Below, one piece after another: positions 1 through 64,000 of a stretch of DNA of 64,000 nucleotides. Location: contig NZ_BAKH01000001.1 of assembly GCF_000614105.1 (NCBI RefSeq), positions 1 to 64,000 of the forward strand. Reading direction: 5' to 3'. Every line of letters starts with the position of its first letter. Position 1 is the stretch's first letter. This DNA is from Prevotella micans DSM 21469 = JCM 16134. Its GTDB lineage: Bacteria; Bacteroidota; Bacteroidia; Bacteroidales; Bacteroidaceae. The notes under the pieces are model-generated. The model was not told where the DNA came from, ran no database searches, and worked only from the letters and a program-made list of their open reading frames with translations. The translations under genes and the position numbers were made by a program.

Positions 1-138
1 GGACGGAAAAAACTTTTTTCAGGCCAAAAGTTCTTCGGAGGTCGGAAAAACTTTTTTTTCAGGCCACGCAATATGCAGGGAGCAAAAAACTTTTTTTTCG
101 GGCCACGCAATGTGCAGGGGTCGAAAAAACTTTTTCCA
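1..138. repeat. Short tandem palindromic repeats, about 39-bp period, cut by window edge
   Basis: Four copies of an A-run/T-run palindrome (AAAAAAC followed by TTTTTT) have their central C at about 13, 51, 90 and 130, so the spacing is 38, 39 and 40 bp. Between copies lie related GC-richer stretches (aggccacgcaatatgcaggg and a near copy). The short plus-strand open frame that crosses this repeat (73-318) has a composition dictated by the repeat and is not believable as a gene. The layout resembles the other 41-43 bp arrays in this window, but the left end is missing, so the full size is unknown. Confidence 0.6.
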
Positions 139-168
139 CCGCCCAAATTATATGAAGACTCTAAAAAA

Positions 169-750
169 TCAGATTTCTCGAAGCTCTACGAACATTTGTC
201 TGTAAAACTCGGCTTTTTTCAGAAGCGACAGAGGATAGGCCCGACTGCTGCTTGGTTGACGGTAAAGACGAACGCTTCGGCCATGAAAAATAAAAGTCGT
301 GTAAGAGCCCATCTTTAGGTTTTTAATCGAAATATCGTAATGATTGGCAAGAGTTTGAGTTGCCAGTTGGCCCGCAGTGAGAATAGCCTTGCATTGGGGA
401 ATTTGCTCGAGTAAATGGTCAATATCAGCCTGCTCGACGATGCGCAAGTCCTTGTCGGATGCAGTTCCCTTAGTTCTTTCTATCCTCAAGGCGGTGTCGA
501 AAATTGCAATGCGTTTTTCGAGCAGAAATTGTTTTAGTTCCTGAAGTTTATAGGTTCTCCGGGGCTGGTCGACAAAGTGATTTGGGTCGTTGAAGAATAC
601 GACTCCGAAAATTCTCCACATGTCGTTCGCGTAATTCGGATAATACCATGGCATGCACCATCTTTTCTCAGAAGGAGGAAAAGTACCCAGCATTAGCAAG
701 GTTGAATCTCGGGGCAGCCATGGCTGAAAGGGGTGAGTTTCGATTTCCAT
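169..750 (-). CDS. Uracil-DNA glycosylase family protein
   Basis: The product is a 193-residue protein of the uracil-DNA glycosylase superfamily, probably removing deaminated or mismatched bases from DNA in the cytoplasm. The N-terminal segment LMLGTFPPSEKRW followed by WYYPNYANDMWRIFG matches the conserved glycosylase pocket region seen in Bacteroidetes members of this family, and CKAILTAGQLATQTL is a typical later strand-helix. I chose the ATG at 750 (MEIETHPFQPWLP) rather than the longer frame to 825, because the extra residues overlap the end of the upstream endonuclease gene and look non-coding. It starts 11 bp after that gene, so the two are probably co-transcribed. The exact substrate (uracil, hypoxanthine) cannot be read from sequence. 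Confidence 0.8.
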   Translation of the reverse strand: MEIETHPFQPWLPRDSTLLMLGTFPPSEKRWCMPWYYPNYANDMWRIFGVVFFNDPNHFVDQPRRTYKLQELKQFLLEKRIAIFDTALRIERTKGTASDKDLRIVEQADIDHLLEQIPQCKAILTAGQLATQTLANHYDISIKNLKMGSYTTFIFHGRSVRLYRQPSSSRAYPLSLLKKAEFYRQMFVELREI

Positions 751-761
751 TTTGAAATGGA

Positions 762-1808
762 TTAATACATCTCTTTCGTAAGATAAACAATAACGGGCAA
801 GTGGTCTGAATATCCGTTGAGCCACACTCCGTCCGAAGTCGTTCGCTTGAGCTCGCCGCGGTTCCTCCCATCTTCCTGGAATAAATAACTGCGATGGAAT
901 ATCTGATTCTTCCAGAATTTAAGCGTTCCAAGATACTTGGCATCTGTCTTTCCAATGAGATTCGGCGAAAGAAGAATCTGGTCGAATAACGCCCATTTTC
1001 CACGATGACGTAAAGTTCCGAAACTTGCTCTAACCAGAATATTATACCATGGATTATACATGTCGCCCGACTCAACCTCGTTTTGTTCAGACTTTGCAGA
1101 AAGAACTTCTCTCACACTTTTGCTTGTCGGGTTATCATTCATATCGCCCATGATAATCACATTCATCGCCGGATTATTGTAAATAAGCGAGTCCTTAATA
1201 TTTTTCACCTGCTGAGCAGCAAGCTCGCGATACTCCTGTCCCACACTTCTACTGGGCCAATGGCAAATTATAAATCCCATTTCTTCGCCCGCCATCGTTC
1301 CAGTCACGGTCAAGAAACCGCGTGTTGGGTGTGCGTTGTCTTCCGGACGCTGATAGATGTAAGGAATTAGTTTCTGACCCGTAACGGTAAATATGCGTGG
1401 GTTGTAAAGCATCGCGCAATCTATTCCGCGGAGGTCAGGCCCTTCGATATGTACATATTTATAGCCCCTTTGTGCTAACGCAGGCTGTGTAACTAAATCC
1501 GCCATGACACGTTGATTTTCAACCTCGCTAAGTCCAATTACCGCACATCCAATATTCGGCAACACATCGGTTCCCATTTCAGACAGCACCTGCGCCATGT
1601 TTTGAAGTTTACTCTTATACTTCATTTCATTCCACTGGTAAGAGCCCTCGGGTGTAAACTCATAATCGTCCTTCCCCTCATCGTGTATGTAGTCAAAAAG
1701 ATTTTCCTGATTATAAAACCCAATTGCATACACCGAAAATTTCTTTTGCGCCGTTGCCGAAACTGCCAGCAGTATCATAATAACTAAAGAAAACAGTTGC
1801 CTTTTCAT
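762..1808 (-). CDS. Secreted endonuclease/exonuclease/phosphatase family protein
   Basis: The product is a 348-residue protein with a signal peptide (MKRQLFSLVIMILLAVSATA, cleavage near residue 20), so it acts in the periplasm or outside the cell. The EEP-fold metal-dependent phosphoesterase motifs appear in order: FYNQENLFD, GLSEVEN with the catalytic Glu, CHWPSRS, IIMGDMNDNP with the catalytic Asp, and a C-terminal GYSDHLPV with the catalytic Asp-His. Family members cut DNA/RNA, sugar phosphates or phospholipids; the motifs do not decide which. It is divergent from a TonB receptor and two OB-fold lipoproteins starting about 170 bp away, which fits, by inference, a role in releasing phosphate or nucleosides from extracellular nucleic acid. 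Confidence 0.88.
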   Translation of the reverse strand: MKRQLFSLVIMILLAVSATAQKKFSVYAIGFYNQENLFDYIHDEGKDDYEFTPEGSYQWNEMKYKSKLQNMAQVLSEMGTDVLPNIGCAVIGLSEVENQRVMADLVTQPALAQRGYKYVHIEGPDLRGIDCAMLYNPRIFTVTGQKLIPYIYQRPEDNAHPTRGFLTVTGTMAGEEMGFIICHWPSRSVGQEYRELAAQQVKNIKDSLIYNNPAMNVIIMGDMNDNPTSKSVREVLSAKSEQNEVESGDMYNPWYNILVRASFGTLRHRGKWALFDQILLSPNLIGKTDAKYLGTLKFWKNQIFHRSYLFQEDGRNRGELKRTTSDGVWLNGYSDHLPVIVYLTKEMY

Positions 1809-1975
1809 ATCGATTGTTTTTTATGAATATTAAAGCTCGTGCTGCAAATTTCGGGAATAATTCCGATAATAGAGCATACAATTCTGTATTTTAATTCACA
1901 AACCCAGCCGTTTCTGAAAATTATTTCGTTACTTTGCGAGCAAAGTTTCAGAATCCATTAATAAATATTCATCTT

Positions 1976-4546
1976 ATGCAGAAAAAGCTGATATTTGCCG
2001 CCATTGCACTTTGCAGTTGCTGCATTGTACGGGGTCAGATAAACACTGACGACCATTCAGAACAACCGAACACAATGGATGGGTCGGCATTTACTCTAAC
2101 AGAGGCTCAATTAAATGAGAACGACCACATGAACGGCGGTGTGCTTATTTTAAACTCTCGCAGTAATGTCTATGCCTCAGAGGTAGGATTTCTTTATTCT
2201 CCTTTACGTTTTCGCTATCGTGCACTGAACCTAAAGTATAATGAAATTTACATCAACGGCACTCCGATGAACGATATGGAAAGCGGATTGTTCCACTATT
2301 CCATGGTGGGCGGTTTGAACAGGCAGACTCGCAACATTGATTTCGCCCTGCCTTTCGAAGACAGCAACTTTGCCGTACCCGGGCTTGCAGGAAGTAATAA
2401 CTATGATTTCAGAGCAGGCTCGATGGCATCTGGACAACGAATAACTCTGTCGGGAGCTAACCGCAACTACACGTTGCGCGGAATGTACACTTATGCTAGC
2501 GGATTCAATAATAAAGGATGGGCCATTGCGGCTAATGTCACTTATCGTTGGGCCGACAAAGGCTATGTAGAAGGAACTTTCTATAATTCGCTTTCCTATT
2601 TCTTCGGTGTTCAAAAAAAATGGGGCGATAACCATTCTCTTAGCTTTTCAACATGGGGCAATCCAACGGAACGCGCCATGCAGGGAGCCAGCACAGATGA
2701 AGCTTATTGGTTAGCCAACAACTATCAATACAATCCCTATTGGGGATATCAAAACGGAAAGAAAAGAAATAGCAGAATAGTGAACGATTTTGCACCGTCG
2801 GCTATTCTGACATGGGATTGGAAAATAAATCCCAAAATGAAACTCACAACAAGTTTGTTTGCAAAGTATTCGATGTACAAGAGCACGAAACTGAACTATA
2901 ACAACAGTGAGAATCCGCAGCCCGACTATTGGAAAAACATGCCCAGTAGTTACTATGATGTTTGGGGCACTGGCGATGCAAGATTCCGTACTCCACAAGC
3001 ATATGCCGACTGGAAAGCAGCAGTTGATTGGTGGGGCAGCGAAACAAATCGGCAAATCCAATGGGACAAGCTTTATTATGCAAACCGACAGGCTGCTCTG
3101 AACGGACAAGATGCACTTTACTATGTTCAGGCAAAGCACAACGATAATTTCATGACGGCCCTATCGTCAACTCTTAGAGGAAATCTGGGAAACAATAAAT
3201 TATTCAATGTTGGTTTGGTACTAGGACAAACCATCGGACGACACTATCAAACAATGGAAGATTTGCTCGGCGCAAAAAGTTTCCATAACGTGAACACTTA
3301 TGCTATCGGAACCTACCCAATAAACGATCCACGTGTGCAATACGACTTGAATACAATGGGGACACAAGGCCTAGGCAAGCTGATATATGTGGGAGATAAG
3401 TTCGGTTATGACTATAACATAAACGTTCGCCGCGGAACTCTTTGGGGCAATTATATTCAAAACCTCGGCAGAATTTATTTCATGATTGCTGCTAAAGTTG
3501 GCTACGACGATATGTATAGACACGGACACATGCGCAATGGAATGTTTGCCGACAATTCTTTCGGTAAGAGTAAGCACGCTGGATTCCTCACGGGTGGAGG
3601 TAAACTCAGAGGAACTTGGAATATCGGACGAGGTAATGCTCTTTCGCTCGGCGCTGGATATGAATATCGGGCTCCAAGCGCAAATACAGCTTTTATTTCT
3701 CCTGAAATGAATAACGACTTTGTGCTCAATCTGCATAACGAGCGTATTTTCTCCAGCGAAGCCAGCTACCAATATTCCAATAGTTGGATAAGTGCCAATC
3801 TGAGTACCTACTATAACCATCTCACTCACATCACAGAATGGCAGAACTTCTATTTTGATGATGGCAACTCATTCACTTACGTGAGCATGACCGGCATTGA
3901 AAAAGACATTTATGGAGTTGAACTTGGACTCGATTTCAAACTCACGAATTATCTCAACTTCAAAATGCTCGGAGCATGGAATGAAGCCAAGAATCTCAAC
4001 AATGCCGACGTGATATACATGAACTCCACAAAGAGTACTCTGCATCAGGATGTCGTATATAATAAAGGTATGCGCGAATCTGGCACTCCACTCTCCACAT
4101 ACAGTGCCATACTCAGCTATAATAGGCGCGGTTGGTTCATTGATTTGGCTGGAAACTATTACGACCGTATCTATCTCTCCTATGCTCCGAATCTTCGCTA
4201 CGGACAAACATTGCGAACGATGGGAACCCAATATGGAGGAATGGATTCTCAGGGCAACTACACCCCGCATCCACAAACCAAAGGAAAGGGTGGATTCATG
4301 CTCGACTTTTCCATAGGTAAGAACATTTATTTGAGTCATGGTCGATTGTCGATAAACCTCACCATTGTAAATCTACTCAACAACAGAACTATCGTTAGCG
4401 GAGGCTACGAAATGAGCCGAAGCAGCTACACCGTGAATCAGTCTACCGGACAAACCACAGCTCGCGCAATGGATTTCTATCGTAACCCCAAGAAATATTA
4501 CGTGAATGGAATCAACGGCATACTGAATATATCCTACAAATTCTAA
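1976..4546 (+). CDS. TonB-dependent receptor-like outer membrane protein
   Basis: The product is about 856 residues long if translation begins at the ATG at 1976, which opens a signal peptide (MQKKLIFAAIALCSCCIVRG). The frame is open further upstream, but those residues lie before the signal sequence. After a short plug-like region (YNEIYINGTPMNDMESGLFHY, then a segment rich in strands) the protein is a long series of aromatic-rich beta strands ending in ISYKF, as expected for an outer membrane barrel. There is no carboxypeptidase-like N-terminal domain. It is followed after 22 bp by a DUF5689-type lipoprotein and then a second lipoprotein, so it probably imports whatever those bind. A near-consensus -7 box (TTACTTTG, 1929-1936) lies upstream. 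Confidence 0.85.
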   Translation: MQKKLIFAAIALCSCCIVRGQINTDDHSEQPNTMDGSAFTLTEAQLNENDHMNGGVLILNSRSNVYASEVGFLYSPLRFRYRALNLKYNEIYINGTPMNDMESGLFHYSMVGGLNRQTRNIDFALPFEDSNFAVPGLAGSNNYDFRAGSMASGQRITLSGANRNYTLRGMYTYASGFNNKGWAIAANVTYRWADKGYVEGTFYNSLSYFFGVQKKWGDNHSLSFSTWGNPTERAMQGASTDEAYWLANNYQYNPYWGYQNGKKRNSRIVNDFAPSAILTWDWKINPKMKLTTSLFAKYSMYKSTKLNYNNSENPQPDYWKNMPSSYYDVWGTGDARFRTPQAYADWKAAVDWWGSETNRQIQWDKLYYANRQAALNGQDALYYVQAKHNDNFMTALSSTLRGNLGNNKLFNVGLVLGQTIGRHYQTMEDLLGAKSFHNVNTYAIGTYPINDPRVQYDLNTMGTQGLGKLIYVGDKFGYDYNINVRRGTLWGNYIQNLGRIYFMIAAKVGYDDMYRHGHMRNGMFADNSFGKSKHAGFLTGGGKLRGTWNIGRGNALSLGAGYEYRAPSANTAFISPEMNNDFVLNLHNERIFSSEASYQYSNSWISANLSTYYNHLTHITEWQNFYFDDGNSFTYVSMTGIEKDIYGVELGLDFKLTNYLNFKMLGAWNEAKNLNNADVIYMNSTKSTLHQDVVYNKGMRESGTPLSTYSAILSYNRRGWFIDLAGNYYDRIYLSYAPNLRYGQTLRTMGTQYGGMDSQGNYTPHPQTKGKGGFMLDFSIGKNIYLSHGRLSINLTIVNLLNNRTIVSGGYEMSRSSYTVNQSTGQTTARAMDFYRNPKKYYVNGINGILNISYKF

Positions 4547-4568
4547 CTAAATCGAAAGAGTAATTATA

Positions 4569-5795
4569 ATGAAAGCAAAGTATATATTAATGATGGTTGC
4601 CGGTGCAGTTCTGGCGTCGTGCATGGGTAATAGCTATACCGAAATCGACGAGAACGGCCCAATCCCCTACGGAAATAACAACATCACCGAGAGTAAAGTT
4701 ATCACCATAGCCAAGCTCAAAGATATGTTTGCAACGGAGATTGAAACCGACTATCGTCTCGGAGTAAGCTATCGACAAGTAACCGATTCGCTCCAAATCA
4801 AAGGCATTGTCACTAGTTCCGACGCGCAAGGCAACATCTACAACGAAATTGCCATTGAAGATAACACCGGAGCAATCATAGTATCAGTGGCCCAAAACGG
4901 ATTATATGGCGCGCTACCCGTTGGGACAGAAATCCTACTTGATTTAAAAGACCTCTACGTGGGCAACTACGGACTGCAAGCCGAGATAGGAGTTCCGACA
5001 ATGAATCAGAAAGGACTCTCTTCCATCGGTCGAATCAAACGCGCCACCTGGGAGCAACACTATAAGATTCTCTCCACCGGCAATAAGGTTGTGCCGACAG
5101 TTTTTGCCACAGGTACGAACCCCACCACTTGGGACATCGAAAAAGACGGCGGTAAGCTCGGAGTCATTCGCAACGTCAGCTTCAGAAGTAACGACACAAA
5201 AGGAGTAGACTCAACATATGCCAATGCTAATGGAGGAGCAGGAAACGTGAGCTGGACCCTCAACGAGCAAGACGCCAAGAAAGTGATTGTCTACAACAGC
5301 AACTACGCCGATTTTGCAAATGCCAAGATTCCAACAGGGAAGGTCGACATAACCGGTATATTCAAACGATTCAACGACCAATGGGAAATTATTATCCGTA
5401 CCCTAGACGACGTTCAACCCACCTCGGTTAACCCATTTGCCGGAGTGGCAGGAACAGGCGAAGGCACTGCAGCATCGCCCTTCGATGTGACGCGAGCTAT
5501 CAGCATGATTACGACGGGTAAATTCTCGGCAGACAAGGAATATTATATCTCCGGAACAATTTCCCAAATCGAATCCGTGTCGACACAATACGGCAACGCA
5601 AACTATTTCATCTCCGACGACGGCACAACCGCCAACCAGCTGAAAGTATTCCGCGGAAAATATCTCAACGGCAACAAATTCACTGCAGCCAATCAAATCA
5701 GCGAAGGAAAGAAAGTGGTCATTCAAGGAAAGCTCACCCTCTACAACGGCACCCCTCAAGTGGCCAAAGACAGTAAGATTATCTCTATCAATTAA
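4569..5795 (+). CDS. Surface lipoprotein with DUF5689-like and OB-fold-like domains
   Basis: The product is a 408-residue lipoprotein: signal sequence with lipobox LASC, lipidated Cys at about residue 18. The N-terminal half (TIAKLKDMFATE through the SDAQGNIYNEIAIEDNTGAIIVSV region) resembles DUF5689, an OB-fold-like domain common in Bacteroidetes surface proteins. The C-terminal 105 residues (from SPFDVTRAISMI) form a second OB-fold-like unit (YYISGTISQIESV, YFISDDGTTANQLKVFRGKYLNG, KKVVIQGKL). The same C-terminal unit recurs in the next gene. It lies 22 bp after the TonB receptor gene and 15 bp before the next lipoprotein gene, so the three look like one operon. Ligand is unknown; OB folds often bind oligonucleotides or oligosaccharides. 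Confidence 0.8.
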   Translation: MKAKYILMMVAGAVLASCMGNSYTEIDENGPIPYGNNNITESKVITIAKLKDMFATEIETDYRLGVSYRQVTDSLQIKGIVTSSDAQGNIYNEIAIEDNTGAIIVSVAQNGLYGALPVGTEILLDLKDLYVGNYGLQAEIGVPTMNQKGLSSIGRIKRATWEQHYKILSTGNKVVPTVFATGTNPTTWDIEKDGGKLGVIRNVSFRSNDTKGVDSTYANANGGAGNVSWTLNEQDAKKVIVYNSNYADFANAKIPTGKVDITGIFKRFNDQWEIIIRTLDDVQPTSVNPFAGVAGTGEGTAASPFDVTRAISMITTGKFSADKEYYISGTISQIESVSTQYGNANYFISDDGTTANQLKVFRGKYLNGNKFTAANQISEGKKVVIQGKLTLYNGTPQVAKDSKIISIN

Positions 5796-5810
5796 TAAAT
5801 ACATAAACAG

Positions 5811-6767
5811 ATGAAACAATTAATTTATTCAATGATAGCCCTAGCCATATCGGCTTCAGCTTTCACCTTAACAAGTTGCGAAGACGTTCCGGCACCCTAC
5901 AATAAACCCGATAACAACCCCACTAAGCCAGTCGACTTGAACACTGAAGCAACAGCATTTACCGTTGCAGAAGCCGTTCAGAAAATCAATGAAAACGGTG
6001 GGAAAGCGCTCAGCGGCGAGGCCTATGTCAAAGGAATCATCTCCGAAGTGGTATCGTATAACGATACATACAAGAGCATCACGTATTACATCTCAGACAA
6101 CGGAACCGATAAGACACTCAAAATCTACTCCGGAAAAGGACTTAATGGAGCCGACTTCGCCTCTAAAGCCGACCTCGAAGCAGGCAAAACCGTAGTAGTG
6201 AAAGGCATTCTCAAATCCTACACAAACAAAGATGGAAGCAAGACAAGCGAGATGGACAAAGGCAGCAAGATAATTTCCATAACCGGCGGAACCACTCCGC
6301 CTCCGGCAAATGAAATTCTCAAAGCCACTTTCGCTAGCTCTGAAGATGGCTTCACAATCAACAACATCAACTTACCGACAGAGCTCAAACAAATCTGGGC
6401 CCATGATAAGAAAGGATATATGAGAGCCTCCGCATTCAACAAGAATAAATATGCAGCTCAAAGCCGTCTCATATCGCCCGAGTTCAGTCTCGCCGGCCGA
6501 ACAGCAGCAACCCTCACCTTCAAGCACGCCGGCCGATTTTTCGTAACCGCTGCCGACGAATGGAAGGTACAAGTATCGACTGACGGAACAACCTGGACCG
6601 ACCTTCAAGTATCGGCCTATCCGACAGGGAACGACTGGAATTTCGTAGACGCTACGTGCGATCTCACCGCCTATGTCGGACAAGCTAAAGTTCAAATAGC
6701 ATTCCTCTACATAAGCACCACCGCAAGTGCTTCTACATGGGAAGTCAAAGACGTACTCATCAAGTAA
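5811..6767 (+). CDS. Surface lipoprotein with OB-fold-like and beta-sandwich domains
   Basis: The product is a 318-residue lipoprotein (lipobox LTSC, Cys at about residue 23). Residues of roughly 45-155 repeat the OB-fold-like module of the upstream protein (EAYVKGIISEVV, YYISDNGTDKTLKIYSGKGLNGADF, KTVVVKGILKSY). The C-terminal part (from EILKATFASSEDGFTI to STWEVKDVLIK) looks like a choice-of-anchor-J or DUF5017-type beta sandwich, with RLISPEFSLAGRTAATLTFKH typical of it. It is the third gene of the TonB receptor operon and is probably exposed on the cell surface. No catalytic residues are evident, so binding is more likely than enzymatic activity. Confidence 0.78.
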   Translation: MKQLIYSMIALAISASAFTLTSCEDVPAPYNKPDNNPTKPVDLNTEATAFTVAEAVQKINENGGKALSGEAYVKGIISEVVSYNDTYKSITYYISDNGTDKTLKIYSGKGLNGADFASKADLEAGKTVVVKGILKSYTNKDGSKTSEMDKGSKIISITGGTTPPPANEILKATFASSEDGFTINNINLPTELKQIWAHDKKGYMRASAFNKNKYAAQSRLISPEFSLAGRTAATLTFKHAGRFFVTAADEWKVQVSTDGTTWTDLQVSAYPTGNDWNFVDATCDLTAYVGQAKVQIAFLYISTTASASTWEVKDVLIK

Positions 6768-6782
6768 AAGAAAAGGAAACCT

Positions 6783-6812
6783 TTGCAACCTACGGATTTA
6801 TCCGTACTTTTG
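6783..6812 (+). promoter_or_regulatory. Bacteroidetes-type promoter for L31B gene
   Basis: A TTG at 6783-6785 and TACTTTTG at 6805-6812 match the -33 and -7 elements (TTG, about 19-21 bp, TAnnTTTG) with 19 bp between them. The L31 start codon is 77 bp further on. Confidence 0.65.
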
Positions 6813-6888
6813 CAACCGTCGGTTGGCCGGAATACTCACCGCCGCAGACAATTTCCCGATTTTATTAACAACAACATAAACATCAAAA

Positions 6889-7140
6889 ATGAAAAAAGGT
6901 ATTCATCCAGAAAACTATCGTCCCGTCGTATTCAAGGATATGTCCAACGGCGATATGTTCCTATCAAAGTCTACATGCAAAACAAACGACACTGTAGAAT
7001 TTGAAGGCGAAACTTACCCAGTGGTAAAAATCGAAATCTCAAGCTCCTCTCACCCGTTCTACACCGGTAAGAGCAAGCTTGTCGACACAGCCGGTCGCGT
7101 AGACCGATTCATGAACCGTTACGGTAAGCTGAATAAATAA
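6889..7140 (+). CDS. rpmE2: 50S ribosomal protein L31 type B
   Basis: The product is an 83-residue large-subunit ribosomal protein. The start [20 protein letters not shown], the middle [21 protein letters not shown] and the C-terminal RYGKLNK are diagnostic of the L31 type B family. It has a single Cys and lacks the CxxC zinc ligands of the type A protein, so it is the zinc-independent form. It is transcribed alone, with its own promoter and a clear terminator immediately downstream. Confidence 0.97.
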
Positions 7141-7161
7141 TAAATAATCCCCCTCCCCCTC

Positions 7162-7211
7162 GAAGTGCGGGCAAGCGTAGTTGCATATACGTTTGTCCGC
7201 ACTTCTTTTAT
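7162..7211 (+). terminator. Rho-independent terminator after L31B gene
   Basis: A 9-bp stem (gaagtgcgg at 7162-7170 with ccgcacttc at 7197-7205) is followed by TTTTATT. It begins 21 bp after the L31 stop codon. Confidence 0.8.
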
Positions 7212-7270
7212 TGCCGCTTTTATTGCCGCCGCACTCTATGACTATGCTAGTTCGGTTTAAATAGAGAATC

Positions 7271-7487
7271 CCACTCGGGCGGAACGACCGCATGTAGGGA
7301 CAGACCCCGTGTCTGTCCGAGCCCCATGCCAATTCGGTCTACCGACCGCATAACATATTTCGTCCTTTCGCGTCAGGGCTCGGACAGACACGGGGTCTGT
7401 CCCTACATGCGGGCTAATGCCCGAATTGGCAGGGGTGCGGACAGACACAGAGGCCGTCCCTACATGCGGGCTAATGCCCGTTTCGGA
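7271..7487. repeat. REPIN-like cluster of GGACAGAC hairpins (three copies)
   Basis: Three copies of a 21-bp hairpin core (GGACAGACACGGGGTCTGTCC or close variant) lie at 7298-7318 (inverted), 7382-7402 and 7439-7459. Each is followed on its own strand by CCTACATGCGGGC and a short second hairpin. The first two copies face each other across an inner segment that contains CCAATTCGGTCTACCGACCG. That inner segment recurs, reversed, inside the element at 37.3-37.5 kb. The paired inverted arrangement is that of BIME/REPIN elements. No transposase of the RAYT type is present in the window. Short open frames here are by-products of the repeat. Confidence 0.75.
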
Positions 7488-7559
7488 TTCATTTTTTCTT
7501 ATGCCGACCTCACGCTGCACTCTAACAAAGACTTTTCAGGAGAGTGCGATTGTGCGACT

Positions 7560-8287
7560 GAGCATAATCCATTGATTTCATCTCGGTACGAGCTTGCGCG
7601 AGCCTTGCCGGCGATATGTTTGCGTCGGTCTCAATATCGAAACGCGCATAAAATACTCTGGCCGGCTGTTTCCGAGGGCGTTTTATCTGAAACAATATCG
7701 TCACCGGCACTTAAAACTTATTTTTTATTCTGGCGACAGCGTCGCTATGACTTAAAATTTATTTTCTACTCTGGCGACAGCGTCGCTGACACTTAAAACT
7801 TATTTTTTGCTCTGGCGACAGCGTCGCCGACACTTAAAAATTATTTTATGTTAAGGCGACGATGTCGCCTTAACATATATTTTATTTACACTATCAGCGA
7901 CAGCGTCGCCTTAACTTATATTTCATTTTAACTGCTGGCGACATCATCGCCTTAACATAAAATAATTTTTAAGTGCTGGCGACGATATCGCCTTAACTAA
8001 TATTTTATTTTCACCATCGGCGACGATGTCGCTAAGGATATAAATATGTTTTAAATCCTAGTGACGATATCGCTGGAGCAAAAAATAAATTTTAAGTGTT
8101 AGCGACGGTATCGCTAAAGGAAAAAATAAGTTTTAAGTGCCGGCGACGATATTGTTTCAGATAAAATGCCCTCGTACACAGCCGGCCAGAGTATTTTATG
8201 CGCGTTTCGATATTGAGACCGACGCAAACATATCGCCGGCAAGGCTCGCGCAAGCTCGTACCGAGATGAAATCAATGGATTATGCTC
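7560..8287. repeat. Large inverted repeat enclosing a 41-bp-period palindrome array
   Basis: The left arm (7560-7726) and right arm (8121-8287) are 167 bp each and are reverse complements with only about four mismatches by eye. Between and partly inside the arms, palindromes of the form GGCGACnnnGTCGCC begin at 7732, 7773, 7814, 7855, 7896, 7937, 7978, 8019, 8060, 8101 and 8142. That is ten consecutive steps of exactly 41 bp. Spacers are AT-rich (cttaaaanttatttt on the left, its complement on the right), so the whole 728-bp unit is roughly one giant palindrome centred near 7924. No credible gene lies in it. The function is unknown; a transcript would fold into a long hairpin. Confidence 0.9.
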
Positions 8288-8365
8288 TGCCACCCCCTAT
8301 AACAGGGCTTGATGTGCGGTAATTATCTTAAAAACCGGGGTCGCGTAGTGAATCATTGCGTGCAA

Positions 8366-8404
8366 ATAAAAAAGAATATCTCCTGCACGAGGAGATATTC
8401 TTTT
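8366..8404 (-). terminator. Terminator of the Oar-like receptor gene (also symmetric on plus)
   Basis: An 11-bp perfect stem (gaatatctcct 8374-8384 with aggagatattc 8390-8400) carries an A run on its left side, giving a U run on the minus-strand transcript. It lies about 160 bp after the stop of the minus-strand receptor gene. A shorter T run on the right makes it possibly bidirectional. Between it and the gene (8405-8561) I see nothing else. Confidence 0.75.
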
Positions 8405-8561
8405 GATAAGGATGAGGAATGAGGGGTGATGGGTGATGAGGGGTGGAGAGGAAATCGTTCTATTGTAAGACATCCGAAAGGGAAGTTGTACTTGTTGCTG
8501 TCCTGGCGCCGACGATGGGGAACAAAGACCTGCAGACTTCCGCTCGGAGAGATGGTGAACG

Positions 8562-11500
8562 CTAGAAAGTGTAGCGGAGACCGATTTGACCGCGCCAACG
8601 ACTGTAGTAATCGCTGTAGTTGCGGGCCACGTGGGTGCCGTCGAAATGGAAGAAGCCGCCGCCGTCGTAGCTGAACGGACTGTAGTAAACGTTGAATGCG
8701 TCGCCATAAGTGTGGCCCCAGTTCTTGTTGAGCAGGTTGCCGAGGTTGATTATGTCGAGACTCAACTCAATGGCGTGGGTTTCGCGCCCTACGCGGAAGT
8801 TGTATTTCTGTGCCAGGTGGACGTCGAAGTGATGTTCGAAGGCCAGGTTGTCGGCAAATCGTTTGAAATATTCTCCGCGATGCTTGCGCATGTAGGAGTC
8901 GCCGGCAATCCATCTTTTGAGCAGTGTACGTTGTTGGTCTTCGGTTAAGGTTCCGTGGAATCCGGGGCCGAGCACCTGGGTTATGAGCGGATAGGTTTCC
9001 TGGCGATTGTCGACTGCGGTTGGTGTGAATCGCATCTGGTCGATTTGCTGGTCGGTGGGTATCCACATAAGGTCGTTAGAGATGGCACCGTCGCCGTTCA
9101 TATCGCCATACATTTCCATGACGTATGCCGAGCCGCTTCGTCCTTGATAGATTATTCCGACGGTTGTTTGCCAATGTCCGTAATGTGCCCGGTAGTATGC
9201 GCTGGCTTGTAGTCGGTGTGGCACATTGAATGCGCTGAAGCCGAGTTCCGGTTCGTTGGGGTCGATGTGGGTTGCGTTGTACATCCAGTTGCTTCCGGCC
9301 ACGTGCGATGTTCCGCTGTTGATGCTCATGGAGCGTGTCCAGGTGTAGCTTGCCATGAGGTCGAGTCCGAAAGCGAAATGTTTTTCGGCTTTGAGTGATA
9401 GGTTCACGGTGTAGCCTTTGTTTGTGTTGCAGAGTTCGTAAACGTTGGCGTAGGGTGTGTTGTTTGTAACGCGTTCGAACATCGGTCGGTTATCCCAAAC
9501 ATATCCTGTTAGTTCGCCAAAGGTTCGGCCTGTTCGGTCGTAGGCGAGGTTCTTGTAATATACGTCGTTGAGTGTTTTGGAGTATATGGCTTCGGCCGTC
9601 CAATCGATATCGAGGGCCTTGAAGTCGAACCCGAGGTTGAATTTGACGGTTTGGGCGAACCGGAAGTCGTTCTGGAACACATTGATTTCTTGATTACCGG
9701 TGGATGCCTTGAGCTTGTTTGCGTTGGCGAGCTGGTTGTCTGGGTCGAGGAGCATTTCGAGTCCTTTCGGCTGGTTAACGGAGTAGGTTGACATTTGTAC
9801 GCCTGTTTTGGAGAAGTTGTTGCTCATCCATACGTAGGGAATTCTACCGCTAAACACCCCCATTCCTCCGCGGAGAATATAGCGTCGGTTCTTTGCTATG
9901 TCCCATCTGAATCCGGCTCGCGGACTGAGAATCGGTGTGCTCGATAATTTGTGGTCGGTTTTCACTCCCCATCCGTGCTGTTCAGCGTATTGATTGAAAC
10001 CTGTATTGGCTGTTGGAGTGTCGAAGAAGAGTGGAATTTCCATTCGTAGCCCGTAGGTTAGTTGGAAGGATGTTGTGATGTCCCACTTATCTTGCGCATA
10101 GAATCCGAGCTGTCCGGCTGCAAATGGACTCTTCCATCTGGGGTCGCCAGTGACGTCGACGTTGGCCATTCCGAATCTGTAGCGTTGAAAATAGTTGTAG
10201 TTCGGGTCTACGGTGCCGGCCATATAGTCGTCGTAGTATTTGTTGAAGTGCGCCAGGTCGGCAAACTCATAGCTTCCGTTGATGTCCTGAATGAAGAGGT
10301 TGGCAAATTTATAGAACTCGTTGTGGGTTCCGAAGGTGAAAGTATGGTTGCCGCGGAACCATGTGACATTGTCTTCGACGGTGAAGATATCCTGGTCTAG
10401 CGAGTTTGCCATCGATGAGCGTTCGTTTCCGATATTCACCGTTCCGCCGGTGACTTGCACCGAAATCATCGGGAATGGCGATGCCACATCACGTTTGTCG
10501 CGCACTCTCACATAGCTTGCACGGGCCTCGTTGCTCACCAGTGGCGACAGTCGGCTCTGTAGTTCGGCCGTAAAGGAGTTGGTTATGTTTTTGAAGGGGT
10601 AATAATAATGGTTATCGTTCACGGACGAGGCTCCGCTAACGTTGTTGAGTTGCTTGGCGTTGACGAGACTCCATCGGAACGAGAATTTATTGAAGTCGTT
10701 AATGTTCCAGTCTATTTTCGCGCCGAACTTATTACTCCGGGTGTAGATTTCGGGGTTGTCGAACGCGCCATTATATTGAAGACCTTGCTTATTAGCCATC
10801 GTCTTAATTTTTTGCAGAACATCATCAGCCTCATCGGCATTCACCCGCGAACCCTCACTGCGATATCCGTTGAGGTTGGGATATTGCTTGTCGGCTTTCT
10901 CATAGTTCACGAAGAAGAACAGCTTGTCCTTTATAATCGGTCCACCCAGAGTTATCCCCCATTGCGATTCACTCTGTTCCATATAGCGCGGGGCCAATCC
11001 GCGACCGTCGGCATAGGGATAGTGTCGGCCTATTAGATTGTGATTATTCCCGAAGCCGTACACGCTTCCGTGAAAATTGTTGGTTCCCGAACGAGTGATG
11101 GCGTTTATCGCACCTCCCGTGAAACCGCTTTGTCGCACATCAAAAGGCGCCACATTCACCTGAATCTGCTCGATAGTTTCCATCGATACGGGTTGTGCTC
11201 CGGCTTGTCCGCCATTCGATCCGCCCGACGCTAGTCCGAACACGTCGTTATTCATCGCACCGTCAATCATGAATGAGTTGTAGCGATTATTTGCACCTGC
11301 AAACGACATAGCCCCCGAGTTCGACGTTGTCAGCTGCGGATTCAACCTCGCCACGTCAGCTATTCCGTGCGTTATACTGGGCATTTCGGCAATCTGTCGT
11401 GCATTAAGACTTTGTGCTGCGCCGGTTTTGGTGGCGTTGAGACTGGCATTCCCCGTCACTACTATTTCTTGTAGTTCACGGGCGTCGTCTTCCATCGCAC

Positions 11501-11813
11501 ACGAAAGGTCTTCCACCTCACCCAGCTTTAGGTCTATTCGGTTGAAGGTTTTGGTGCGTTGCCCAACATAGGAAATCTCTACCTTGTAGGGCCCGCCCAC
11601 TCGCATGCCTTGGATGGTGAACCTACCATCAATGTTGGTCACAGCACGATAGATGGTACCCGATGGTTCGTGAACGGCCTTAACCGATGCACCAATCACC
11701 TCTTCTCCGCGTGAGGTTACTTTTCCGCTGATGCCCGATGTTGTAACCTGGGCCATCATTGAGGTTGCAGTGAAAACAAACATTGCAACCAAAAGGATTA
11801 ATTTTCTGTACAT
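8562..11813 (-). CDS. TonB-dependent receptor, Oar-like, with carboxypeptidase-like domain
   Basis: The product is a 1083-residue outer membrane receptor. It has a signal peptide (MYRKLILLVAMFVFTATSMMA), a carboxypeptidase-regulatory-like beta sandwich at about 25-110 (GISGKVTSRGEEVIGASVKA, NIDGRFTIQGM), then a plug domain beginning LQEIVVTGNASLNATKTGAAQSLNARQIAEMPS. The plug includes SFMIDGAMNNDVFGL and FDVRQSGFTGGAINAITRSGTNNFHGS, which is typical of the Oar subfamily. The barrel ends in GLRYTF. Oar proteins lack a SusD partner, and none is encoded here. Related proteins take part in adhesion or protein/peptide uptake; the substrate here cannot be predicted. It is a single-gene unit with its own promoter and terminator. 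Confidence 0.9.
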   Translation of the reverse strand: MYRKLILLVAMFVFTATSMMAQVTTSGISGKVTSRGEEVIGASVKAVHEPSGTIYRAVTNIDGRFTIQGMRVGGPYKVEISYVGQRTKTFNRIDLKLGEVEDLSCAMEDDARELQEIVVTGNASLNATKTGAAQSLNARQIAEMPSITHGIADVARLNPQLTTSNSGAMSFAGANNRYNSFMIDGAMNNDVFGLASGGSNGGQAGAQPVSMETIEQIQVNVAPFDVRQSGFTGGAINAITRSGTNNFHGSVYGFGNNHNLIGRHYPYADGRGLAPRYMEQSESQWGITLGGPIIKDKLFFFVNYEKADKQYPNLNGYRSEGSRVNADEADDVLQKIKTMANKQGLQYNGAFDNPEIYTRSNKFGAKIDWNINDFNKFSFRWSLVNAKQLNNVSGASSVNDNHYYYPFKNITNSFTAELQSRLSPLVSNEARASYVRVRDKRDVASPFPMISVQVTGGTVNIGNERSSMANSLDQDIFTVEDNVTWFRGNHTFTFGTHNEFYKFANLFIQDINGSYEFADLAHFNKYYDDYMAGTVDPNYNYFQRYRFGMANVDVTGDPRWKSPFAAGQLGFYAQDKWDITTSFQLTYGLRMEIPLFFDTPTANTGFNQYAEQHGWGVKTDHKLSSTPILSPRAGFRWDIAKNRRYILRGGMGVFSGRIPYVWMSNNFSKTGVQMSTYSVNQPKGLEMLLDPDNQLANANKLKASTGNQEINVFQNDFRFAQTVKFNLGFDFKALDIDWTAEAIYSKTLNDVYYKNLAYDRTGRTFGELTGYVWDNRPMFERVTNNTPYANVYELCNTNKGYTVNLSLKAEKHFAFGLDLMASYTWTRSMSINSGTSHVAGSNWMYNATHIDPNEPELGFSAFNVPHRLQASAYYRAHYGHWQTTVGIIYQGRSGSAYVMEMYGDMNGDGAISNDLMWIPTDQQIDQMRFTPTAVDNRQETYPLITQVLGPGFHGTLTEDQQRTLLKRWIAGDSYMRKHRGEYFKRFADNLAFEHHFDVHLAQKYNFRVGRETHAIELSLDIINLGNLLNKNWGHTYGDAFNVYYSPFSYDGGGFFHFDGTHVARNYSDYYSRWRGQIGLRYTF

Positions 11814-11836
11814 AGTTTGAATTGTTTACGTGTATG

Positions 11837-11868
11837 CAAATTTAATTAGTTATTAGCCCTTACTCCAA
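11837..11868 (-). promoter_or_regulatory. Promoter of Oar-like receptor gene
   Basis: On the minus strand, TTG (11866-11868) and TAAATTTG (11837-11844) are separated by 21 bp, matching the Bacteroidetes -33/-7 pattern. The start codon is 24 bp downstream of the -7 box. Confidence 0.65.
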
Positions 11869-11895
11869 AGCACCGGTGACTCCAGAATTGGATGA

Positions 11896-13539
11896 CTAAC
11901 TGCGCGAAACGGTTGTACCCGATTCGCTGAGCGACATTTCTACGAAGCGAGAATTCGGATTGGGCGATTCGGCAGTAAGCGTTTTGCGTATGCGAAGGGC
12001 GGCATCTGGATCTTTGGCTATCATATAGAGATAGCCGCCGCCACCCGCTCCGGGGAGTTTATAACCCAGACAAAGGTCGTCGACGAGCTGGGTTAGGAAA
12101 GAAACTTCAGGCGGATTGGTACCCGAGTCGAGCTTTTGATTCTGCTGCCATGTTCTTCTGACTAACTGACCTAGGGAGATAAAATTACCACGCAAGATTG
12201 TGTCGTACATATTGAGCGCGTGGATTTTCATTTCGCGTAACAGCTCCAGTTCATCGTGCTCGTTGAGGAACATCCGTCGCACAATTTCGGATAGAATAGT
12301 TTTTGCTGTTCGGGTTATTCCGGTGTAGTAAAGCAGATGACAAGGTTTGTAATCGGGATGTGTGAAAAGATTGGCGGGCATCCATCTGGTCGACGGACTT
12401 TGGTTGAGCCCAGGTTGAGTTTGGAGGAGCTTCACTCCACCAAATAGACCGCCAAACTGGTCTTGCCATCCTCCTCCGGTAGTTAGGAGTTGTTCGAGCA
12501 TAAGAGTTCGTCTACCAATTTCGTTCTTATCCCATCCCAGTTTGCAGAAGTCAGATAGTGCGCTGAGCACGGTTGCAGCTAGGATGCTGCTTGTGCCGAG
12601 TCCAGAGCCGGCCGGTATAGCCGAAAGTAGAGTTATTTCGATTCCTCCACCAAAGTGCTCGAGCTGTTGCTTTAGGCTGCCGAAATCTTCGGCGCAATAA
12701 TACGGCATGAATCCGGCTAATGCTAGAGCAGCTTTGGGGATAGAGAACGGGCTACCTACCTTATTGAACTGCGAGAGTTCGGTGTAGGTTCGCACTGTTT
12801 CGATGGCTCCGAGGTCAATGCTTCGGAGAGTTATGACGGGAGCTTCTGAGGTTTTGATATAGGTTTGAATAGGAGGTTGCCCATTAAGCTCGATTGCCAT
12901 GTTGATTACGTTCCCACCTTCAATGAGGCAGTGAGGAGGAGTGTCTGTCCATCCGCCTGCGAGGTCAATTCTAACAGGACTTCGTCCCCAAACAATTTGG
13001 TCATCGTAAACGGCTTTAACAGGAAATTGCGGGGTTGTAAGAGTGGCAGAGGTTAGAGCATCGGCTAGCAGCTCGAAGGCTCGACTTTCATATTTCTGGG
13101 CTTCTTTCCCACTGGATATTTCACTTCTAAACATAGCGTCGCCGATGCGATTCATAAGAGGAGCGTCGACAGATATTGGCACAGGCATAGGCAAATTGGA
13201 CTCTCTGAATGCTCGAGCGGCATCAGCGAGATCGAGCTGATAGAACACACTGTGTTCGTAATTCGCGGCAAGGGTCTGCCAGTTGAGTTCCCGGAATGAT
13301 TTACGTTGAGCGAAGAGTCGTTTGAGGTTGGCTCGGACTGAAATTTGCTCAGCTGAAATGTATTCGCGAGCTTTTTTCCTCCCTCGGCTCATGTATAGGT
13401 CGAGCTTTTCGAAGTTAGGGAATACAGGGAATATTGGTGCGAACTGTTCGTGTCCGGCGAAAGTATCGTTGTATTTATATTCCCGCAATGCATAGGCTTC
13501 GTCATCAATCGGAACGATATCGATACACTGTCCGGGCAC
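11896..13539 (-). CDS. fkp: Fkp C-terminal part: L-fucokinase (frameshifted from N-terminal part)
   Basis: This is the kinase half of the bifunctional L-fucokinase/GDP-L-fucose pyrophosphorylase. It phosphorylates L-fucose to fucose-1-phosphate, which the other half converts to GDP-fucose. GHMP-kinase motifs are clear: VWGRSPVRIDLAGGWTDTPPH, the phosphate loop IPAGSGLGTSSILAATVLSAL, and the C-terminal KLPGAGGGGYLYMIAKD. The same frame stays open upstream of 13539 to about 13684 and reads HFVQNSLTKIR..., continuing the homology. The two halves are therefore one gene broken near 13684-13687. The 547-residue frame as annotated begins at an internal Met (MPGQCIDIVPID). The joined protein would be about 903 residues, close to the roughly 950 of the family. 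Confidence 0.9.
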   Translation of the reverse strand: MPGQCIDIVPIDDEAYALREYKYNDTFAGHEQFAPIFPVFPNFEKLDLYMSRGRKKAREYISAEQISVRANLKRLFAQRKSFRELNWQTLAANYEHSVFYQLDLADAARAFRESNLPMPVPISVDAPLMNRIGDAMFRSEISSGKEAQKYESRAFELLADALTSATLTTPQFPVKAVYDDQIVWGRSPVRIDLAGGWTDTPPHCLIEGGNVINMAIELNGQPPIQTYIKTSEAPVITLRSIDLGAIETVRTYTELSQFNKVGSPFSIPKAALALAGFMPYYCAEDFGSLKQQLEHFGGGIEITLLSAIPAGSGLGTSSILAATVLSALSDFCKLGWDKNEIGRRTLMLEQLLTTGGGWQDQFGGLFGGVKLLQTQPGLNQSPSTRWMPANLFTHPDYKPCHLLYYTGITRTAKTILSEIVRRMFLNEHDELELLREMKIHALNMYDTILRGNFISLGQLVRRTWQQNQKLDSGTNPPEVSFLTQLVDDLCLGYKLPGAGGGGYLYMIAKDPDAALRIRKTLTAESPNPNSRFVEMSLSESGTTVSRS

Positions 13540-14606
13540 AAGTTCAACGCGCCAATCATTGTGCGGTATACCAGTGAGAATGTTGTTCCGGGTGATTTTC
13601 CATCGGTTGCTAATACAGCTGTTTTCAACCCAGATGTTTTCATTTTGATCTGTGAATCGGATTTTCGTAAGCGAATTTTGTACAAAATGCTGGGCTGCGG
13701 CTTGAGCGAGTGATGCATGATTCGTCGCTGGTCGTTAACGAGATTCTGAATGGCTACGGTCGAAAAAAGGAGCTCGTGCGAGGTTCCAAAATGATAAAAC
13801 TCACCCCCTGGAAGTGGGAGTATGGCCACAGTGAGGGCCGATATTTCTTTGTCAACTTGCGATGGCGAGTCACCTAGACAGCATCCAAAAGTCCCATATA
13901 GATCGTATTTTCTCATTTCCCCATCACCTAAGGAACTCCGTTCTATAAGTAAACTCACGGCTTTGTCGCTTAGTATCCACACGCCGATGTCGGTTAGATA
14001 GTAATGGCTTTTCTGAAGCTGTCCGAGTTGCTCAATCTTGGGCTTTTGGAGCATACATTCGAGTCGGTCGGGCGAATCGCGTCGCGATACGAACACGCCA
14101 TGATTCTTTGCGATTTCAGGGCCGAGCCATAAGCCATAGCACACTACGTCGACCTCGGGAATGGTTTCGAGCTGTTCGGTTGCGCGAATCAGTACGTCAC
14201 CACTCACTATCATCGTGTGCAATGAATCAGGAGCAGTCTCCATTATTCTTTGATAAAGCGGAATCTGTAGGGAGAGTAAATCTTGCGAAAGACGTTGCCC
14301 GATTCCCCATCTGAACACCGGAATGGGTGTGAGAATCTTCCCCGAGGGGGCATAGGCAGGCAGACGTCGACTTTGTCCGCCAGCATGCAGTAGCAATCTC
14401 TTTTCACGCCCAAGCCATTTCTCGAAGTCTTCACATCTGTCAGTCTCGGCCTTATAGGCTTGTTTTAACAGCCATGCGGTTCCACCTCCCGAACCAAGCT
14501 TCTGGTCAACGGGGTCACTAGTGCAAAACCATTCGTCACGTGGATTGTTCGTAATGTCGTGAAAACTATCAACAAGATTTTGGGGTAGAGATAAAAGCTT
14601 TTTCAT
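13389..14606 (-). CDS. fkp: Fkp N-terminal part: GDP-L-fucose pyrophosphorylase (frameshifted)
   Basis: This is the nucleotidyltransferase half of Fkp, joining fucose-1-phosphate to GTP to give GDP-fucose. MKKLLSLPQNLVDSFHDITN, WFCTSDPVDQKLGSGGGTAWLL, LLLHAGGQSRRLPAYAPSGKILTPIPVFRW and VAILPLPGGEFYHFGTSHELL are near-identical in style to Bacteroides Fkp. Homology stops after HHSLKPQPSI, about residue 308. Beyond that the frame is out of register until the stop at 13389. Adding one T to the four-base run at 13684-13687 (AAAA on the plus strand) restores SIFVQNS and joins the kinase half. It is divergent from fucP, which would supply fucose. Confidence 0.9.
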   Translation of the reverse strand: MKKLLSLPQNLVDSFHDITNNPRDEWFCTSDPVDQKLGSGGGTAWLLKQAYKAETDRCEDFEKWLGREKRLLLHAGGQSRRLPAYAPSGKILTPIPVFRWGIGQRLSQDLLSLQIPLYQRIMETAPDSLHTMIVSGDVLIRATEQLETIPEVDVVCYGLWLGPEIAKNHGVFVSRRDSPDRLECMLQKPKIEQLGQLQKSHYYLTDIGVWILSDKAVSLLIERSSLGDGEMRKYDLYGTFGCCLGDSPSQVDKEISALTVAILPLPGGEFYHFGTSHELLFSTVAIQNLVNDQRRIMHHSLKPQPSILYKIRLRKSDSQIKMKTSGLKTAVLATDGKSPGTTFSLVYRTMIGALNLCPDSVSISFRLMTKPMHCGNINTTILSPDTNSSHQYSLYSLTSKSSTYT

Positions 14607-14629
14607 CTATAGGTTGTCTTGGTTCGATG

Positions 14630-14637
14630 CAAAATTA
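14630..14637 (-). promoter_or_regulatory. -7 promoter element for fkp
   Basis: TAATTTTG on the minus strand matches TAnnTTTG and lies 23 bp before the fkp start codon. It is only 15 bp from the oppositely oriented fucP -7 box, so the two promoters are back to back. I see no convincing -33 TTG. Confidence 0.5.
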
Positions 14638-14652
14638 AATAGTTCCATTCGT

Positions 14653-14660
14653 TAATTTTG
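14653..14660 (+). promoter_or_regulatory. -7 promoter element for fucP
   Basis: TAATTTTG on the plus strand matches TAnnTTTG. A start point 6-8 bp downstream would fall after the ATG at 14662, which favours the ATG at 14683 as the true fucP start. Confidence 0.5.
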
Positions 14661-14682
14661 CATGCAAAAAAATAATCTAGCA

Positions 14683-16002
14683 ATGAACAATAACGATTCG
14701 CTCTTCAAGAAAAATGGTGTGAGTTTCCTGCTTCCTTTCATCATGATTACAACCTGTTTTGCCATGTGGGGATTTGCAAACGATGTGACTAATCCGATGG
14801 TGGCGTCATTCGGAAAGATTTTCCAAATCAGCAAGTTCGAAAGTAGCTTCGTGCAAGTGGCATTCTATCTGGGTTACTTTGTGATGGCATTTCCGGCCGC
14901 TCTTTTCATCCAGCGTTATTCGTTCAAAAGTGGAGTTTTACTAGGACTGACACTTTATGCTGTAGGGGCGCTTGCATTTATTCCAGCCAAGATGAGCGGA
15001 ATGTTCATTGCCTTCTTGCCGGCTTATTTCATCATGACCTGCGGATTATCGTTTCTCGAAACAAGTTGCAATCCCTACATATATTCCATGGGAAGCGACG
15101 ACACAGCTACACGTCGACTGAACTTCGCCCAGGCTTTCAATCCTCTCGGAGCAATAACCGGCGCATGGATTGCGCTCACATATGTATCAGCCAGTCTGCA
15201 TCCAGCTGACAGCAAGACTCGGGGTAACTTAATGAATTCGGTACCAGAACAATTCGAAGCTATCAAAACACACGATTTAGATATCCTAGTTCAACCTTAT
15301 CTATATGTAGGAATAGTTGTGCTTTTGCTGTTACTCATAATCTGGCGAACAACTATGCCAAAGGCGGGTGACACCGGAAAGAGTAAAAGCCTATGGCTAG
15401 CCATCAAGCAATTAGCGCATGAATCTAACTATCGTAAAGGAGTGATAGCGCAGTTTTTCTATGTGGGTGCTCAAACAGTTTGCTGGTCCTACATCATGTA
15501 CTACGGGCACCATGTTTTCCATGAGCTCGAGGGCATGAGCGAACAAGTTGCCCAACAAATCACAACTTACTATTATCTGAGTGCGCTGGTTCTTTTCGCC
15601 ATCGGAAGATTCGTTTGTACTTATTTCATGCGATTCATTAAGCCCGGAAAACTATTAGCATTGCTTGCACTGGCAGCTTTGATGTGTTTGGCAGGGGTGA
15701 TATTCGTAGATGGACGAATTGGATTGTGGTGCCTTGTAGCCGTTAGCGGTTGTATGAGTTTGATGTTTCCAACTATCTACGGTATTGCGCTAAGAGGTTT
15801 GAAAGACAATGTGAAATTTGGCGGTGCCGGTTTAGTTATGAGTATCCTTGGTGGTAGTGTGATTCCTCCGGTCCAGGCGGCAATAATCGACATTCACAGC
15901 GAGGTTCTGGGTTTATCGTCGATCAATGCTTCGTTTATAGTCCCAGTTGTTTGCTTCTGCGTCGTGACCTGGTATGGTTTAAGCACGAATGAGAAAGTAT
16001 AA
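14683..16002 (+). CDS. fucP: L-fucose:proton symporter FucP
   Basis: The product is about 439 residues long, a 12-helix major facilitator superfamily permease of the FucP family in the inner membrane. The N-terminal FLLPFIMITTCFAMWGFANDVTNPMV carries the FucP signature with the acidic residue used in proton coupling (NDVTNPM), and SFLETSCNPYIYSMG and FGGAGLVMSILGGSVIPP are further family landmarks. The frame is open from an ATG at 14662, but the promoter position favours 14683 (MNNNDSLFKK). It is divergent from fkp, so import and activation of fucose are encoded side by side. A related sugar such as glucose or galactose (GluP type) is possible but less likely in this context. Confidence 0.88.
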   Translation: MNNNDSLFKKNGVSFLLPFIMITTCFAMWGFANDVTNPMVASFGKIFQISKFESSFVQVAFYLGYFVMAFPAALFIQRYSFKSGVLLGLTLYAVGALAFIPAKMSGMFIAFLPAYFIMTCGLSFLETSCNPYIYSMGSDDTATRRLNFAQAFNPLGAITGAWIALTYVSASLHPADSKTRGNLMNSVPEQFEAIKTHDLDILVQPYLYVGIVVLLLLLIIWRTTMPKAGDTGKSKSLWLAIKQLAHESNYRKGVIAQFFYVGAQTVCWSYIMYYGHHVFHELEGMSEQVAQQITTYYYLSALVLFAIGRFVCTYFMRFIKPGKLLALLALAALMCLAGVIFVDGRIGLWCLVAVSGCMSLMFPTIYGIALRGLKDNVKFGGAGLVMSILGGSVIPPVQAAIIDIHSEVLGLSSINASFIVPVVCFCVVTWYGLSTNEKV

Positions 16003-16064
16003 GCTCTATAAGTTTTAAGTATATTGCAGAGAGTCACTTATATCGAACAGCGATAATATTTTAT

Positions 16065-16072
16065 TACTTTTG
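16065..16072 (+). promoter_or_regulatory. -7 promoter element for pheT
   Basis: TACTTTTG followed by C matches the TAnnTTTG box and lies 35 bp before the pheT start codon. Confidence 0.5.
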
Positions 16073-16107
16073 CATGACTTTCGCAACACAATAACAACAT
16101 ATACATA

Positions 16108-18576
16108 ATGAAGATTTCATACAGATGGTTGAAGGAATATGTAGACTTCGACCTAACTCCGCACGAAACTGCAAAAGCACTGACTTCGATCGGACTCGAA
16201 GTGGGAATGCTTGAAGAGGTTGAAACCGTCCGAGGCGGATTGAAAGGACTTTTCGTGGGCAAAGTGCTGACCTGTGAACCACTTCCGAATTCCGATCATC
16301 TACACATCACAACCGTTGACCTAGGACGACCAGAACCACAACAAATTGTTTGTGGAGCGCCGAATGTGAAAGCTGGACAAAAAGTCATTGTAGCCGATTT
16401 GGGCTGCGTGCTATACAAAGGCAACGAGACATTCATCATTAAGAAGAGCAAACTGCGGGGTATAGATAGCTTCGGAATGATTTGCGCCGAAGATGAAATC
16501 GGAGTGGGCACATCGCACGACGGAATAATTATTCTGCCCGATAATGCACGGATTGGGATGCCAGCCGCCGAATATTATAAGGTTGAGAACGATTGGGTTT
16601 TCGATATCGACATTACCCCCAATCGCGCCGATGCGCTTAGTCACTACGGAGTGGCGCGCGACCTTCACGCATGGCTTATTCAAAATGGTCATAAAACTAA
16701 TTTGCATCGCCCCAGTTGCGATAAATTCAAGATAGACAATCATGACCTGCCCATCGAAGTGAAAATAAAAAATACCGATGCCTGCCGTCGATACGCTTGC
16801 TTGAGTATAACAGACTGCGAGGTAAAGGAGAGTCCGCAATGGCTCAAAAACAAACTATCAATAGTGGGACTACGTCCGATTAATAATATCGTTGATATAA
16901 CAAACTATATCATGCTAGCATACGGTCAGCCGATGCACTGTTTTGACGCAGATATGGTGATAGGGAATCGTATCATTGTGCGCGATAAAAACGAAGGTAG
17001 ACAGTTCGTAACTCTCGACGGCACTGAACACACGCTCGGCGAGCATGATCTTGCCATCTGCAATGACGAGGAACCGATGTGCATTGCCGGAGTGTTTGGT
17101 GGGAAAGGTAGTGGAACCTACGATACTACACGCAATGTTGTTTTAGAAAGTGCATATTTCCATCCTACATGGATTCGTAAAAGCTCTCGACGACATGGAT
17201 TGTCGACCGATGCCAGCTTCCGATTCGAACGTGGAATCGATCCCACCGGAATTATTTACGCCCTGAAACAGGCCGCGATTCTTTGCAAAGAACTTGCAGG
17301 CGGAAAGATTAGCATGGAGATATGCGACGAATATCCTACCAGGATGGACGATTTCTCCGTGAGACTGAATTATGAATATTGCGACCGACTAATTGGAAAA
17401 CAACTTGGCGCCGAAACGATAAAGAACATCATAACAGCCCTCGAAATGCGAATTGAAAAAGAAGACGAGCTGGGTATAGACCTCGTTGTACCGGCTTATC
17501 GTGTGGATGTTCAACGGCCGTGCGACGTAGTTGAAGAGATTCTACGAATCTATGGCTACAACAATATTGAAATTCCAACCTCATTAAAATCAGCTCTCAT
17601 TGTTGCCGGCGACACCGACCGTAATCATAGTCGTCAGCAAATAATCAGTGAACAATTGGTAGGCGAAGGCTTCAATGAGATTCTAAATAACTCGCTAACA
17701 ATGGCAGCCTACTATGATAGCGATTTACTAAACTCCTATCCGGCCATAAAAACCGTTCGAGTAATGAATCCGCTATCGACCGACCTCGGAGTGATGCGCC
17801 AAACACTGCTCTTCGGTGGACTGGAAAGCATTCGCAGAAATGTTAATAGGAAAGCACAAAACCTTCGCTTCTTCGAGTTCGGAAACACATATCTATACGA
17901 GTCCGAAAAGCGCAAAGAAGATAATCTGGCCAAGGCCTACACGCAGCAACGTAGATTAGGCTTGTGGATAACCGGCAAACGCGTCCAAAGTTCGTGGGCC
18001 CATCCCGACGAAGAAAGTTCGTTCTACGAGTTGAAAGCCTATGTTGAAAATATTCTTGCACGACTCGGATTGAAGTTGAGCGTACTCGTTGCTGAAAGGT
18101 CGGATAACAATATTTTCGAAAGCGGTCTTGTGCTCAACGACAAAAACTCCAAAACAATAGCCGAACTTGGCACTCTCAACATCCAACTCCTTACACGGCT
18201 CGATATTTCGCAAGCCGTCTTCTACGCCGAACTACACTGGGATACCATAATGAAAGCCATACGTAAGAATCAACTTCAGTTCACCGAGATTCCGAAATAT
18301 CCCGCCGTAAGTCGTGATCTCGCTCTGCTTGTCGACAAAGCCGTGGAGTTCGCACAGATTGAGCAAATTGCCCGCGAAACCGAGAAGAAGAATCTCAGGA
18401 AGGTTGAACTTTTCGACGTTTACGAGGGAAAGAAACTCCCCGTCGGAAAGAAAAGCTATGCCATTAATTTTATCCTTCAGGACGACGCACAAACACTCAC
18501 CGACAAGGCTATCGAGTCCATAATGCACAAATTAATTAAAAACATAACCAATAAACTCGGAGCCGAACTCCGATAA
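16108..18576 (+). CDS. pheT: Phenylalanine--tRNA ligase beta subunit
   Basis: The product is an 822-residue beta chain of the alpha2beta2 enzyme that charges tRNA-Phe in the cytoplasm. Domain order is standard. MKISYRWLKEYVDFDLTPHE opens the protein, then come a tRNA-binding EMAP-like domain at about 40-150 (VGKVLTCEPLPNSDHLHITTVDLG, VCGAPNVKAGQKVIVADLG), B3/B4 editing region (NIVDITNYIMLAYGQPMHCFDAD), B5 domain, the catalytic-like core (RVMNPLSTDLGVMRQTLLFGGLESIRRN) and a C-terminal ferredoxin-like anticodon domain (KYPAVSRDLALLVD). Length is normal. The alpha subunit gene is not in the window. The yebC gene follows after 18 bp, probably in the same transcript. Confidence 0.97.
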   Translation: MKISYRWLKEYVDFDLTPHETAKALTSIGLEVGMLEEVETVRGGLKGLFVGKVLTCEPLPNSDHLHITTVDLGRPEPQQIVCGAPNVKAGQKVIVADLGCVLYKGNETFIIKKSKLRGIDSFGMICAEDEIGVGTSHDGIIILPDNARIGMPAAEYYKVENDWVFDIDITPNRADALSHYGVARDLHAWLIQNGHKTNLHRPSCDKFKIDNHDLPIEVKIKNTDACRRYACLSITDCEVKESPQWLKNKLSIVGLRPINNIVDITNYIMLAYGQPMHCFDADMVIGNRIIVRDKNEGRQFVTLDGTEHTLGEHDLAICNDEEPMCIAGVFGGKGSGTYDTTRNVVLESAYFHPTWIRKSSRRHGLSTDASFRFERGIDPTGIIYALKQAAILCKELAGGKISMEICDEYPTRMDDFSVRLNYEYCDRLIGKQLGAETIKNIITALEMRIEKEDELGIDLVVPAYRVDVQRPCDVVEEILRIYGYNNIEIPTSLKSALIVAGDTDRNHSRQQIISEQLVGEGFNEILNNSLTMAAYYDSDLLNSYPAIKTVRVMNPLSTDLGVMRQTLLFGGLESIRRNVNRKAQNLRFFEFGNTYLYESEKRKEDNLAKAYTQQRRLGLWITGKRVQSSWAHPDEESSFYELKAYVENILARLGLKLSVLVAERSDNNIFESGLVLNDKNSKTIAELGTLNIQLLTRLDISQAVFYAELHWDTIMKAIRKNQLQFTEIPKYPAVSRDLALLVDKAVEFAQIEQIARETEKKNLRKVELFDVYEGKKLPVGKKSYAINFILQDDAQTLTDKAIESIMHKLIKNITNKLGAELR

Positions 18577-18594
18577 ACAATTCAAACAATAACA

Positions 18595-19326
18595 ATGGGA
18601 AGAGCATTTGAATATCGCAAAGCTGCAAAGCTCAAAAGATGGGGTCACATGGCCCGTACATTCACCAAACTGGGAAAAGAAATCGCAATAGCAGTAAAAG
18701 CTGGCGGGCCGGAACCCGAAAATAATCCCCGTCTGCGAGCCATCATCGCAACCTGCAAGCGCGAAAACATGCCTAAGGATAATATTCAGCGGGCTATCAA
18801 AAATGCGATGGGAAAAGATCAAAGCGAATACAAAGAAGTAACCTACGAAGGCTACGGCCCGCACGGGATTGCCGTATTTGTTGAAACACTCACCGACAAT
18901 ACAACCCGTACCGTGGGCGATGTACGCTCGGTGTTCAACAAATTCAACGGTAATCTGGGTACCCAGGGTTCGCTCAGCTTTCTGTTCGACCACAAGGCCG
19001 TGTTTACTTTCAAAAAGAAAGACGGAATTGACATGGATGAAATAATCCTCGAGCTTATTGACTATGGGGTGGATGATGAGTTCGATGTCGATAACGAGGA
19101 GGGTGAAGTAACTATCTACGGTGAACCCACCAGCTTTGGAGAGATACAGAAACATCTTGAAGACAACGGCTTCGAAATAACATCGGCCGAGTTCACCCGC
19201 ATTCCGAACGATCTCAAGGATGTCGACGCCGAAGAGCGCGAAACAATTGATAAGATGGTTGAACGTTTGGAAGATTTCGACGATGTGCAGAATGTTTACA
19301 CCAACATGAAGCCAGCCGAAGAATAA
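18595..19326 (+). CDS. yebC: YebC/PmpR family DNA-binding regulator or translation factor
   Basis: The product is a 243-residue member of the YebC/TACO1 family. MGRAFEYRKAAKLKRWGHMARTFTKLGKEI is the basic N-terminal signature, RENMPKDNIQRAIKNA and YEGYGPHGIAVFVETLTDN follow, and the C-terminal half is acidic. Members are reported as transcriptional regulators and, more recently, as factors that help ribosomes through proline stretches; the sequence does not decide between these. It follows pheT by 18 bp and ends just before a strong terminator. Confidence 0.95.
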   Translation: MGRAFEYRKAAKLKRWGHMARTFTKLGKEIAIAVKAGGPEPENNPRLRAIIATCKRENMPKDNIQRAIKNAMGKDQSEYKEVTYEGYGPHGIAVFVETLTDNTTRTVGDVRSVFNKFNGNLGTQGSLSFLFDHKAVFTFKKKDGIDMDEIILELIDYGVDDEFDVDNEEGEVTIYGEPTSFGEIQKHLEDNGFEITSAEFTRIPNDLKDVDAEERETIDKMVERLEDFDDVQNVYTNMKPAEE

Positions 19327-19347
19327 TTCTCTTTCGATATATTATGT

Positions 19348-19385
19348 AAAGCTCCGAGAACTGTTTGGTTCTCGGAGCTTTTTCA
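19348..19385. terminator. Bidirectional terminator between yebC and the pseudouridine synthase gene
   Basis: A stem of about 14 bp (aaagctccgagaac pairing with gttctcggagctttt) is followed by a T run on the plus strand and preceded by an A-rich run on the minus strand. It separates two convergent genes. Confidence 0.8.
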
Positions 19386-19422
19386 TACGCACTAATCTTC
19401 AGCCTGACTAATCTCGCTATCT

Positions 19423-21087
19423 CTACATGCCAATCCCTACATCCCTCGGATTAGCTATAAACTCGAGGCTGACACCAGTCAACGGATGGACGAAAGAAAG
19501 ATGCGAAGCGTGGAGATAGAGGCGGCATGCAGGCGAACCGTAGAGAGCATCGCCGAGAATAGGAACACCAAGGCCTGCGGGATGAGCGCTGTGCACACGA
19601 AGCTGATGGGTGCGACCGGTGATAGGATGGAACTCAACTTCTACGGCGAGAGGATGGCTGCGGTCTGAAGTGTGGATTTTCTCCTTTATTATATAGTGCG
19701 TAACGGCGGGGCGTCCCTTGGCAAAATCAACAACCTGTCGAGGTCGGTCAAGAGGATCGGGACGGATGGGCAGCTCTATCATTCCCTCGCGCGGAATAGG
19801 GCGAGCGAGTAACTCTAGAGGCAACAGAGCTGTATAGGTTTTCTCCACACTTCGACAGGCAAACTGTTGTTGCAACGCACGATAGACATCTAGCGAGCGC
19901 GCAACAACGAGCAGTCCGCTGGTTGCCATGTCGAGCCTGTGAACAACAAGCGGTTCTTCTTCGGGCCGACGCTTACGTAGAAGATTGTAAACCGACTCCC
20001 GATTGCTTCGACCAGGCACACTGAGCATACCCGAGGGCTTATTTACAACCGTAATCCACGCATCTTCATATACAATCGCCAGCTCTCCAGAGGATGCCTG
20101 CTCCAGAGGATTAGGTTCAACATCAAGACCACGAAGCATCCAATCAAGAATAGGCTTGCATTTTCCGCTGCATGCCCCGTAGAATTGTCCGTGTCGCCGC
20201 AGTTCGGTCATAGGTGCATCACTCCACCAAAAGGTTGTCATCTCTATGGGGCGCATATTATGTTCGAAAGCATATTGCAACAGCTTTGGCTCGCAACATT
20301 CGCCTGCTCCGGATGGAGGAGTGAGTGTACCGGCCGAGAGCCTGGTAGACGAGGCATTCCGAAGCATGTAGTCGCTGAAGATATCGATGAGCGACTTCTT
20401 CTCACCGCGGGCATTCAGGAAAACGAACTGTGAAAAGAGCCATTGTTGCAAACGGTCGGACTTGAGCTTGCGCTCCCTTCTCAACTCGGTAATCTGCCCT
20501 TCGAACTGCCTAACCAGCTGTTCGGCTGCACCCACGCGAGCAGCTCGACTGGCCACAGCTCTCCGCACTTCGGCTTTCATGAACTGGCTTTCGCGAATCA
20601 TCTCCCGACGGTCGTGTTCAGAGAGAGTAATTTTATTCCTGCGTAGGTCGCGCTGCGCCTTGGCCGACCGCATCTCAAATCGCTTTTGCTCCACAAGTCT
20701 GTCGGCCTCGCTACGTTCGATGTCCAGTCTGTTCACTGCATGACGATAATCGGCGCACTGCTCTATCCGACTAATCTCCGCGCCCATCTCACTAATCTCA
20801 GCCTCATGTGTCTTGAAATATCCATCTGGCTGAAGATAATCTACCACCGCCGGTACGAAATCATCCGCCGCTCCTTCCAATTGGCCGGAATAAGCCTGTA
20901 GATAGCCCAGCTGACCATCGTGCTCAACCAACAGAACGCCAAACATCTTACCCTCATCCAGCTGTGGCAGGTGCGACTGCAGCTCGTGCACTGCAAATCG
21001 GCATAACTCACCAGGCTCACTGCTGAACGGATTGCCAAATCGCCCATTCCCGGGCGTCGGTGCATTCAAAGGATGGAACTTTTTCAT
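19423..21087 (-). CDS. RluA-family pseudouridine synthase with long N-terminal extension
   Basis: The product is about 554 residues from the ATG at 21087 (MKKFHPLNAPTPGNGRFGNPF). The C-terminal 220 residues are an RluA-type pseudouridine synthase that isomerises uridine in RNA: VVNKPSGMLSVPGRS, the catalytic HRLDMATSGLLVVA with its Asp, and HPITGRTHQLRVHSAHP. The N-terminal 330 residues form a domain and a charged, Arg/Glu-rich helical segment at about 80-220 that is probably a coiled coil (DRREMIRESQFMKAEVRRAV), followed by a Cys-containing stretch. Similar long forms occur in Bacteroidetes. The frame is open to 21183, but the extra residues overlap rnhB. The target RNA is unknown. Confidence 0.87.
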   Translation of the reverse strand: MKKFHPLNAPTPGNGRFGNPFSSEPGELCRFAVHELQSHLPQLDEGKMFGVLLVEHDGQLGYLQAYSGQLEGAADDFVPAVVDYLQPDGYFKTHEAEISEMGAEISRIEQCADYRHAVNRLDIERSEADRLVEQKRFEMRSAKAQRDLRRNKITLSEHDRREMIRESQFMKAEVRRAVASRAARVGAAEQLVRQFEGQITELRRERKLKSDRLQQWLFSQFVFLNARGEKKSLIDIFSDYMLRNASSTRLSAGTLTPPSGAGECCEPKLLQYAFEHNMRPIEMTTFWWSDAPMTELRRHGQFYGACSGKCKPILDWMLRGLDVEPNPLEQASSGELAIVYEDAWITVVNKPSGMLSVPGRSNRESVYNLLRKRRPEEEPLVVHRLDMATSGLLVVARSLDVYRALQQQFACRSVEKTYTALLPLELLARPIPREGMIELPIRPDPLDRPRQVVDFAKGRPAVTHYIIKEKIHTSDRSHPLAVEVEFHPITGRTHQLRVHSAHPAGLGVPILGDALYGSPACRLYLHASHLSFVHPLTGVSLEFIANPRDVGIGM

Positions 21088-21169
21088 GGCTGCAAAATTA
21101 TCACCTTCAACCAAACAGTAACACAATTTCCGCGAAGGCGGCGCGTTCTTCGATGGTAAAAACAAAGCT

Positions 21170-21778
21170 ATGCTCGGAAACAACTATCATAAAGGACTAG
21201 TGGAAGCCGGATGCGACGAGGCCGGAAGAGGATGCCTGGCCGGAAGCGTCTATGCTGCTGCCGTAATTTTCCCAGAGAATTATCGCAATGAACAGCTCGA
21301 CGACTCGAAGAAACTCTCGCCCACCCGACGATATGCCCTACGCGAACAAATCGAACACGACGCAATAGCCTGGGCTATAGGTATTGCAACGCCCGAGGAA
21401 ATCGACCAGCTAAACATTCTCAACGCCAGTCTGCTGGCCATGCATCGAGCCCTCGACTCCCTAACCATCGCTCCCGAGGCCGTGATTGTTGACGGAAACA
21501 GATTCAAACCTTACAAGAATTTGCCCTTCGCCACGATTGTAAAGGGCGACGGAAAACGACTCTCTATTGCGGCTGCGTCGATTCTCGCAAAGACTTACCG
21601 CGACGACTATATGCTTCGTATCGCCGAGCAATATCCAGTCTACGATTGGGCATCTAACAAAGGTTATCCCACGGCGAAACATCGCGAGGCAATTGAGCTA
21701 TACGGACTAACTCCGCTTCACCGACAATCGTTCCACATCCGCAAGTCCACCGAGCTCGACCTGTTCGCTCACCTGTAG
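21170..21778 (+). CDS. rnhB: Ribonuclease HII
   Basis: The product is a 202-residue type II RNase H, which removes ribonucleotides from RNA/DNA hybrids. Motifs GCDEAGRGCLAGSVYAAAV (catalytic Asp-Glu), LDDSKKLSPTRR, IVDGNRF, and SIAAASILAKTYRDDYM with the conserved Lys-Thr and Asp are all present, followed by GYPTAKHREAIELYGLTPLHRQSF. Length is normal. The start lies 82 bp from the divergent RluA-family gene. Confidence 0.97.
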   Translation: MLGNNYHKGLVEAGCDEAGRGCLAGSVYAAAVIFPENYRNEQLDDSKKLSPTRRYALREQIEHDAIAWAIGIATPEEIDQLNILNASLLAMHRALDSLTIAPEAVIVDGNRFKPYKNLPFATIVKGDGKRLSIAAASILAKTYRDDYMLRIAEQYPVYDWASNKGYPTAKHREAIELYGLTPLHRQSFHIRKSTELDLFAHL

Positions 21779-21963
21779 AACACCTCCAACGCCTCCTCGC
21801 GCCCAACTTTTTTCACTAAGAAACGTTCGAACCCCATACCAAATCCTTGCCAAACATATTCGGCCACGACATAAAATCCATCAAGAGTGGTTTCCAGACT
21901 ACGAATCCGCCCGTCTACAAACCTAAAATCCTGTAAGATTCCACCAACCTTGAGCCTAGCCAC
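21769..21963 (-). CDS. C-terminal fragment of a small secreted conserved protein (frameshifted)
   Basis: This frame (VGGILQDFRFVDGRIRSLETTLDGFYVVAEYVWQGFG...) continues the protein that starts at 22253. The first three listed residues (MARL) are probably an artefact of an internal ATG. The junction is at 21950-21951, where one extra A would join LWLGSK to VGGILQDF. It overlaps the end of the convergent rnhB by 10 bp. The function is unknown. Confidence 0.6.
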   Translation of the reverse strand: MARLKVGGILQDFRFVDGRIRSLETTLDGFYVVAEYVWQGFGMGFERFLVKKVGREEALEVFYR

Positions 21964-22253
21964 AACGGCCGCACCCGTCCCCGCTTGTTCTTGAATATAA
22001 ACAACCGGCGTCCCCGCATTTTGTAGAATCGCGTTGAATTAATCACTCCAACCATCGCATCTTCCACGCCATTCCCATCTACATCGCCCGTACAGAACCT
22101 ATAGACCGGATAATGCAAACGCCACTTGTCGACCGTAGAATCGGTTCTGAGAACCAGGAACGACAGACTGTCCGACACATTCTCCAACTCAAATCTCTGC
22201 GCCCGTGCGCCGCCCGAGAGAATAAGAAGAATCAATAATAGTAAGCTCTTCAT
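21915..22253 (-). CDS. N-terminal part of a small secreted conserved protein (frameshifted)
   Basis: It begins with a signal peptide (MKSLLLLILLILSGGARA) and then reads WRLHYPVYRFCTGDVDGNGVEDAMVGVINSTRFYK, a Ca-binding-like DxDxNGxxD loop as in FG-GAP or VCBS repeats, then GRRLFIFKNKRGRVRPLWLGS. After that the frame is out of register. Joined with the fragment ending at 21769 it would make about 161 residues. The protein resembles a conserved Bacteroidetes secreted or lipoprotein family of unknown function. Confidence 0.7.
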   Translation of the reverse strand: MKSLLLLILLILSGGARAQRFELENVSDSLSFLVLRTDSTVDKWRLHYPVYRFCTGDVDGNGVEDAMVGVINSTRFYKMRGRRLFIFKNKRGRVRPLWLGSRLVESYRILGL

Positions 22254-22258
22254 ATTAT

Positions 22259-22295
22259 GAAAAAACAGAAACCATTCAAATATTGGTTTCTGCCT
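22259..22295 (-). terminator. Terminator for tRNA-Arg
   Basis: On the minus strand, CAGAAACCA pairs with TGGTTTCTG and is followed by TTTTTT. It sits just after the tRNA 3' end. Confidence 0.75.
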
Positions 22296-22298
22296 TTG

Positions 22299-22372
22299 TG
22301 ACCCCGTTGGGATTCAAACCCAAGACCTTCAGAACCGGAATCTGACGCTCTATTCAGCTAAGCTACGGAGCC
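22299..22372 (-). tRNA. tRNA-Arg (anticodon CCG)
   Basis: The minus strand folds as a cloverleaf of 74 nt. The acceptor stem GGCTCCG pairs with CGGGGTC (one G-U and other permitted pairs). The anticodon stem TCAGA/TCTGA closes a seven-base loop TTCCGGT, giving anticodon CCG, which reads CGG (Arg). The T arm contains GGTTTGAATCC. CCA is not encoded in the DNA. A terminator follows and a promoter precedes it. Confidence 0.93.
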
Positions 22373-22385
22373 GTTATTATGCTGG

Positions 22386-22413
22386 CAAAGGTAGAACAAA
22401 GTTTATAATTCAA
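22386..22413 (-). promoter_or_regulatory. Promoter for tRNA-Arg
   Basis: TACCTTTG on the minus strand (22386-22393) with TTG at 22411-22413, 17 bp apart, fits the -7/-33 pattern. It lies 14 bp before the tRNA 5' end. Confidence 0.6.
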
Positions 22414-22432
22414 TGAACGTGAAAAAAGTATT

Positions 22433-22440
22433 TATCTTTG
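22433..22440 (+). promoter_or_regulatory. -7 promoter element for pepC-like gene
   Basis: TATCTTTG matches TAnnTTTG and lies 76 bp before the start codon. It is divergent from the tRNA promoter. Confidence 0.5.
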
Positions 22441-22515
22441 TGAACCTTAACCTCCGGAAACACCTCGGAGAAACGCACAATTATTAATTCCAAAAATAAA
22501 TTTTCAAGTATTCAA

Positions 22516-23919
22516 ATGAAAAGAAATCTATTTCTGGCCTGTTGCCTGCTATCATCAACGCTGGCTGTGCAGGCACAAACAACCGAAGGAGGCGGAATCG
22601 ACGAACAAATGTTACAGAAGATTGCTGCCGCACAAAAACCGGCAGGCCGAGCCGTGGCAAACGCAATCGCATCTAATTCTATCGACGACCTGGCACGCAA
22701 CTTCCAAAATGCCGGAACGGTCGACAACTATTTCAGCGTAGAAACACCAAAGCAAAGCATCCACGACCAAAAAAGCTCGGGACGATGCTGGCTTTTCTCC
22801 GGACTGAATGTGCTACGCGCCAATTTCGCACGGCAAAATAAAGACTCCATCCGAGTAGAATATTCGCAAGCTTACCTCACCTTCTACGACCAGCTCGAAA
22901 AGGCTAACCTCATGCTGCAAGGCGTAATCGACAATGCCGAAAAACCCATGGACGACCAGCGCGTGCAGTTCTTCTTTAAGAATCCCATAAGCGACGGAGG
23001 AACATTCTGTGGCGTGGCCGACCTGGTTGACAAATATGGCCTCGTGCCCATGGAAATAATGCCCGAAACCTATTCGGCCGAGAACACCTCACGCACAGGT
23101 CGCATCCTATCCTCAAAACTGCGCGAATTTGCACTCGAACTACGAAAAATGGTAGCTGCGAAAAAGTCGAAAGCAGCCATCAAAGCTCGTAAAACCGAAA
23201 TGCTCGGAACCGTGTACCACATTCTCGCCCTCACCCTTGGCGAGCCCGTAAAATCGTTCACATATGCCTTCAAAGACAAGAACGGAAAGCAAATCGGTCG
23301 ACCAAAAACCTACACCCCGAAGCAATTCTGCCAGGAAACTGTAGGTCATAAACTCAACGGCACCTTCACGATGGTGATGAACGACCCACGAAAGGAATAC
23401 TACAAAACCTACGAGGTGCAATACGACCGCCATACCTACGACGGACACAACTGGAAATACCTCAACCTACCGATGGAAGACATAGCCCGCCTCGCCATCG
23501 CCTCACTCAAAGACTCCACGAAAATGTATTCAAGCTACGACGTAGGCAAACAGCTCGACCGCAAACGCGGTTATCTCGACACCGAGAACTATGACTACGG
23601 AACCCTCTTTTCAACGAACTTCCCGATGAACAAGGCCGACCGAATCGCAACCTTCGACAGCGGCTCGACCCACGCCATGACCCTCACCGCCGTAGACCTC
23701 GACGAAAACGGTAAGCCCACAAAATGGAAAGTCGAAAACAGCTGGGGAGCCTCCTACGGTCCCGGCGGATGCCTGATTATGACCGACCGCTGGTTCAACG
23801 ACTTCACTTTCCGCTTGGTTGTCAACAACAAATATGTTCCCGAGAATATTCTCAAAGCAGCACAACAAAAACCAATAATGGTTATGCCTGAAGACCCCCT
23901 TTTCCAGGAAGACAACTAA
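22516..23919 (+). CDS. pepC: Secreted C1-family aminopeptidase (PepC/bleomycin hydrolase type)
   Basis: The product is a 467-residue papain-fold cysteine peptidase with a signal peptide (MKRNLFLACCLLSSTLAVQA), so it acts in the periplasm or outside. The catalytic triad is visible: Cys in QKSSGRCWLFSGLNVLR, His in GSTHAMTLTAVDLD and Asn in KVENSWGASYGPGG. These contexts are those of PepC and bleomycin hydrolase, which normally act as hexameric aminopeptidases. Cytoplasmic PepC lacks a signal peptide; the exported version is common in Bacteroidetes. A strong terminator follows. Confidence 0.9.
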   Translation: MKRNLFLACCLLSSTLAVQAQTTEGGGIDEQMLQKIAAAQKPAGRAVANAIASNSIDDLARNFQNAGTVDNYFSVETPKQSIHDQKSSGRCWLFSGLNVLRANFARQNKDSIRVEYSQAYLTFYDQLEKANLMLQGVIDNAEKPMDDQRVQFFFKNPISDGGTFCGVADLVDKYGLVPMEIMPETYSAENTSRTGRILSSKLREFALELRKMVAAKKSKAAIKARKTEMLGTVYHILALTLGEPVKSFTYAFKDKNGKQIGRPKTYTPKQFCQETVGHKLNGTFTMVMNDPRKEYYKTYEVQYDRHTYDGHNWKYLNLPMEDIARLAIASLKDSTKMYSSYDVGKQLDRKRGYLDTENYDYGTLFSTNFPMNKADRIATFDSGSTHAMTLTAVDLDENGKPTKWKVENSWGASYGPGGCLIMTDRWFNDFTFRLVVNNKYVPENILKAAQQKPIMVMPEDPLFQEDN

Positions 23920-23995
23920 TATTCCTCTCCGCCTTTCCATGCCCTAATTCTACGATAATTAGCGGGAAAGACTGATTTTTATGAATTTTCCCATG

Positions 23996-24029
23996 CTCCC
24001 CGGTGTATTCCGCACCGGGGAGTTTTTTT
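23996..24029 (+). terminator. Rho-independent terminator after pepC-like gene
   Basis: A stem CTCCCCGGTG with CACCGGGGAG closes a short loop and is followed by seven T residues. It lies 77 bp after the stop codon. Confidence 0.88.
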
Positions 24030-24070
24030 ACACCCAATCCGATACCTCGCCCCCTCCCAACTAGCTAAAA

Positions 24071-24460
24071 GCATAATTATATACCTTTCCAACTAATAAA
24101 ACTAAATATAAATTAAAGCATTGTCAATGCTATCGATTAAAATAAAATATTAGTCTAAGCATTATTAATGCGCATGATATAAATATAATATTATATATAG
24201 CATTATCAATGCGAATACTTAAATCAAAATATAAGTTAAGGCATTATCAATGCCGACACTCAAAATAAAATAGAAGTTAAGGCATTATTAATGCGCAGGC
24301 TATAAATAAAATAATAGTTAAAGCATTATCAATGCATCAGCTATAAATAAAATAGCAATCGAAGAATTATCAATGCCTATATATAAAATAATATTTTAGA
24401 TGACGCATTGATAATGTTAAGACTAATAATATTTTTATTCTAGAAGAATTATATAATATT
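24071..24460. repeat. 41-bp-period array of GCATT-ATC-AATGC palindromes
   Basis: Short palindromes GCATTnnnAATGC (several extended to GGCATTATCAATGCC) begin at 24118, 24159, 24200, 24241, 24282, 24323, 24364 and 24405, seven consecutive steps of exactly 41 bp. A decayed unit fits at 24446 and perhaps one near 24077. Spacers are AT-rich (ataaataaaataatagtta type) and only loosely conserved. There is no open frame of interest. The array lies between the pepC terminator and the promoter of the GLPGLI gene. Bases 24030-24070 and 24461-24555 hold nothing I recognise. Confidence 0.9.
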
Positions 24461-24555
24461 GCAGAAATAGCGAATCCTCCACAATACCACTATTGACTTA
24501 CAAAGGCAAATCACTATACCCAGCTCGTTAGATTAATCATTTTGTATGACAACGT

Positions 24556-24587
24556 TTGGAAACGAGCAGCAATTAGGTCTATTTTTG
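24556..24587 (+). promoter_or_regulatory. Promoter for GLPGLI gene
   Basis: TTG at 24556-24558 and TATTTTTG at 24580-24587 are 21 bp apart, matching the Bacteroidetes consensus. The start codon is 37 bp downstream. Confidence 0.65.
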
Positions 24588-24624
24588 CTTATTATTTAAA
24601 TAACTCGCCTAACATCCAAAGACA

Positions 24625-25500
24625 ATGAAGAAAACTATCGTACTCCTCGCCCTAGGGCTATTCTTTTGTGGACTCGCAGCCTCTGCACAGGGCATTTCTC
24701 TCAGTGGCGACTTAGGAAACACAAGTACTGCCGTAAAGAAAATTATGTTCGATACTGCACAAGTTAAGTTGTTCTACTCCCTAAAGTTCAAGAAAGACTC
24801 TACTCGTAACGACACTACGGAAGCACAAACAGTGTTGTTGATTGGTAAAACTCACACGTTGTTTCTCGATTATTATAATCTGGTGCTTGATTCTATCTAT
24901 GACGATGCCGATAAAACCAAGAAGAATCCATTACTCATTATGCCCAAATGTTTTGAGTTATTTGCTGTGCGGAAGTTTGAAATGTATATTCTTTCGGATT
25001 TGCATAACGATACCACGATAGTCAGAGAAGATGCTTTTGTCAACACCTATGAATACAAGGAGAGAACTCCGGTAATTGATTGGAATATCCTGCCGGAGGA
25101 TTCTGTAATTAACGGACTGCCGTGCGGAAAGGCTACTTGTCACTTCCGCGGACGAGATTATGTTGCGTGGTATTTAAAGGATGTTCCTCTGCCATATGGC
25201 CCATATCGATTCAACGGATTACCGGGACTCATAGCCGTAATAAAAGACACAAAAGGGAATTTCTGCTTCACGCTGAACGGGGCACAGGAAAAACCTAGAT
25301 ACACTAACCTTATTTATCTGCATGATGAAAGCATATTTTTCACAAGAACTACTCGCGAAAAAGCCCGTCAAGCCATAAAAACAACCTATGAACATAAAGC
25401 TGACATTATGCTTCAAGATCCGATAATAAAAATATCACCCGATGCCGCAAAGAAGATGGATAGAAGTCCCGACCCCTATAACCCGATTGAATTAGAGTAA
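24625..25500 (+). CDS. GLPGLI family secreted protein
   Basis: The product is a 291-residue exported protein (signal peptide MKKTIVLLALGLFFCGLAASA). The signature that names the family appears late in the protein as YGPYRFNGLPGLIAVIKDTKGNF, preceded by CGKATCHFRGRDYVAWYLKDVPLP. The function of GLPGLI proteins is unknown. They are typically encoded next to a TonB receptor with a carboxypeptidase-like domain, as here, where the receptor starts 7 bp downstream, so the two are almost certainly co-expressed. Confidence 0.9.
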   Translation: MKKTIVLLALGLFFCGLAASAQGISLSGDLGNTSTAVKKIMFDTAQVKLFYSLKFKKDSTRNDTTEAQTVLLIGKTHTLFLDYYNLVLDSIYDDADKTKKNPLLIMPKCFELFAVRKFEMYILSDLHNDTTIVREDAFVNTYEYKERTPVIDWNILPEDSVINGLPCGKATCHFRGRDYVAWYLKDVPLPYGPYRFNGLPGLIAVIKDTKGNFCFTLNGAQEKPRYTNLIYLHDESIFFTRTTREKARQAIKTTYEHKADIMLQDPIIKISPDAAKKMDRSPDPYNPIELE

Positions 25501-25507
25501 GAATATT

Positions 25508-28030
25508 ATGAAGAAACGTTTGCTCATTTTTGTTTTGCTCGCAACCCTTTGCGCCATACAGACAATAGCACAAACGGTGAGCGGAATTGTGAGCGATGCC
25601 GCAAGTGGGAAGGTTCTTCCGCGCGCTACCTGTAAGGTTGTCAATCGCGGCGACTCGCTACTAAGATATTGCATAGCGGGCGCAAATGGGCGGTTCTCGA
25701 TAACCCTTCCGCCGAGAGCCGCCGAACTTGTATTTTCGTGTATGGGTTACGAACAACAACGCATTACCATTGAGCACGCCGGCGAAAACATGGAAATAAA
25801 AATGCTGCAAACGTCACACTCGTTGCCAGATGTTATAGTAAAAGCGCCGCCTATTACAAAACGCAAAGACACGGTTGATTATCATGTGTCATCGTTCGTC
25901 GACAAGGGCGATAGGCATCTCGAAGACGTACTAAAAAAGATGCCGGGATTCGAGGTTACCCCCGACGGAGGCATAAAATATCAGGGACGGCCAATAAGCA
26001 GGTTCAACATCGAGGGACAGAATCTGCTGGGCGGCCGATATAATCAGGCAACGCGGAACATGCCTGTAGCTGCCGTATCGACCGTCCAGGTTATGGAAAA
26101 CAACCAGCACATTCGAGCATTGAAGAACAAAGTGTCGTCGGAAGAAACTGCACTTAATATAAAGCTCAAAAAGGATTACAAACTTAAACCGTTCGGCGAA
26201 ATATACGGCGGCGGCGGCGGACTATCTACTTTCCTATGGATTGGCGCAATAAGCATGCTCAACATTTCGCCCAAGAACCAAACGCTCATAACGGCTGAAA
26301 CAAACAATCTGGGCAAAAGTCTTTCGGGCGAGGGATTCAATAATATCGACCTTACGGGAATGCGTACGTCGCACTTTCTACCAATTGGAATGCTCGACGA
26401 CATAACTCTGCGCCTATTGCCGCTGAAGAGCAAACGATATCTCGATAACAAATCCTACAGCATCGCGCTGAACCATCTGTTTGTTCTCTCGAGATATTCC
26501 AATCTCGTAGCTAACGTTTCGTTCGTTGACCAACGCGAAATCAACCGCGACAGTATCTATAATCGATATGGAGGACAGAACACATTCGAACTCTCAGAAA
26601 CAGACAGGCTGTACAAGCGCATTTACACGCTTTCACCATCAGTAAAATATGAGCTCAACAGTCCGAAGCTCTACCTCGAAGACGAACTTAAAGGTTCGTT
26701 TGGAAAGATGGAGATTGAGAACCGACTCATAAGCAACGCCACCGCATTAGACAACTCCATGTGGCGTAGGCCAGGGCATATTCAAAACCATTTGAATATG
26801 ATTCTCAATACCGGATTGCAAACATTTTCCATCCGATCGTTCGCCCGATATTTTTTCGACAAAGAAGCACTCATGTCGCCGACGCTTCAGTTGCTTCGAC
26901 ATGGACAACTGCTCTTTGAAAACAAAGTTTCAACCGGGATTAGCCTTTTCCGTCACAATATAGGCCTCGAATATTCTAACGAATATATACGCAACAATAT
27001 CGTATTCGCCAACCGAAGCGACGCGAGCAGCATTTTCACCCATACGCTACAATCGAACTACACAATCGGCATCGGCAAGAGCAGTTTCATGCTCGGTCTG
27101 CCGATAAACCTTAGCATCGTGGACTTGCAATGGAATCGCGCTGCCAACGGAAAGCGATTTCACATTGCCCCATCGGTTGGTTGGACTTATCTGCCCAACT
27201 CATTTCTCACAATCAGAGCCAACATATCTTATAGAGAGCGAGCCGGCGAAGAACCCCTCATGTCGCAACCCTATCGTACAAACTATCGAAACACCAAGGA
27301 TGCGCTCAATCGCATGGGATGGGACAAAATATGGAGTGTCAACTTCTCCATGTCATATCGAAGCGTACTGCATTTGCTCACGTGGCACCTCAACGGCAAC
27401 GCCTTCCTTACAAAAAGCGACCACTATACCGAATTTTCCTACACTCCATCAGGCACCCGTTTACGCCCCGTTTGGCAACCCAATGACCAGCGAATGTTCT
27501 ACATCACCACCTCGCTGCACAAGGTCATCGGCAAAGGCTTGAACCTGAAAACCTCAATCAACTTCAACCGCATGGAAATGTTCATCGCGCAGAACGGCGA
27601 ACAAAATATCTACAAATCGAATGTCATCTCTTCGATGGTAGACATTGTCTACGCCAACCTTTCGTGGCTAAAAATAACCTGGTCGACAACCGGAAACTTA
27701 AGTTGGTACGACGCCCAACCCAAGAGCCTCTTCAAAAGCATCTACACCGAAGCCAGCCTATCACTCTATCCAATAGCCCACCTAGGTATCGACATCTCGG
27801 CCGACCACAGCCTGCAAGAAATATCTAAAAACGAATACCGCTCCAACCTCTTCCTAGACTTTTCGGCCGAATATCAGTTCTCGAAACGTTTCTCGATAGC
27901 GCTAACCGTCACCAATCTTCTAGGTCGAAAGGAATATATCGACATGAACCGAACGGCCATAAACTACAGCTATTTCAGTAAGCACATCCGCGGTCGTGAA
28001 GTAATTTCTACCCTCCGCTTTTCATTCTAG
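25508..28030 (+). CDS. Outer membrane receptor with carboxypeptidase-like domain, GLPGLI partner
   Basis: The product is an 840-residue protein with a signal peptide, a carboxypeptidase-regulatory-like domain at about 22-110 (VSGIVSDAASGKVLPRATCKV, GANGRFSITLPP), then a plug-like region (KDTVDYHVSSFVDKGDRHLEDVLKKMPGFEVTPDGGIKYQG). The rest is a beta barrel ending STLRFSF. The DTVDY and HLEDVLKKMPG motifs are typical of the TonB-like receptors associated with GLPGLI proteins. The ligand is unknown. A weak hairpin (28044-28075, cattaaaacc with ggttttaatg) follows the stop. Confidence 0.86.
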   Translation: MKKRLLIFVLLATLCAIQTIAQTVSGIVSDAASGKVLPRATCKVVNRGDSLLRYCIAGANGRFSITLPPRAAELVFSCMGYEQQRITIEHAGENMEIKMLQTSHSLPDVIVKAPPITKRKDTVDYHVSSFVDKGDRHLEDVLKKMPGFEVTPDGGIKYQGRPISRFNIEGQNLLGGRYNQATRNMPVAAVSTVQVMENNQHIRALKNKVSSEETALNIKLKKDYKLKPFGEIYGGGGGLSTFLWIGAISMLNISPKNQTLITAETNNLGKSLSGEGFNNIDLTGMRTSHFLPIGMLDDITLRLLPLKSKRYLDNKSYSIALNHLFVLSRYSNLVANVSFVDQREINRDSIYNRYGGQNTFELSETDRLYKRIYTLSPSVKYELNSPKLYLEDELKGSFGKMEIENRLISNATALDNSMWRRPGHIQNHLNMILNTGLQTFSIRSFARYFFDKEALMSPTLQLLRHGQLLFENKVSTGISLFRHNIGLEYSNEYIRNNIVFANRSDASSIFTHTLQSNYTIGIGKSSFMLGLPINLSIVDLQWNRAANGKRFHIAPSVGWTYLPNSFLTIRANISYRERAGEEPLMSQPYRTNYRNTKDALNRMGWDKIWSVNFSMSYRSVLHLLTWHLNGNAFLTKSDHYTEFSYTPSGTRLRPVWQPNDQRMFYITTSLHKVIGKGLNLKTSINFNRMEMFIAQNGEQNIYKSNVISSMVDIVYANLSWLKITWSTTGNLSWYDAQPKSLFKSIYTEASLSLYPIAHLGIDISADHSLQEISKNEYRSNLFLDFSAEYQFSKRFSIALTVTNLLGRKEYIDMNRTAINYSYFSKHIRGREVISTLRFSF

Positions 28031-28219
28031 TTTTTGTTTGTTTCATTAAAACCAAATTACCTCTCGGTTTTAATGACATTCAGCTTGGGCAACACAAATG
28101 TTTTTAGGCTGGGCATATCCTCTGATGTAAAACAGGGTCTATTTGGGACGAACTTTTACCATATTTCCAACGGATGCCAACTCGGACGAGATGCCCGCGC
28201 ATGTAAAGACCTCTAAAAA

Positions 28220-28648
28220 TTAGAATGGAAGACCGATTGCGAGGTGTAGAGTTTGGGCATCGCGAAATTTGGGGATATTATAGAAGCGAGTTATTCCGGT
28301 GGCATAAGGCACGTGAAGACCGATACCCCAGTCTAGGCGGATGATGAAGAAATCGAGGTCGTATCGGAGACCTACGCCGGTACCGAGTGCCATTTCTTTT
28401 AGGAAGTTCTTGAATTTGAATTCCGAACTGGGGCGAGAAGAATCTTCCTGAAGCGTCCAAACATTACCGGCGTCGAGGAAGAGAGCACCATAGAGATTGC
28501 CTACCAGATGGGGACGATATTCAAGGTTTGCAAGTACTTTTATGTCGCCCGTTTGTTCGATATAAGAGCGGTTGCGTGATGTGGAGCGATAGCGTCCCGG
28601 GCCAATTTCTCTAACGTTGAATGCACGCACACTGTTGGCTCCGCCCAC
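28220..28648 (-). CDS. tamL: TamL/BamA-family barrel C-terminus (frameshifted)
   Basis: This is the C-terminal barrel of the Omp85-type protein that begins at 30612. It reads FYVGGANSVRAFNVREIGPGRYRS, the conserved loop region of Omp85 proteins (VGG-SVRGF-like), then LANLEYRPHLVGNLYGALFLDAGNVW and the last strand AQTLHLAIGLPF. The same frame is open upstream of 28648 to about 28733 (HTTIAAHINIGAIWAYGNSTIAPYTEQF), which supplies the missing strands. The listed ATG is internal. Confidence 0.85.
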   Translation of the reverse strand: MGGANSVRAFNVREIGPGRYRSTSRNRSYIEQTGDIKVLANLEYRPHLVGNLYGALFLDAGNVWTLQEDSSRPSSEFKFKNFLKEMALGTGVGLRYDLDFFIIRLDWGIGLHVPYATGITRFYNIPKFRDAQTLHLAIGLPF

Positions 28649-28710
28649 GTAGAATTGTTCGGTATAGGGTGCAATAGTGCTGTTTCCGTAGGCCCATATT
28701 GCGCCTATAT

Positions 28711-30612
28711 TTATGTGAGCGGCAATGGTCGTGTGAGATTGATAGTCCAGAGCTTTGTGAATTTAGTTTCAAGTTTGAGGAACTGCGCATAGGGGTTCTT
28801 GAACATTTTTTTATTCTTTTCGTCCCATGGTTTCTTCCTTATCAATGCACCCAGTGCGATGAGGTTCGAAGCCTCACTGACGGTTGTTTGCCATTTGATT
28901 GGATTGAGCAATCCGGAAGGACTTTGATAGGTATATTGGAATGATGCTTTGGGGATAAACTGGTCGGCCATGGAGACTTTGAGATAGGGCATACTGTCTG
29001 TGAGTTCCTGGAATTGTTTGGTTGTTTTGTGCATGAATTCGTAAGTGAGCGAAAGTGGTGTGAATTGATATGTATTTTGTTCAGTTGGTCGCCATGCATA
29101 GGTTAGTTCGCCCGAAACAACATGCCGTTTGAAATATTTTGCACGGTTGATGATGTCAACCGATGTGCGAAGGAGGGTTATAGGTGTTTCGTAGAACTGT
29201 TTTATTTTCGGTACGGGCGGCATGGGCAAGCCTTTCAGGAAAGCCTCACGGCGTTTCTGTTCTATTCGACGATGGCGTTTTCGTGGCGGTTCGGCGAAGG
29301 GGTTTAATATGCGCGGAATTTGTAAGCTGGCTTCAGCCCCATATTGATAATCGTTTATTCGGGAGTTTTCATTATCGTTTCTTGCAGACGCCCATTCATA
29401 AGCCCCATGTGCTTTGAGATTGAAGAGTTCGGCCCCTCGGAAAGTATTTCTCTTTGCGAATCCAATGATAAGTTCAGGTCCGTATTTTCCGCTTGTTTTT
29501 CCTTTTCCATATGTTTCGATGTAGAAGTCGTATGGCTTTTCGATTAGACAATCGAGAGTCATGTCAAGAGTTGTGCACGTATCCGAGCTGTCGGATGGCG
29601 TAAACGTAAGACTTGTTGCCGAAAACACTCCAGTTGAGTTGAGTTTGTTGAGCATTTGTTGGTGGCGTTCCTGACTGTAGGTGTCGCCTGGACGCAACAT
29701 AAGGTCGTTGGTAAGAGTACGATGGCGTACGGGCGGACGCGAGTGGGTATAGTTCATCGTAAGGAATCCTCTTATGCGTTGCCCGTGGAGTTCTTCCATT
29801 ATTTCTCTTCTAAAGTTTATGGTTTGTTTTCGGATAGTCCATACACGAGCAGCTCGAGGAGGAATGGAATCGACCATCTGTAATCGAACGGTTGCTCGAC
29901 CATGATTTAGTGTTGTGTCGGCAAGATAGCTCGCATGGTCGCCTTGATAGTAATAATAGCCGTGATTTCTGAAAAGGCTTGTTATTCGTTGACGTTCTTG
30001 TTCAAGACTTGCCACATCAAACGGGCATCCTTTTTTTATGATTGCAGCGGCGGTATCGGTACGGATAAGACTATCGGCTGCGGGCGGGAAGTTCGTGTAG
30101 CTTATGGAGTCGATGGTACAAAGTGGACCAATGTTGACTGTGTAGCGGAGTTTCGCTTTTCTAGGGTTACGTTGCCGGATGGTTTCGTAGGAAATCTTTC
30201 CGCTGAAATAACCTCTTTTAGAAAGCAGATTTTTACCCACAGTTGCGCGCAGATCGGGAGTTGTAGCACTAAGCAATATTGGTTTCGAAGCGAAGGCTCG
30301 CAACATCCATTTACCAAATGCCGTACTGTCTTGCGCAAACGAGTTCCATATCCAGAGACCTATCGGAAATGGCGAACGCATCGACGGGCTACCAAAGAGA
30401 GAGGCATTTGGAGTAGTTGCTAGTATTAGGTCGAGTTCCTCCTTCACGTTTGTGAAATGAGGACTGTTTTGATAGTTTTCATATCGCGTAGACTTCATTC
30501 CTGTGTAAAGCTGTTCGCCTTCAGGAATGGCCTTTGTTGTGCTACACGATTGGATGAACACAGAGAAAATTATTGCCGTAATGAGGCAGATGAACTTATT
30601 TATTTCTTTCAT
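28711..30612 (-). CDS. tamL: TamL-type outer membrane assembly lipoprotein, N-terminal part (frameshifted)
   Basis: The product is the N-terminal 633 residues of an Omp85-family protein. It starts as a lipoprotein (VFIQSCSTTKAIPEGEQLYTG, Cys near residue 23), which is the hallmark of Bacteroidetes TamL rather than BamA. POTRA-like repeats follow (KAKLRYTVNIGPLCTIDSISY; PGDTYSQERHQQMLNKLNSTGVFSATSLTF), then the first barrel strands. The frame goes out of register after KLWTIN, near 28727-28736. One added base joins it to HTTIAAHINIGAIWAYG. The joined protein would be about 797 residues. It overlaps the end of tamB by 17 bp, and TamL and TamB are known partners in outer membrane assembly. Confidence 0.85.
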   Translation of the reverse strand: MKEINKFICLITAIIFSVFIQSCSTTKAIPEGEQLYTGMKSTRYENYQNSPHFTNVKEELDLILATTPNASLFGSPSMRSPFPIGLWIWNSFAQDSTAFGKWMLRAFASKPILLSATTPDLRATVGKNLLSKRGYFSGKISYETIRQRNPRKAKLRYTVNIGPLCTIDSISYTNFPPAADSLIRTDTAAAIIKKGCPFDVASLEQERQRITSLFRNHGYYYYQGDHASYLADTTLNHGRATVRLQMVDSIPPRAARVWTIRKQTINFRREIMEELHGQRIRGFLTMNYTHSRPPVRHRTLTNDLMLRPGDTYSQERHQQMLNKLNSTGVFSATSLTFTPSDSSDTCTTLDMTLDCLIEKPYDFYIETYGKGKTSGKYGPELIIGFAKRNTFRGAELFNLKAHGAYEWASARNDNENSRINDYQYGAEASLQIPRILNPFAEPPRKRHRRIEQKRREAFLKGLPMPPVPKIKQFYETPITLLRTSVDIINRAKYFKRHVVSGELTYAWRPTEQNTYQFTPLSLTYEFMHKTTKQFQELTDSMPYLKVSMADQFIPKASFQYTYQSPSGLLNPIKWQTTVSEASNLIALGALIRKKPWDEKNKKMFKNPYAQFLKLETKFTKLWTINLTRPLPLT

Positions 30613-33600
30613 CTGTGAAGCGTATTAGAGTATCGTGGCGTTCGGATTTTGTTTGCGGCTGCACGATTGGATTGGAGTCGTTATTTTTGAATCGGAAGAT
30701 ATCTTTGAAGTGACGTAGTTTTCTCCTCCACATAAATCCGGCTCCAAACTCGCTTTGGTTACCCTCAAGCCAGTCGTAAGCTTCGCGTTCGTAGTAGAGT
30801 TTGAGATACTGTGTCTCTTTTTTGTTGAGCCTATATTCAAGAGAAAAGTTATCGAAATAGGCTCCGTTATCCTGGGAGAACTGCGAACCTGTGGAAACTC
30901 TGCCGCCAAGATTTATTCGGAGTCGATTATCCCACAAACGTTTCGAGAACTTGAAAGTGTAGTCGGTGTGCAGAGCTCCATTGACGTCGGCTGTGCTTTC
31001 CATGTTGGCCGTGATGTCGAGCCCCATTGAACTTAGCGCCTTACCGGTGATTTTATTCACTTGACTTTGCAGGAAGCTGGCCAGTGCACCATTCATTGCG
31101 TTATTTGTGCTGGCGTTGTTATTGCCGTCGAGATACATACCCGAGGCCAGCATTGTAACAGCTAGTTTCGAGCGTTCTTCAACGCTTTTTGTATTGAGGG
31201 TATTTTGAATTTCCTGGTCTTCGGGCGCGCTGATTATGAACTCCACTCCAGGTTTGGGGAACTGACCAGTGAGGCGCACTCCGCATGCGAAGTCTACTAA
31301 CCTACCCTCGCCCGATGCATTCGAAATACTTGTTTTCACTTCCTCGGTCGCGGTGATATTAAGCGTAGGCTGCATTGGGTCGCCGGTAAATTCTATGTAG
31401 CTTCCATCCTGAATGGTGAAAGTTCGGAGCGGAATGATGGGAAGAGAATATTTCATCACACCGTCTGAAAGAGTGTAGCGGCCACGCAACCGAGCTCCGT
31501 TTGCAGGGTCGTAGTTGAGTTGTAGATTTCCGCCGCCAAAGAGGTCGATGTAGTTCGATTTATCAGCGTTGAGTGCACAAACGATGTGGGCCTGCTCGTC
31601 AATATTCACGCCAAGGTTCATGCTGAATCCATTTATGTCGGGTCGACGAACAACATCGGCAGTCGAATCGGTCAGATTTGTGAATTGCACAAGGTCATTC
31701 AGTTCGGTATCGGTTGCAAGTGTTCCATCGCGTAGAACATAAGTCATGTTCGTTGAACCCAGAACAGAGAGCATTCCATCCATGTGCAGGTTAGCCACCG
31801 GACCGCGCAGTCGACCACCGAAATTCACGAACACCTTACCGAATATTTCGGAACGAGCGTTTTCCTTGGCATCTATTATTTCGAAATTGGTGGCGCGCAT
31901 TCTCACATCCATCAGCATGTTTTCGAGATTCGAGAAATCAAGATAACCCGACATATTGAGCGGCTGGTTATTATTGGCAAAGAGCTCGAAGTTTTCGAAC
32001 TCGATACGACTGTTGCGAATAAGCACGGGGTCGTCGGCAAAACGCATTTCGATACCGTATGGTACGCTGACGAGATAAGACGAATCAAGATATACTTCAC
32101 CGTTTATGTCGAGCCTATTAAGCGGTCCTTTCACAGAAAGCGACCCCTCACCCTTTCCTCGCAAGCCGATGATTTGGTCAGGAACGAAGCCGTTTACATA
32201 GCTCAGCGGGAAGTGGTTCATTTTAAAGGTTGCATCGAGCGAACCTCGGCCTTCGTTACTATAGGTTCCGTTAAAAGTGCCTACTTCGTTACCGTTCTGA
32301 CTAATGATGGCATCAACATAATGTGAGCCGTCGCCTTGCGGCATGTAGACAAGCTGTGCGCCCACATCGCCCATAGGATTGTTTTCGTAAACGAGATTCT
32401 TTATCGTGACATCGCTCGACATGGTAAGCTCTGAGGCTGTTTGCACAATGTGATAGTCGCCGTCAACAACTCCCGACATCTTCGGCGCAAACGGGAGCAC
32501 GGTGAACAGTTTGCCCAATTCGAAGCGGTGCATCGAAAAAGTGAGGTTCTGGAGTGACGTACTGTCAGAATCTTCGGTTGAAATTTGTACACCTGCACCA
32601 TCGGCAGCCAGGAGACGCATGTCAGCTGATATTCGGCGATCGCGTCCGACGTAAATGTAATTCGAATCGTTCACGGCAAATTCCTTGTAACCCAAAATCG
32701 ATTTATCGGAAGTTATATTCATCCGGATTCCGCGGTCGGCCATTCCTGCCCGGAACGACAATGCTACACCGGGACGATTCTTAGCATCGATAATAGATAC
32801 ATTCGACTGGATTCCGTGCTCATAGAACGAGCCGCGCAGATAGCCTTTGTAAGGATAGGTATTACGTGAGTTATTCTCGAGGGCGATATCGTAGGTGAGA
32901 CCATCGGCATTGCTCAAAAGTTTCATGCGGATGGTGTCGAGCTGCAAACTGTCGCGATATACGAGCGAATCAACGAGAATCTTTCCATTCAATCCATCGA
33001 ATGGCGACGAGCTTAGGTCGATATCGGCCGACCGGAACGCATATCCCTGCTCGGCTAGCAGTCGACTGAACAAATTGTCGCCACCACTTTTCAGTAAGAA
33101 ACGGCCCGTGGGTAGATGCTTGCGAATAGCCGGCTGGTCGATGCGTTTATTAGCCAGCTGAGTCATGATGTCGTTATAGATATTTTTACCCGATTTGGCC
33201 AATTGTCTGTAGCTGCCACCAAGCGACGCACCCAGATGAAAGTCGCCTCCATCGACAACAGCACGCGTGGTGTCGAGCCTACTCACAATGTCGAGCCGAA
33301 CATCACCCGGTACGTAATGCCTGTCGCGAATATCGGCCTGCATATTTCTCATCGAACCACGCACGGCAAGATTATCTTTCATGTCGGTCGAGAAATTCAT
33401 GTCGGTCGAGAAACTCGTTGTGAAAGGATGAGCTGCCACTCCCAGTTGATAAAGGTCAGCACGACTTATATTTCCGTTGATATTACCCTGAATGTTGTTA
33501 CCTTTCATTCCGGCATCGAGATGGATATTGCCGGCAAACAGTTCAATCCTTTCGTTTCCTCTCGTTTCGTGCAGATTTATGTTGTCCACGCTACCTGCTA

Positions 33601-35710
33601 CAGAATGGTTATTCTTCAAATCCGACACGAGTACAAGGTCGGTTTCGGCTCCGAGATGAAAATGTTTTCCGATCAGTCCGAGAGCATGCAGATTAGCATC
33701 CACGAGCTTCCCTTTAAGATGGGATGTGAGCTTACCCCCTTTCATATATGCAAGCACATCGAAACTCCCGACTGCCAGTCGCACGATTCCGCGTCGATTT
33801 TCGGAAACAAGTTTGAACTGCCGAACAGGCCCCTTTACATAATGGTAGTTTGTAAAATTAGATTTCACATCGACATCGGCCCATGTCGAAACCACATACG
33901 GCTCTTTCATTGCTCCAAGCCTGCGAAGGTCTACTCTGCTGAATCGTCCGCGCAGATGACCGTCAACGCTTTTATCGCTTATTCGCCCAACGAAACCGAA
34001 ATCACCACCAAGCATTACGTTTGTGCTCCGTATGCGTGCATCGGTCGTTCCGTTTTGCATTTTCACTCTGCCGTCGATGCCATCGAGCACATAGTTTCCG
34101 TAGCCGAACCGACGAATATCAAGCGAGAGATTCATTTCGGAGCGTTTACTGAATACATCGGTTCCACGTCCATTAAGCGCGATTGTTCCTGTGAACGGGG
34201 CCAGTTTCATATTCGGGAGGAATCGTTCGAGCTGCAATTCGTTGGCCTTGACGGCTAGATTATATTTTCCTGAACGAACGCCATATTCTCCTTTTATATT
34301 CACCCGTCCCGCTCCTTCGGTGAGCAGCATATTACCCGAATAATATCCTTCGCGCAACCGAACAGTTCCGTTCAGTCCGATATTGCGTGGCAGATTTATC
34401 ATCTTCGTCACAGCGCGCGGCATGAGCGGAAGAATGAAACCAAGATTCCCCAGTGTTCCTTTCAGTCGAAGATCGGCCTGCATTGCCGACGGTTTGTTTA
34501 GCGAGCCCACCCATCCTGTAGCCGAAATATTGAAATAGCCCTGCATTTTCAAACCGAGTTGTTTGAAAGTTGCCCGATTGAGATTCCCATAGATTTCGCC
34601 TAAAATCACGAGCGGAACGTTGGGAATTGCCCGATAAATTTTCCCGGGCAACGCAGTGAGGAAAGGCCGCAAATCAACTTTATTAGTATATCCATCTACC
34701 CGGACCGACAGTCGTCCGGGATTCTTCTGCTCGAAAACATTGGTATTCATTTTGAACATCCCCGACAGTCGCGAATTGGGCATTGTGAGGGCGAAATCGG
34801 AGAGTGCGACCGTGGCACCGTCGTATTCGAATGCGCCTTTGAGATTGTTCACAACGAGTCCGCTTTTTTCGTGGAAATTAAGTGTGCGAATACGCATTCC
34901 GATTCGCGGAGCAGCATACGCAAACGAATCCAATCCGATGTTGAGATTATCGAAATAGATGTGCCCGGCATCGAATCCACGCAACGCTCGTGGCGCATAT
35001 GTTTGATTGAACCGCAGAGCACCGTTTTGCCAGTCGAGACTTGCTAGCTGATAAACATTATCGTGCAGAAGCAATCGAGCCTCGCGTGCGGACGCAGTTC
35101 CGATTCGCGCCCAGATGTTCATTGTATCTCCGGGCATGTGCAGAGCGAAATCTGTTTTTGAGATATTGAGTTTTCCTATGGCAATTTTCCACAGCGGTCG
35201 TTGTTTCGAAGTATCGTCGGGCACGGTATCACCTAGTGCTATGTCGAGCCATCCGTTTTCGATGTCGGCCACATTCACGCGTAGGGAATCGCCCTTGAGG
35301 TTTATTCCGTGGCTCACGAGATGCAATTTCTTCAAGCGTCCTTTAATCCGAAGATCGCCGATGAGATTCGTAGTGTTTGCTTTCAGATTATTGAACGTGA
35401 GCTCGTCTACTTCCACCCGACCTTCGACCAACGGCATCAACTGCACCTTGGCTACAAGACGTTCTACGTCGGCTACAGTATCGCGTTCGGCTTGTATTAT
35501 TTTGAGATTATCCATCTGTAAATCTAGCGGAAACGAAAGTTCCACTCGCTCGAGAGTTATTTTCATACCGGTTTTCTCGGCAATGCTATTGGCCACTCGC
35601 TTTACAACCCAATTCTGAACCGGCGGACAGTAGAGCAACAGCGCGAAAATCAGAAAAAGCAAAATCGGAGTTGCAACTATAATCGCAAGCCATTTCAAAG
35701 CCTTTTTCAT
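30596..35710 (-). CDS. tamB: Translocation/assembly module protein TamB
   Basis: The product is a 1704-residue protein with an N-terminal membrane anchor (ALKWLAIIVATPILLFLIFALLLY) followed by AsmA-like sequence (GMKITLERVELSFPLDLQMDNLKI). A very long, beta-rich repetitive body spans the periplasm. The C-terminal DUF490 domain is recognisable (IPLRTFTIQDGSYIEFTGDPMQPTLNITATEEVKTSI, then MLASGMYL, then the final YTFKFSKRLWDNRLRINLGGRVSTG). TamB bridges the inner membrane to the Omp85-type TamL/TamA and helps lipid transport and outer membrane protein insertion. Length is normal for Bacteroidetes. A 380-residue antisense open frame at 33116-34258 is a shadow. A weak -7-like box (TTCCTTTG on minus near 35763) lies upstream. 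Confidence 0.93.
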   Translation of the reverse strand: MKKALKWLAIIVATPILLFLIFALLLYCPPVQNWVVKRVANSIAEKTGMKITLERVELSFPLDLQMDNLKIIQAERDTVADVERLVAKVQLMPLVEGRVEVDELTFNNLKANTTNLIGDLRIKGRLKKLHLVSHGINLKGDSLRVNVADIENGWLDIALGDTVPDDTSKQRPLWKIAIGKLNISKTDFALHMPGDTMNIWARIGTASAREARLLLHDNVYQLASLDWQNGALRFNQTYAPRALRGFDAGHIYFDNLNIGLDSFAYAAPRIGMRIRTLNFHEKSGLVVNNLKGAFEYDGATVALSDFALTMPNSRLSGMFKMNTNVFEQKNPGRLSVRVDGYTNKVDLRPFLTALPGKIYRAIPNVPLVILGEIYGNLNRATFKQLGLKMQGYFNISATGWVGSLNKPSAMQADLRLKGTLGNLGFILPLMPRAVTKMINLPRNIGLNGTVRLREGYYSGNMLLTEGAGRVNIKGEYGVRSGKYNLAVKANELQLERFLPNMKLAPFTGTIALNGRGTDVFSKRSEMNLSLDIRRFGYGNYVLDGIDGRVKMQNGTTDARIRSTNVMLGGDFGFVGRISDKSVDGHLRGRFSRVDLRRLGAMKEPYVVSTWADVDVKSNFTNYHYVKGPVRQFKLVSENRRGIVRLAVGSFDVLAYMKGGKLTSHLKGKLVDANLHALGLIGKHFHLGAETDLVLVSDLKNNHSVAGSVDNINLHETRGNERIELFAGNIHLDAGMKGNNIQGNINGNISRADLYQLGVAAHPFTTSFSTDMNFSTDMKDNLAVRGSMRNMQADIRDRHYVPGDVRLDIVSRLDTTRAVVDGGDFHLGASLGGSYRQLAKSGKNIYNDIMTQLANKRIDQPAIRKHLPTGRFLLKSGGDNLFSRLLAEQGYAFRSADIDLSSSPFDGLNGKILVDSLVYRDSLQLDTIRMKLLSNADGLTYDIALENNSRNTYPYKGYLRGSFYEHGIQSNVSIIDAKNRPGVALSFRAGMADRGIRMNITSDKSILGYKEFAVNDSNYIYVGRDRRISADMRLLAADGAGVQISTEDSDSTSLQNLTFSMHRFELGKLFTVLPFAPKMSGVVDGDYHIVQTASELTMSSDVTIKNLVYENNPMGDVGAQLVYMPQGDGSHYVDAIISQNGNEVGTFNGTYSNEGRGSLDATFKMNHFPLSYVNGFVPDQIIGLRGKGEGSLSVKGPLNRLDINGEVYLDSSYLVSVPYGIEMRFADDPVLIRNSRIEFENFELFANNNQPLNMSGYLDFSNLENMLMDVRMRATNFEIIDAKENARSEIFGKVFVNFGGRLRGPVANLHMDGMLSVLGSTNMTYVLRDGTLATDTELNDLVQFTNLTDSTADVVRRPDINGFSMNLGVNIDEQAHIVCALNADKSNYIDLFGGGNLQLNYDPANGARLRGRYTLSDGVMKYSLPIIPLRTFTIQDGSYIEFTGDPMQPTLNITATEEVKTSISNASGEGRLVDFACGVRLTGQFPKPGVEFIISAPEDQEIQNTLNTKSVEERSKLAVTMLASGMYLDGNNNASTNNAMNGALASFLQSQVNKITGKALSSMGLDITANMESTADVNGALHTDYTFKFSKRLWDNRLRINLGGRVSTGSQFSQDNGAYFDNFSLEYRLNKKETQYLKLYYEREAYDWLEGNQSEFGAGFMWRRKLRHFKDIFRFKNNDSNPIVQPQTKSERHDTLIRFTDERNK

Positions 35711-35835
35711 GCTCGATGAGATTCTCTTTTATAAAAAAACATGTTTACAGCGGGATTGATGCAAAGGAACACAAAAAAACTCGAACGACCCCTCTCCTGC
35801 GCTCATGCTATAACGGAGCGTTCACCAGGAGGCGA

Positions 35836-36897
35836 CTAGTGTTCGGTTATCTCATTTCGAATTTGCGTATAATCCGATGTCTTGTCAGGCAGAGTGTTAT
35901 TTTTCGATATTTCATCAGACGGGGCAGCAGAATCCGGAAGCGATTTTTCATCCGGAGATTCAACTTTTTTATCTGCAGAAATATCGTTCTCCCGTGCCTC
36001 AATAGAGGACTGGGGTTCTTCTTCTGCCGAGATATTTTCCTCCGTTATAGCCTTATTTTCTGAAGGATTACGATTATCTACCACTTTCTCACCCTCTGTG
36101 TTTTTATCGTTGGGCGAAGCATCATTCGGAGTTTGGGCGACATTTTTTTTCTTCCTTTTCCTCTTCGTGAGCACTTGTTCTTTGTAGCGTTTGATGAGAT
36201 AATTCATGCGATTGAGGAAACGGTCGAGGTCGGGGACAATGCCAAGAACGCTGATACTATTCACAATTTTAACCAGTTTAAGATAGGCCTCATCGCTCGC
36301 TCGACGGGCCAAACGACGTTCGCCCACGCGCCTACCTTGCCGCGCGTTAATTCTACTGAGCAGAAGCTCTTCGACCTTACAATTTGCCGATTTCAGGGCC
36401 TCCACATAGGCCTGCAAACCCAGCTTAGCCACCTGCGGGGCAAATCGACCCTCGCAATCTTCTATGAGCACCGTGATATTGGCGGTTTCGCGCTCTAGCT
36501 GTGCCCGCGGATTGATTCTCGACTCTTTTATGCGTTGATGAAGCTCGGTTGCGGCTTGTTTCATTTCGGGAATGGAGATTCGCAGAAAACTTCGTACGGC
36601 GGCCTTGAATCCAACGAAAAGCGAATCGCGCTCGCGGTCAACATCCTTAATATCATTGGTTGTCATGCTCTTTTTCGACAGTCGCATGCACCTTTCCTCC
36701 TCCGCCAGGGCTTTCTCGAGTTTGTCGACGGCCATTTTCACCCTATCATTAGCCAACAGCGCAGTTTCCGAACCAATGTAAGAGCACACATACTTAAAGA
36801 ATTGCTGATGCGCCCCATTGGGTATTTTCACGAGGTCTATGCCTCGGATTTCATTGAAAAGCTCATTTGTTTTCATACTATTCAGTTTCGTTTCCAT
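35836..36897 (-). CDS. DUF6261-like protein with charged C-terminal tail
   Basis: The product is 353 residues, or 346 from the second ATG at 36876. The N-terminal ELFNEIRGIDLVKIPNGAHQQFFKYV matches the pattern I associate with DUF6261, a Bacteroidales family of unknown function. Residues up to about 235 are predicted to be almost all helix. The tail of roughly 110 residues starts with a basic block (TKRKRKKK) and becomes acidic and low-complexity. There is no signal peptide or catalytic motif. The gene begins immediately beside a 42-bp-period palindrome array (36901-37297), as does the second family member at 62 kb. A nucleic-acid-binding or structural role is only inference. The family name is from memory of motifs and needs a profile search. 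Confidence 0.72.
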   Translation of the reverse strand: METKLNSMKTNELFNEIRGIDLVKIPNGAHQQFFKYVCSYIGSETALLANDRVKMAVDKLEKALAEEERCMRLSKKSMTTNDIKDVDRERDSLFVGFKAAVRSFLRISIPEMKQAATELHQRIKESRINPRAQLERETANITVLIEDCEGRFAPQVAKLGLQAYVEALKSANCKVEELLLSRINARQGRRVGERRLARRASDEAYLKLVKIVNSISVLGIVPDLDRFLNRMNYLIKRYKEQVLTKRKRKKKNVAQTPNDASPNDKNTEGEKVVDNRNPSENKAITEENISAEEEPQSSIEARENDISADKKVESPDEKSLPDSAAPSDEISKNNTLPDKTSDYTQIRNEITEH

Positions 36898-36900
36898 TAA

Positions 36901-37297
36901 AAATATTCTCCCGCAATATTAAAACAGCATTTCAATTAATTTGCAGAAGATTACGAAGATAATAAACATATATATAACATATATACGGTAACATCCGCAA
37001 AGATAAAAAATTATTTCTAATTATATATGGTAGTCTCCGCAAAAATAATTAATCATAAAAAATTATTTGCGGAATTTTCCGCAAGTATAAAACAATACTT
37101 TAATTCATATGCGGACTATTACGTAATAGTAAAATCATATTGAAAATGATTTGCGGAATAGTTCGCAGTTATAAAATTACTTTTTAATCACTTGCGGGAT
37201 TTTCCGCAGATATAAAATTATACTTAAAATTACTTGCGGAACATTCCGCAGATATAGAAATCTCTTATAATAATATTCGGATTTCTCCGCAAGTTTA
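36901..37297. repeat. 41-43-bp-period array of TTGCGGAA/TTCCGCAA palindromes beside DUF6261-like gene
   Basis: Palindromes of the form TGCGGAnnnTCCGCA (best copies ttgcggaattttccgcaa at about 37067 and ttgcggaacattccgca at about 37234) recur with GC at 36943, 36986 (decayed), 37027 (half), 37069, 37111, 37153, 37194, 37236 and 37277. Steps are 41-43 bp. Another half-unit (ctcccgcaa) lies at 36908. Spacers are AT-rich (gtataaaacaatactttaatt type). Copies near the gene are the most decayed, and those in the middle are best. The array fills the region upstream of the DUF6261-like gene on its 5' side. Confidence 0.85.
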
Positions 37298-37312
37298 AAA
37301 CAAAACTTAATA

Positions 37313-37513
37313 TGCCAACTCGAGCTGAACGATTCATAATAACGACACACGCCAATTCGGGCGGAATGCCCGCATGTAGGGACAGACCCCGTGTCTGTCC
37401 GCATCCGGACACGACCGGACGAAATACGTTATGCGGTCGGTAGACCGAATTGGCAGAGAGGCGGACAGACACGGGGTCTGTCCCTACATGCGGGCATTCC
37501 GCCCGAATTAGCA
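37313..37513. repeat. REPIN-like inverted pair of GGACAGAC hairpins
   Basis: Two hairpin cores at 37380-37400 (inverted) and 37463-37483 face each other. Between them lies GGACGAAATACGTTATGCGG plus its continuation, the reverse complement of the inner segment of the 7.3-kb element with about one mismatch. The outer left flank (gaacgattcataataacgac) is also shared with the element at 43.7-43.9 kb, reversed. Bases 37514-37587 contain no further feature. Confidence 0.78.
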
Positions 37514-37587
37514 TCCGTTGTTTATTACCCCATTGGCTTCTCAGAGGCTTAAGCAGATTCTTAAATCGAACTCACGTATATATTCCA

Positions 37588-37595
37588 TAACTTTG
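37588..37595 (+). promoter_or_regulatory. -7 promoter element for AICAR transformylase gene
   Basis: TAACTTTG matches TAnnTTTG and lies 28 bp before the start codon. Confidence 0.5.
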
Positions 37596-37623
37596 CTGCA
37601 CATTTTTACATAACATTGATTTT

Positions 37624-38805
37624 ATGAAAGAATTGATATTGAAATACGGATGCAATCCAAATCAAAAACCTTCGCGAGTTTTCATCGAGGATGGAGAACT
37701 GCCCATCGAAATTCTTAGCGGCCGACCGGGCTACATAAACCTGCTCGACGCGTTGAACAGTTGGCAACTTGTCAAAGAACTGCGAGAAGCCACCGCAATG
37801 CCGGCCGCAGCGTCGTTCAAACATGTGAGTCCGGCGGGCGCAGCCGTAGGATTACCGTTGAGCGACACGCTGCGGAAGATTTATTTTGTCGACGACATCA
37901 ACTTCCCGCTCACGCCACTGGCCAATGCATACGTGAGAGCTCGCGGAGCCGATCGGATGTGCTCGTTCGGCGATTTCTGCGCGCTGAGCGACACGTGCGA
38001 CGAAGCTACGGCGCGACTCATCAAACGTGAGGTTAGCGATGGAGTCATCGCACCCGACTATACCCCCGAAGCGCTCGAAATTCTTCGCTCGAAGCGCAAC
38101 GGAGCATACAATGTCATAAAAATCGACCCGACATACACACCACCAACAATGGAACGCAAACAGGTGTTCGGCATAACCTTCGAACAAGCACGTAACGAGG
38201 TGAAACTCGATAATCCGGAGCTTTTCGAGAATATTCCCACACGAAATAAAACGTTCACCAACGAAGCACGACGCGACCTCATAATTGCGCTAATTACGCT
38301 GAAATACACGCAAAGCAACTCGGTGTGCTACGCGAAAGACGGACAGGCAATTGGCATCGGAGCCGGACAACAAAGCAGAATTCACTGCACACGACTGGCC
38401 GGAACGAAAGCCGACGAATGGTGGCTCAGACAATGTCCAAAGGTTATGGAATTGCCTTTCAGAAACGATTTGCGTCGGGCTGACCGCGATACGGCAATCA
38501 GCACTTATCTATCCGACGAAGCCGAAGATATTCTTGTAGACGGCGCATGGCAACAACTATTCTCTCGTAGGCCGGAACCTCTCACAAACGAAGAACGCCG
38601 AGCATGGATAAGTCGGAATAAAGACGTTGCGCTGGGTTCGGACGCATTCTTTCCGTTCGGCGACAACATCGAACGCGCCCACAAAAGCGGCGTGCAATTC
38701 ATCGCGCAAGCCGGCGGAAGCATCCGCGACGACAATGTCATCTCGACTTGCAACAAACACAACATCGCAATGGCCTTCACCGGCATCCGATTGTTTCATC
38801 ATTAA
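37624..38805 (+). CDS. purH: AICAR formyltransferase without IMP cyclohydrolase domain
   Basis: The product is a 393-residue phosphoribosylaminoimidazolecarboxamide formyltransferase, the penultimate step of purine synthesis. MKELILKYGCNPNQKPSRVFI, SFKHVSPAGAAVGLPLS, the Lys-His catalytic pair region, TQSNSVCYAKDGQAIGIGAGQQSRIHCTRLAG and SDAFFPFGDNIERAHKSGVQFIAQAGGSIRDD are the expected motifs. The usual bifunctional PurH (over 500 residues) also carries an N-terminal methylglyoxal-synthase-like IMP cyclohydrolase, which is absent here. Single-domain forms are known in Bacteroidetes. A cyclohydrolase may be encoded elsewhere, or this may be a second, paralogous enzyme. Confidence 0.92.
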   Translation: MKELILKYGCNPNQKPSRVFIEDGELPIEILSGRPGYINLLDALNSWQLVKELREATAMPAAASFKHVSPAGAAVGLPLSDTLRKIYFVDDINFPLTPLANAYVRARGADRMCSFGDFCALSDTCDEATARLIKREVSDGVIAPDYTPEALEILRSKRNGAYNVIKIDPTYTPPTMERKQVFGITFEQARNEVKLDNPELFENIPTRNKTFTNEARRDLIIALITLKYTQSNSVCYAKDGQAIGIGAGQQSRIHCTRLAGTKADEWWLRQCPKVMELPFRNDLRRADRDTAISTYLSDEAEDILVDGAWQQLFSRRPEPLTNEERRAWISRNKDVALGSDAFFPFGDNIERAHKSGVQFIAQAGGSIRDDNVISTCNKHNIAMAFTGIRLFHH

Positions 38806-38820
38806 ACCAGACAATCATTC

Positions 38821-39006
38821 ATGGACGAATTCGATCAGATTCTCGAAAGCGGTATGGTTTTCCGCAAACCATCGAAACCTAAAACCAACGACGGAAAAAT
38901 TAAAACCAAGGCAAAAAAAAAGAAATACATCACCGGCGCCCATGGTTCGGGTAGTGCCAAACAGAAGGCAAAATATCGCGAGCAACGTTCGAGGCGGCGC
39001 AGGTAA
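38821..39006 (+). CDS. Small basic protein of unknown function
   Basis: The 61-residue product starts MDEFDQILESGMVFRKPSKP and ends in a strongly basic tail (KKKKYITGAHGSGSAKQKAK then YREQRSRRRR). It begins 15 bp after the AICAR transformylase stop and ends just before the pta promoter, so it is probably co-transcribed with the former. An acidic start followed by a Lys/Arg-rich, Gly-Ser-containing tail suggests an RNA or ribosome-associated protein, but I do not recognise a family. The clean boundaries argue that it is a real gene. Confidence 0.6.
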   Translation: MDEFDQILESGMVFRKPSKPKTNDGKIKTKAKKKKYITGAHGSGSAKQKAKYREQRSRRRR

Positions 39007-39010
39007 TTGT

Positions 39011-39018
39011 TACCTTTG
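39011..39018 (+). promoter_or_regulatory. -7 promoter element for pta-ackA
   Basis: TACCTTTG matches TAnnTTTG and lies 37 bp before the pta start codon, starting five bases after the preceding stop. Confidence 0.55.
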
Positions 39019-39055
39019 CAAAGCATGAAACACATAAAATAATTAAATAAAAACA

Positions 39056-40102
39056 ATGGATCTATTAAAGCAAATCGTTGAGCGAGCCAAAGCTCACAAA
39101 CAACGCATCGTTCTTCCAGAAGCCGAAGAAGAACGAACTCTGAAGGCCGCCGACAAAGTGTTAGCCGACGACATCGCAGAAATTATTCTCATCGGTAATC
39201 CCGAAAACATCCATCGCCTGGCCAACGAATGGAACCTGAAAAACATCGACAAAGCAACCATCGTCGACCCGATGAACAACCCCAAAAGCGAAGAATACGC
39301 CAAACTGCTCGCCGAACTTCGTAAATCGAAAGGTATGACAATCGAAAAAGCACGCGAATTGGTTAAAAACAACCTTTACCTGGGCTGCATGATTATCAAA
39401 ACCGAAGGCGCCGACGGACAAATTTCAGGAGCGCTCTCAACAACCGGCGATACGCTTCGCCCGGCCCTGCAGATAATAAAATGCGAACCCGGAATAACAT
39501 GCGTAAGCGGAGCAATGCTCGTTCTCACACACGAACAACAATACGGCGAAAACGGAATAGTAGTAATGGGCGACGTTGCCGTGACCCCAAATCCAACCGC
39601 CGACCAGCTTGCACAAATAGCCTACACAACCGCAGAAACCGCCAAAAGCGTGGCCGGATTCCAAGACCCACACATCGCCATTCTAAGCTTCTCAACCAAA
39701 GGCTCGGCAACCGACGCCAAAGACAAAACAACCGGAAAGAGCGCATACATAATCGATAAAGTAATCGAAGCAACCAAACTGGCCAAAGAACGCTATCCAC
39801 AACTCAAACTCGACGGCGAACTGCAGGCCGACGCAGCACTCGACCCAATCGTAGCTAAAAAGAAAGCACCCGAATCAGACATCGCCGGAAAAGCTAATGT
39901 GCTCATCGTGCCGAACCTTGAAGTGGGCAACATCGGCTACAAACTCATCCAACGCCTTGGAGGCGCAACCGCCATCGGCCCAATTCTGCAAGGAATTGCC
40001 CGACCGGTTAACGACCTATCACGCGGATGCTCCGTAGAAGACATTTACTACATGGTTGCCATAACAGCCTGTCAGGCACAGGACGCCAAAAAGAAAGTTT
40101 AA
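39056..40102 (+). CDS. pta: Phosphate acetyltransferase
   Basis: The product is a 348-residue single-domain phosphotransacetylase that converts acetyl-CoA and phosphate to acetyl phosphate. MDLLKQIVERAKAHKQRIVLPEAEEERTLKAA, SGALSTTGDTLRPALQII, VVMGDVAVTPNPTADQLAQIA and the C-terminal NVLIVPNLEVGNIGYKLIQRLGGATAIGPILQGI are diagnostic. It lacks the N-terminal regulatory domains of the long enterobacterial form. It is followed after 20 bp by ackA, together the standard acetate-forming, ATP-yielding pair. Confidence 0.97.
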   Translation: MDLLKQIVERAKAHKQRIVLPEAEEERTLKAADKVLADDIAEIILIGNPENIHRLANEWNLKNIDKATIVDPMNNPKSEEYAKLLAELRKSKGMTIEKARELVKNNLYLGCMIIKTEGADGQISGALSTTGDTLRPALQIIKCEPGITCVSGAMLVLTHEQQYGENGIVVMGDVAVTPNPTADQLAQIAYTTAETAKSVAGFQDPHIAILSFSTKGSATDAKDKTTGKSAYIIDKVIEATKLAKERYPQLKLDGELQADAALDPIVAKKKAPESDIAGKANVLIVPNLEVGNIGYKLIQRLGGATAIGPILQGIARPVNDLSRGCSVEDIYYMVAITACQAQDAKKKV

Positions 40103-40122
40103 AACATCACACAAAAGAAATT

Positions 40123-41328
40123 ATGAAGATATTAGTTCTAAACTGCGGAAGCAGCTCCATCAAGTACAAACTCTATGACATGACCGGAGAAACGGTTCTC
40201 GCACAAGGTAACGCCGAGCGTATCGGTCTTGACGAAGCCTTCGTGAAAGTAACTCTCAAAGACGGAAGCAAAGAAGAAATCATGCACGATATGCCCACAC
40301 ACAAAGAAGGCGTGAAGTTCGTGTTCGACCTTCTGCTCGATTCAAAATACGGCGCCCTAAAAAACCTCGACGAAATCGATGCCGTTGGACACAGAATCGT
40401 GCAAGGAGGCGATTTGTTCGAGAAAAGCTGCATAGTCACAAAGGAAGTCGAAGACGGAATCGAAAGTCTCATCGACCTCGCACCGGTTCACAACGCCGGT
40501 CATCTGCGCGGACTTCGTGCCGTCGACGCACTCATGCCACACACGCCGCAAGTGGTAGTTTTCGACAACGCATTCCACAGCACTATGCCGCCGTATGCTT
40601 TCCTCTATGCCGTGCCTTACGAATTTTATGAGAAATATCACGTACGTCGCTACGGATTCCACGGAACAAGCCACCGCTACGTGTCGCAACGCGTTTGCGA
40701 AATGCTGGGTGTTGACATTAAAACGCAGAAAATCATAACCTGTCACATAGGCAACGGTGCATCGGTTGCAGCAATCAAAAACGGAAAAGTAATCGACACC
40801 TCGATGGGGCTCACACCGTTAGCAGGTCTTATGATGGGTTCGCGCTCGGGTGATATCGACCCATCGGCCGTAACATATCTCATGGAAAAGCTCGGAAAGA
40901 AACCCCAGGAGATGGCCGACTTCCTGAACAAGGAAAGTGGAGTACTCGGAATAACCGGAATCAGCTCGGACATGCGCGAAATTGAAAACGCCGACCAACA
41001 GGGCGACCCGAAAGCTCATCTGGCCCTGGAGATGTACAACTATCGCATCAAGAAATATATCGGCGCCTATGCAGCCGCAATGAACGGTGTCGACATAATC
41101 GTGTGGACTGCAGGCGTGGGCGAAAACCAAATAAGTACACGCTGGAATGTTTGTTCAGACATGGATTATCTAGGCATAAAGATGGATAAAGAACGTAACA
41201 ACTGCCGTGGTAAAGAGCGCATCCTCTCGGCCGACGATTCGAGAGTGAAAGTAGTTCTGGTTCCAACCGACGAGGAAATCGTCATAGCCCGTGATACTCA
41301 GGAGCTGATTCTCGAAGCCAGGAAATAA
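40123..41328 (+). CDS. ackA: Acetate kinase
   Basis: The product is 401 residues from the ATG at 40123 (MKILVLNCGSSSIKYKLYDM). The longer open frame overlaps pta and is not used. It converts acetyl phosphate and ADP to acetate and ATP. Key motifs are the phosphate-binding NCGSSSIKY, VFDNAFHSTMPPYAFLYAVP, YGFHGTSHRYVS, CHIGNGASVAAI, DTSMGLTPLAGLMMGSRSGDIDP and VWTAGVGEN. It is in an operon with pta and a terminator follows. Confidence 0.97.
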   Translation: MKILVLNCGSSSIKYKLYDMTGETVLAQGNAERIGLDEAFVKVTLKDGSKEEIMHDMPTHKEGVKFVFDLLLDSKYGALKNLDEIDAVGHRIVQGGDLFEKSCIVTKEVEDGIESLIDLAPVHNAGHLRGLRAVDALMPHTPQVVVFDNAFHSTMPPYAFLYAVPYEFYEKYHVRRYGFHGTSHRYVSQRVCEMLGVDIKTQKIITCHIGNGASVAAIKNGKVIDTSMGLTPLAGLMMGSRSGDIDPSAVTYLMEKLGKKPQEMADFLNKESGVLGITGISSDMREIENADQQGDPKAHLALEMYNYRIKKYIGAYAAAMNGVDIIVWTAGVGENQISTRWNVCSDMDYLGIKMDKERNNCRGKERILSADDSRVKVVLVPTDEEIVIARDTQELILEARK

Positions 41329-41363
41329 GGAGTTTCTCTTTTGAATTAAATTTATTTATAACG

Positions 41364-41410
41364 GGCGTATCCGAAGCCGAATAGAATAGGCCGACGATAC
41401 GCCTCTTTTT
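41364..41410 (+). terminator. Rho-independent terminator after ackA
   Basis: An 8-bp stem (ggcgtatc 41364-41371 with gatacgcc 41396-41403) closes a 24-base loop that itself contains a small inverted repeat, followed by TCTTTTT. Confidence 0.7.
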
Positions 41411-41422
41411 AAAGGTAAGAAG

Positions 41423-43723
41423 ATGTCAAAGATAACAAAGGAAGCGGCGCTGGCCTACCATAACATGGGGCGCCCCGGAAAGATTGAAGTTAAACCCACT
41501 AAACCCTACAGCACACAAACAGATTTGAGCCTCGCCTACTCGCCCGGAGTGGCATATCCATGTTTGGAAATACAACAGAATCCCGACGAGGTTTATAAAT
41601 ACACCGACAAGGGAAACCTCGTAGCCGTTATTACCAACGGAACCGCCGTGCTCGGACTGGGAAACATTGGAGCCATGAGCGGGAAACCCGTTATGGAAGG
41701 CAAAGGATTATTATTCAAAATATACGGCGGAATAGATGTGTTCGACATTGAACTCGACGAAACCGACCCAGACAAATTCTGCGAAACGGTTGAAAAGATT
41801 GCACCGTCGTTCGGCGGAATAAATCTTGAGGACATCAAAGCCCCCGAATGTTTCGCAATCGAAGAACGGCTCAAAAGAACGCTCGACATTCCCGTGATGC
41901 ACGACGACCAGCACGGTACAGCCATCATATCGGCGGCCGGACTGAAAAACGCTCTCGAAGTGGCCGGTAAACAAATAGAAGAGGTCAAGCTCGTGGTCAA
42001 CGGAGCCGGAGCCGCCGCCATATCCTGCACCAAGCTCTACATGGCTCTGGGACTTCCAAAAGAAAACATTCTTATGCTCGACTCGAAGGGTGTAATCACC
42101 CTCGACCGCCCCAACCTCACACCGCAGAAAGCACTCTTCGCAACCAGCAGGAAAGACGTAAACACACTCGAAGAAGCCCTCCGAGGAGCCGACGTATTCG
42201 TAGGATTATCGAAAGGAAACATTCTCTCACAAGACATGATTCGTTCAATGAATCCCAATCCGATAGTGTTCGCATTGGCCAATCCCGTACCCGAAATATC
42301 CTACGACGAAGCGATCGAAGCCCGTCCGGACGTAATCATGTCCACCGGTCGCTCCGACTACCCCAACCAGATAAACAACGTCATCGGCTTCCCCTACATC
42401 TTCCGCGGAGCTCTCGACGTACACGCAAAAGCCATCAACGAACAAATGAAAATGGCAGCCGTGCACGCCATAGCCGAACTGGCTAAACAGCCCGTGCCCG
42501 ACACGGTGAACAACATCTACCATGTTAACGACCTAACCTTCGGGCCACGTTATTTCATTCCCAAACCCGTTGACCCCCGACTCATAACCGAAGTTAGCGC
42601 AGCCGTAGCCCGGGCAGCAATCGAAAGCGGAGTAGCACGAACACCAATAACCGATTTCCAAGCCTACAAAGAAAACCTCCGACAAATGCTCGGACAAGAA
42701 ACAAAGCTCGCACGAACTCTACACGCCACCGCAGCAAAACATCCGCAAAGAGTGGTTTATGCCGAAGGCGGACACCAAACAACCATGAAAGCGGCCATAC
42801 AAGCAAAACAAGAAGGTATTTGCCAACCGATACTCCTCGGAAATCCCGACCGACTAAACCGCGTGGCCAATCGACTCAAACTCGACCTAACCGGAATTGA
42901 AATAATCGACATGAGAGCCGACAAAGAGCAACGCCGACGAGCAACCTACGCCAAACATCTAGCCGAGAAAAGAGAACGCGAAGGCTACACCTTCGAAGTG
43001 GCCTACGACAAAATGTATGAACGAAACTATTTCGGAATGGCGATGGTTGAAAACGGAGATGCCGACGCATTCATAACCGGGCTCTACACAAAATATTCCG
43101 ACACCATAAAAGCCGCAAAAGCCGTCATCGGAATCCGTCCCGAGTACAGACACTTCGCAACAATGCATATCCTCAACACAAAACGAGGAATATTCTACGT
43201 GGCCGACACCCTGATAAACCACGAAACAAATGCCGAAACGCTAACCGACATTGCCCGGCTCGCCTCGAACTCCGTTAGATTCTTCAACGAAGAACCCATC
43301 ATCGCAATGCTGGCCCACTCAAACTTCGGAACCGACACAACAGGCACACCGCAAACCGTCCACAAAGCAGTTGAAATCATGCAGAAACAGTATCCGAACC
43401 TCGCAATCGACGGCGAGCTGCAAGTAAACTTCGCATTAAACAAAACCCTCCGCGACGAAAAATTCCCCTTCACCCGTTTGAAAGGCAAAAACGTAAACAC
43501 GCTTATCTTCCCCGACCTGTCATCGTCGAACAACGGCTACAAACTCCTCCAAGGCCTCAGTCCCGAAACCGAAGTTATCGGGCCAATCCAAATGGGCCTC
43601 AACAAACCCATACACTTCACCGACTTCGAAAGCTCCGTTCGCGACATCGTCAACATAACCGCAATAGCAGTCCTCGACGCCTACGTTGAAAAGCTAATCG
43701 AAAAAACAAAATCAGCCCAATAA
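41423..43723 (+). CDS. maeB: NADP-dependent malic enzyme with phosphotransacetylase-like domain
   Basis: The product is a 766-residue MaeB-type enzyme that decarboxylates malate to pyruvate with NADP+. The N-terminal malic domain (DLSLAYSPGVAYPCLEI, TNGTAVLGLGNIGAMSGKPVMEGKG, VMHDDQHGTAIISAAGLKNAL), the Rossmann part (LVVNGAGAAAISCTKLYMALG) and STGRSDYPNQINNVIGFPYIFRGALD occupy about 1-400. The C-terminal half (from about 430) is a phosphotransacetylase-like domain (RVVYAEGGHQTTMKAAIQAK, VNTLIFPDLSSSNNGYKLLQGL) that regulates activity in known MaeB proteins by sensing acetyl-CoA. Location next to pta-ackA fits central acetate and pyruvate metabolism. Confidence 0.95.
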   Translation: MSKITKEAALAYHNMGRPGKIEVKPTKPYSTQTDLSLAYSPGVAYPCLEIQQNPDEVYKYTDKGNLVAVITNGTAVLGLGNIGAMSGKPVMEGKGLLFKIYGGIDVFDIELDETDPDKFCETVEKIAPSFGGINLEDIKAPECFAIEERLKRTLDIPVMHDDQHGTAIISAAGLKNALEVAGKQIEEVKLVVNGAGAAAISCTKLYMALGLPKENILMLDSKGVITLDRPNLTPQKALFATSRKDVNTLEEALRGADVFVGLSKGNILSQDMIRSMNPNPIVFALANPVPEISYDEAIEARPDVIMSTGRSDYPNQINNVIGFPYIFRGALDVHAKAINEQMKMAAVHAIAELAKQPVPDTVNNIYHVNDLTFGPRYFIPKPVDPRLITEVSAAVARAAIESGVARTPITDFQAYKENLRQMLGQETKLARTLHATAAKHPQRVVYAEGGHQTTMKAAIQAKQEGICQPILLGNPDRLNRVANRLKLDLTGIEIIDMRADKEQRRRATYAKHLAEKREREGYTFEVAYDKMYERNYFGMAMVENGDADAFITGLYTKYSDTIKAAKAVIGIRPEYRHFATMHILNTKRGIFYVADTLINHETNAETLTDIARLASNSVRFFNEEPIIAMLAHSNFGTDTTGTPQTVHKAVEIMQKQYPNLAIDGELQVNFALNKTLRDEKFPFTRLKGKNVNTLIFPDLSSSNNGYKLLQGLSPETEVIGPIQMGLNKPIHFTDFESSVRDIVNITAIAVLDAYVEKLIEKTKSAQ

Positions 43724-43730
43724 CTCCCAC

Positions 43731-43926
43731 TCGGGCCTCCAGGCCGCATGTAGGGACAGACCCCGTGTCTGTCCGCCCCCAACGTCGATTCGATATATTA
43801 ACCGCAAAACAAAAGTCACGTCAAGAACAAGATGGAATCCGGACAGACACGGGGTCTGTCCCTACATGCGGGCTGGAGGCCCGAGTTGGCGCGCGTCGTG
43901 ATTATGAATTGTTCTGCCCGAGTGTC
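43731..43926. repeat. REPIN-like inverted pair of GGACAGAC hairpins downstream of maeB
   Basis: Hairpin cores at 43754-43774 (inverted) and 43841-43861 face each other across a unique 66-bp inner sequence. Each outer side carries the ATGCGGGC plus gene-family-specific second hairpin (ctggaggcccg). The right outer flank (gattatgaattgttctgcccg) matches, reversed, the left flank of the 37.3-kb element. A short plus-strand frame here (43765-43959) is a by-product. Bases 43927-44036 show no recognisable feature. Confidence 0.78.
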
Positions 43927-44036
43927 ATACGTGTCGCTCACCGTTTGTTCAAAGATTAAGAGGTTTCTTCTCAGGAAATCATGTAATTGAGAGCTATATG
44001 ACCGTGCGCGAGTGGTATTATCCGGAATTTACCGAC

Positions 44037-44335
44037 GAATCACACAAAGAACTTACAGAGAGTGTGTGGCAGAGACTATTTCACACAAAGAGTTTAAAGA
44101 GAGTGTGTGTCAGAGACTATTTCACACAAAGAGTTTAAAAAGAGTATGTGACAGAGACTATTTCACACAAAGAGTTTAAAGAGACTGTGTGACAGAGACT
44201 ATTTCACACAAAGAGTTTACAGAGACTGTGTAAAATAGCCTATTTCACACAAAGAGTTTACAGAGACTGTGTGGCAGAGACTATTTCACACAAAGAGTTT
44301 ACAGAGACTGTGTGACAGAGACTATTTCGAAGACT
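44037..44335. repeat. 41-bp-period tandem array with TCACACA/TGTGTGA half-sites
   Basis: The unit is about CACACAAAGAGTTTACAGAG plus ACTGTGTGACAGAGACTATTT. Copies of CACACAAAG begin at 44041, 44082, 44123, 44164, 44205, 44246 and 44287: six consecutive steps of exactly 41 bp. Unlike the other arrays, the whole unit is well conserved, not only the palindrome, so this array looks young. The arms TCACACA and TGTGTGA are separated by 16 bases, and ACAGAGACT also occurs as a direct repeat. It lies between the maeB-side REPIN-like element and ruvA. Bases 44336-44563 are unique sequence with a minus-strand open frame (44374-44625) that I do not trust. Confidence 0.93.
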
Positions 44336-44563
44336 CTCGCCTGTAGATACCGGTCGAAACGGGACATTTTTCCTCATTTCATCAACGCATCGCCGGCGGC
44401 GCAGTGGAATTTCGGACAAATTTTCATTCCCTCCCAGTCGAAAAGCATGTCGCCCGGGCGAATTTGGGGATAAAATGAGGTGCCATACAATAAGATGAGG
44501 GTTCGAACGTTTAGGAATGCGGAAATTAAAAAAGATTCGGCCAGTAAACTGGCATCAACAGTC

Positions 44564-45181
44564 ATGATTGAATACATAAAAGGCGAAATCGCCGAACTCA
44601 CACCCGCCCTAGCGGTTATCGACACAGGCGGAGTGGGCTATGCACTCAACATTTCGCTCAACACATACAGTGCAATCCAAGGAAAAAAGGAGGTAAAACT
44701 GCTCGTGCACGAAGCTCTGGTGGCCGGCGGACGCGACGACAGCTACACGCTCTACGGCTTCGCAACCAAACAGGAACGAGGACTCTACCGCCTGCTCATC
44801 AGCGTGTCGGGAGTAGGAGCAAACACGGCACGAATGATTCTGTCGTCGCTCACACCAACCGAACTCTGCAACGTTATCGCCGGCGGCGACGAGAAAATAC
44901 TCAAAACCGTAAAAGGAATCGGTCTGCGAACCGCCCAACGCATCATCGTAGACCTGAAAGACAAGATTGTGCAAAGCGGCGTGGCCGACGAACTCAAAGT
45001 AAACAGCTCGGCAAGTACATCAACCATCAACTCGGCCGTGAAAGACGAGGCCGTGAGCGCACTCACAATGCTCGGCTTCTCGCCCGCACCATCGGCTAAG
45101 GTGGTTAATGCCATTCTTTCCGAATCGCCCGATATGGCAGTAGAGCAGGTTGTTAAGTTGGCCTTGAAACAAATAAAATAA
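44564..45181 (+). CDS. ruvA: Holliday junction branch migration protein RuvA
   Basis: The product is 205 residues from the ATG at 44564 ([31 protein letters not shown]). The longer frame from 44480 adds residues not found in the family. It binds Holliday junctions with RuvB. The N-terminal OB domain, then two helix-hairpin-helix motifs ([20 protein letters not shown] and [23 protein letters not shown]) and the C-terminal RuvB-contacting helices ([21 protein letters not shown]) are in order. sprA follows after 26 bp. Confidence 0.96.
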
Positions 45182-45207
45182 TCCCCCCACACACCCTACA
45201 AACCGTT

Positions 45208-48200
45208 TTGAAATCGAAGAGACACATCGCAACACTGGCAGCTCTCGCCATGGTTCTGAGCTTGATGGCTTGGGAGCACACCCTAGGGAACCTTTTCTTA
45301 CCGGAGAAGGTTCTTTCGCTCATTGTGCCTCCCGACACAACCGGCAAACCGAAACTGCCGAATGTGAAAATCGACGAAGAAATAATCCCCGACTCACTTC
45401 TGCATCCGCGGTGGCGAGTGCAACGAACAACACCCATAACTTTCGACGACCTGAAACAGGGTTCAACCGATTTGGCACGGCCGGAAAATATGCGCCAAAC
45501 GGTGGAATATAATGATACGCTCGACCGATATATCATCGGAAACAAAATAGGCGACACCTATGTGAACGCACCCATAATGATGACGCCCGAAGAATATCGC
45601 AAATGGAGCGAAAAACGCAGTTTCGCCGACTTTTACAGAGCGAAGAATCAGGAAATTCTCAAAACAAAGGGCAAAGACAAGTTCGACTTCACGGATATGC
45701 ATTTCTCGCTCGGCCCGGCAGAGAAAATATTCGGGCCGGGCGGCGTTCGCATCAAGACGCAGGGAACAGCCGAGCTTAAATTCGGCGCAACAGTAAAAAA
45801 TATCGACAACCCCTCGCTGCCAATACGCAACCGAAATACCACAACCATGAAGTTCGACGAGAAAATAAACCTCAACGTGAACGGAAAAGTGGGCGACAAA
45901 GTAAACATGAACCTAAACTATAATACCGACGCGACGTTCGACTTCGACGCACAGAACATGAAACTGCGATACGACGGAAAAGAAGACGAAATTATAAAAC
46001 TCGTCGAAGCAGGCAACGTGTCGTTCCCATCGAACAACAGTTTGGTTCAAGGTGCATCGTCGCTCTTTGGCTTGCGCACCGACATGCAGTTCGGTAAACT
46101 GAAGTTGCAAACAGTTGTCTCGCAAAAAAAATCGTCGAACAAAAGCGTCAATTCACGCGGTGGCAAGCAACTCACTCCATTCGAAATCGACGCGGCCGAC
46201 TATGAAGAAAACAAGCACTTCTTCCTCTCACAATATTTCCGCGACCGATACGACACGTCAATGAAAACACTGCCTAATCTCACAACAGGCGTTACCATAA
46301 ACCGAATCGAAATCTGGGTTACAAATAAATCGGGCAACACAACCAATACTCGAAACATCGTTGCACTAACCGACCTCGGCGAAAGCATGAATGTGAGTAA
46401 ACCGGCACTCTGGGGAAACGGCAACGGCTTGGTCCCGTCGAATAACGCCAATACTGAATATGCCACCATCGCACAGAATAACGCTGCCGCCCGCGACATC
46501 GACCAAACAAATACTATTCTTGACGGAATTGGAATGGTAGGCGGCGTGGACTATGAGAAACTGTCGAACGCCCGACTGTTAAATAGCTCGGAATATCGAC
46601 TCAACAGTGCACTCGGTTATATTTCGCTAACGTCGCTCGGATTACAAACCGACCAAGTCCTAGCCATAGCCTATGAATACACCTACGGCGGTGTTACCTA
46701 TCAAGTAGGCGAGTTTGCCAGCGACCGCACCAACGTTAATGAAGCGTTGTTCGTGAAATCGCTAAAGAACACAAGTAATAATCCGTCGCAAGGCAACTGG
46801 AATCTAATGATGAAGAATGTCTACAACCTCGGCGGCACGGTGGAGAAGGATAAATTCAGACTCGATGTTAAATATCAGAGCGACACAACGGGTGTTTACA
46901 TCTCCTATATCCCCGAACAAAAGGTAAAAAACCAAACTATCATTAAACTGTTAGGCGCCGACCGACTCGACAACAATAATAATCCGCATCCGAATGGCTA
47001 TTTCGATTACGTAGAGGGCTACACAGTAAGCAACGGAAGAGTGTTCTTCCCCGAAGCCGAACCGTTCGGAAAATACCTTTATAATTATCTCGTATCAAAA
47101 GGCATTGCACCGAATGTAGCCAAGAAATATACGTTCTCCGAGCTCTACGACTCAACGAAAACCGTTGCAAAGCAAATTGCCGAAAAAGATAAATACATGC
47201 TAGTGGGGCAATATCGCGGAACGAGCGCAAATGTTATTTCGTTAGGTGCCTATAATGTCCCGCAAGGTTCGGTTGTGGTCACAGCCGGCGGAGTGCGACT
47301 GGTTGAAGGAACAGACTACAGCGTGGATTATAATGCCGGCGAAGTAACTATCCTCAATCAAAACATAATCGATGCCGGAACATCGGTGAATGTATCGCTC
47401 GAAAGCCAAAGCGACTACGGACAGGAACGCAAAACAATGTTCGGAGTGAACTGGGAATACGACTTCTCGAAAAATTTCCAACTTGGCGGAACATTTATGC
47501 ACCTTTCCGAACAAGCGCTCACCAACAAAGTAAATATGGGCTCCGAACCACTCAATAACACCATCTGGGGCCTTAACATGAACTGGAAAAAGGAAAGTCA
47601 GTGGCTTACCAACATGCTCGACAAACTACCGCTGCTGCATCTCACGCAGCCCTCGCATATTTCTCTGTCGGCCGAGTTCGCACAGCTGATTGCCGGTCAG
47701 AGCAGCGGAACACAAGACAACGCCTCCTACCTCGACGACTTTGAAAACACAAAGAACACACTCGATGTAGCCTCACCAACTTCGTGGATTATTTCGAGTG
47801 TACCGTCTGATTTCCCCGAATCTACCGACAAAACAACTCTTCGCGGAGGTTTCAACAGGAGTCTTTTGGCGTGGTACACCATCGACCCGCTATTCACGCG
47901 TATAAGTAGTTCGCTCACCCCGGGACACATCAAAAGCGACCTTCAGCAGCTCTCCAACCATTATGTGCGCGAAGTTTATGTGCGCGAAATATTCCCCAAC
48001 CGCGACCAAAACAGCTACAATGGAACCACCCCTACGCTATCAATACTCAATCTGGCATTCTATCCATCGGAGCGGGGCCCATATAACTTCAACCCCGACC
48101 TCGATCAAAACGGACATCTCACAAACCCGCGCAAAACATGGGGAGGAATGATGCGCAAGCTCGACACAAATGATTTCGAACGCGCCAACATCGAATACAT

Positions 48201-49557
48201 CGAGTTCTGGATGCTCGACCCCTTCATCTATTCCAACAAGCAACCGGATGCAGCTAAATATGGCGGCGACTTCTACATAAACCTCGGCGAAGTGTCAGAG
48301 GATGTTCTGCACGACGGCAAGAAATTCTATGAAAGCGGTATGCCGGTCGACGGAAGTAACGCGTGGACAACAACGCAATGGGGACGCATTCCGACTCAAG
48401 CAACCGTAACCTACGCTTTCGCTACCACATCGGGCAGTCGCGCTCTGCAGGACGTAGGTTTCAATGGACTAACTGACGCTGAAGAACAGCAATTCGCATC
48501 CTATCAGGACTTCCTCACACAGGCGCGCAGCAAAACCAATCAAGCCGTGTTCGATTCTATCTGGGCCGACCCGGCAAACGACAACTACCATTATTATCGC
48601 GGTTCGGATTGGGATCAAAAACAGGCCCCGATTCTTCAACGCTATAAGCGCATCAATAATCCGCAAGGCAACTCGCCTGAAAGCAACGAAAGAATCGAGC
48701 GCTACGATACATCGTATAAAACCACTCCCGACGTCGAGGATATTAACCAAGACTATACGCTCAACGAATACGAAAAATACTACCAATATAAGGTGAGCAT
48801 CCGCCCGCAAGACATGGTTGTGGGGCAGAACTACATCGTTGACAAGCGTACAACGGTTAGACTGCTTCGCAACGGTGAGCGTCCAGAGATTACCTGGTAT
48901 CAATTCAGAATACCGCTACGCGAATATCAAAAACGTGTGGGCAGTATTCGCGATTTCACCAGCATACGCTTCATGCGTTTATTCCTAACCGATTTCGAGC
49001 GTCCCATCGTTCTGCGCTTCGGTACATTCGATCTCGTTCGAGGCGAATGGAGACAATATACACATAACCTCACTAACTCGGCCCCGACATCCGGTACGAT
49101 GTCAGTGAGCGCTGTGAGCATTGAGGAAAATAATGACAAAACGCCTGTAAACTACGTTCTGCCACCAGGAATCAGTCGTGAGCAAGATCCAACACAACCA
49201 CAGCTTGTGCAAAACAACGAGCAAGCACTGGCAATGACGGTTAATAATCTCGGAACAAACGAGTCGAAAGCAGTCTATAAGAACACCACACTCGATCTTC
49301 GCCAATACAAACGCCTGCAAATGTTCGTCCACGCCAACGCGATGGAGCAGAATATTACGAATCTGACTGACGACCAGCTGGCCGTATTTATCCGATTGGG
49401 ATCAGACTATAAGAATAACTACTATGAATATGAGATTCCGCTCAAACTCACCCCGCACGCGCCATCCCCTACGACAAATATTCCTATGCCGACTGTCGTG
49501 CCGTGTGGCCAGAAGAAAATATGCTCGACATCCCACTCGACCTCCTCACCCGAGTGA
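45208..49557 (+). CDS. sprA: SprA, type IX secretion translocon, N-terminal part (frameshifted)
   Basis: This is the first 1449-residue frame of a SprA (SOV) protein, the giant outer membrane barrel that forms the type IX secretion channel. It begins with a TTG codon, giving a plausible signal peptide (KSKRHIATLAALAMVLSLMAW); the first ATG (45250) would lose the basic start. Family features include FADFYRAKNQEILKTKGKDKFDFTDMHFSLGPAEKIFGPGGVRIKTQG-type sequence (residues about 130-200), many LNMNLNYNTDATFDFDAQNMKLRYDG-type strands, and the SYLDDFENTKNTLDVASPTSW region. The frame goes out of register at 49457-49464, where one added G gives LTPHGAIPYDKYSYADCRAVWPEEN and joins the second part. 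Confidence 0.88.
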   Translation: MKSKRHIATLAALAMVLSLMAWEHTLGNLFLPEKVLSLIVPPDTTGKPKLPNVKIDEEIIPDSLLHPRWRVQRTTPITFDDLKQGSTDLARPENMRQTVEYNDTLDRYIIGNKIGDTYVNAPIMMTPEEYRKWSEKRSFADFYRAKNQEILKTKGKDKFDFTDMHFSLGPAEKIFGPGGVRIKTQGTAELKFGATVKNIDNPSLPIRNRNTTTMKFDEKINLNVNGKVGDKVNMNLNYNTDATFDFDAQNMKLRYDGKEDEIIKLVEAGNVSFPSNNSLVQGASSLFGLRTDMQFGKLKLQTVVSQKKSSNKSVNSRGGKQLTPFEIDAADYEENKHFFLSQYFRDRYDTSMKTLPNLTTGVTINRIEIWVTNKSGNTTNTRNIVALTDLGESMNVSKPALWGNGNGLVPSNNANTEYATIAQNNAAARDIDQTNTILDGIGMVGGVDYEKLSNARLLNSSEYRLNSALGYISLTSLGLQTDQVLAIAYEYTYGGVTYQVGEFASDRTNVNEALFVKSLKNTSNNPSQGNWNLMMKNVYNLGGTVEKDKFRLDVKYQSDTTGVYISYIPEQKVKNQTIIKLLGADRLDNNNNPHPNGYFDYVEGYTVSNGRVFFPEAEPFGKYLYNYLVSKGIAPNVAKKYTFSELYDSTKTVAKQIAEKDKYMLVGQYRGTSANVISLGAYNVPQGSVVVTAGGVRLVEGTDYSVDYNAGEVTILNQNIIDAGTSVNVSLESQSDYGQERKTMFGVNWEYDFSKNFQLGGTFMHLSEQALTNKVNMGSEPLNNTIWGLNMNWKKESQWLTNMLDKLPLLHLTQPSHISLSAEFAQLIAGQSSGTQDNASYLDDFENTKNTLDVASPTSWIISSVPSDFPESTDKTTLRGGFNRSLLAWYTIDPLFTRISSSLTPGHIKSDLQQLSNHYVREVYVREIFPNRDQNSYNGTTPTLSILNLAFYPSERGPYNFNPDLDQNGHLTNPRKTWGGMMRKLDTNDFERANIEYIEFWMLDPFIYSNKQPDAAKYGGDFYINLGEVSEDVLHDGKKFYESGMPVDGSNAWTTTQWGRIPTQATVTYAFATTSGSRALQDVGFNGLTDAEEQQFASYQDFLTQARSKTNQAVFDSIWADPANDNYHYYRGSDWDQKQAPILQRYKRINNPQGNSPESNERIERYDTSYKTTPDVEDINQDYTLNEYEKYYQYKVSIRPQDMVVGQNYIVDKRTTVRLLRNGERPEITWYQFRIPLREYQKRVGSIRDFTSIRFMRLFLTDFERPIVLRFGTFDLVRGEWRQYTHNLTNSAPTSGTMSVSAVSIEENNDKTPVNYVLPPGISREQDPTQPQLVQNNEQALAMTVNNLGTNESKAVYKNTTLDLRQYKRLQMFVHANAMEQNITNLTDDQLAVFIRLGSDYKNNYYEYEIPLKLTPHAPSPTTNIPMPTVVPCGQKKICSTSHSTSSPE

Positions 49558-52500
49558 AGAAAGAGCGCAATATCAGTAAAGCCAATGGTACGGCTAGCTA
49601 CATACGCGAGTTCTCCATCTACGACAACCAGCGTCCTTCAAATCGAGTCAGCGTAATGGGAAACCCCACCCTGGGCGAAATCAAAACAATGATTATCGGT
49701 GTGCGTAACCTCTCCGGCAGCGAGAAAACAGGCGAAGTGTGGGTGAACGAACTACGCCTGCTCGAATTCAACAACGAGGGCGGATGGGCTGCTCGCGGAC
49801 AGATGAACATTCAGCTATCCGACCTCGGGACCATTGACATGAACGCTAGTCACAGTACCGACGGATTCGGTGGATTGGAGCAGGGAGTAAGCCAACGTAA
49901 ACAGGAAACCAATACCGACATGGCCATGACCGCAACCATCGAGCTGGGAAAACTATTCCCTGAGAAAACAAAAGTATCGGCGCCACTATACTACAGCGTA
50001 ACCAAAAACGAAAGCCGTCCGAAATACAATCCGCTCGATACCGACATGTTACTCAAAGACGCTCTCGATGCAACAGCATCAAAGCACGAGCGCGATTCAA
50101 TTGAATCCATAGCCGTAACAAAGCGCACTACAACCAATTTCTCGCTCTCGAACGTCCGTGTAGGTATACAAAACAAACGTCACCCAATGCCCTACGACCC
50201 CGCAAACTTCTCGTTCTCATACAGTCATTCTCATACCCACTCGTCGGGTGAAACTACCGTCTACGAGAAAGAAGACAACTGGCGAGGTACGCTCAACTAC
50301 AGCTGGACGCCCGTTTACAAATCATGGGATCCGTTGCGTAAACTCATCAAGAGCAAATCGAAATGGTTCGACATCCTAAAACGATTCGAACTCAACTGGC
50401 TGCCCCAGAACATCGCTTTCAACACCGAGATGATTCGCAACTACTACGAGTTGCAAGAACGCAACATGGAGGCAACCGAGAACGCCATGCTACCACTCAA
50501 CTTCAACGAACAGTTTCTGTGGAATCGTGATTTCAACATGCGATGGGATATCACCAGGAATCTACACCTCAATTTCCAAAGCGCAACACACGCCGAAATT
50601 GAAGAGCCCTACACGCCGATAAACAAAGACCTATATGCCGATCGATATGAAGCCTGGAAAGACTCTGTTTGGAACAGCGTAAAGCACTTCGGAACACCCC
50701 TTGATTACCAACAGAACGCAACACTATCATATCAGCCACCACTCAATCTCATCCCGATATTCAATTGGGTGAATATCGACGCCAACTACACCTCGGCCTA
50801 CACATGGGTGCGCGGGGCAAAACTCGAAAACGGAACATCGCTCGGCAACACCATAACAACAAACCGAACCGTCAATGCAAACGCAACGTTCAATTTCGAG
50901 CGACTATACAACCATATACCATTCCTGCAAAAGGCAAACGAGCGATTCAACAAGTCGACAGCCAGCATCAGCAACCGGAAAAATAACAAAGCCCTGGAAC
51001 AAATGCGCATAGAAAAACCCGAAGAAAACTTACCGAAAGACGAGCAGGACAAAGCACGCCAACTACCCAAAAACACCAAAAGTTACGAGAAAGAGATAAC
51101 CATCAAAGCCGACACAACACTCACTGTGACTCATGCACGAAAAAGCAAGCGCATAGCCGTATCGATGAAAGACGTCAGCGGCAAAAAGATAAACCTCAAA
51201 TGGAAGAGAATTGACGACAACAAAATCAAACTCTTCAACAAAACCGACTCCGTCATACGTCTCAAAATAACCATCACGGCCAAAGAACCACTCGAAAACA
51301 AATCGTGGTATAAAACCGCGCAATGTCTAGCACGAGTGCTCATGATGGTGCGTAATGCCAGCATATCCTATCGTAATCAATACGCCATGTCGCTCCCTGG
51401 ATTCATGCCAACCGTAGGCGATGCGCTAGGACAAACACGGGGCTACGGAGCAACGGCACCCGGAGTTGACTTCGCACTTGGACTAATAGACGATAACTAT
51501 ATCGACCGCGCTCGAAACAACGGATGGCTCCTCGCAAACGACAGCGTAGCAACACCCGCAACAACCAACCGCACCGAAGACATACAAATACGCCTTACTC
51601 TCGAACCGGTCAAAGACCTTAAAATCGACCTCAACGCGAGTCGAACAGCAACACAATCCAAAAGCATACAATACATGTATGCCGGTAACCCAACAACACA
51701 AAGCGGGACCCTAACCATGACAACTCTCTCCCTGGGCTCAGTATTCGAAAGCCAGGGAAGTGCTGCAAACGGATATCACAGTGAAACATTCAACCGATTC
51801 GTGCAATCGCTCGACAACTTCAGAAACCAAGTAGAAGCGCAATACATCGGTAAAAACTATCCCACATCGTTCGGAGGCGGACAATTCAATCCTTCACGCG
51901 GAGCCGTGAATAAATACAGTGCCGACGTCATGGTTCCAGCCTTCATCCAAGCCTATACAAGTATGCCAGGCAACGGTCTCAAGCTATTCCCCACCCTACG
52001 CAGTTTGCTGCCAAACTGGACCCTCCGCTACAGCGGTCTGACACGACTCGCCATCTTCCAGGAATGGTTCAAAAGCATCAACATCAACCACTCCTACAAA
52101 AGCATATTCACCATAGGCTCGTATCAAACCTTCAGCACCTGGCAACAAATCAACGACGAACTCGGTTTTATAGCTGATGCCACGACCGGAGCACCCATCC
52201 CAAGCTCGATGTACAACCTAACACAAGTGAGTATCAACGAAGCGTTCTCGCCATTCATCGGAGTTGATGTGACACTACAAAACAACCTAACACTCAAACT
52301 CGAATACCGACAAACTCGCGCCCTGTCACTCTCAATGACCAGTATTCAGATAAACGAAGCCACCTCAAAAGACATCGTCTTCGGATTCGGATACCGAATA
52401 AACAACTTCAACCTCTTCGGAGGTCGAAACACACGCGCTGTCAAGAGCAACAAAAAGCGAAACGACCAAACAAACACATCAACCAAAAGCAACGGCGTTA

Positions 52501-52763
52501 ACCGCGACCTCAACCTACGCTTCGACTTCAGCTATCGTCAGCAAGCCAACCTCACCCGCGACATCAGCACTCTCGCAGCTGCAGCATCATCGGGAAATAC
52601 GGCCCTGAAAATAGCCTTCATGGGCGATTACACCCTTAGTCGACTCATCACCGCCAGCCTATACTTCGACCTGCAATCCAACTCGCCCCTTCTCTCAGCT
52701 AACAGCTACCCTACAATAACTCACGATTTCGGTATTAACCTCAAGATTAGTCTTACCCGCTAA
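49503..52763 (+). CDS. sprA: SprA, type IX secretion translocon, C-terminal part (frameshifted)
   Basis: This 1086-residue frame continues SprA from AVWPEENMLDIPLDLLTRVKKERN. It contains GEVWVNELRLLEFNNEGGWAARGQMNIQLSDLGTIDMN, FSYSHSHTHSSGETTVYEKEDNWRGTLNYSW, and ends in strands typical of the barrel (SLYFDLQSNSPLLSANSYPTITHDFGINLKISLTR). The joined protein would be about 2518 residues, normal for SprA. The listed ATG is an artefact of the frameshift. The gene is 26 bp from ruvA. No protein with an obvious type IX secretion C-terminal signal was noticed in the window. Confidence 0.88.
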   Translation: MWPEENMLDIPLDLLTRVKKERNISKANGTASYIREFSIYDNQRPSNRVSVMGNPTLGEIKTMIIGVRNLSGSEKTGEVWVNELRLLEFNNEGGWAARGQMNIQLSDLGTIDMNASHSTDGFGGLEQGVSQRKQETNTDMAMTATIELGKLFPEKTKVSAPLYYSVTKNESRPKYNPLDTDMLLKDALDATASKHERDSIESIAVTKRTTTNFSLSNVRVGIQNKRHPMPYDPANFSFSYSHSHTHSSGETTVYEKEDNWRGTLNYSWTPVYKSWDPLRKLIKSKSKWFDILKRFELNWLPQNIAFNTEMIRNYYELQERNMEATENAMLPLNFNEQFLWNRDFNMRWDITRNLHLNFQSATHAEIEEPYTPINKDLYADRYEAWKDSVWNSVKHFGTPLDYQQNATLSYQPPLNLIPIFNWVNIDANYTSAYTWVRGAKLENGTSLGNTITTNRTVNANATFNFERLYNHIPFLQKANERFNKSTASISNRKNNKALEQMRIEKPEENLPKDEQDKARQLPKNTKSYEKEITIKADTTLTVTHARKSKRIAVSMKDVSGKKINLKWKRIDDNKIKLFNKTDSVIRLKITITAKEPLENKSWYKTAQCLARVLMMVRNASISYRNQYAMSLPGFMPTVGDALGQTRGYGATAPGVDFALGLIDDNYIDRARNNGWLLANDSVATPATTNRTEDIQIRLTLEPVKDLKIDLNASRTATQSKSIQYMYAGNPTTQSGTLTMTTLSLGSVFESQGSAANGYHSETFNRFVQSLDNFRNQVEAQYIGKNYPTSFGGGQFNPSRGAVNKYSADVMVPAFIQAYTSMPGNGLKLFPTLRSLLPNWTLRYSGLTRLAIFQEWFKSININHSYKSIFTIGSYQTFSTWQQINDELGFIADATTGAPIPSSMYNLTQVSINEAFSPFIGVDVTLQNNLTLKLEYRQTRALSLSMTSIQINEATSKDIVFGFGYRINNFNLFGGRNTRAVKSNKKRNDQTNTSTKSNGVNRDLNLRFDFSYRQQANLTRDISTLAAAASSGNTALKIAFMGDYTLSRLITASLYFDLQSNSPLLSANSYPTITHDFGINLKISLTR

Positions 52764-52784
52764 TTACTCCAAATAAATAAGTGG

Positions 52785-52835
52785 ATATCGGGCAGACACG
52801 GGGTCTGTCCCTATCATGCGGGCGGAACGCCCGAG
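52785..52835. repeat. Single REPIN-like hairpin copy after sprA
   Basis: GGGCAGACACGGGGTCTGTCC at 52790-52810 followed by a slightly altered CTATCATGCGGGCGGAACGCCCG matches the other seven copies. No inverted partner is seen, so this is a solo copy. It lies 27 bp after the sprA stop and might serve as a terminator-like hairpin. Confidence 0.72.
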
Positions 52836-52899
52836 TAAACATGGGGCAAGAAAGAGAAAGCATATAGGGAAATCATTGCACCATAAGCACAAGAATAAA

Positions 52900-53030
52900 A
52901 CAAAACAGTTTGACAATAGTGGAGATTCTGCAAATAAAAAACTAAATTATTTATATCATTCACAGAGAGTATACTAATAAAAAGATAAATAATATAGTAC
53001 TTACGGAGATTAGACTAATATAAAATCAAA
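52900..53030. repeat. Degenerate 41-bp-period array between sprA and trxA
   Basis: Related motifs (tagtggagattctgcaaat, ttcacagagagtatactaat, acttacggagattagactaat) begin near 52918, 52960 and 53001, steps of about 41-42 bp, with AT-rich spacers. Only about three units are recognisable, so this is a weak assignment. The remainder of 52764-53074 holds no gene. Confidence 0.5.
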
Positions 53031-53074
53031 TGAGTTGGTCCTCGCAACGATATGTTGGTTCGGATTACGCGTGA

Positions 53075-53111
53075 GGCGGCCCGACATTTAACGAATCAAT
53101 GTCGGGCCGCC
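53075..53111 (-). terminator. Strong hairpin after trxA
   Basis: A 14-bp perfect stem (ggcggcccgacatt with aatgtcgggccgcc) lies 23 bp after the inferred trxA stop at 53134. It lacks a U run, so it is a probable rather than certain terminator. Confidence 0.6.
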
Positions 53112-53447
53112 TAAGAATGAATTAGTTTCTGCACTAGAGGAGAGCTTTAAACTTCTCGTCGAGTACCGATTTCTGGCTGCGCCTACGAATTTGTCTACCA
53201 GTTCGCCACCTTTAAAGAAGAGGATGGTGGGGATGTTGCGAACACCAAACTCTATGGCTACGTCATTGTGTTCTTCGACATCGCATTTGCCTACTACGAT
53301 TTTACCATCATATTCTTTAGCTAGCTCGGATACAATAGGGGCAATCATTTTGCAAGGGCCACACCAAGTTGCCCACAGGTCAACTACTAATGGCAATTCG
53401 CCATTCTTGTAAGTCTCAAAATTTTCGGTTGTGATTTCTACTTCCAT
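53088..53447 (-). CDS. trxA: Thioredoxin (3' end frameshifted)
   Basis: The start ATG at 53447 gives MEVEITTENFETYKNGELPLVVDLWATWCGPCKMIAPIVSELAKEYDGKIVVGKCDVEE, with the redox motif WCGPC, and the cis-proline NIPTILFFKGGELVDKFVGAA. After that the frame reads nonsense to 53088. Adding one C to the CC near 53172 gives QKSVLDEKFKALL and a stop at 53134, a normal 104-residue thioredoxin. It is a general disulfide reductant in the cytoplasm. It follows dnaE by about 80 bp on the same strand, probably in one operon. The open frame extends upstream to 53498, but those residues are not thioredoxin-like. Confidence 0.92.
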   Translation of the reverse strand: MEVEITTENFETYKNGELPLVVDLWATWCGPCKMIAPIVSELAKEYDGKIVVGKCDVEEHNDVAIEFGVRNIPTILFFKGGELVDKFVGAARNRYSTRSLKLSSSAETNSFLGGPTLIR

Positions 53448-53525
53448 TTTTGTTTGTTTTAAAAATTTGAATTGCTGTTTATATTTTTCAAACTCCATGC
53501 CAAGAATTATTTGGCAGTGTTGTTC

Positions 53526-55808
53526 TCAGTTTATTCGATATTCGATGTTGTTTGTCGTGACGAAGTCGATGAGTCGGTGGTCGATGTTGACTTTTATGGT
53601 TCGGCTACGTAACATAACGGTTGTTTGCTGTGGTGTTCGTAGTGCGATGTAGAGTTGTGTTGTGCCTTCGTTTTGTGATATTATGGTTGCGAGTTCGGTT
53701 AAGGTTTTGTCGTTGATTGTGGCAGCTTCGAGTGTCAGCGTGAACCGTTCTAATCGATGAGCTTTAATGTCATAAAGTTGTTCCACGTTCTGTATTTTGA
53801 GTTCATAGAGGTCGGAGCCACGATAGCGTTGTTGGCATTTTGCGGTGATGAAAATGGTGTAGTTTGGTTTTAGGAGTCCATTCCATCTTATCCAGTCGTC
53901 GCCAAAGAGTGCTAATTCTCCTTGTCCTTCAAAGTCTTCTATAGTTATGAATCCGAATGGTTTTCCTGTTTTCTGTGAAAATCGCTCGTTGACTGCGGTA
54001 ACTATTCCTCCGATGGTCACTTCATCACGCTGTGCAAGTTGTGCGATGTTTACGTCTCGGCCGATTTCATTGCAATGTGTGTTACACATGTTGTTGAGAA
54101 TAACTTCGTATTCATCGAGCGGATGTGCCGAGAGGTATATACCAACGAATTCGCGTTCTTTGTTAAGTTTTTCGATTGTTGCCCATTTATCTGTTTTTGG
54201 CACTACTGGGTGAACAACTTCCACTTCGTCTATTCCTCCGAAGAGCGAATTCTGTTGGTTGGCTTGTTCTTGTTGGAAAAGCTGTGCGTAGCGTACGAGT
54301 GTGTCAAGGAATATTTCGCCTTTGGTATTGATACCGAAATATTGTTCGCGTTGTAGACCTAGGTTGTCGAGCGCTCCGCCGTAGGCAAGACTTTCGTATG
54401 CTTTTCGATTGACGTTACTGAGGTCAACGCGTTCGGCGAAATCGAAGATGTCTTTATATGGCCCATTTGCCTGCCGTTCTTTGACAATGGCCTCAGCTGC
54501 TCCGGTTCCTATTCCTTTTATGGCTGAGAGTCCGAATCGGATTTCCCCTTTACTGTTGACGCTGAATCCCATTTGGCTTTCATTTGCGTCTGGGCCGAGG
54601 GTTGAAATCCTCATGGCTTTACACTCTTCCATGAGCTTGGTTATTTCGGTTATCTGACTGAAACGACGGGTCATCAAAGCGGCCATGAATTCGGCAGGAT
54701 AGTGGGCCTTGAGATAAGCGGTTTGATAGGCAAGCCACGAATAACATGTTGCGTGCGACTTGTTGAAAGCGTAACTGGCGAATTTCTCCCAGTCGCTCCA
54801 TATCTTTTCGAGAATCTCTGGATTGTGCCCGTTTTCTGTTCCTTGTTTGATAAACTTGGGCTTCATCCGGTCGACAATGTCTTTCTTTTTCTTTCCCATT
54901 GCCTTTCGAAGCTCATCACTCTCACCTCGGGTAAAACTGGCAAGTTGACGGCTGAGAAGCATCACTTGTTCTTGATAAACGGTGATGCCATAGGTGTCTT
55001 TGAGATACTTTTCCATACAGGGAATATCGTAGGTGACAAGCGTAGGGTCTTTCTTCCGGCGGATAAATTCAGGAATATAATCCATCGGACCAGGGCGATA
55101 GAGAGCATTCATGGCAATGAGGTCTTCGAACACGGTGGGCTTGAGCTCGCGGAGGTATTTTTGCATTCCGGGTGATTCGAACTGAAACGTACCCACAGTT
55201 CGGCCTTGCTGATAGAGTCGATAGGTTAATTCATCGTCGAGGGAGATATTGTCGATGTCAATTTCGTCGCCGGTTGTTTGCCTAATCACCCGAACGGCTT
55301 CTTTTATCTCGGAGAGGGTTTTGAGTCCGAGGAAGTCCATTTTGATGAGCCCAGTCGATTCGATAACGTGACCGTCATATTGTGTAACAGGTACTTTCTG
55401 ATCGGGAAAATCGGGATCGGTAGCTGTCGAGACGGGCACCCAGTCACTTATCGGATTTCGACAAATGATGAACCCGCAGGCATGAATACCGGTGCCTCGT
55501 ATAGTGCCTTCGAGCATCTTGGCATATTTGATAGTGTTGCGTTCGCGTACATCTTCGCTCACCTCGGCCTCCTGCAACATTGGGGTGCACTTGATTGCAT
55601 TTACAAGATTCATTTTCATCATCAGGCAAGCGTTCGGGAATAGCCTTGCATAGTGCATTCGAGAGTTGTAGCGGCAGTTGCTCCACGCGAGCAACGTCTT
55701 TGATAGAGTTTTTCGTAGCCATTGTGGCGTAGGTGATAATGTGGGCACAGTTTTCGTGGCCATATTTATCCATAACCCATTGCAGAACCCGGCCACGCCC
55801 ATCATCAT
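53526..55808 (-). CDS. dnaE: DNA polymerase III alpha subunit, C-terminal part (frameshifted)
   Basis: This frame carries the second two-thirds of the replicative polymerase. It includes KYAKMLEGTIRGTGIHACGFIICRNPI, DFLGLKTLSEIKEAV, GTFQFESPGMQKYLRELKPTVFEDLIAMNALYRPGPMDYIPEF, YGITVYQEQVMLLSRQLASFTRGESDELRKAMGKK, FNKSHATCYSWLAYQTAYLKAHYPAEFMAALM, and a C-terminal OB domain (VTIGGIVTAVNERFSQKTGKPFGFITIEDFEGQGELALFG). The residues before QEAEVSED are out of frame, so the listed start is spurious. It joins the N-terminal part at 55613-55616. Confidence 0.92.
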   Translation of the reverse strand: MMMGVAGFCNGLWINMATKTVPTLSPTPQWLRKTLSKTLLAWSNCRYNSRMHYARLFPNACLMMKMNLVNAIKCTPMLQEAEVSEDVRERNTIKYAKMLEGTIRGTGIHACGFIICRNPISDWVPVSTATDPDFPDQKVPVTQYDGHVIESTGLIKMDFLGLKTLSEIKEAVRVIRQTTGDEIDIDNISLDDELTYRLYQQGRTVGTFQFESPGMQKYLRELKPTVFEDLIAMNALYRPGPMDYIPEFIRRKKDPTLVTYDIPCMEKYLKDTYGITVYQEQVMLLSRQLASFTRGESDELRKAMGKKKKDIVDRMKPKFIKQGTENGHNPEILEKIWSDWEKFASYAFNKSHATCYSWLAYQTAYLKAHYPAEFMAALMTRRFSQITEITKLMEECKAMRISTLGPDANESQMGFSVNSKGEIRFGLSAIKGIGTGAAEAIVKERQANGPYKDIFDFAERVDLSNVNRKAYESLAYGGALDNLGLQREQYFGINTKGEIFLDTLVRYAQLFQQEQANQQNSLFGGIDEVEVVHPVVPKTDKWATIEKLNKEREFVGIYLSAHPLDEYEVILNNMCNTHCNEIGRDVNIAQLAQRDEVTIGGIVTAVNERFSQKTGKPFGFITIEDFEGQGELALFGDDWIRWNGLLKPNYTIFITAKCQQRYRGSDLYELKIQNVEQLYDIKAHRLERFTLTLEAATINDKTLTELATIISQNEGTTQLYIALRTPQQTTVMLRSRTIKVNIDHRLIDFVTTNNIEYRIN

Positions 55809-57237
55809 CGAAGTCAGTATCTATATCGGGGAGATTCACGCGGTCAGGATTAAGGAAACGCTCGAATAGTAAATCATATTTCAGCGGATCGATACGTGTT
55901 ATTCCAAGACAATAGGCCACCACCGAGCCGGCTGCCGAACCGCGCCCGGGACCAACCATAACGTCCAGCTCTTTGCGGGCAGCGTTTATGAAGTCTTGCA
56001 CGATTAAGAAGTAGCCAGGAAAACCCATCGTTTTCATAACATGAAGTTCAAAACGTATTCGATCGTCTATTTCATTCGAAAAATTCTCACCATAGCATCG
56101 CCGGGCGCCGTCGTAAGCAAGTTTAGCCAAATAGTCGGCTTCGAACTTTATTCTATAAATCTTTTTATATCCTCCCAGGCGTTCGATAACCTCGGCGCCT
56201 GCCTTTTCATCGAGTTGATTCTCTCCGTTTTCGTCGGATGTGAACTCCTTATAGAGATCGGCCTCAGAGAATTTCCTCATCCATTCCTCTTCCGTTCCAA
56301 AACTCTCAGGTATTGAAAAGAAAGGCATTATCGGATCGTTGTCGATACTGTATATTTCAACCTTGTTGAGTATATCGAGTGTGTTTGTCAGCGCCTCTGG
56401 AATGTCAGCAAACACTTCATTCATCTCCTCGCGGGTCTTGAACCATTCCTGCTTAGAATAGCGCAAACGATTCGGCGCATTTAGTTCTTCATTAGTCGAA
56501 AGACAAAGAAGATGGTCGTGTGCCTCAGCCGTTTCCTTATCTTCAAAATGACAATCATTGGTACAAACCAATTTTATACTGTATTCGCGAGCAAACTGCA
56601 TCAACATTTCATTGGCCTTTTGTTGCAGTGGAAACACATCGCGATTGGCCACAAGCTGTGGATCCTTAACCTCGTGCCGCTGCAACTCCAAATAATAATC
56701 ATCGCCGAATACACGATGATACCACTCGCATGCCTCCCGTGCCCCCTCAATATCTCCTTTGAGAATCTTTGCTGGTACTTCACCTGCAATGCAGGCTGAA
56801 CAAACGATAAGTCCCTCATGATATTTCTCCAAATCTTCACGATCGGTTCGTGGCCGATAATAATATCCATCTATCCATGCTCGCGACACAATCCTTATTA
56901 GATTTTGATAACCTTTATAATTCTTCGCTAAAACTACAAGATGGTAGCCAGAGTTATCATGTTGTGACTTATCCTTATTAAACTTGGTTCGTCGCGCCAC
57001 ATACATTTCGCAACCGAAAATAGGTTTGAATGGTTTCTCACCGCGCTCTTTTCGTCCTTTATTTATTCGCACACAATAATCCGAAAATTCCTTAATGCCG
57101 AACATCACACCATGATCTGTTATGGCCATACCTTTCATACCATTCTTGACTGCCTTATCTACAAGATATGAAATCTTCGATTGGCCGTCTAGAATAGAAT
57201 AATGGGTATGAACGTGAAGGTGAACGAAATCTTCCAT
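55444..57237 (-). CDS. dnaE: DNA polymerase III alpha subunit, N-terminal part (frameshifted)
   Basis: I chose the ATG at 57237 (MEDFVHLHVHTHYSILDGQSKISYLVDKA), which opens the PHP domain of DnaE. The frame is open to 57345, but the upstream part crosses the promoter. The catalytic palm is present: VMVGPGRGSAAGSVVAYCLGITRIDPLKYDLLFERFLNPDRVNLPDIDTDFDDDGR, with the metal-binding PDIDTDF. Homology stops at ERLPDD. Removing one A from the four-base run (TTTT on plus, 55613-55616) restores DDEMNLVNAI and joins the rest for about 1236 residues. As dnaE is essential, a real break is very unlikely. Confidence 0.92.
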   Translation of the reverse strand: MEDFVHLHVHTHYSILDGQSKISYLVDKAVKNGMKGMAITDHGVMFGIKEFSDYCVRINKGRKERGEKPFKPIFGCEMYVARRTKFNKDKSQHDNSGYHLVVLAKNYKGYQNLIRIVSRAWIDGYYYRPRTDREDLEKYHEGLIVCSACIAGEVPAKILKGDIEGAREACEWYHRVFGDDYYLELQRHEVKDPQLVANRDVFPLQQKANEMLMQFAREYSIKLVCTNDCHFEDKETAEAHDHLLCLSTNEELNAPNRLRYSKQEWFKTREEMNEVFADIPEALTNTLDILNKVEIYSIDNDPIMPFFSIPESFGTEEEWMRKFSEADLYKEFTSDENGENQLDEKAGAEVIERLGGYKKIYRIKFEADYLAKLAYDGARRCYGENFSNEIDDRIRFELHVMKTMGFPGYFLIVQDFINAARKELDVMVGPGRGSAAGSVVAYCLGITRIDPLKYDLLFERFLNPDRVNLPDIDTDFDDDGRGRVLQWVMDKYGHENCAHIITYATMATKNSIKDVARVEQLPLQLSNALCKAIPERLPDDENESCKCNQVHPNVAGGRGERRCTRTQHYQICQDARRHYTRHRYSCLRVHHLSKSDK

Positions 57238-57258
57238 AAGGTTCTGAAAAATTAGTCC

Positions 57259-57289
57259 CAAAGGTACAGTGAATGGCACACACTTCCAA
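57259..57289 (-). promoter_or_regulatory. Promoter for dnaE-trxA
   Basis: On the minus strand, TTG (57287-57289) and TACCTTTG (57259-57266) are 20 bp apart, matching the consensus. The dnaE start is 22 bp downstream. Confidence 0.65.
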
Positions 57290-57305
57290 AGATTAAAATT
57301 AAAAC

Positions 57306-57334
57306 TTGTTAGCTTATAAAAAAGAAGTATCTTT
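57306..57334 (+). promoter_or_regulatory. Promoter for psd-pssA operon
   Basis: TTG (57306-57308) and TATCTTTG (57327-57334) are 18 bp apart. The psd start is 32 bp downstream. It is divergent from the dnaE promoter. Confidence 0.65.
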
Positions 57335-57366
57335 GCATCAAACAAAAGGTTAGCTCAACACACGCT

Positions 57367-58062
57367 ATGGGAAAAATCAAGAGGAAGCTTAAGAAAATCA
57401 GAATACATAGAGAGGGAACAAAACAACTACTTTACGGCGGAATAAGCATTATGCTTGTTGCGCTTATTTTATGGTTTACAATTCCCTCGTGTAAACTCCC
57501 TTTTTGGATTTTCATTGCAATCTTTAGCATCGCCTATGGAATAGTTCTTAATTTCTACAGAGCCCCGGTAAGATACTTTCCTGGAGATGACACTGAAAAG
57601 ATTGTGGTAGCCCCGGCTGACGGTCATGTCGTAGTGATTGAAGAGATTGAAGAGAATGAATATTTCCACGACAGACGTTTGATGATTTCCATCTTCATGA
57701 GCCTATGGAATGTTCATGCAAACTGGTTTCCTGTAGATGGGAAGGTAAAGTTCGTAAAGCATTTCAATGGCAAGTTTTACAAGGCATGGTTGCCCAAAGC
57801 GAGCGACGAGAACGAACACGCTGATACCATGCTCACAACTCCCGACGGTCGCGATGTACTGTGCCGACAGATTGCGGGAGCCGTGGCACGACGTATTGTC
57901 ACATATGCCAAAGAGGGTGAAGAATGCTACATCGATGAGCACCTGGGATTCATAAAGCTCGGAAGCCGTGTAGACGTCTTTCTCCCAATAGACTCAGAAG
58001 TATGCGTCAAAATGGGACAACACACCACAGGTGACCATACCGTCATAGCTAAACTAAGTTAG
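57367..58062 (+). CDS. psd: Phosphatidylserine decarboxylase
   Basis: The product is a 231-residue short-form Psd, which makes phosphatidylethanolamine from phosphatidylserine at the inner membrane. A hydrophobic segment of about 40 residues ([36 protein letters not shown], two possible helices) follows a basic start. The maturation site is [12 protein letters not shown]: self-cleavage at Gly-Ser yields the pyruvoyl group. [12 protein letters not shown] and [18 protein letters not shown] are also family motifs. It is followed after 41 bp by pssA, giving the complete two-step route. Confidence 0.96.
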
Positions 58063-58103
58063 CCTCACAAATCCTATACCCCAATCCCAACCTTTCACAA
58101 AAC

Positions 58104-58805
58104 ATGAGCCTCAAAAGACACATCCCCAACACAATCACATGCTGCAACCTCATTTCGGGTTGCATAGCAACCGCTTTTGCTTTTGGTGGAAATGCTGAGA
58201 TGTCTTTGACCTGGATAATCATTGGTGCTACGTTTGATTTCTTCGACGGGATGAGCGCCCGACTTCTCGGCGTGAGTTCACCAATAGGAAAAGAACTCGA
58301 TTCACTTGCCGACGACATAACTTTTGGGTTGGCACCTGCTACCATCGTGTTCAACATGCTTTGTACAATGGATTACCCTATTTTCCTCGAGCCTGCCCGT
58401 CCTTGGTTACCATTCGTGGCCTTCGTCATGGCTGCGTTTTCGGCCCTCCGACTGGCTAAATTCAATCTCGACGAACGTCAAGCCCTTGGATTTATTGGTT
58501 TGCCCACTCCCGCAAATGCTCTTTTCTGGGGAGCACTCATTGTAGGTGCTGGATCATGGCTCGAAAGCTGTCCGTTAGCAGTTTTAGCTATTATCGCAGG
58601 CGTGGCTTTGAGTTCGTGGCTCATGATAGCTGAGATTCCAATGTTCGCCCTCAAGTTCAAACAGTGGGGATGGCGCGGCAACGAGGTACGCTACGTGTTC
58701 CTACTAAGCTGCATTCCGCTCATCGTTATTTTCGGCATTTCAGCATTCGCGATAATCATCGCATGGTACGTAGTTCTCTCTTCAATTATCAGGATTAACA
58801 AGTAA
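58104..58805 (+). CDS. pssA: CDP-diacylglycerol--serine O-phosphatidyltransferase
   Basis: The product is a 233-residue integral membrane enzyme that makes phosphatidylserine from CDP-diacylglycerol and serine. The CDP-alcohol phosphatidyltransferase motif DGx2ARx8Gx3Dx3D is seen in FFDGMSARLLGVSSPIGKELDSLADD. About six to eight hydrophobic helices follow or precede. It directly feeds Psd, encoded upstream in the same operon. Confidence 0.96.
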   Translation: MSLKRHIPNTITCCNLISGCIATAFAFGGNAEMSLTWIIIGATFDFFDGMSARLLGVSSPIGKELDSLADDITFGLAPATIVFNMLCTMDYPIFLEPARPWLPFVAFVMAAFSALRLAKFNLDERQALGFIGLPTPANALFWGALIVGAGSWLESCPLAVLAIIAGVALSSWLMIAEIPMFALKFKQWGWRGNEVRYVFLLSCIPLIVIFGISAFAIIIAWYVVLSSIIRINK

Positions 58806-58809
58806 ATCA

Positions 58810-59058
58810 ATGATTTTTCTCAGTTTCATCTTCTTTATCTTTATTGGATTTTTCATCATCATCTTGTCTATAGCCATATCGTTTTATAGACAGATTCGCG
58901 ACACGAGTCGAAAGTTCCGACCGGGTGATAGAACTGGCAGAAACAACCAGCCGAAACCGAATGCGGATGGGAATATCATCATTGATAGCCGGTCGGAATC
59001 GCAGCGCAACCGCAAGATTATATCCGACGACGAGGGCGAATATGTCGACTTCTCATAG
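58810..59058 (+). CDS. DUF4834-like small membrane protein
   Basis: The product is an 82-residue protein with one N-terminal transmembrane helix (IFLSFIFFIFIGFFIIILSIAISFY) and a charged tail (RQIRDTSRKFRPGDRTG, then DDEGEYVDFS at the end). This matches DUF4834, a short Bacteroidetes membrane family of unknown function found beside pssA. It starts 4 bp after the pssA stop, so translation is probably coupled. Confidence 0.8.
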   Translation: MIFLSFIFFIFIGFFIIILSIAISFYRQIRDTSRKFRPGDRTGRNNQPKPNADGNIIIDSRSESQRNRKIISDDEGEYVDFS

Positions 59059-59130
59059 CTCATCTGAAAACAGCATTCGGGCAAAGCAATTCCCCAACAT
59101 ATATACCTCAAAACACGAATCAATCATACG

Positions 59131-59178
59131 CCGGGCTCTGCAACACAATCTATTGTTGCATGGGCCCGGTACTTTTTA
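59131..59178 (+). terminator. Terminator between DUF4834-like gene and radA
   Basis: A long interrupted stem (ccgggc-tgcaaca with tgttgca-gcccgg) is followed by CTTTTT. It begins 72 bp after the DUF4834-like stop. Confidence 0.7.
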
Positions 59179-59210
59179 ATCGATGTTTCAACAAAAAATT
59201 TTATTCAGTC

Positions 59211-60608
59211 ATGGCAAAAGACAAGATAGCATACGTATGTAGCAATTGCGGACAGGAAAGTGTAAAGTGGATTGGAAAATGTCCGAGCTGCGGCGAGTGG
59301 AATTCATTCAAGGAAATAAAAATATCGGCATCCGATGCCACTTCGGGGGCCAGAAATGCAGCGCAGCTAGCGGGCTTATCGAGCAGGCGAATGGCGGCAC
59401 ACAACGAGAACAAACCTCAGATGCTCCGGGAAATATCGGCGCAGGACGATCCACGAATCGACATGCACGATTCAGAGCTGAACAGAGTTCTCGGCGGTGG
59501 GCTAGTGCCAGGCAGCATCGTTCTCTTAGGCGGTGAACCGGGCATTGGAAAGAGTACGCTCACTCTCCAAACGATTCTCAACCTTCAATTAAAGGTTTTA
59601 TATGTCAGCGGCGAAGAAAGTCCGCATCAAATAAAGATGCGAGCCGAGCGAATAACCAACGACATCCCTTCGCAGATAGAAATCCTATCTGAAACGTCGC
59701 TCGAACAGATATTCAATCATATTCGGGAAGTGCAGCCAGAACTTGTTGTTATCGACTCCATACAGACAATAGCTACCGACGAGGTTGCAAGCAGCCCTGG
59801 AAGCATTGTTCAGGTTCGCGAATGTGCTGCAGCCTTGCTTCGTTTTGCCAAAACGAGTGGCGTTCCGGTTGTATTGATTGGTCATATAAACAAGGAGGGA
59901 AGCATCGCAGGTCCAAAGATTCTTGAACACATCGTTGACACTGTTATCCAGTTCGAGGGCGACCAGCATTATATGTACAGAATTCTTAGAAGTATCAAAA
60001 ACAGGTTTGGCTCGACATCCGAGCTTGGTATATATGAGATGGTTCAAACTGGTCTTCGGCAAGTTGAGAACCCATCGGAACTTCTGCTCACCGATTCGCA
60101 TGACGGTTTGTCAGGCGTTGCGATTTCGAGCGCCATTGAGGGTGTCCGTCCGTTTCTTGTAGAAACCCAGGCTCTAGTATCATCGGCAGCCTACGGTACG
60201 CCGCAACGCACTGCAACAGGATTCGACCAAAAACGGCTTAACATGCTTTTGGCTGTGCTTGAGAAGCGTGTTGGATTTAAGATTATGCAGAAAGATGTTT
60301 TTATCAATATAGCAGGCGGATTGCGTGTCACCGACATGGCAATGGACCTTAGCGTTATTGCTTCCATATTATCGTCGAACGTCGACACACCAATCGAAAA
60401 AGGTTGGTGCTTGTGCGGCGAGGTTGGTTTGAGCGGTGAAGTTCGTCCAGTGAATCGTATCGAACAACGAATTGCCGAAGCCGAAAAGCTCGGATTCGGT
60501 CACATTATTATCCCCAAATACAATATTCAAGGATTAACCCATAAATTCAATATAGAACTACATCCAGTGCGCAAAGTCGAAGAGGCATTACGGGCCCTTT
60601 TCGGCTGA
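59211..60608 (+). CDS. radA: DNA repair protein RadA
   Basis: The product is 465 residues from the ATG at 59211 (MAKDKIAYVCSNCGQESVKWIGKCPSCGEWNSF). The N-terminal four-Cys zinc finger, Walker A GGEPGIGKSTLTLQ, Walker B-like LVVIDSIQTI, the RadA-specific KNRFGSTSELGIYEM motif and a Lon-protease-like C-terminal domain (INIAGGLRVTDMAMDLSVIASILSS) are in order. RadA is a RecA-like helicase that drives branch migration in recombination repair. The frame is open from 59160, but those residues precede the zinc finger and cross the terminator. Confidence 0.97.
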   Translation: MAKDKIAYVCSNCGQESVKWIGKCPSCGEWNSFKEIKISASDATSGARNAAQLAGLSSRRMAAHNENKPQMLREISAQDDPRIDMHDSELNRVLGGGLVPGSIVLLGGEPGIGKSTLTLQTILNLQLKVLYVSGEESPHQIKMRAERITNDIPSQIEILSETSLEQIFNHIREVQPELVVIDSIQTIATDEVASSPGSIVQVRECAAALLRFAKTSGVPVVLIGHINKEGSIAGPKILEHIVDTVIQFEGDQHYMYRILRSIKNRFGSTSELGIYEMVQTGLRQVENPSELLLTDSHDGLSGVAISSAIEGVRPFLVETQALVSSAAYGTPQRTATGFDQKRLNMLLAVLEKRVGFKIMQKDVFINIAGGLRVTDMAMDLSVIASILSSNVDTPIEKGWCLCGEVGLSGEVRPVNRIEQRIAEAEKLGFGHIIIPKYNIQGLTHKFNIELHPVRKVEEALRALFG

Positions 60609-60631
60609 TTTTTACGCCGCAGATATTCGCG

Positions 60632-61342
60632 TTATATATCGCGCTTCATCAATTCGGTTCTAACATTTCTATCGAACTTTTCGATAGCATACCGAAGCAT
60701 TGTTCTAGGCATTTCCAGACGGTATGTTTTAACGTAATTGTATAGCCTGGATTCATCGCGTTTACCAGCCTCGCGGAGCATCCATCCAATTGCTTTATGC
60801 ATAAGGTCATGTGGATGATTCATCATTTTTGTTGAAAGATTAAACGTGTCGTCCAGTTGTCCTTGACGAATGAATATGATTGTCGACACGATTGCAATTC
60901 TATTTTCCCACAACAAACTACTTTCTGCAAGCCTGTACAATAAGTCATGCGAGCGATTTAGCAAATATTCTCCTATAATAGCCGGGCATGACAAATCTAC
61001 CAAATCCCAGTTATTAATTCTATTTGTGACTGATAGATAGAAATCTACAATATTTTTCTTGCCTTCATCATCGGTCTTCTTAAATTGTTCGACCATTATA
61101 AGAAGCGAACATAATCTAGCCTCGTGCCACTCTGATTGCATCATTTCGGTAAGTTCGTTTATCGTAGCATTTTTATGATTCTTAGCTACTTTACGAACAT
61201 CTGGCACAGAAACTCCCAGAAACTTATCTCCCTCGCCATATTCACCTTTACTGGTTTTAAAGAACCGTGGCAATATATTCCGTTTTTCATCGGTTGATAA
61301 CAACCGTAATTCATCGATGATTATGTTTATTAGTCTATCCAT
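60632..61342 (-). CDS. DNA alkylation repair protein, AlkD-like
   Basis: The product is a 236-residue HEAT-repeat-like all-helical protein. Motifs FFKTSKGEYGEGDKFLGVSVPDVRKVAK, MMQSEWHEARLCSLLIMVEQF, INNWDLVDLSCPAIIGEYLLNRS and HDLMHKAIGWMLREAGKRD are typical of AlkD-type DNA glycosylases, which remove bulky alkylated bases. WDLVD carries the conserved Asp and Trp of the active site. It is convergent with radA (23 bp apart). A -7 box lies upstream. Confidence 0.92.
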   Translation of the reverse strand: MDRLINIIIDELRLLSTDEKRNILPRFFKTSKGEYGEGDKFLGVSVPDVRKVAKNHKNATINELTEMMQSEWHEARLCSLLIMVEQFKKTDDEGKKNIVDFYLSVTNRINNWDLVDLSCPAIIGEYLLNRSHDLLYRLAESSLLWENRIAIVSTIIFIRQGQLDDTFNLSTKMMNHPHDLMHKAIGWMLREAGKRDESRLYNYVKTYRLEMPRTMLRYAIEKFDRNVRTELMKRDI

Positions 61343-61372
61343 TTATAACATATAAGTATTAGTCATTATATG

Positions 61373-61380
61373 CAAAGATA
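61373..61380 (-). promoter_or_regulatory. -7 promoter element for AlkD-like gene
   Basis: TATCTTTG on the minus strand matches TAnnTTTG and is 30 bp before the start codon. It lies right at the edge of the repeat array. Confidence 0.5.
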
Positions 61381-61389
61381 AATAATTTT

Positions 61390-61885
61390 AGTCGATAACC
61401 ATATGTATGTTTTCTAATCGAAGATAGATACGAACATAAAACATATATATGGTTTAATTATAAAAAATATATTTGCTACTAAACATACATGTGTTTATTA
61501 ATCGACGAGACTCTTGAAACGATAAACACACATGAGTTTTTAACCAATGAGTATCTTTAATTATAAAACATACGTATGTTTTACAATCAAAGAGACTCTA
61601 TAGATACTAAACAAAGGTATGATTTAATTCAAATAGACTCTGCGATTATAAAACATACATATGTTTTAAGATTCAAGAGCCTCTTTGATTATAAAACATA
61701 CATGCGATTTAACATTACAGAGACTCTTTGAACTAAAACACATGTTTGTTTTGTATTCAAAGAGCCTCTGTAGTCAAAAACATATGTATGTTTTTATATC
61801 AAGTAGTTTATATGAGTTAAAACACACATTAGTTTTATCATCAATAATTTATTCCAAATTAAAAACATACATCAGAATACCATTT
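61390..61885. repeat. 42-43-bp-period double-palindrome array upstream of second DUF6261-like gene
   Basis: The unit carries two palindromes: AAAACATACATATGTTTT-like and TCAAAGAGnCTCTTTGA-like. AAAC of the first begins at 61438, 61481, 61524, 61566, 61609, 61651, 61694, 61736, 61778, 61820 and 61863 (a decayed one near 61396). Steps are 42 or 43 bp, mean about 42.5. The best copies are in the middle (61566-61778) and both ends are decayed. No credible gene lies here; a plus-strand open frame at 61685-61894 consists of the repeat. The stretch 61886-61977 is AT-rich and unremarkable. Confidence 0.9.
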
Positions 61886-61977
61886 ATTATATGACTTGAG
61901 GTACAAAAAAACTAGAAAATAGTTGTTGAGAAATATATCGCACTCATTATGCTCGAAAAAAAATTAATCGAAGAGTA

Positions 61978-62005
61978 TTGATAAATTATTTTTTTATTAC
62001 TTTTG
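61978..62005 (+). promoter_or_regulatory. Promoter for second DUF6261-like gene
   Basis: TTG (61978-61980) and TACTTTTG (61998-62005) are 17 bp apart. The start codon is 70 bp downstream. Confidence 0.55.
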
Positions 62006-62075
62006 CCAATATCAGATATACATTAAGTCTGCCTCTGAAATAGATAATAGAATTAATAACTTAAAATAATTGATT

Positions 62076-62861
62076 ATGAAGCCGATAAAAAAAATCGAAG
62101 AGACTCGTAGTAACCGACTAACGCTCGGACTACATGCCGACATGCAATCACGACTCTATGCATTAATATCTAAAATGCCTCCAGAAAAAATTCTACTTGA
62201 AGCTGACGACCTTATTGCATGGAAAAAGGTTATAGATATTGAACAAGACCTTGCACGTGTTGTTTCTGATTCGGAAACAACTATCAGATTGAGAAAGAAA
62301 CATTATGAGAGAGGAAAAGTAATTACTTCTTTATTCTCTGAAATAAGGAGTGCAAGACTTTCTCCTATAAAAGAAAGAGCTGAAGCAGGTCAAAGATTAT
62401 TCCCGATAGTTAAAGCATATAAAGGTTTACAATATGAGAATATCTCCGAGCAGACTTCGCATATCGATGGATTGGTTGTAGACCTAATGAAGCCTGAACC
62501 ATTTAGCGATGCGTCGACTATAGGAGTAAATACACATATAGTAATGCTTGAGCATCTAAATCAAGAATTCAAAACAATTCGTGTTGAGCGTGCTAACACC
62601 ATTGCATCAGACAATTTGCCGAATAGTAAGACTATTCGTAAGCAAGCCGATGATTTCACCAATTCTATTCTTACTCACATTGAAACAGCATATATTGTTG
62701 CAAGTGATGCAGACAGGAATATTATATCAACTTTAATTGATAATATAAATCAAGCTATTTACGAGACTGCAACTATATATAAACAAGGGGCCAGTCAGCG
62801 TAAAAATGCGAGAGATAAAAAGAAAGAAGAGGAGAAAAAGAAAGGGTGGGAAAAAGAATGA
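62076..62861 (+). CDS. DUF6261-like protein (3' tail frameshifted)
   Basis: The product is 261 residues from the ATG at 62076 (MKPIKKIEETRSNRLTLGLHADMQSRLYALI); a TTG two codons upstream is less likely. The body is predicted helical with charged heptad-like stretches (YERGKVITSLFSEIRSARLSPIKERAEAGQRLFPIVKAYKG). The N-terminal R-x-L-x-L-x-LHADMQSRLY resembles the IPNGAHQQF region of the first DUF6261-like protein. It ends in KKKEEEKKKGWEKE. Removing one A from the run of five at 62851-62855 extends the tail to GWEKNEKDNKDTDPDKTPKPG and on to a stop at 62940 (about 287 residues). Like the other member it has a charged low-complexity tail and an upstream repeat array. Function unknown; the family name needs a profile search. 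Confidence 0.68.
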   Translation: MKPIKKIEETRSNRLTLGLHADMQSRLYALISKMPPEKILLEADDLIAWKKVIDIEQDLARVVSDSETTIRLRKKHYERGKVITSLFSEIRSARLSPIKERAEAGQRLFPIVKAYKGLQYENISEQTSHIDGLVVDLMKPEPFSDASTIGVNTHIVMLEHLNQEFKTIRVERANTIASDNLPNSKTIRKQADDFTNSILTHIETAYIVASDADRNIISTLIDNINQAIYETATIYKQGASQRKNARDKKKEEEKKKGWEKE

Positions 62862-62948
62862 GAAAGATAATAAAGATACCGACCCTGATAAAACTCCTAA
62901 GCCTGGAAGAGAAGAAGACCCGGGAGAAGACAAAGCTTAAAAATTCAA

Positions 62949-62998
62949 TTATAACCATAATGGCCAAACGCAAATGCGTTTGGCCATTATGGTTATAA
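62949..62998. terminator. Perfect 24-bp hairpin between convergent genes
   Basis: Arms of 24 bp (62949-62972 and 62975-62998) are exact reverse complements with a two-base centre. It sits between the DUF6261-like gene (ending 62940 if the frame is repaired) and the convergent fucosyltransferase gene, so it probably terminates both. No strong U run is present in either direction. Confidence 0.65.
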
Positions 62999-63038
62999 CA
63001 AAGAAAAACACCTGTACGGCATGTTATTATCGTGATAA

Positions 63039-63908
63039 TTATTCGCCTGAAATTCCAATCCAGTTGTGTGGATAAAAATCGCGCGTCGGAACATCGCGCA
63101 TGTGGTAGATTGGATGTAAAACTATTTTTTCAGGTGCAGAGTCGAGCCATGCTCCCCACCAACTAAAAGTGCTGTTTGCAAGAATGTGATGCCTACATAA
63201 AGACATTAGTTGCATGTCGCGCCATGAGTTTTCACCAGTATTAAAGTCGACTATTCGGAAAGAGTCGTCGCCAGAAAATTTATTGATTGCATATTCTTTG
63301 TCGTCTGAGAAAACAAAAAATACAGGATTCTCGACATGCGAACGTATATATTCAATTGCCCGTTCATAATATTCTTCTGTACAAACGCCTTGGTATTCGC
63401 TGTAGTCCAGATAGTCTCCGCGCCTAATGTGTAGCGAAATGCTTTGTGTTCGTATTATAAGAGCAGATATGCGTTTAAACTCCTCATCGTCCGAGGGTGG
63501 GAAAATAAATTTGCGTCGCAGCTCTGTAACTACCGACGTAAAGTTAAGCTCGGAATGCCATCCACCACGGTAGAAAGTTAGACCAGGGTGATGCGTGAAA
63601 TTGGAAAGACTGTAGTTGCGAGTGATTGGTTCGACTATTAGCCTGATTCCAACAGCGTTGAGAGCCGTTCGGAGAATCTTTTTGAGTCGAATGTGATTTG
63701 AGAAATATGCCTTGTCGAGCAATTTGTATATCATTCGGCACATAAGATTTGACCGATAAGGAATCCCGAATAATCGCTCGAGTTCATACGTTGACCGAGG
63801 ATTTAGAACGAAATATGTTGTTTGCCTGTTTCGGAGTCTCTTTTCCAGATAGAAGGCATATTGCGACATTTGGTTGCCGAGTCCGTTGAAAATTACTATT
63901 ACGTCCAT
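63039..63908 (-). CDS. Alpha-1,2-fucosyltransferase-like glycosyltransferase (family GT11)
   Basis: The product is a 289-residue cytoplasmic glycosyltransferase. The N-terminal GLGNQMSQYAFYLEKRLR and the donor-binding SLHIRRGDYLDY (HxRRxD), followed by HHILANSTFSWWGAWLDS, are the three signature blocks of family GT11, which moves fucose from GDP-fucose to galactose of a glycan. It overlaps the stop of the upstream gene by one base (TAATG), which implies translational coupling within a glycan-synthesis operon that runs off the right edge. The GDP-fucose would come from Fkp at 12-14.6 kb. The exact acceptor is unknown. Confidence 0.9.
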   Translation of the reverse strand: MDVIVIFNGLGNQMSQYAFYLEKRLRNRQTTYFVLNPRSTYELERLFGIPYRSNLMCRMIYKLLDKAYFSNHIRLKKILRTALNAVGIRLIVEPITRNYSLSNFTHHPGLTFYRGGWHSELNFTSVVTELRRKFIFPPSDDEEFKRISALIIRTQSISLHIRRGDYLDYSEYQGVCTEEYYERAIEYIRSHVENPVFFVFSDDKEYAINKFSGDDSFRIVDFNTGENSWRDMQLMSLCRHHILANSTFSWWGAWLDSAPEKIVLHPIYHMRDVPTRDFYPHNWIGISGE

Positions 63909-64000
63909 TAGTCTTTAAGTTGTTGGAAACGTTTTTGACATCGTTGTTTGTAGTTGATATTAAGTGCGTGCTTTTGAAACTTACGCCAGTTGTAGGTTAC
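63908..64000 (-). CDS. Partial gene, C-terminal 30 residues only
   Basis: The minus-strand frame reads VTYNWRKFQKHALNINYKQRC and then QKRFQQLKD before a stop at 63908-63910. It is open to the window edge and overlaps the downstream fucosyltransferase start by one base. The basic tail is like that of many GT2 glycosyltransferases, but too little is visible to name it. Confidence 0.6.
   Translation of the reverse strand, partial: VTYNWRKFQKHALNINYKQRCQKRFQQLKD

Follow-up and report, generated by a model that had tools for sequence, protein, structure and literature searches.

REPIN/RAYT systems are made up of dispersed palindromic repeats that are tied to one gene family and of which copies lie away from the gene. 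A second kind of arrangement is found in parS-F, where, according to the passages of the source considered, twelve 43-bp tandem repeats carry ten 16-bp inverted repeats and are bound by ParB-F (PMC6238139). For Bacteroidales, the nearest repeat paper found concerns BrickBuilt of P. gingivalis, an intergenic tandem-repeat array with a 23-nt unit that is located in a MITE-like element and has promoter activity (PMC4596501); the stem 'palindrom' is absent from that text, and no partner protein family is named in the passages considered. In the open-access literature searched, which covered DUF6261, palindromic or 41-bp repeats in Bacteroidales, Bacteroidetes or Bacteroides, and palindromic arrays with paralogous DNA-binding proteins in Prevotella, no description of the association was found, as judged by titles and the beginnings of abstracts, and the only paper found there to name DUF6261 does so in a Streptococcus oralis mutation table.

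The window analysed here, 64,000 nucleotides of Prevotella micans DSM 21469 (contig NZ_BAKH01000001.1, positions 1 to 64,000), contains two DUF6261 genes, each abutting a tandem array with its own palindrome (Table 1). An earlier note, made from the letters alone, had proposed this arrangement, which is borne out by the PF19775 profile and by TRF. Both proteins match the profile well above its curated cut-off of 27 bits (P0001, 141 bits, E 3.5e-41; P0002, 105 bits, E 4.4e-30) and belong to one family, DUF6261, while BLASTP detects no similarity between the two. That the window holds only these two genes of the type also stands after a PF19775 search of positions 1-64000, the third on the contig being located at 95 kb. 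In the array of the first gene, TTGCGGAAnnTTCCGCAA occurs once in exact form (37067-37084); there are two mismatches in the copy at 37192 and one in that at 37234, and the remaining units diverge more. In that of the second gene, AAACATAnnTATGTTT (AAACATA..TATGTTT) alternates with AGAGaCTCT, and the usual C-terminal tail of the family runs on in another frame.

Table 1. Features of the window (1-64000); segments given as candidates are predicted.
Feature	Position	Strand	Remarks
First DUF6261 gene	35836..36897	-	353 aa (open reading frame list); PF19775 domain, residues 80-232; disordered charged tail from ~residue 254
Array of first gene	36901..37297		42-bp period, TTGCGGAAnnTTCCGCAA-type palindromes, upstream (5′ side) of first gene; units by eye from ~36901 to 37297; TRF, 36956-37057 and 37059-37261
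Codons of residues 18-24 (R-G-I-D-L-V-K)	36826..36846	-	N-terminal segment; candidate palindrome-recognition surface
Codons of residues 127-134	36496..36519	-	Loop between helices 110-126 and 134-149; second candidate specificity segment
Second DUF6261 gene	62076..62861	+	ATG at 62076, in-frame TTG at 62070
Array of second gene	61481..61880		42-bp period, precedes second gene; TRF, 61481-61802; weaker units beyond by eye
Array without adjoining DUF6261 gene (orphan)	7645..8203		41 bp; palindrome GGCGACnnnGTCGCC; resembles array of DUF6261 gene L013, contig C98
Array without adjoining DUF6261 gene (orphan)	24047..24451		41 bp; palindrome GCATTnnnAATGC; resembles array of DUF6261 gene L018, contig C95
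Array without adjoining DUF6261 gene (orphan)	43981..44381		41 bp; palindrome TCACACA..TGTGTGA; sole match, another orphan (L052:16328)
Inverted repeat, left arm	7560..7706	+	147 bp, 97%; brackets orphan array 7645..8203
Inverted repeat, right arm	8141..8287	-	Partner of 7560..7706

With a probability of roughly 0.7, DUF6261 proteins are sequence-specific binders of double-stranded DNA and the 41/42-bp arrays are their cognate targets, binding being deduced from the computational observations given below. The best reading by analogy is that DUF6261 would work like SopB on sopC, yet without being a member of the ParB/SopB family. Comparable to parS-F, in so far as the passages of the source describe it (PMC6238139), are the 41/42-bp repeats found here, which contain inverted repeats of similar size and lie beside the gene of the presumed binder. 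Unlike SopB, DUF6261 gives no ParB/SopB-type Pfam match among 35 members; no ParA, nor any recurring family, is encoded by ten ORFs located downstream of order-level loci (10 of 28 loci; four of these ORFs are without any family and one has a weak family match), and dozens of pairs with different palindromes are present in one genome. The arrays are, like BrickBuilt as presented in the passages considered, intergenic tandem repeats of Bacteroidales, but with a unit of 41/42 bp instead of 23 nt (PMC4596501). They share with CRISPR arrays the regular spacing of palindromic repeats, but in them the spacers are repeated as well, and the family next to them is not Cas.

The protein itself is predicted by AF2 to be an all-helical bundle, with 208 residues at pLDDT >=90, followed by a disordered charged tail; it is a plain bundle in which no DNA-binding fold is recognised. 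DUF6261 is found by Pfam in 35/35 aligned members, and the conserved polar residues are R90, R182, R198, N172, N232, D87 and D91. A defence or phage family was considered and rejected, PADLOC and PHROGs matching single members only among the 35. Foldseek returns nothing at E <= 0.001 for the protein model, and VIA-align returns helical bundles only (Z up to 10), a list in which the absence of ParB-like or helix-turn-helix folds proves nothing. Bundles of the S23/IVS and Avd type align with residues ~75-188 (Z 8.4-8.8); the similarity is one of helical bundles only, with no sequence match to DUF6261, and since higher scores are reached by de novo bundles (Z up to 9.9) and by LemA and McpS (9.2), it may reflect just a common arrangement.

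The association of gene and array extends to the whole genome. Of 33 PF19775 matches in the assembly (2.42 Mb, 107 contigs), two belong to a single gene, which leaves 32 genes; an additional DUF6261 fragment is located at the start of contig C57. Four of the 32 genes are cut by contig ends; at all 28 with enough upstream sequence (27 from one lag scan, with lowest scores of 0.57 and no threshold set, and the gene on C68), the best upstream lag is 41-43 bp or about twice that, and each of the 28 arrays has its own palindrome. In 771 kb (40 stretches and the window, with 4 kb counted twice), 58 tandem arrays of period 25-74 bp were found, 48 of them at 41 or 42, and one mononucleotide shuffle of the same sequence contained zero such arrays. 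Units repeat as a whole, over their 41/42 bp, at 60-97% identity. Only 6 of 39 other near relatives carry the family, with 1-3 copies each, so that the 32 copies represent a lineage-specific expansion. Such patchiness and bursts would also suit a selfish repeat system like REPINs/RAYTs, in which DUF6261 would help the array to multiply or move and arrays without a gene would be non-autonomous copies. This is the main rival of the binding reading, and it is considered unlikely.

In a sample of 393 genomes of the order, 46, the present one among them, carry PF19775, and the gut and oral genera concerned include Prevotella, Segatella, Hoylesella, Tannerella and Parabacteroides. Outside the P. micans genome, an array (score 0.55 or more) lies upstream at 110 of 145 non-duplicate loci with at least 300 bp of upstream sequence, the other 35 being without an array at this threshold; whatever the score, the best lag is 40-43 at 129/145. 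Downstream flanks contain an array in 1/71 cases, or 6/71 at any score. Subsets that overlap this pool and contain a few duplicates behave similarly: 24/28 where 28 of the 45 other positive genomes contributed their one best locus each, 18/24 from the family search, 12/13 tested (of 14) from named genomes, and 56/78 from the order-survey list, picked regardless of arrays. The enrichment of arrays beside DUF6261 genes, on which the earlier note had made its proposal depend, is thus clear when both surveys (28/28 and 110/145) are set against the downstream flanks and against random 800-bp windows of the own genome, of which 13/540 score as an array. A plasmid query returned two Parabacteroides distasonis plasmid records; the other loci are on genome contigs and one faecal scaffold.

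The period is remarkably uniform: all 110 arrays fall at 40-43 (62 at 41 and 45 at 42). This strictness throughout the order fits the geometry of binding better than the copying of a selfish element. It also speaks, as the sequences of the 110 arrays differ, against passive hitch-hiking, in which slippage near the promoters of duplicated genes would make arrays with no partner protein, an explanation that was already disfavoured and is given hardly any credence here. Evenly spaced 20-kb samples amounting to 400 kb per genome point in the same direction. In the DUF6261-rich genome G218, where the 9 scored of 43 candidates all match the family, the sample holds 24 arrays, 4 linked to DUF6261 and 20 orphan, and all 4 DUF6261 ORFs are array-linked. 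In G350 and G016, which have no match to the family, arrays are nearly absent (0 and 2, respectively), against what hitch-hiking would predict. The two arrays of G016 occur though no DUF6261 is detectable there; they sit in a lipid/aryl-polyene-like gene cluster, where PADLOC matches one of five proteins, an oxidoreductase, to a desaturase model.

Each unit measures 41 or 42 bp, about four helical turns, and contains one main palindrome with arms of 5-8 bp and a spacer of ~2-4; an array typically has ~4-12 palindromes, and in several arrays a second palindrome lies between the main ones. The gene-proximal end of the array is at a median of 87 bp from the start codon (124 loci). The Bacteroidota promoter element, TAnnTTTG, is found 25 times at -31 to -90 against 4.8 expected (150 loci), in 24 of the 150 loci only. 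Nine of these sites are at loci without a mapped array at the setting used; of the other 16, one falls inside the array and the remaining 15 on its gene side, none lying beyond. A second excess of the motif is seen at -391 to -420 (11 against 2.1, in eleven different loci).

This anatomy bears on the question of whether the target is DNA or RNA. The arrays might be transcribed as chains of hairpins and DUF6261 might bind that RNA, as a leader or small RNA; a spacer near 3 nt would allow the palindromes to fold into hairpins, and the weak fold similarity to S23/Avd-type four-helix bundles includes one from a ribonucleoprotein (8ube_D, Z 8.6). The mismatches between arms in 30 clear arrays do not favour this possibility, since on the sense strand A.C (50) exceeds G.T (32), with no excess of G.U-compatible pairs, which speaks against selection for RNA hairpins. 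Nor does the position of the promoter element, which, where seen, lies between array and gene, and a spacing by helical turns has no reason in RNA. The hairpin reading, supported neither by mismatch type nor by promoter position, is held to be very improbable.

Arrays similar to those of DUF6261 genes also occur at a distance from any such gene. Besides the three in the window, the 771 kb searched bring the total of such orphans to 17. Direct blastn comparison (E 1e-5 or better) pairs fourteen of them with a DUF6261-linked array, AT-rich spacer being part of some alignments; of the other three, one matches via another orphan only and two match only each other. A 51-bp fragment at L068 is the only trace of DUF6261 that tblastn detects at orphans, and this, too, is difficult to reconcile with arrays born by slippage beside duplicated genes. 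For example, the L001 palindrome GCAACnnnGTTGC has 45 sites genome-wide, against 2 for the reversed pattern, and 40 of the 45 are in six places, at 41-bp steps or multiples, only one of these places being beside a DUF6261 gene. The earlier note had assigned to each protein 'its array'. The cis array is indeed present, but since orphans bearing the same palindrome are dispersed over the genome, that array is often several arrays.

Orphans also bear on the selfish reading. As in REPIN/RAYT systems, palindromic copies are dispersed away from the gene (17 orphans per 771 kb here, 20 per 400 kb in G218), and in the G218 sample they exceed linked arrays by 20 to 4. The same inverted repeats occur at array-like spacing at three loci of the P. 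micans genome (C107, C80 and C73), and in two cases (C107 and C73) the arms are seen to enclose an array belonging to one family, so that spread by a mobile element may explain some orphans. Inverted-repeat borders are, however, found at 2/17 orphans only. Also in contrast to REPIN/RAYT, DUF6261 has no match to a transposase family, and scans of 35 members with Pfam, PHROGs and PADLOC show no recurrent family of transposases, nucleases or helicases; its arrays are long, phased and of many private sequences per genome. The genes next to orphans are mostly unrelated housekeeping genes, as selfish insertion would allow, and no regulon purpose is visible from them: the one repeated type among 20 genes beside arrays of the window or orphans is a C1-type peptidase, found twice, and an all-against-all blastp of the neighbours of 39 arrays gives three weak groups, the C1-type peptidase pair included.

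If DUF6261 proteins bind their arrays, as is preferred here, the palindrome should follow the protein. At close range it does. Arrays are similar (>=30 bits) in 6 of 8 pairs of proteins with >=70% identity, in 2/12 at 50-70%, in 4/45 at 40-50% and in 11/1475 below 40%. The rank (Mantel) correlation between whole-array and protein similarity over all pairs, in same-strand comparison, is nil, because arrays turn over fast; below ~50% protein identity they mostly cannot be aligned, and palindrome half-site profiles were therefore used instead. Fast turnover, and arrays common to close paralogues, are what hitch-hiking would also give, but the type of palindrome is kept across genera together with orthologues. 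Palindromes of the TGCCGAggTTCGGCA type, with GGAA at the end of some units, accompany five orthologues (Prevotella illustrans, Hoylesella pleuritidis, Prevotella oral taxon 376, Segatella baroniae and Segatella buccae). P. illustrans and S. baroniae each also carry a second paralogue, whose palindrome is TTGCaCAACTTGAGCAA and whose intervening sequence is largely the same. Similarly, TTCCCAAnnTTGGGAA is the palindrome of both L005 in the P. micans genome and L079 in a different species, two proteins that are 47% identical in the body.

Natural chimeras show the palindrome switching with parts of the protein. In L114 of S. baroniae, residues 162-192 are identical to group II (74% to group I), while residues 219-235 are identical to group I (76-82% to group II); its N-terminus is nearer group I, and its palindrome is of group-I type. 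Two Tannerella proteins, L080 and L117, are ~95% identical and have unrelated palindromes. They differ in residues 2-12, at one position near 64, in the last two residues and in the loop equivalent to 127-131, where four residues change from KIDPR to GIKTQ; since L117 has ~2.5 array units at the end of a MAG contig, the case rests on few copies. L137 and L146, from one genome, share a ~90% identical core, with divergence in the first 17 residues and in the tail; the spacer is common to both arrays but the palindrome is not, and the distal unit of L137 resembles a relic of L146. The expectation that palindromes correlate with protein clade thus holds at close range, for cross-genus orthologues and for chimeras, and fails as a rank correlation over all pairs.

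Which residues could read the palindrome is suggested by comparison of the sequences. By eye, N-terminal motifs of distant proteins go with particular palindromes: ISL[EP]R with GAAAC..GTTTC (L006, L117, L127), [IF]DLx[KR] with CGGAA..TTCCG (P0001, L030, L105), DxGH with GAGCG..CGCTC (L002, L119) and IDLHS with CCGA..TCGG (group I, L014); L143 is a counter-case, in which ISLERM is present and the GAAAC..GTTTC palindrome absent. As segment 20-24 had first been chosen by eye, all 250 five-residue windows were scanned, with permutations that ignore phylogeny. With 49 non-redundant loci, window 19-23 comes first, without significance (family-wise p 0.14). With 82, the top windows are in 127-134, of which 130-134 reaches a family-wise p of 0.02; windows in 155-161 (pointwise 0.003-0.0045) and 18-24 (pointwise 0.001-0.0025) follow, the N-terminal ones having no family-wise significance alone and those in 155-161 scoring as well. 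Once body identity is regressed out of the 82-locus set, the family-wise p is 0.07 and the pointwise p is 0.001-0.003 for both segments and 0.001 jointly. In a stricter set of 62 loci, windows 155-161 lead (family-wise p 0.10) and the two segments jointly give p 0.002. A first large test (p 2e-4) is not to be leaned on, because redundant orthologues were included. Taken with the natural chimeras, the scan is suggestive of residues 18-24 and loop 127-134 as candidate specificity determinants. It is an encouraging observation that both segments are what changed between L080 and L117.

The mechanism that may be proposed is the following. The array would offer several palindromes at a spacing of four helical turns, to which protein units, probably symmetric dimers, would bind; with palindromes four turns apart, these units could bind one face of the DNA and touch each other. 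Autoregulation by binding is expected from the position of the cis array, immediately upstream of the promoter of its gene, and arrays with the same palindrome elsewhere would be bound in trans. The helical core would be common to all members, while the N-terminal segment (18-24) and the loop (127-134) would read the palindrome. As protein and palindrome change together, one genome can hold dozens of orthogonal pairs. A more far-reaching formulation, given slightly less than even odds, is that of a bacterial 'satellite DNA' system with up to dozens of orthogonal pairs of helical-bundle protein and phased palindrome satellite, scattered satellites of equal specificity in trans, and a short, readable code by which the N-terminal segment and one loop recognise the DNA. 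The purpose might be a partition-like or silencing nucleoprotein complex, or selfish spread; our preference is for an array-bound complex like that of SopB on sopC.

These results suggest that the DUF6261/private-array pairs of Bacteroidales are an undescribed set of DNA-binding proteins with their target arrays. This gives an uncharacterised family a testable function, array-specific DNA binding, and accounts for an abundant class of intergenic tandem repeats. With dozens of orthogonal protein-site pairs per cell, the system would be a natural laboratory for changes in DNA recognition and might supply orthogonal locus tags or repressors; the recognition code, if true, could help in the prediction or design of further pairs. 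A new layer of chromosome organisation would be added should the arrays behave as centromeres or silencers do.

The DUF6261 proteins of P. micans often differ in their cores, and many of them share a common ending. A near-identical tail, KP[GD]REEDPGED followed by two residues, closes 17 of the 30 proteins in the own-genome set (L001-L030); it is mostly preceded by a repeat rich in K, P and D, and the cores of the proteins that carry it are often only 20-50% identical. The tail was absent from the nine relatives compared. In the window, the second DUF6261 gene ends early (62800-62940), and, because the usual tail (DKTPKPGREEDPGEDKA) resumes just downstream in a different frame, this gene looks either frameshifted near its end or affected by an assembly error. 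Several other copies in the genome look broken: the N-terminus of locus L013 is not in frame (a frameshift is suspected), locus L021 lacks its N-terminal part, and the gene on contig C80 (L030) is split across two frames.

Upstream of 150 DUF6261 loci, a second excess of the promoter element TAnnTTTG occurs at -391 to -420 (11 observed versus 2.1 expected), its 11 occurrences being spread over eleven different loci. Several own-genome contigs (C36, C43, C53, C64 and C100) terminate within or near a DUF6261 gene's upstream side. This suggests that short-read assembly breaks down at the palindrome arrays and that counts of arrays fall short of the true number.

Arrays also occur in other settings. 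Genome G016, which has no detectable DUF6261 gene, has two 41-bp palindrome arrays, both inside a lipid/aryl-polyene-like gene cluster. Three tandem arrays of period 44 in the P. micans genome possibly represent another repeat family. An unannotated 4.2-kb faecal scaffold deposited as 'Bacteriophage sp.' (MT839608.1), on which a TTGATTacAATCAA array accompanies a DUF6261 gene, is probably a bacterial fragment.

Positions of inverted repeats and of arrays of other setting or period
Feature	Location
Long inverted repeat, C107 copy	window 7560-7706 and 8141-8287
Long inverted repeat, C73 copy	C73:11119-11870
Long inverted repeat, C80 copy	C80:5922-6735
~160-bp inverted-repeat element	window 37351-37520, 7275-7431, 43744-43890
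41-bp arrays, genome G016	L242:7061-7232 and 13165-13488
Period-44 arrays, own genome	L047:13955, L053:14823, L064:14339

Inverted repeats of two kinds accompany some of the arrays. A ~160-bp element (GGACAGACCCCGTGTCTGTCC...) is dispersed across the genome and in several cases adjoins the distal end of a palindrome array, as at the array of the first DUF6261 protein (P0001) and at L031 and L048. The same long inverted repeats, with array-like spacing, recur at three loci, on C107 (the contig of the window), C73 and C80; at the two whose intervening sequence was read, C107 and C73, they enclose an orphan GTCGCC-type array, without a DUF6261 gene beside it, and together with that array they are MITE-like.
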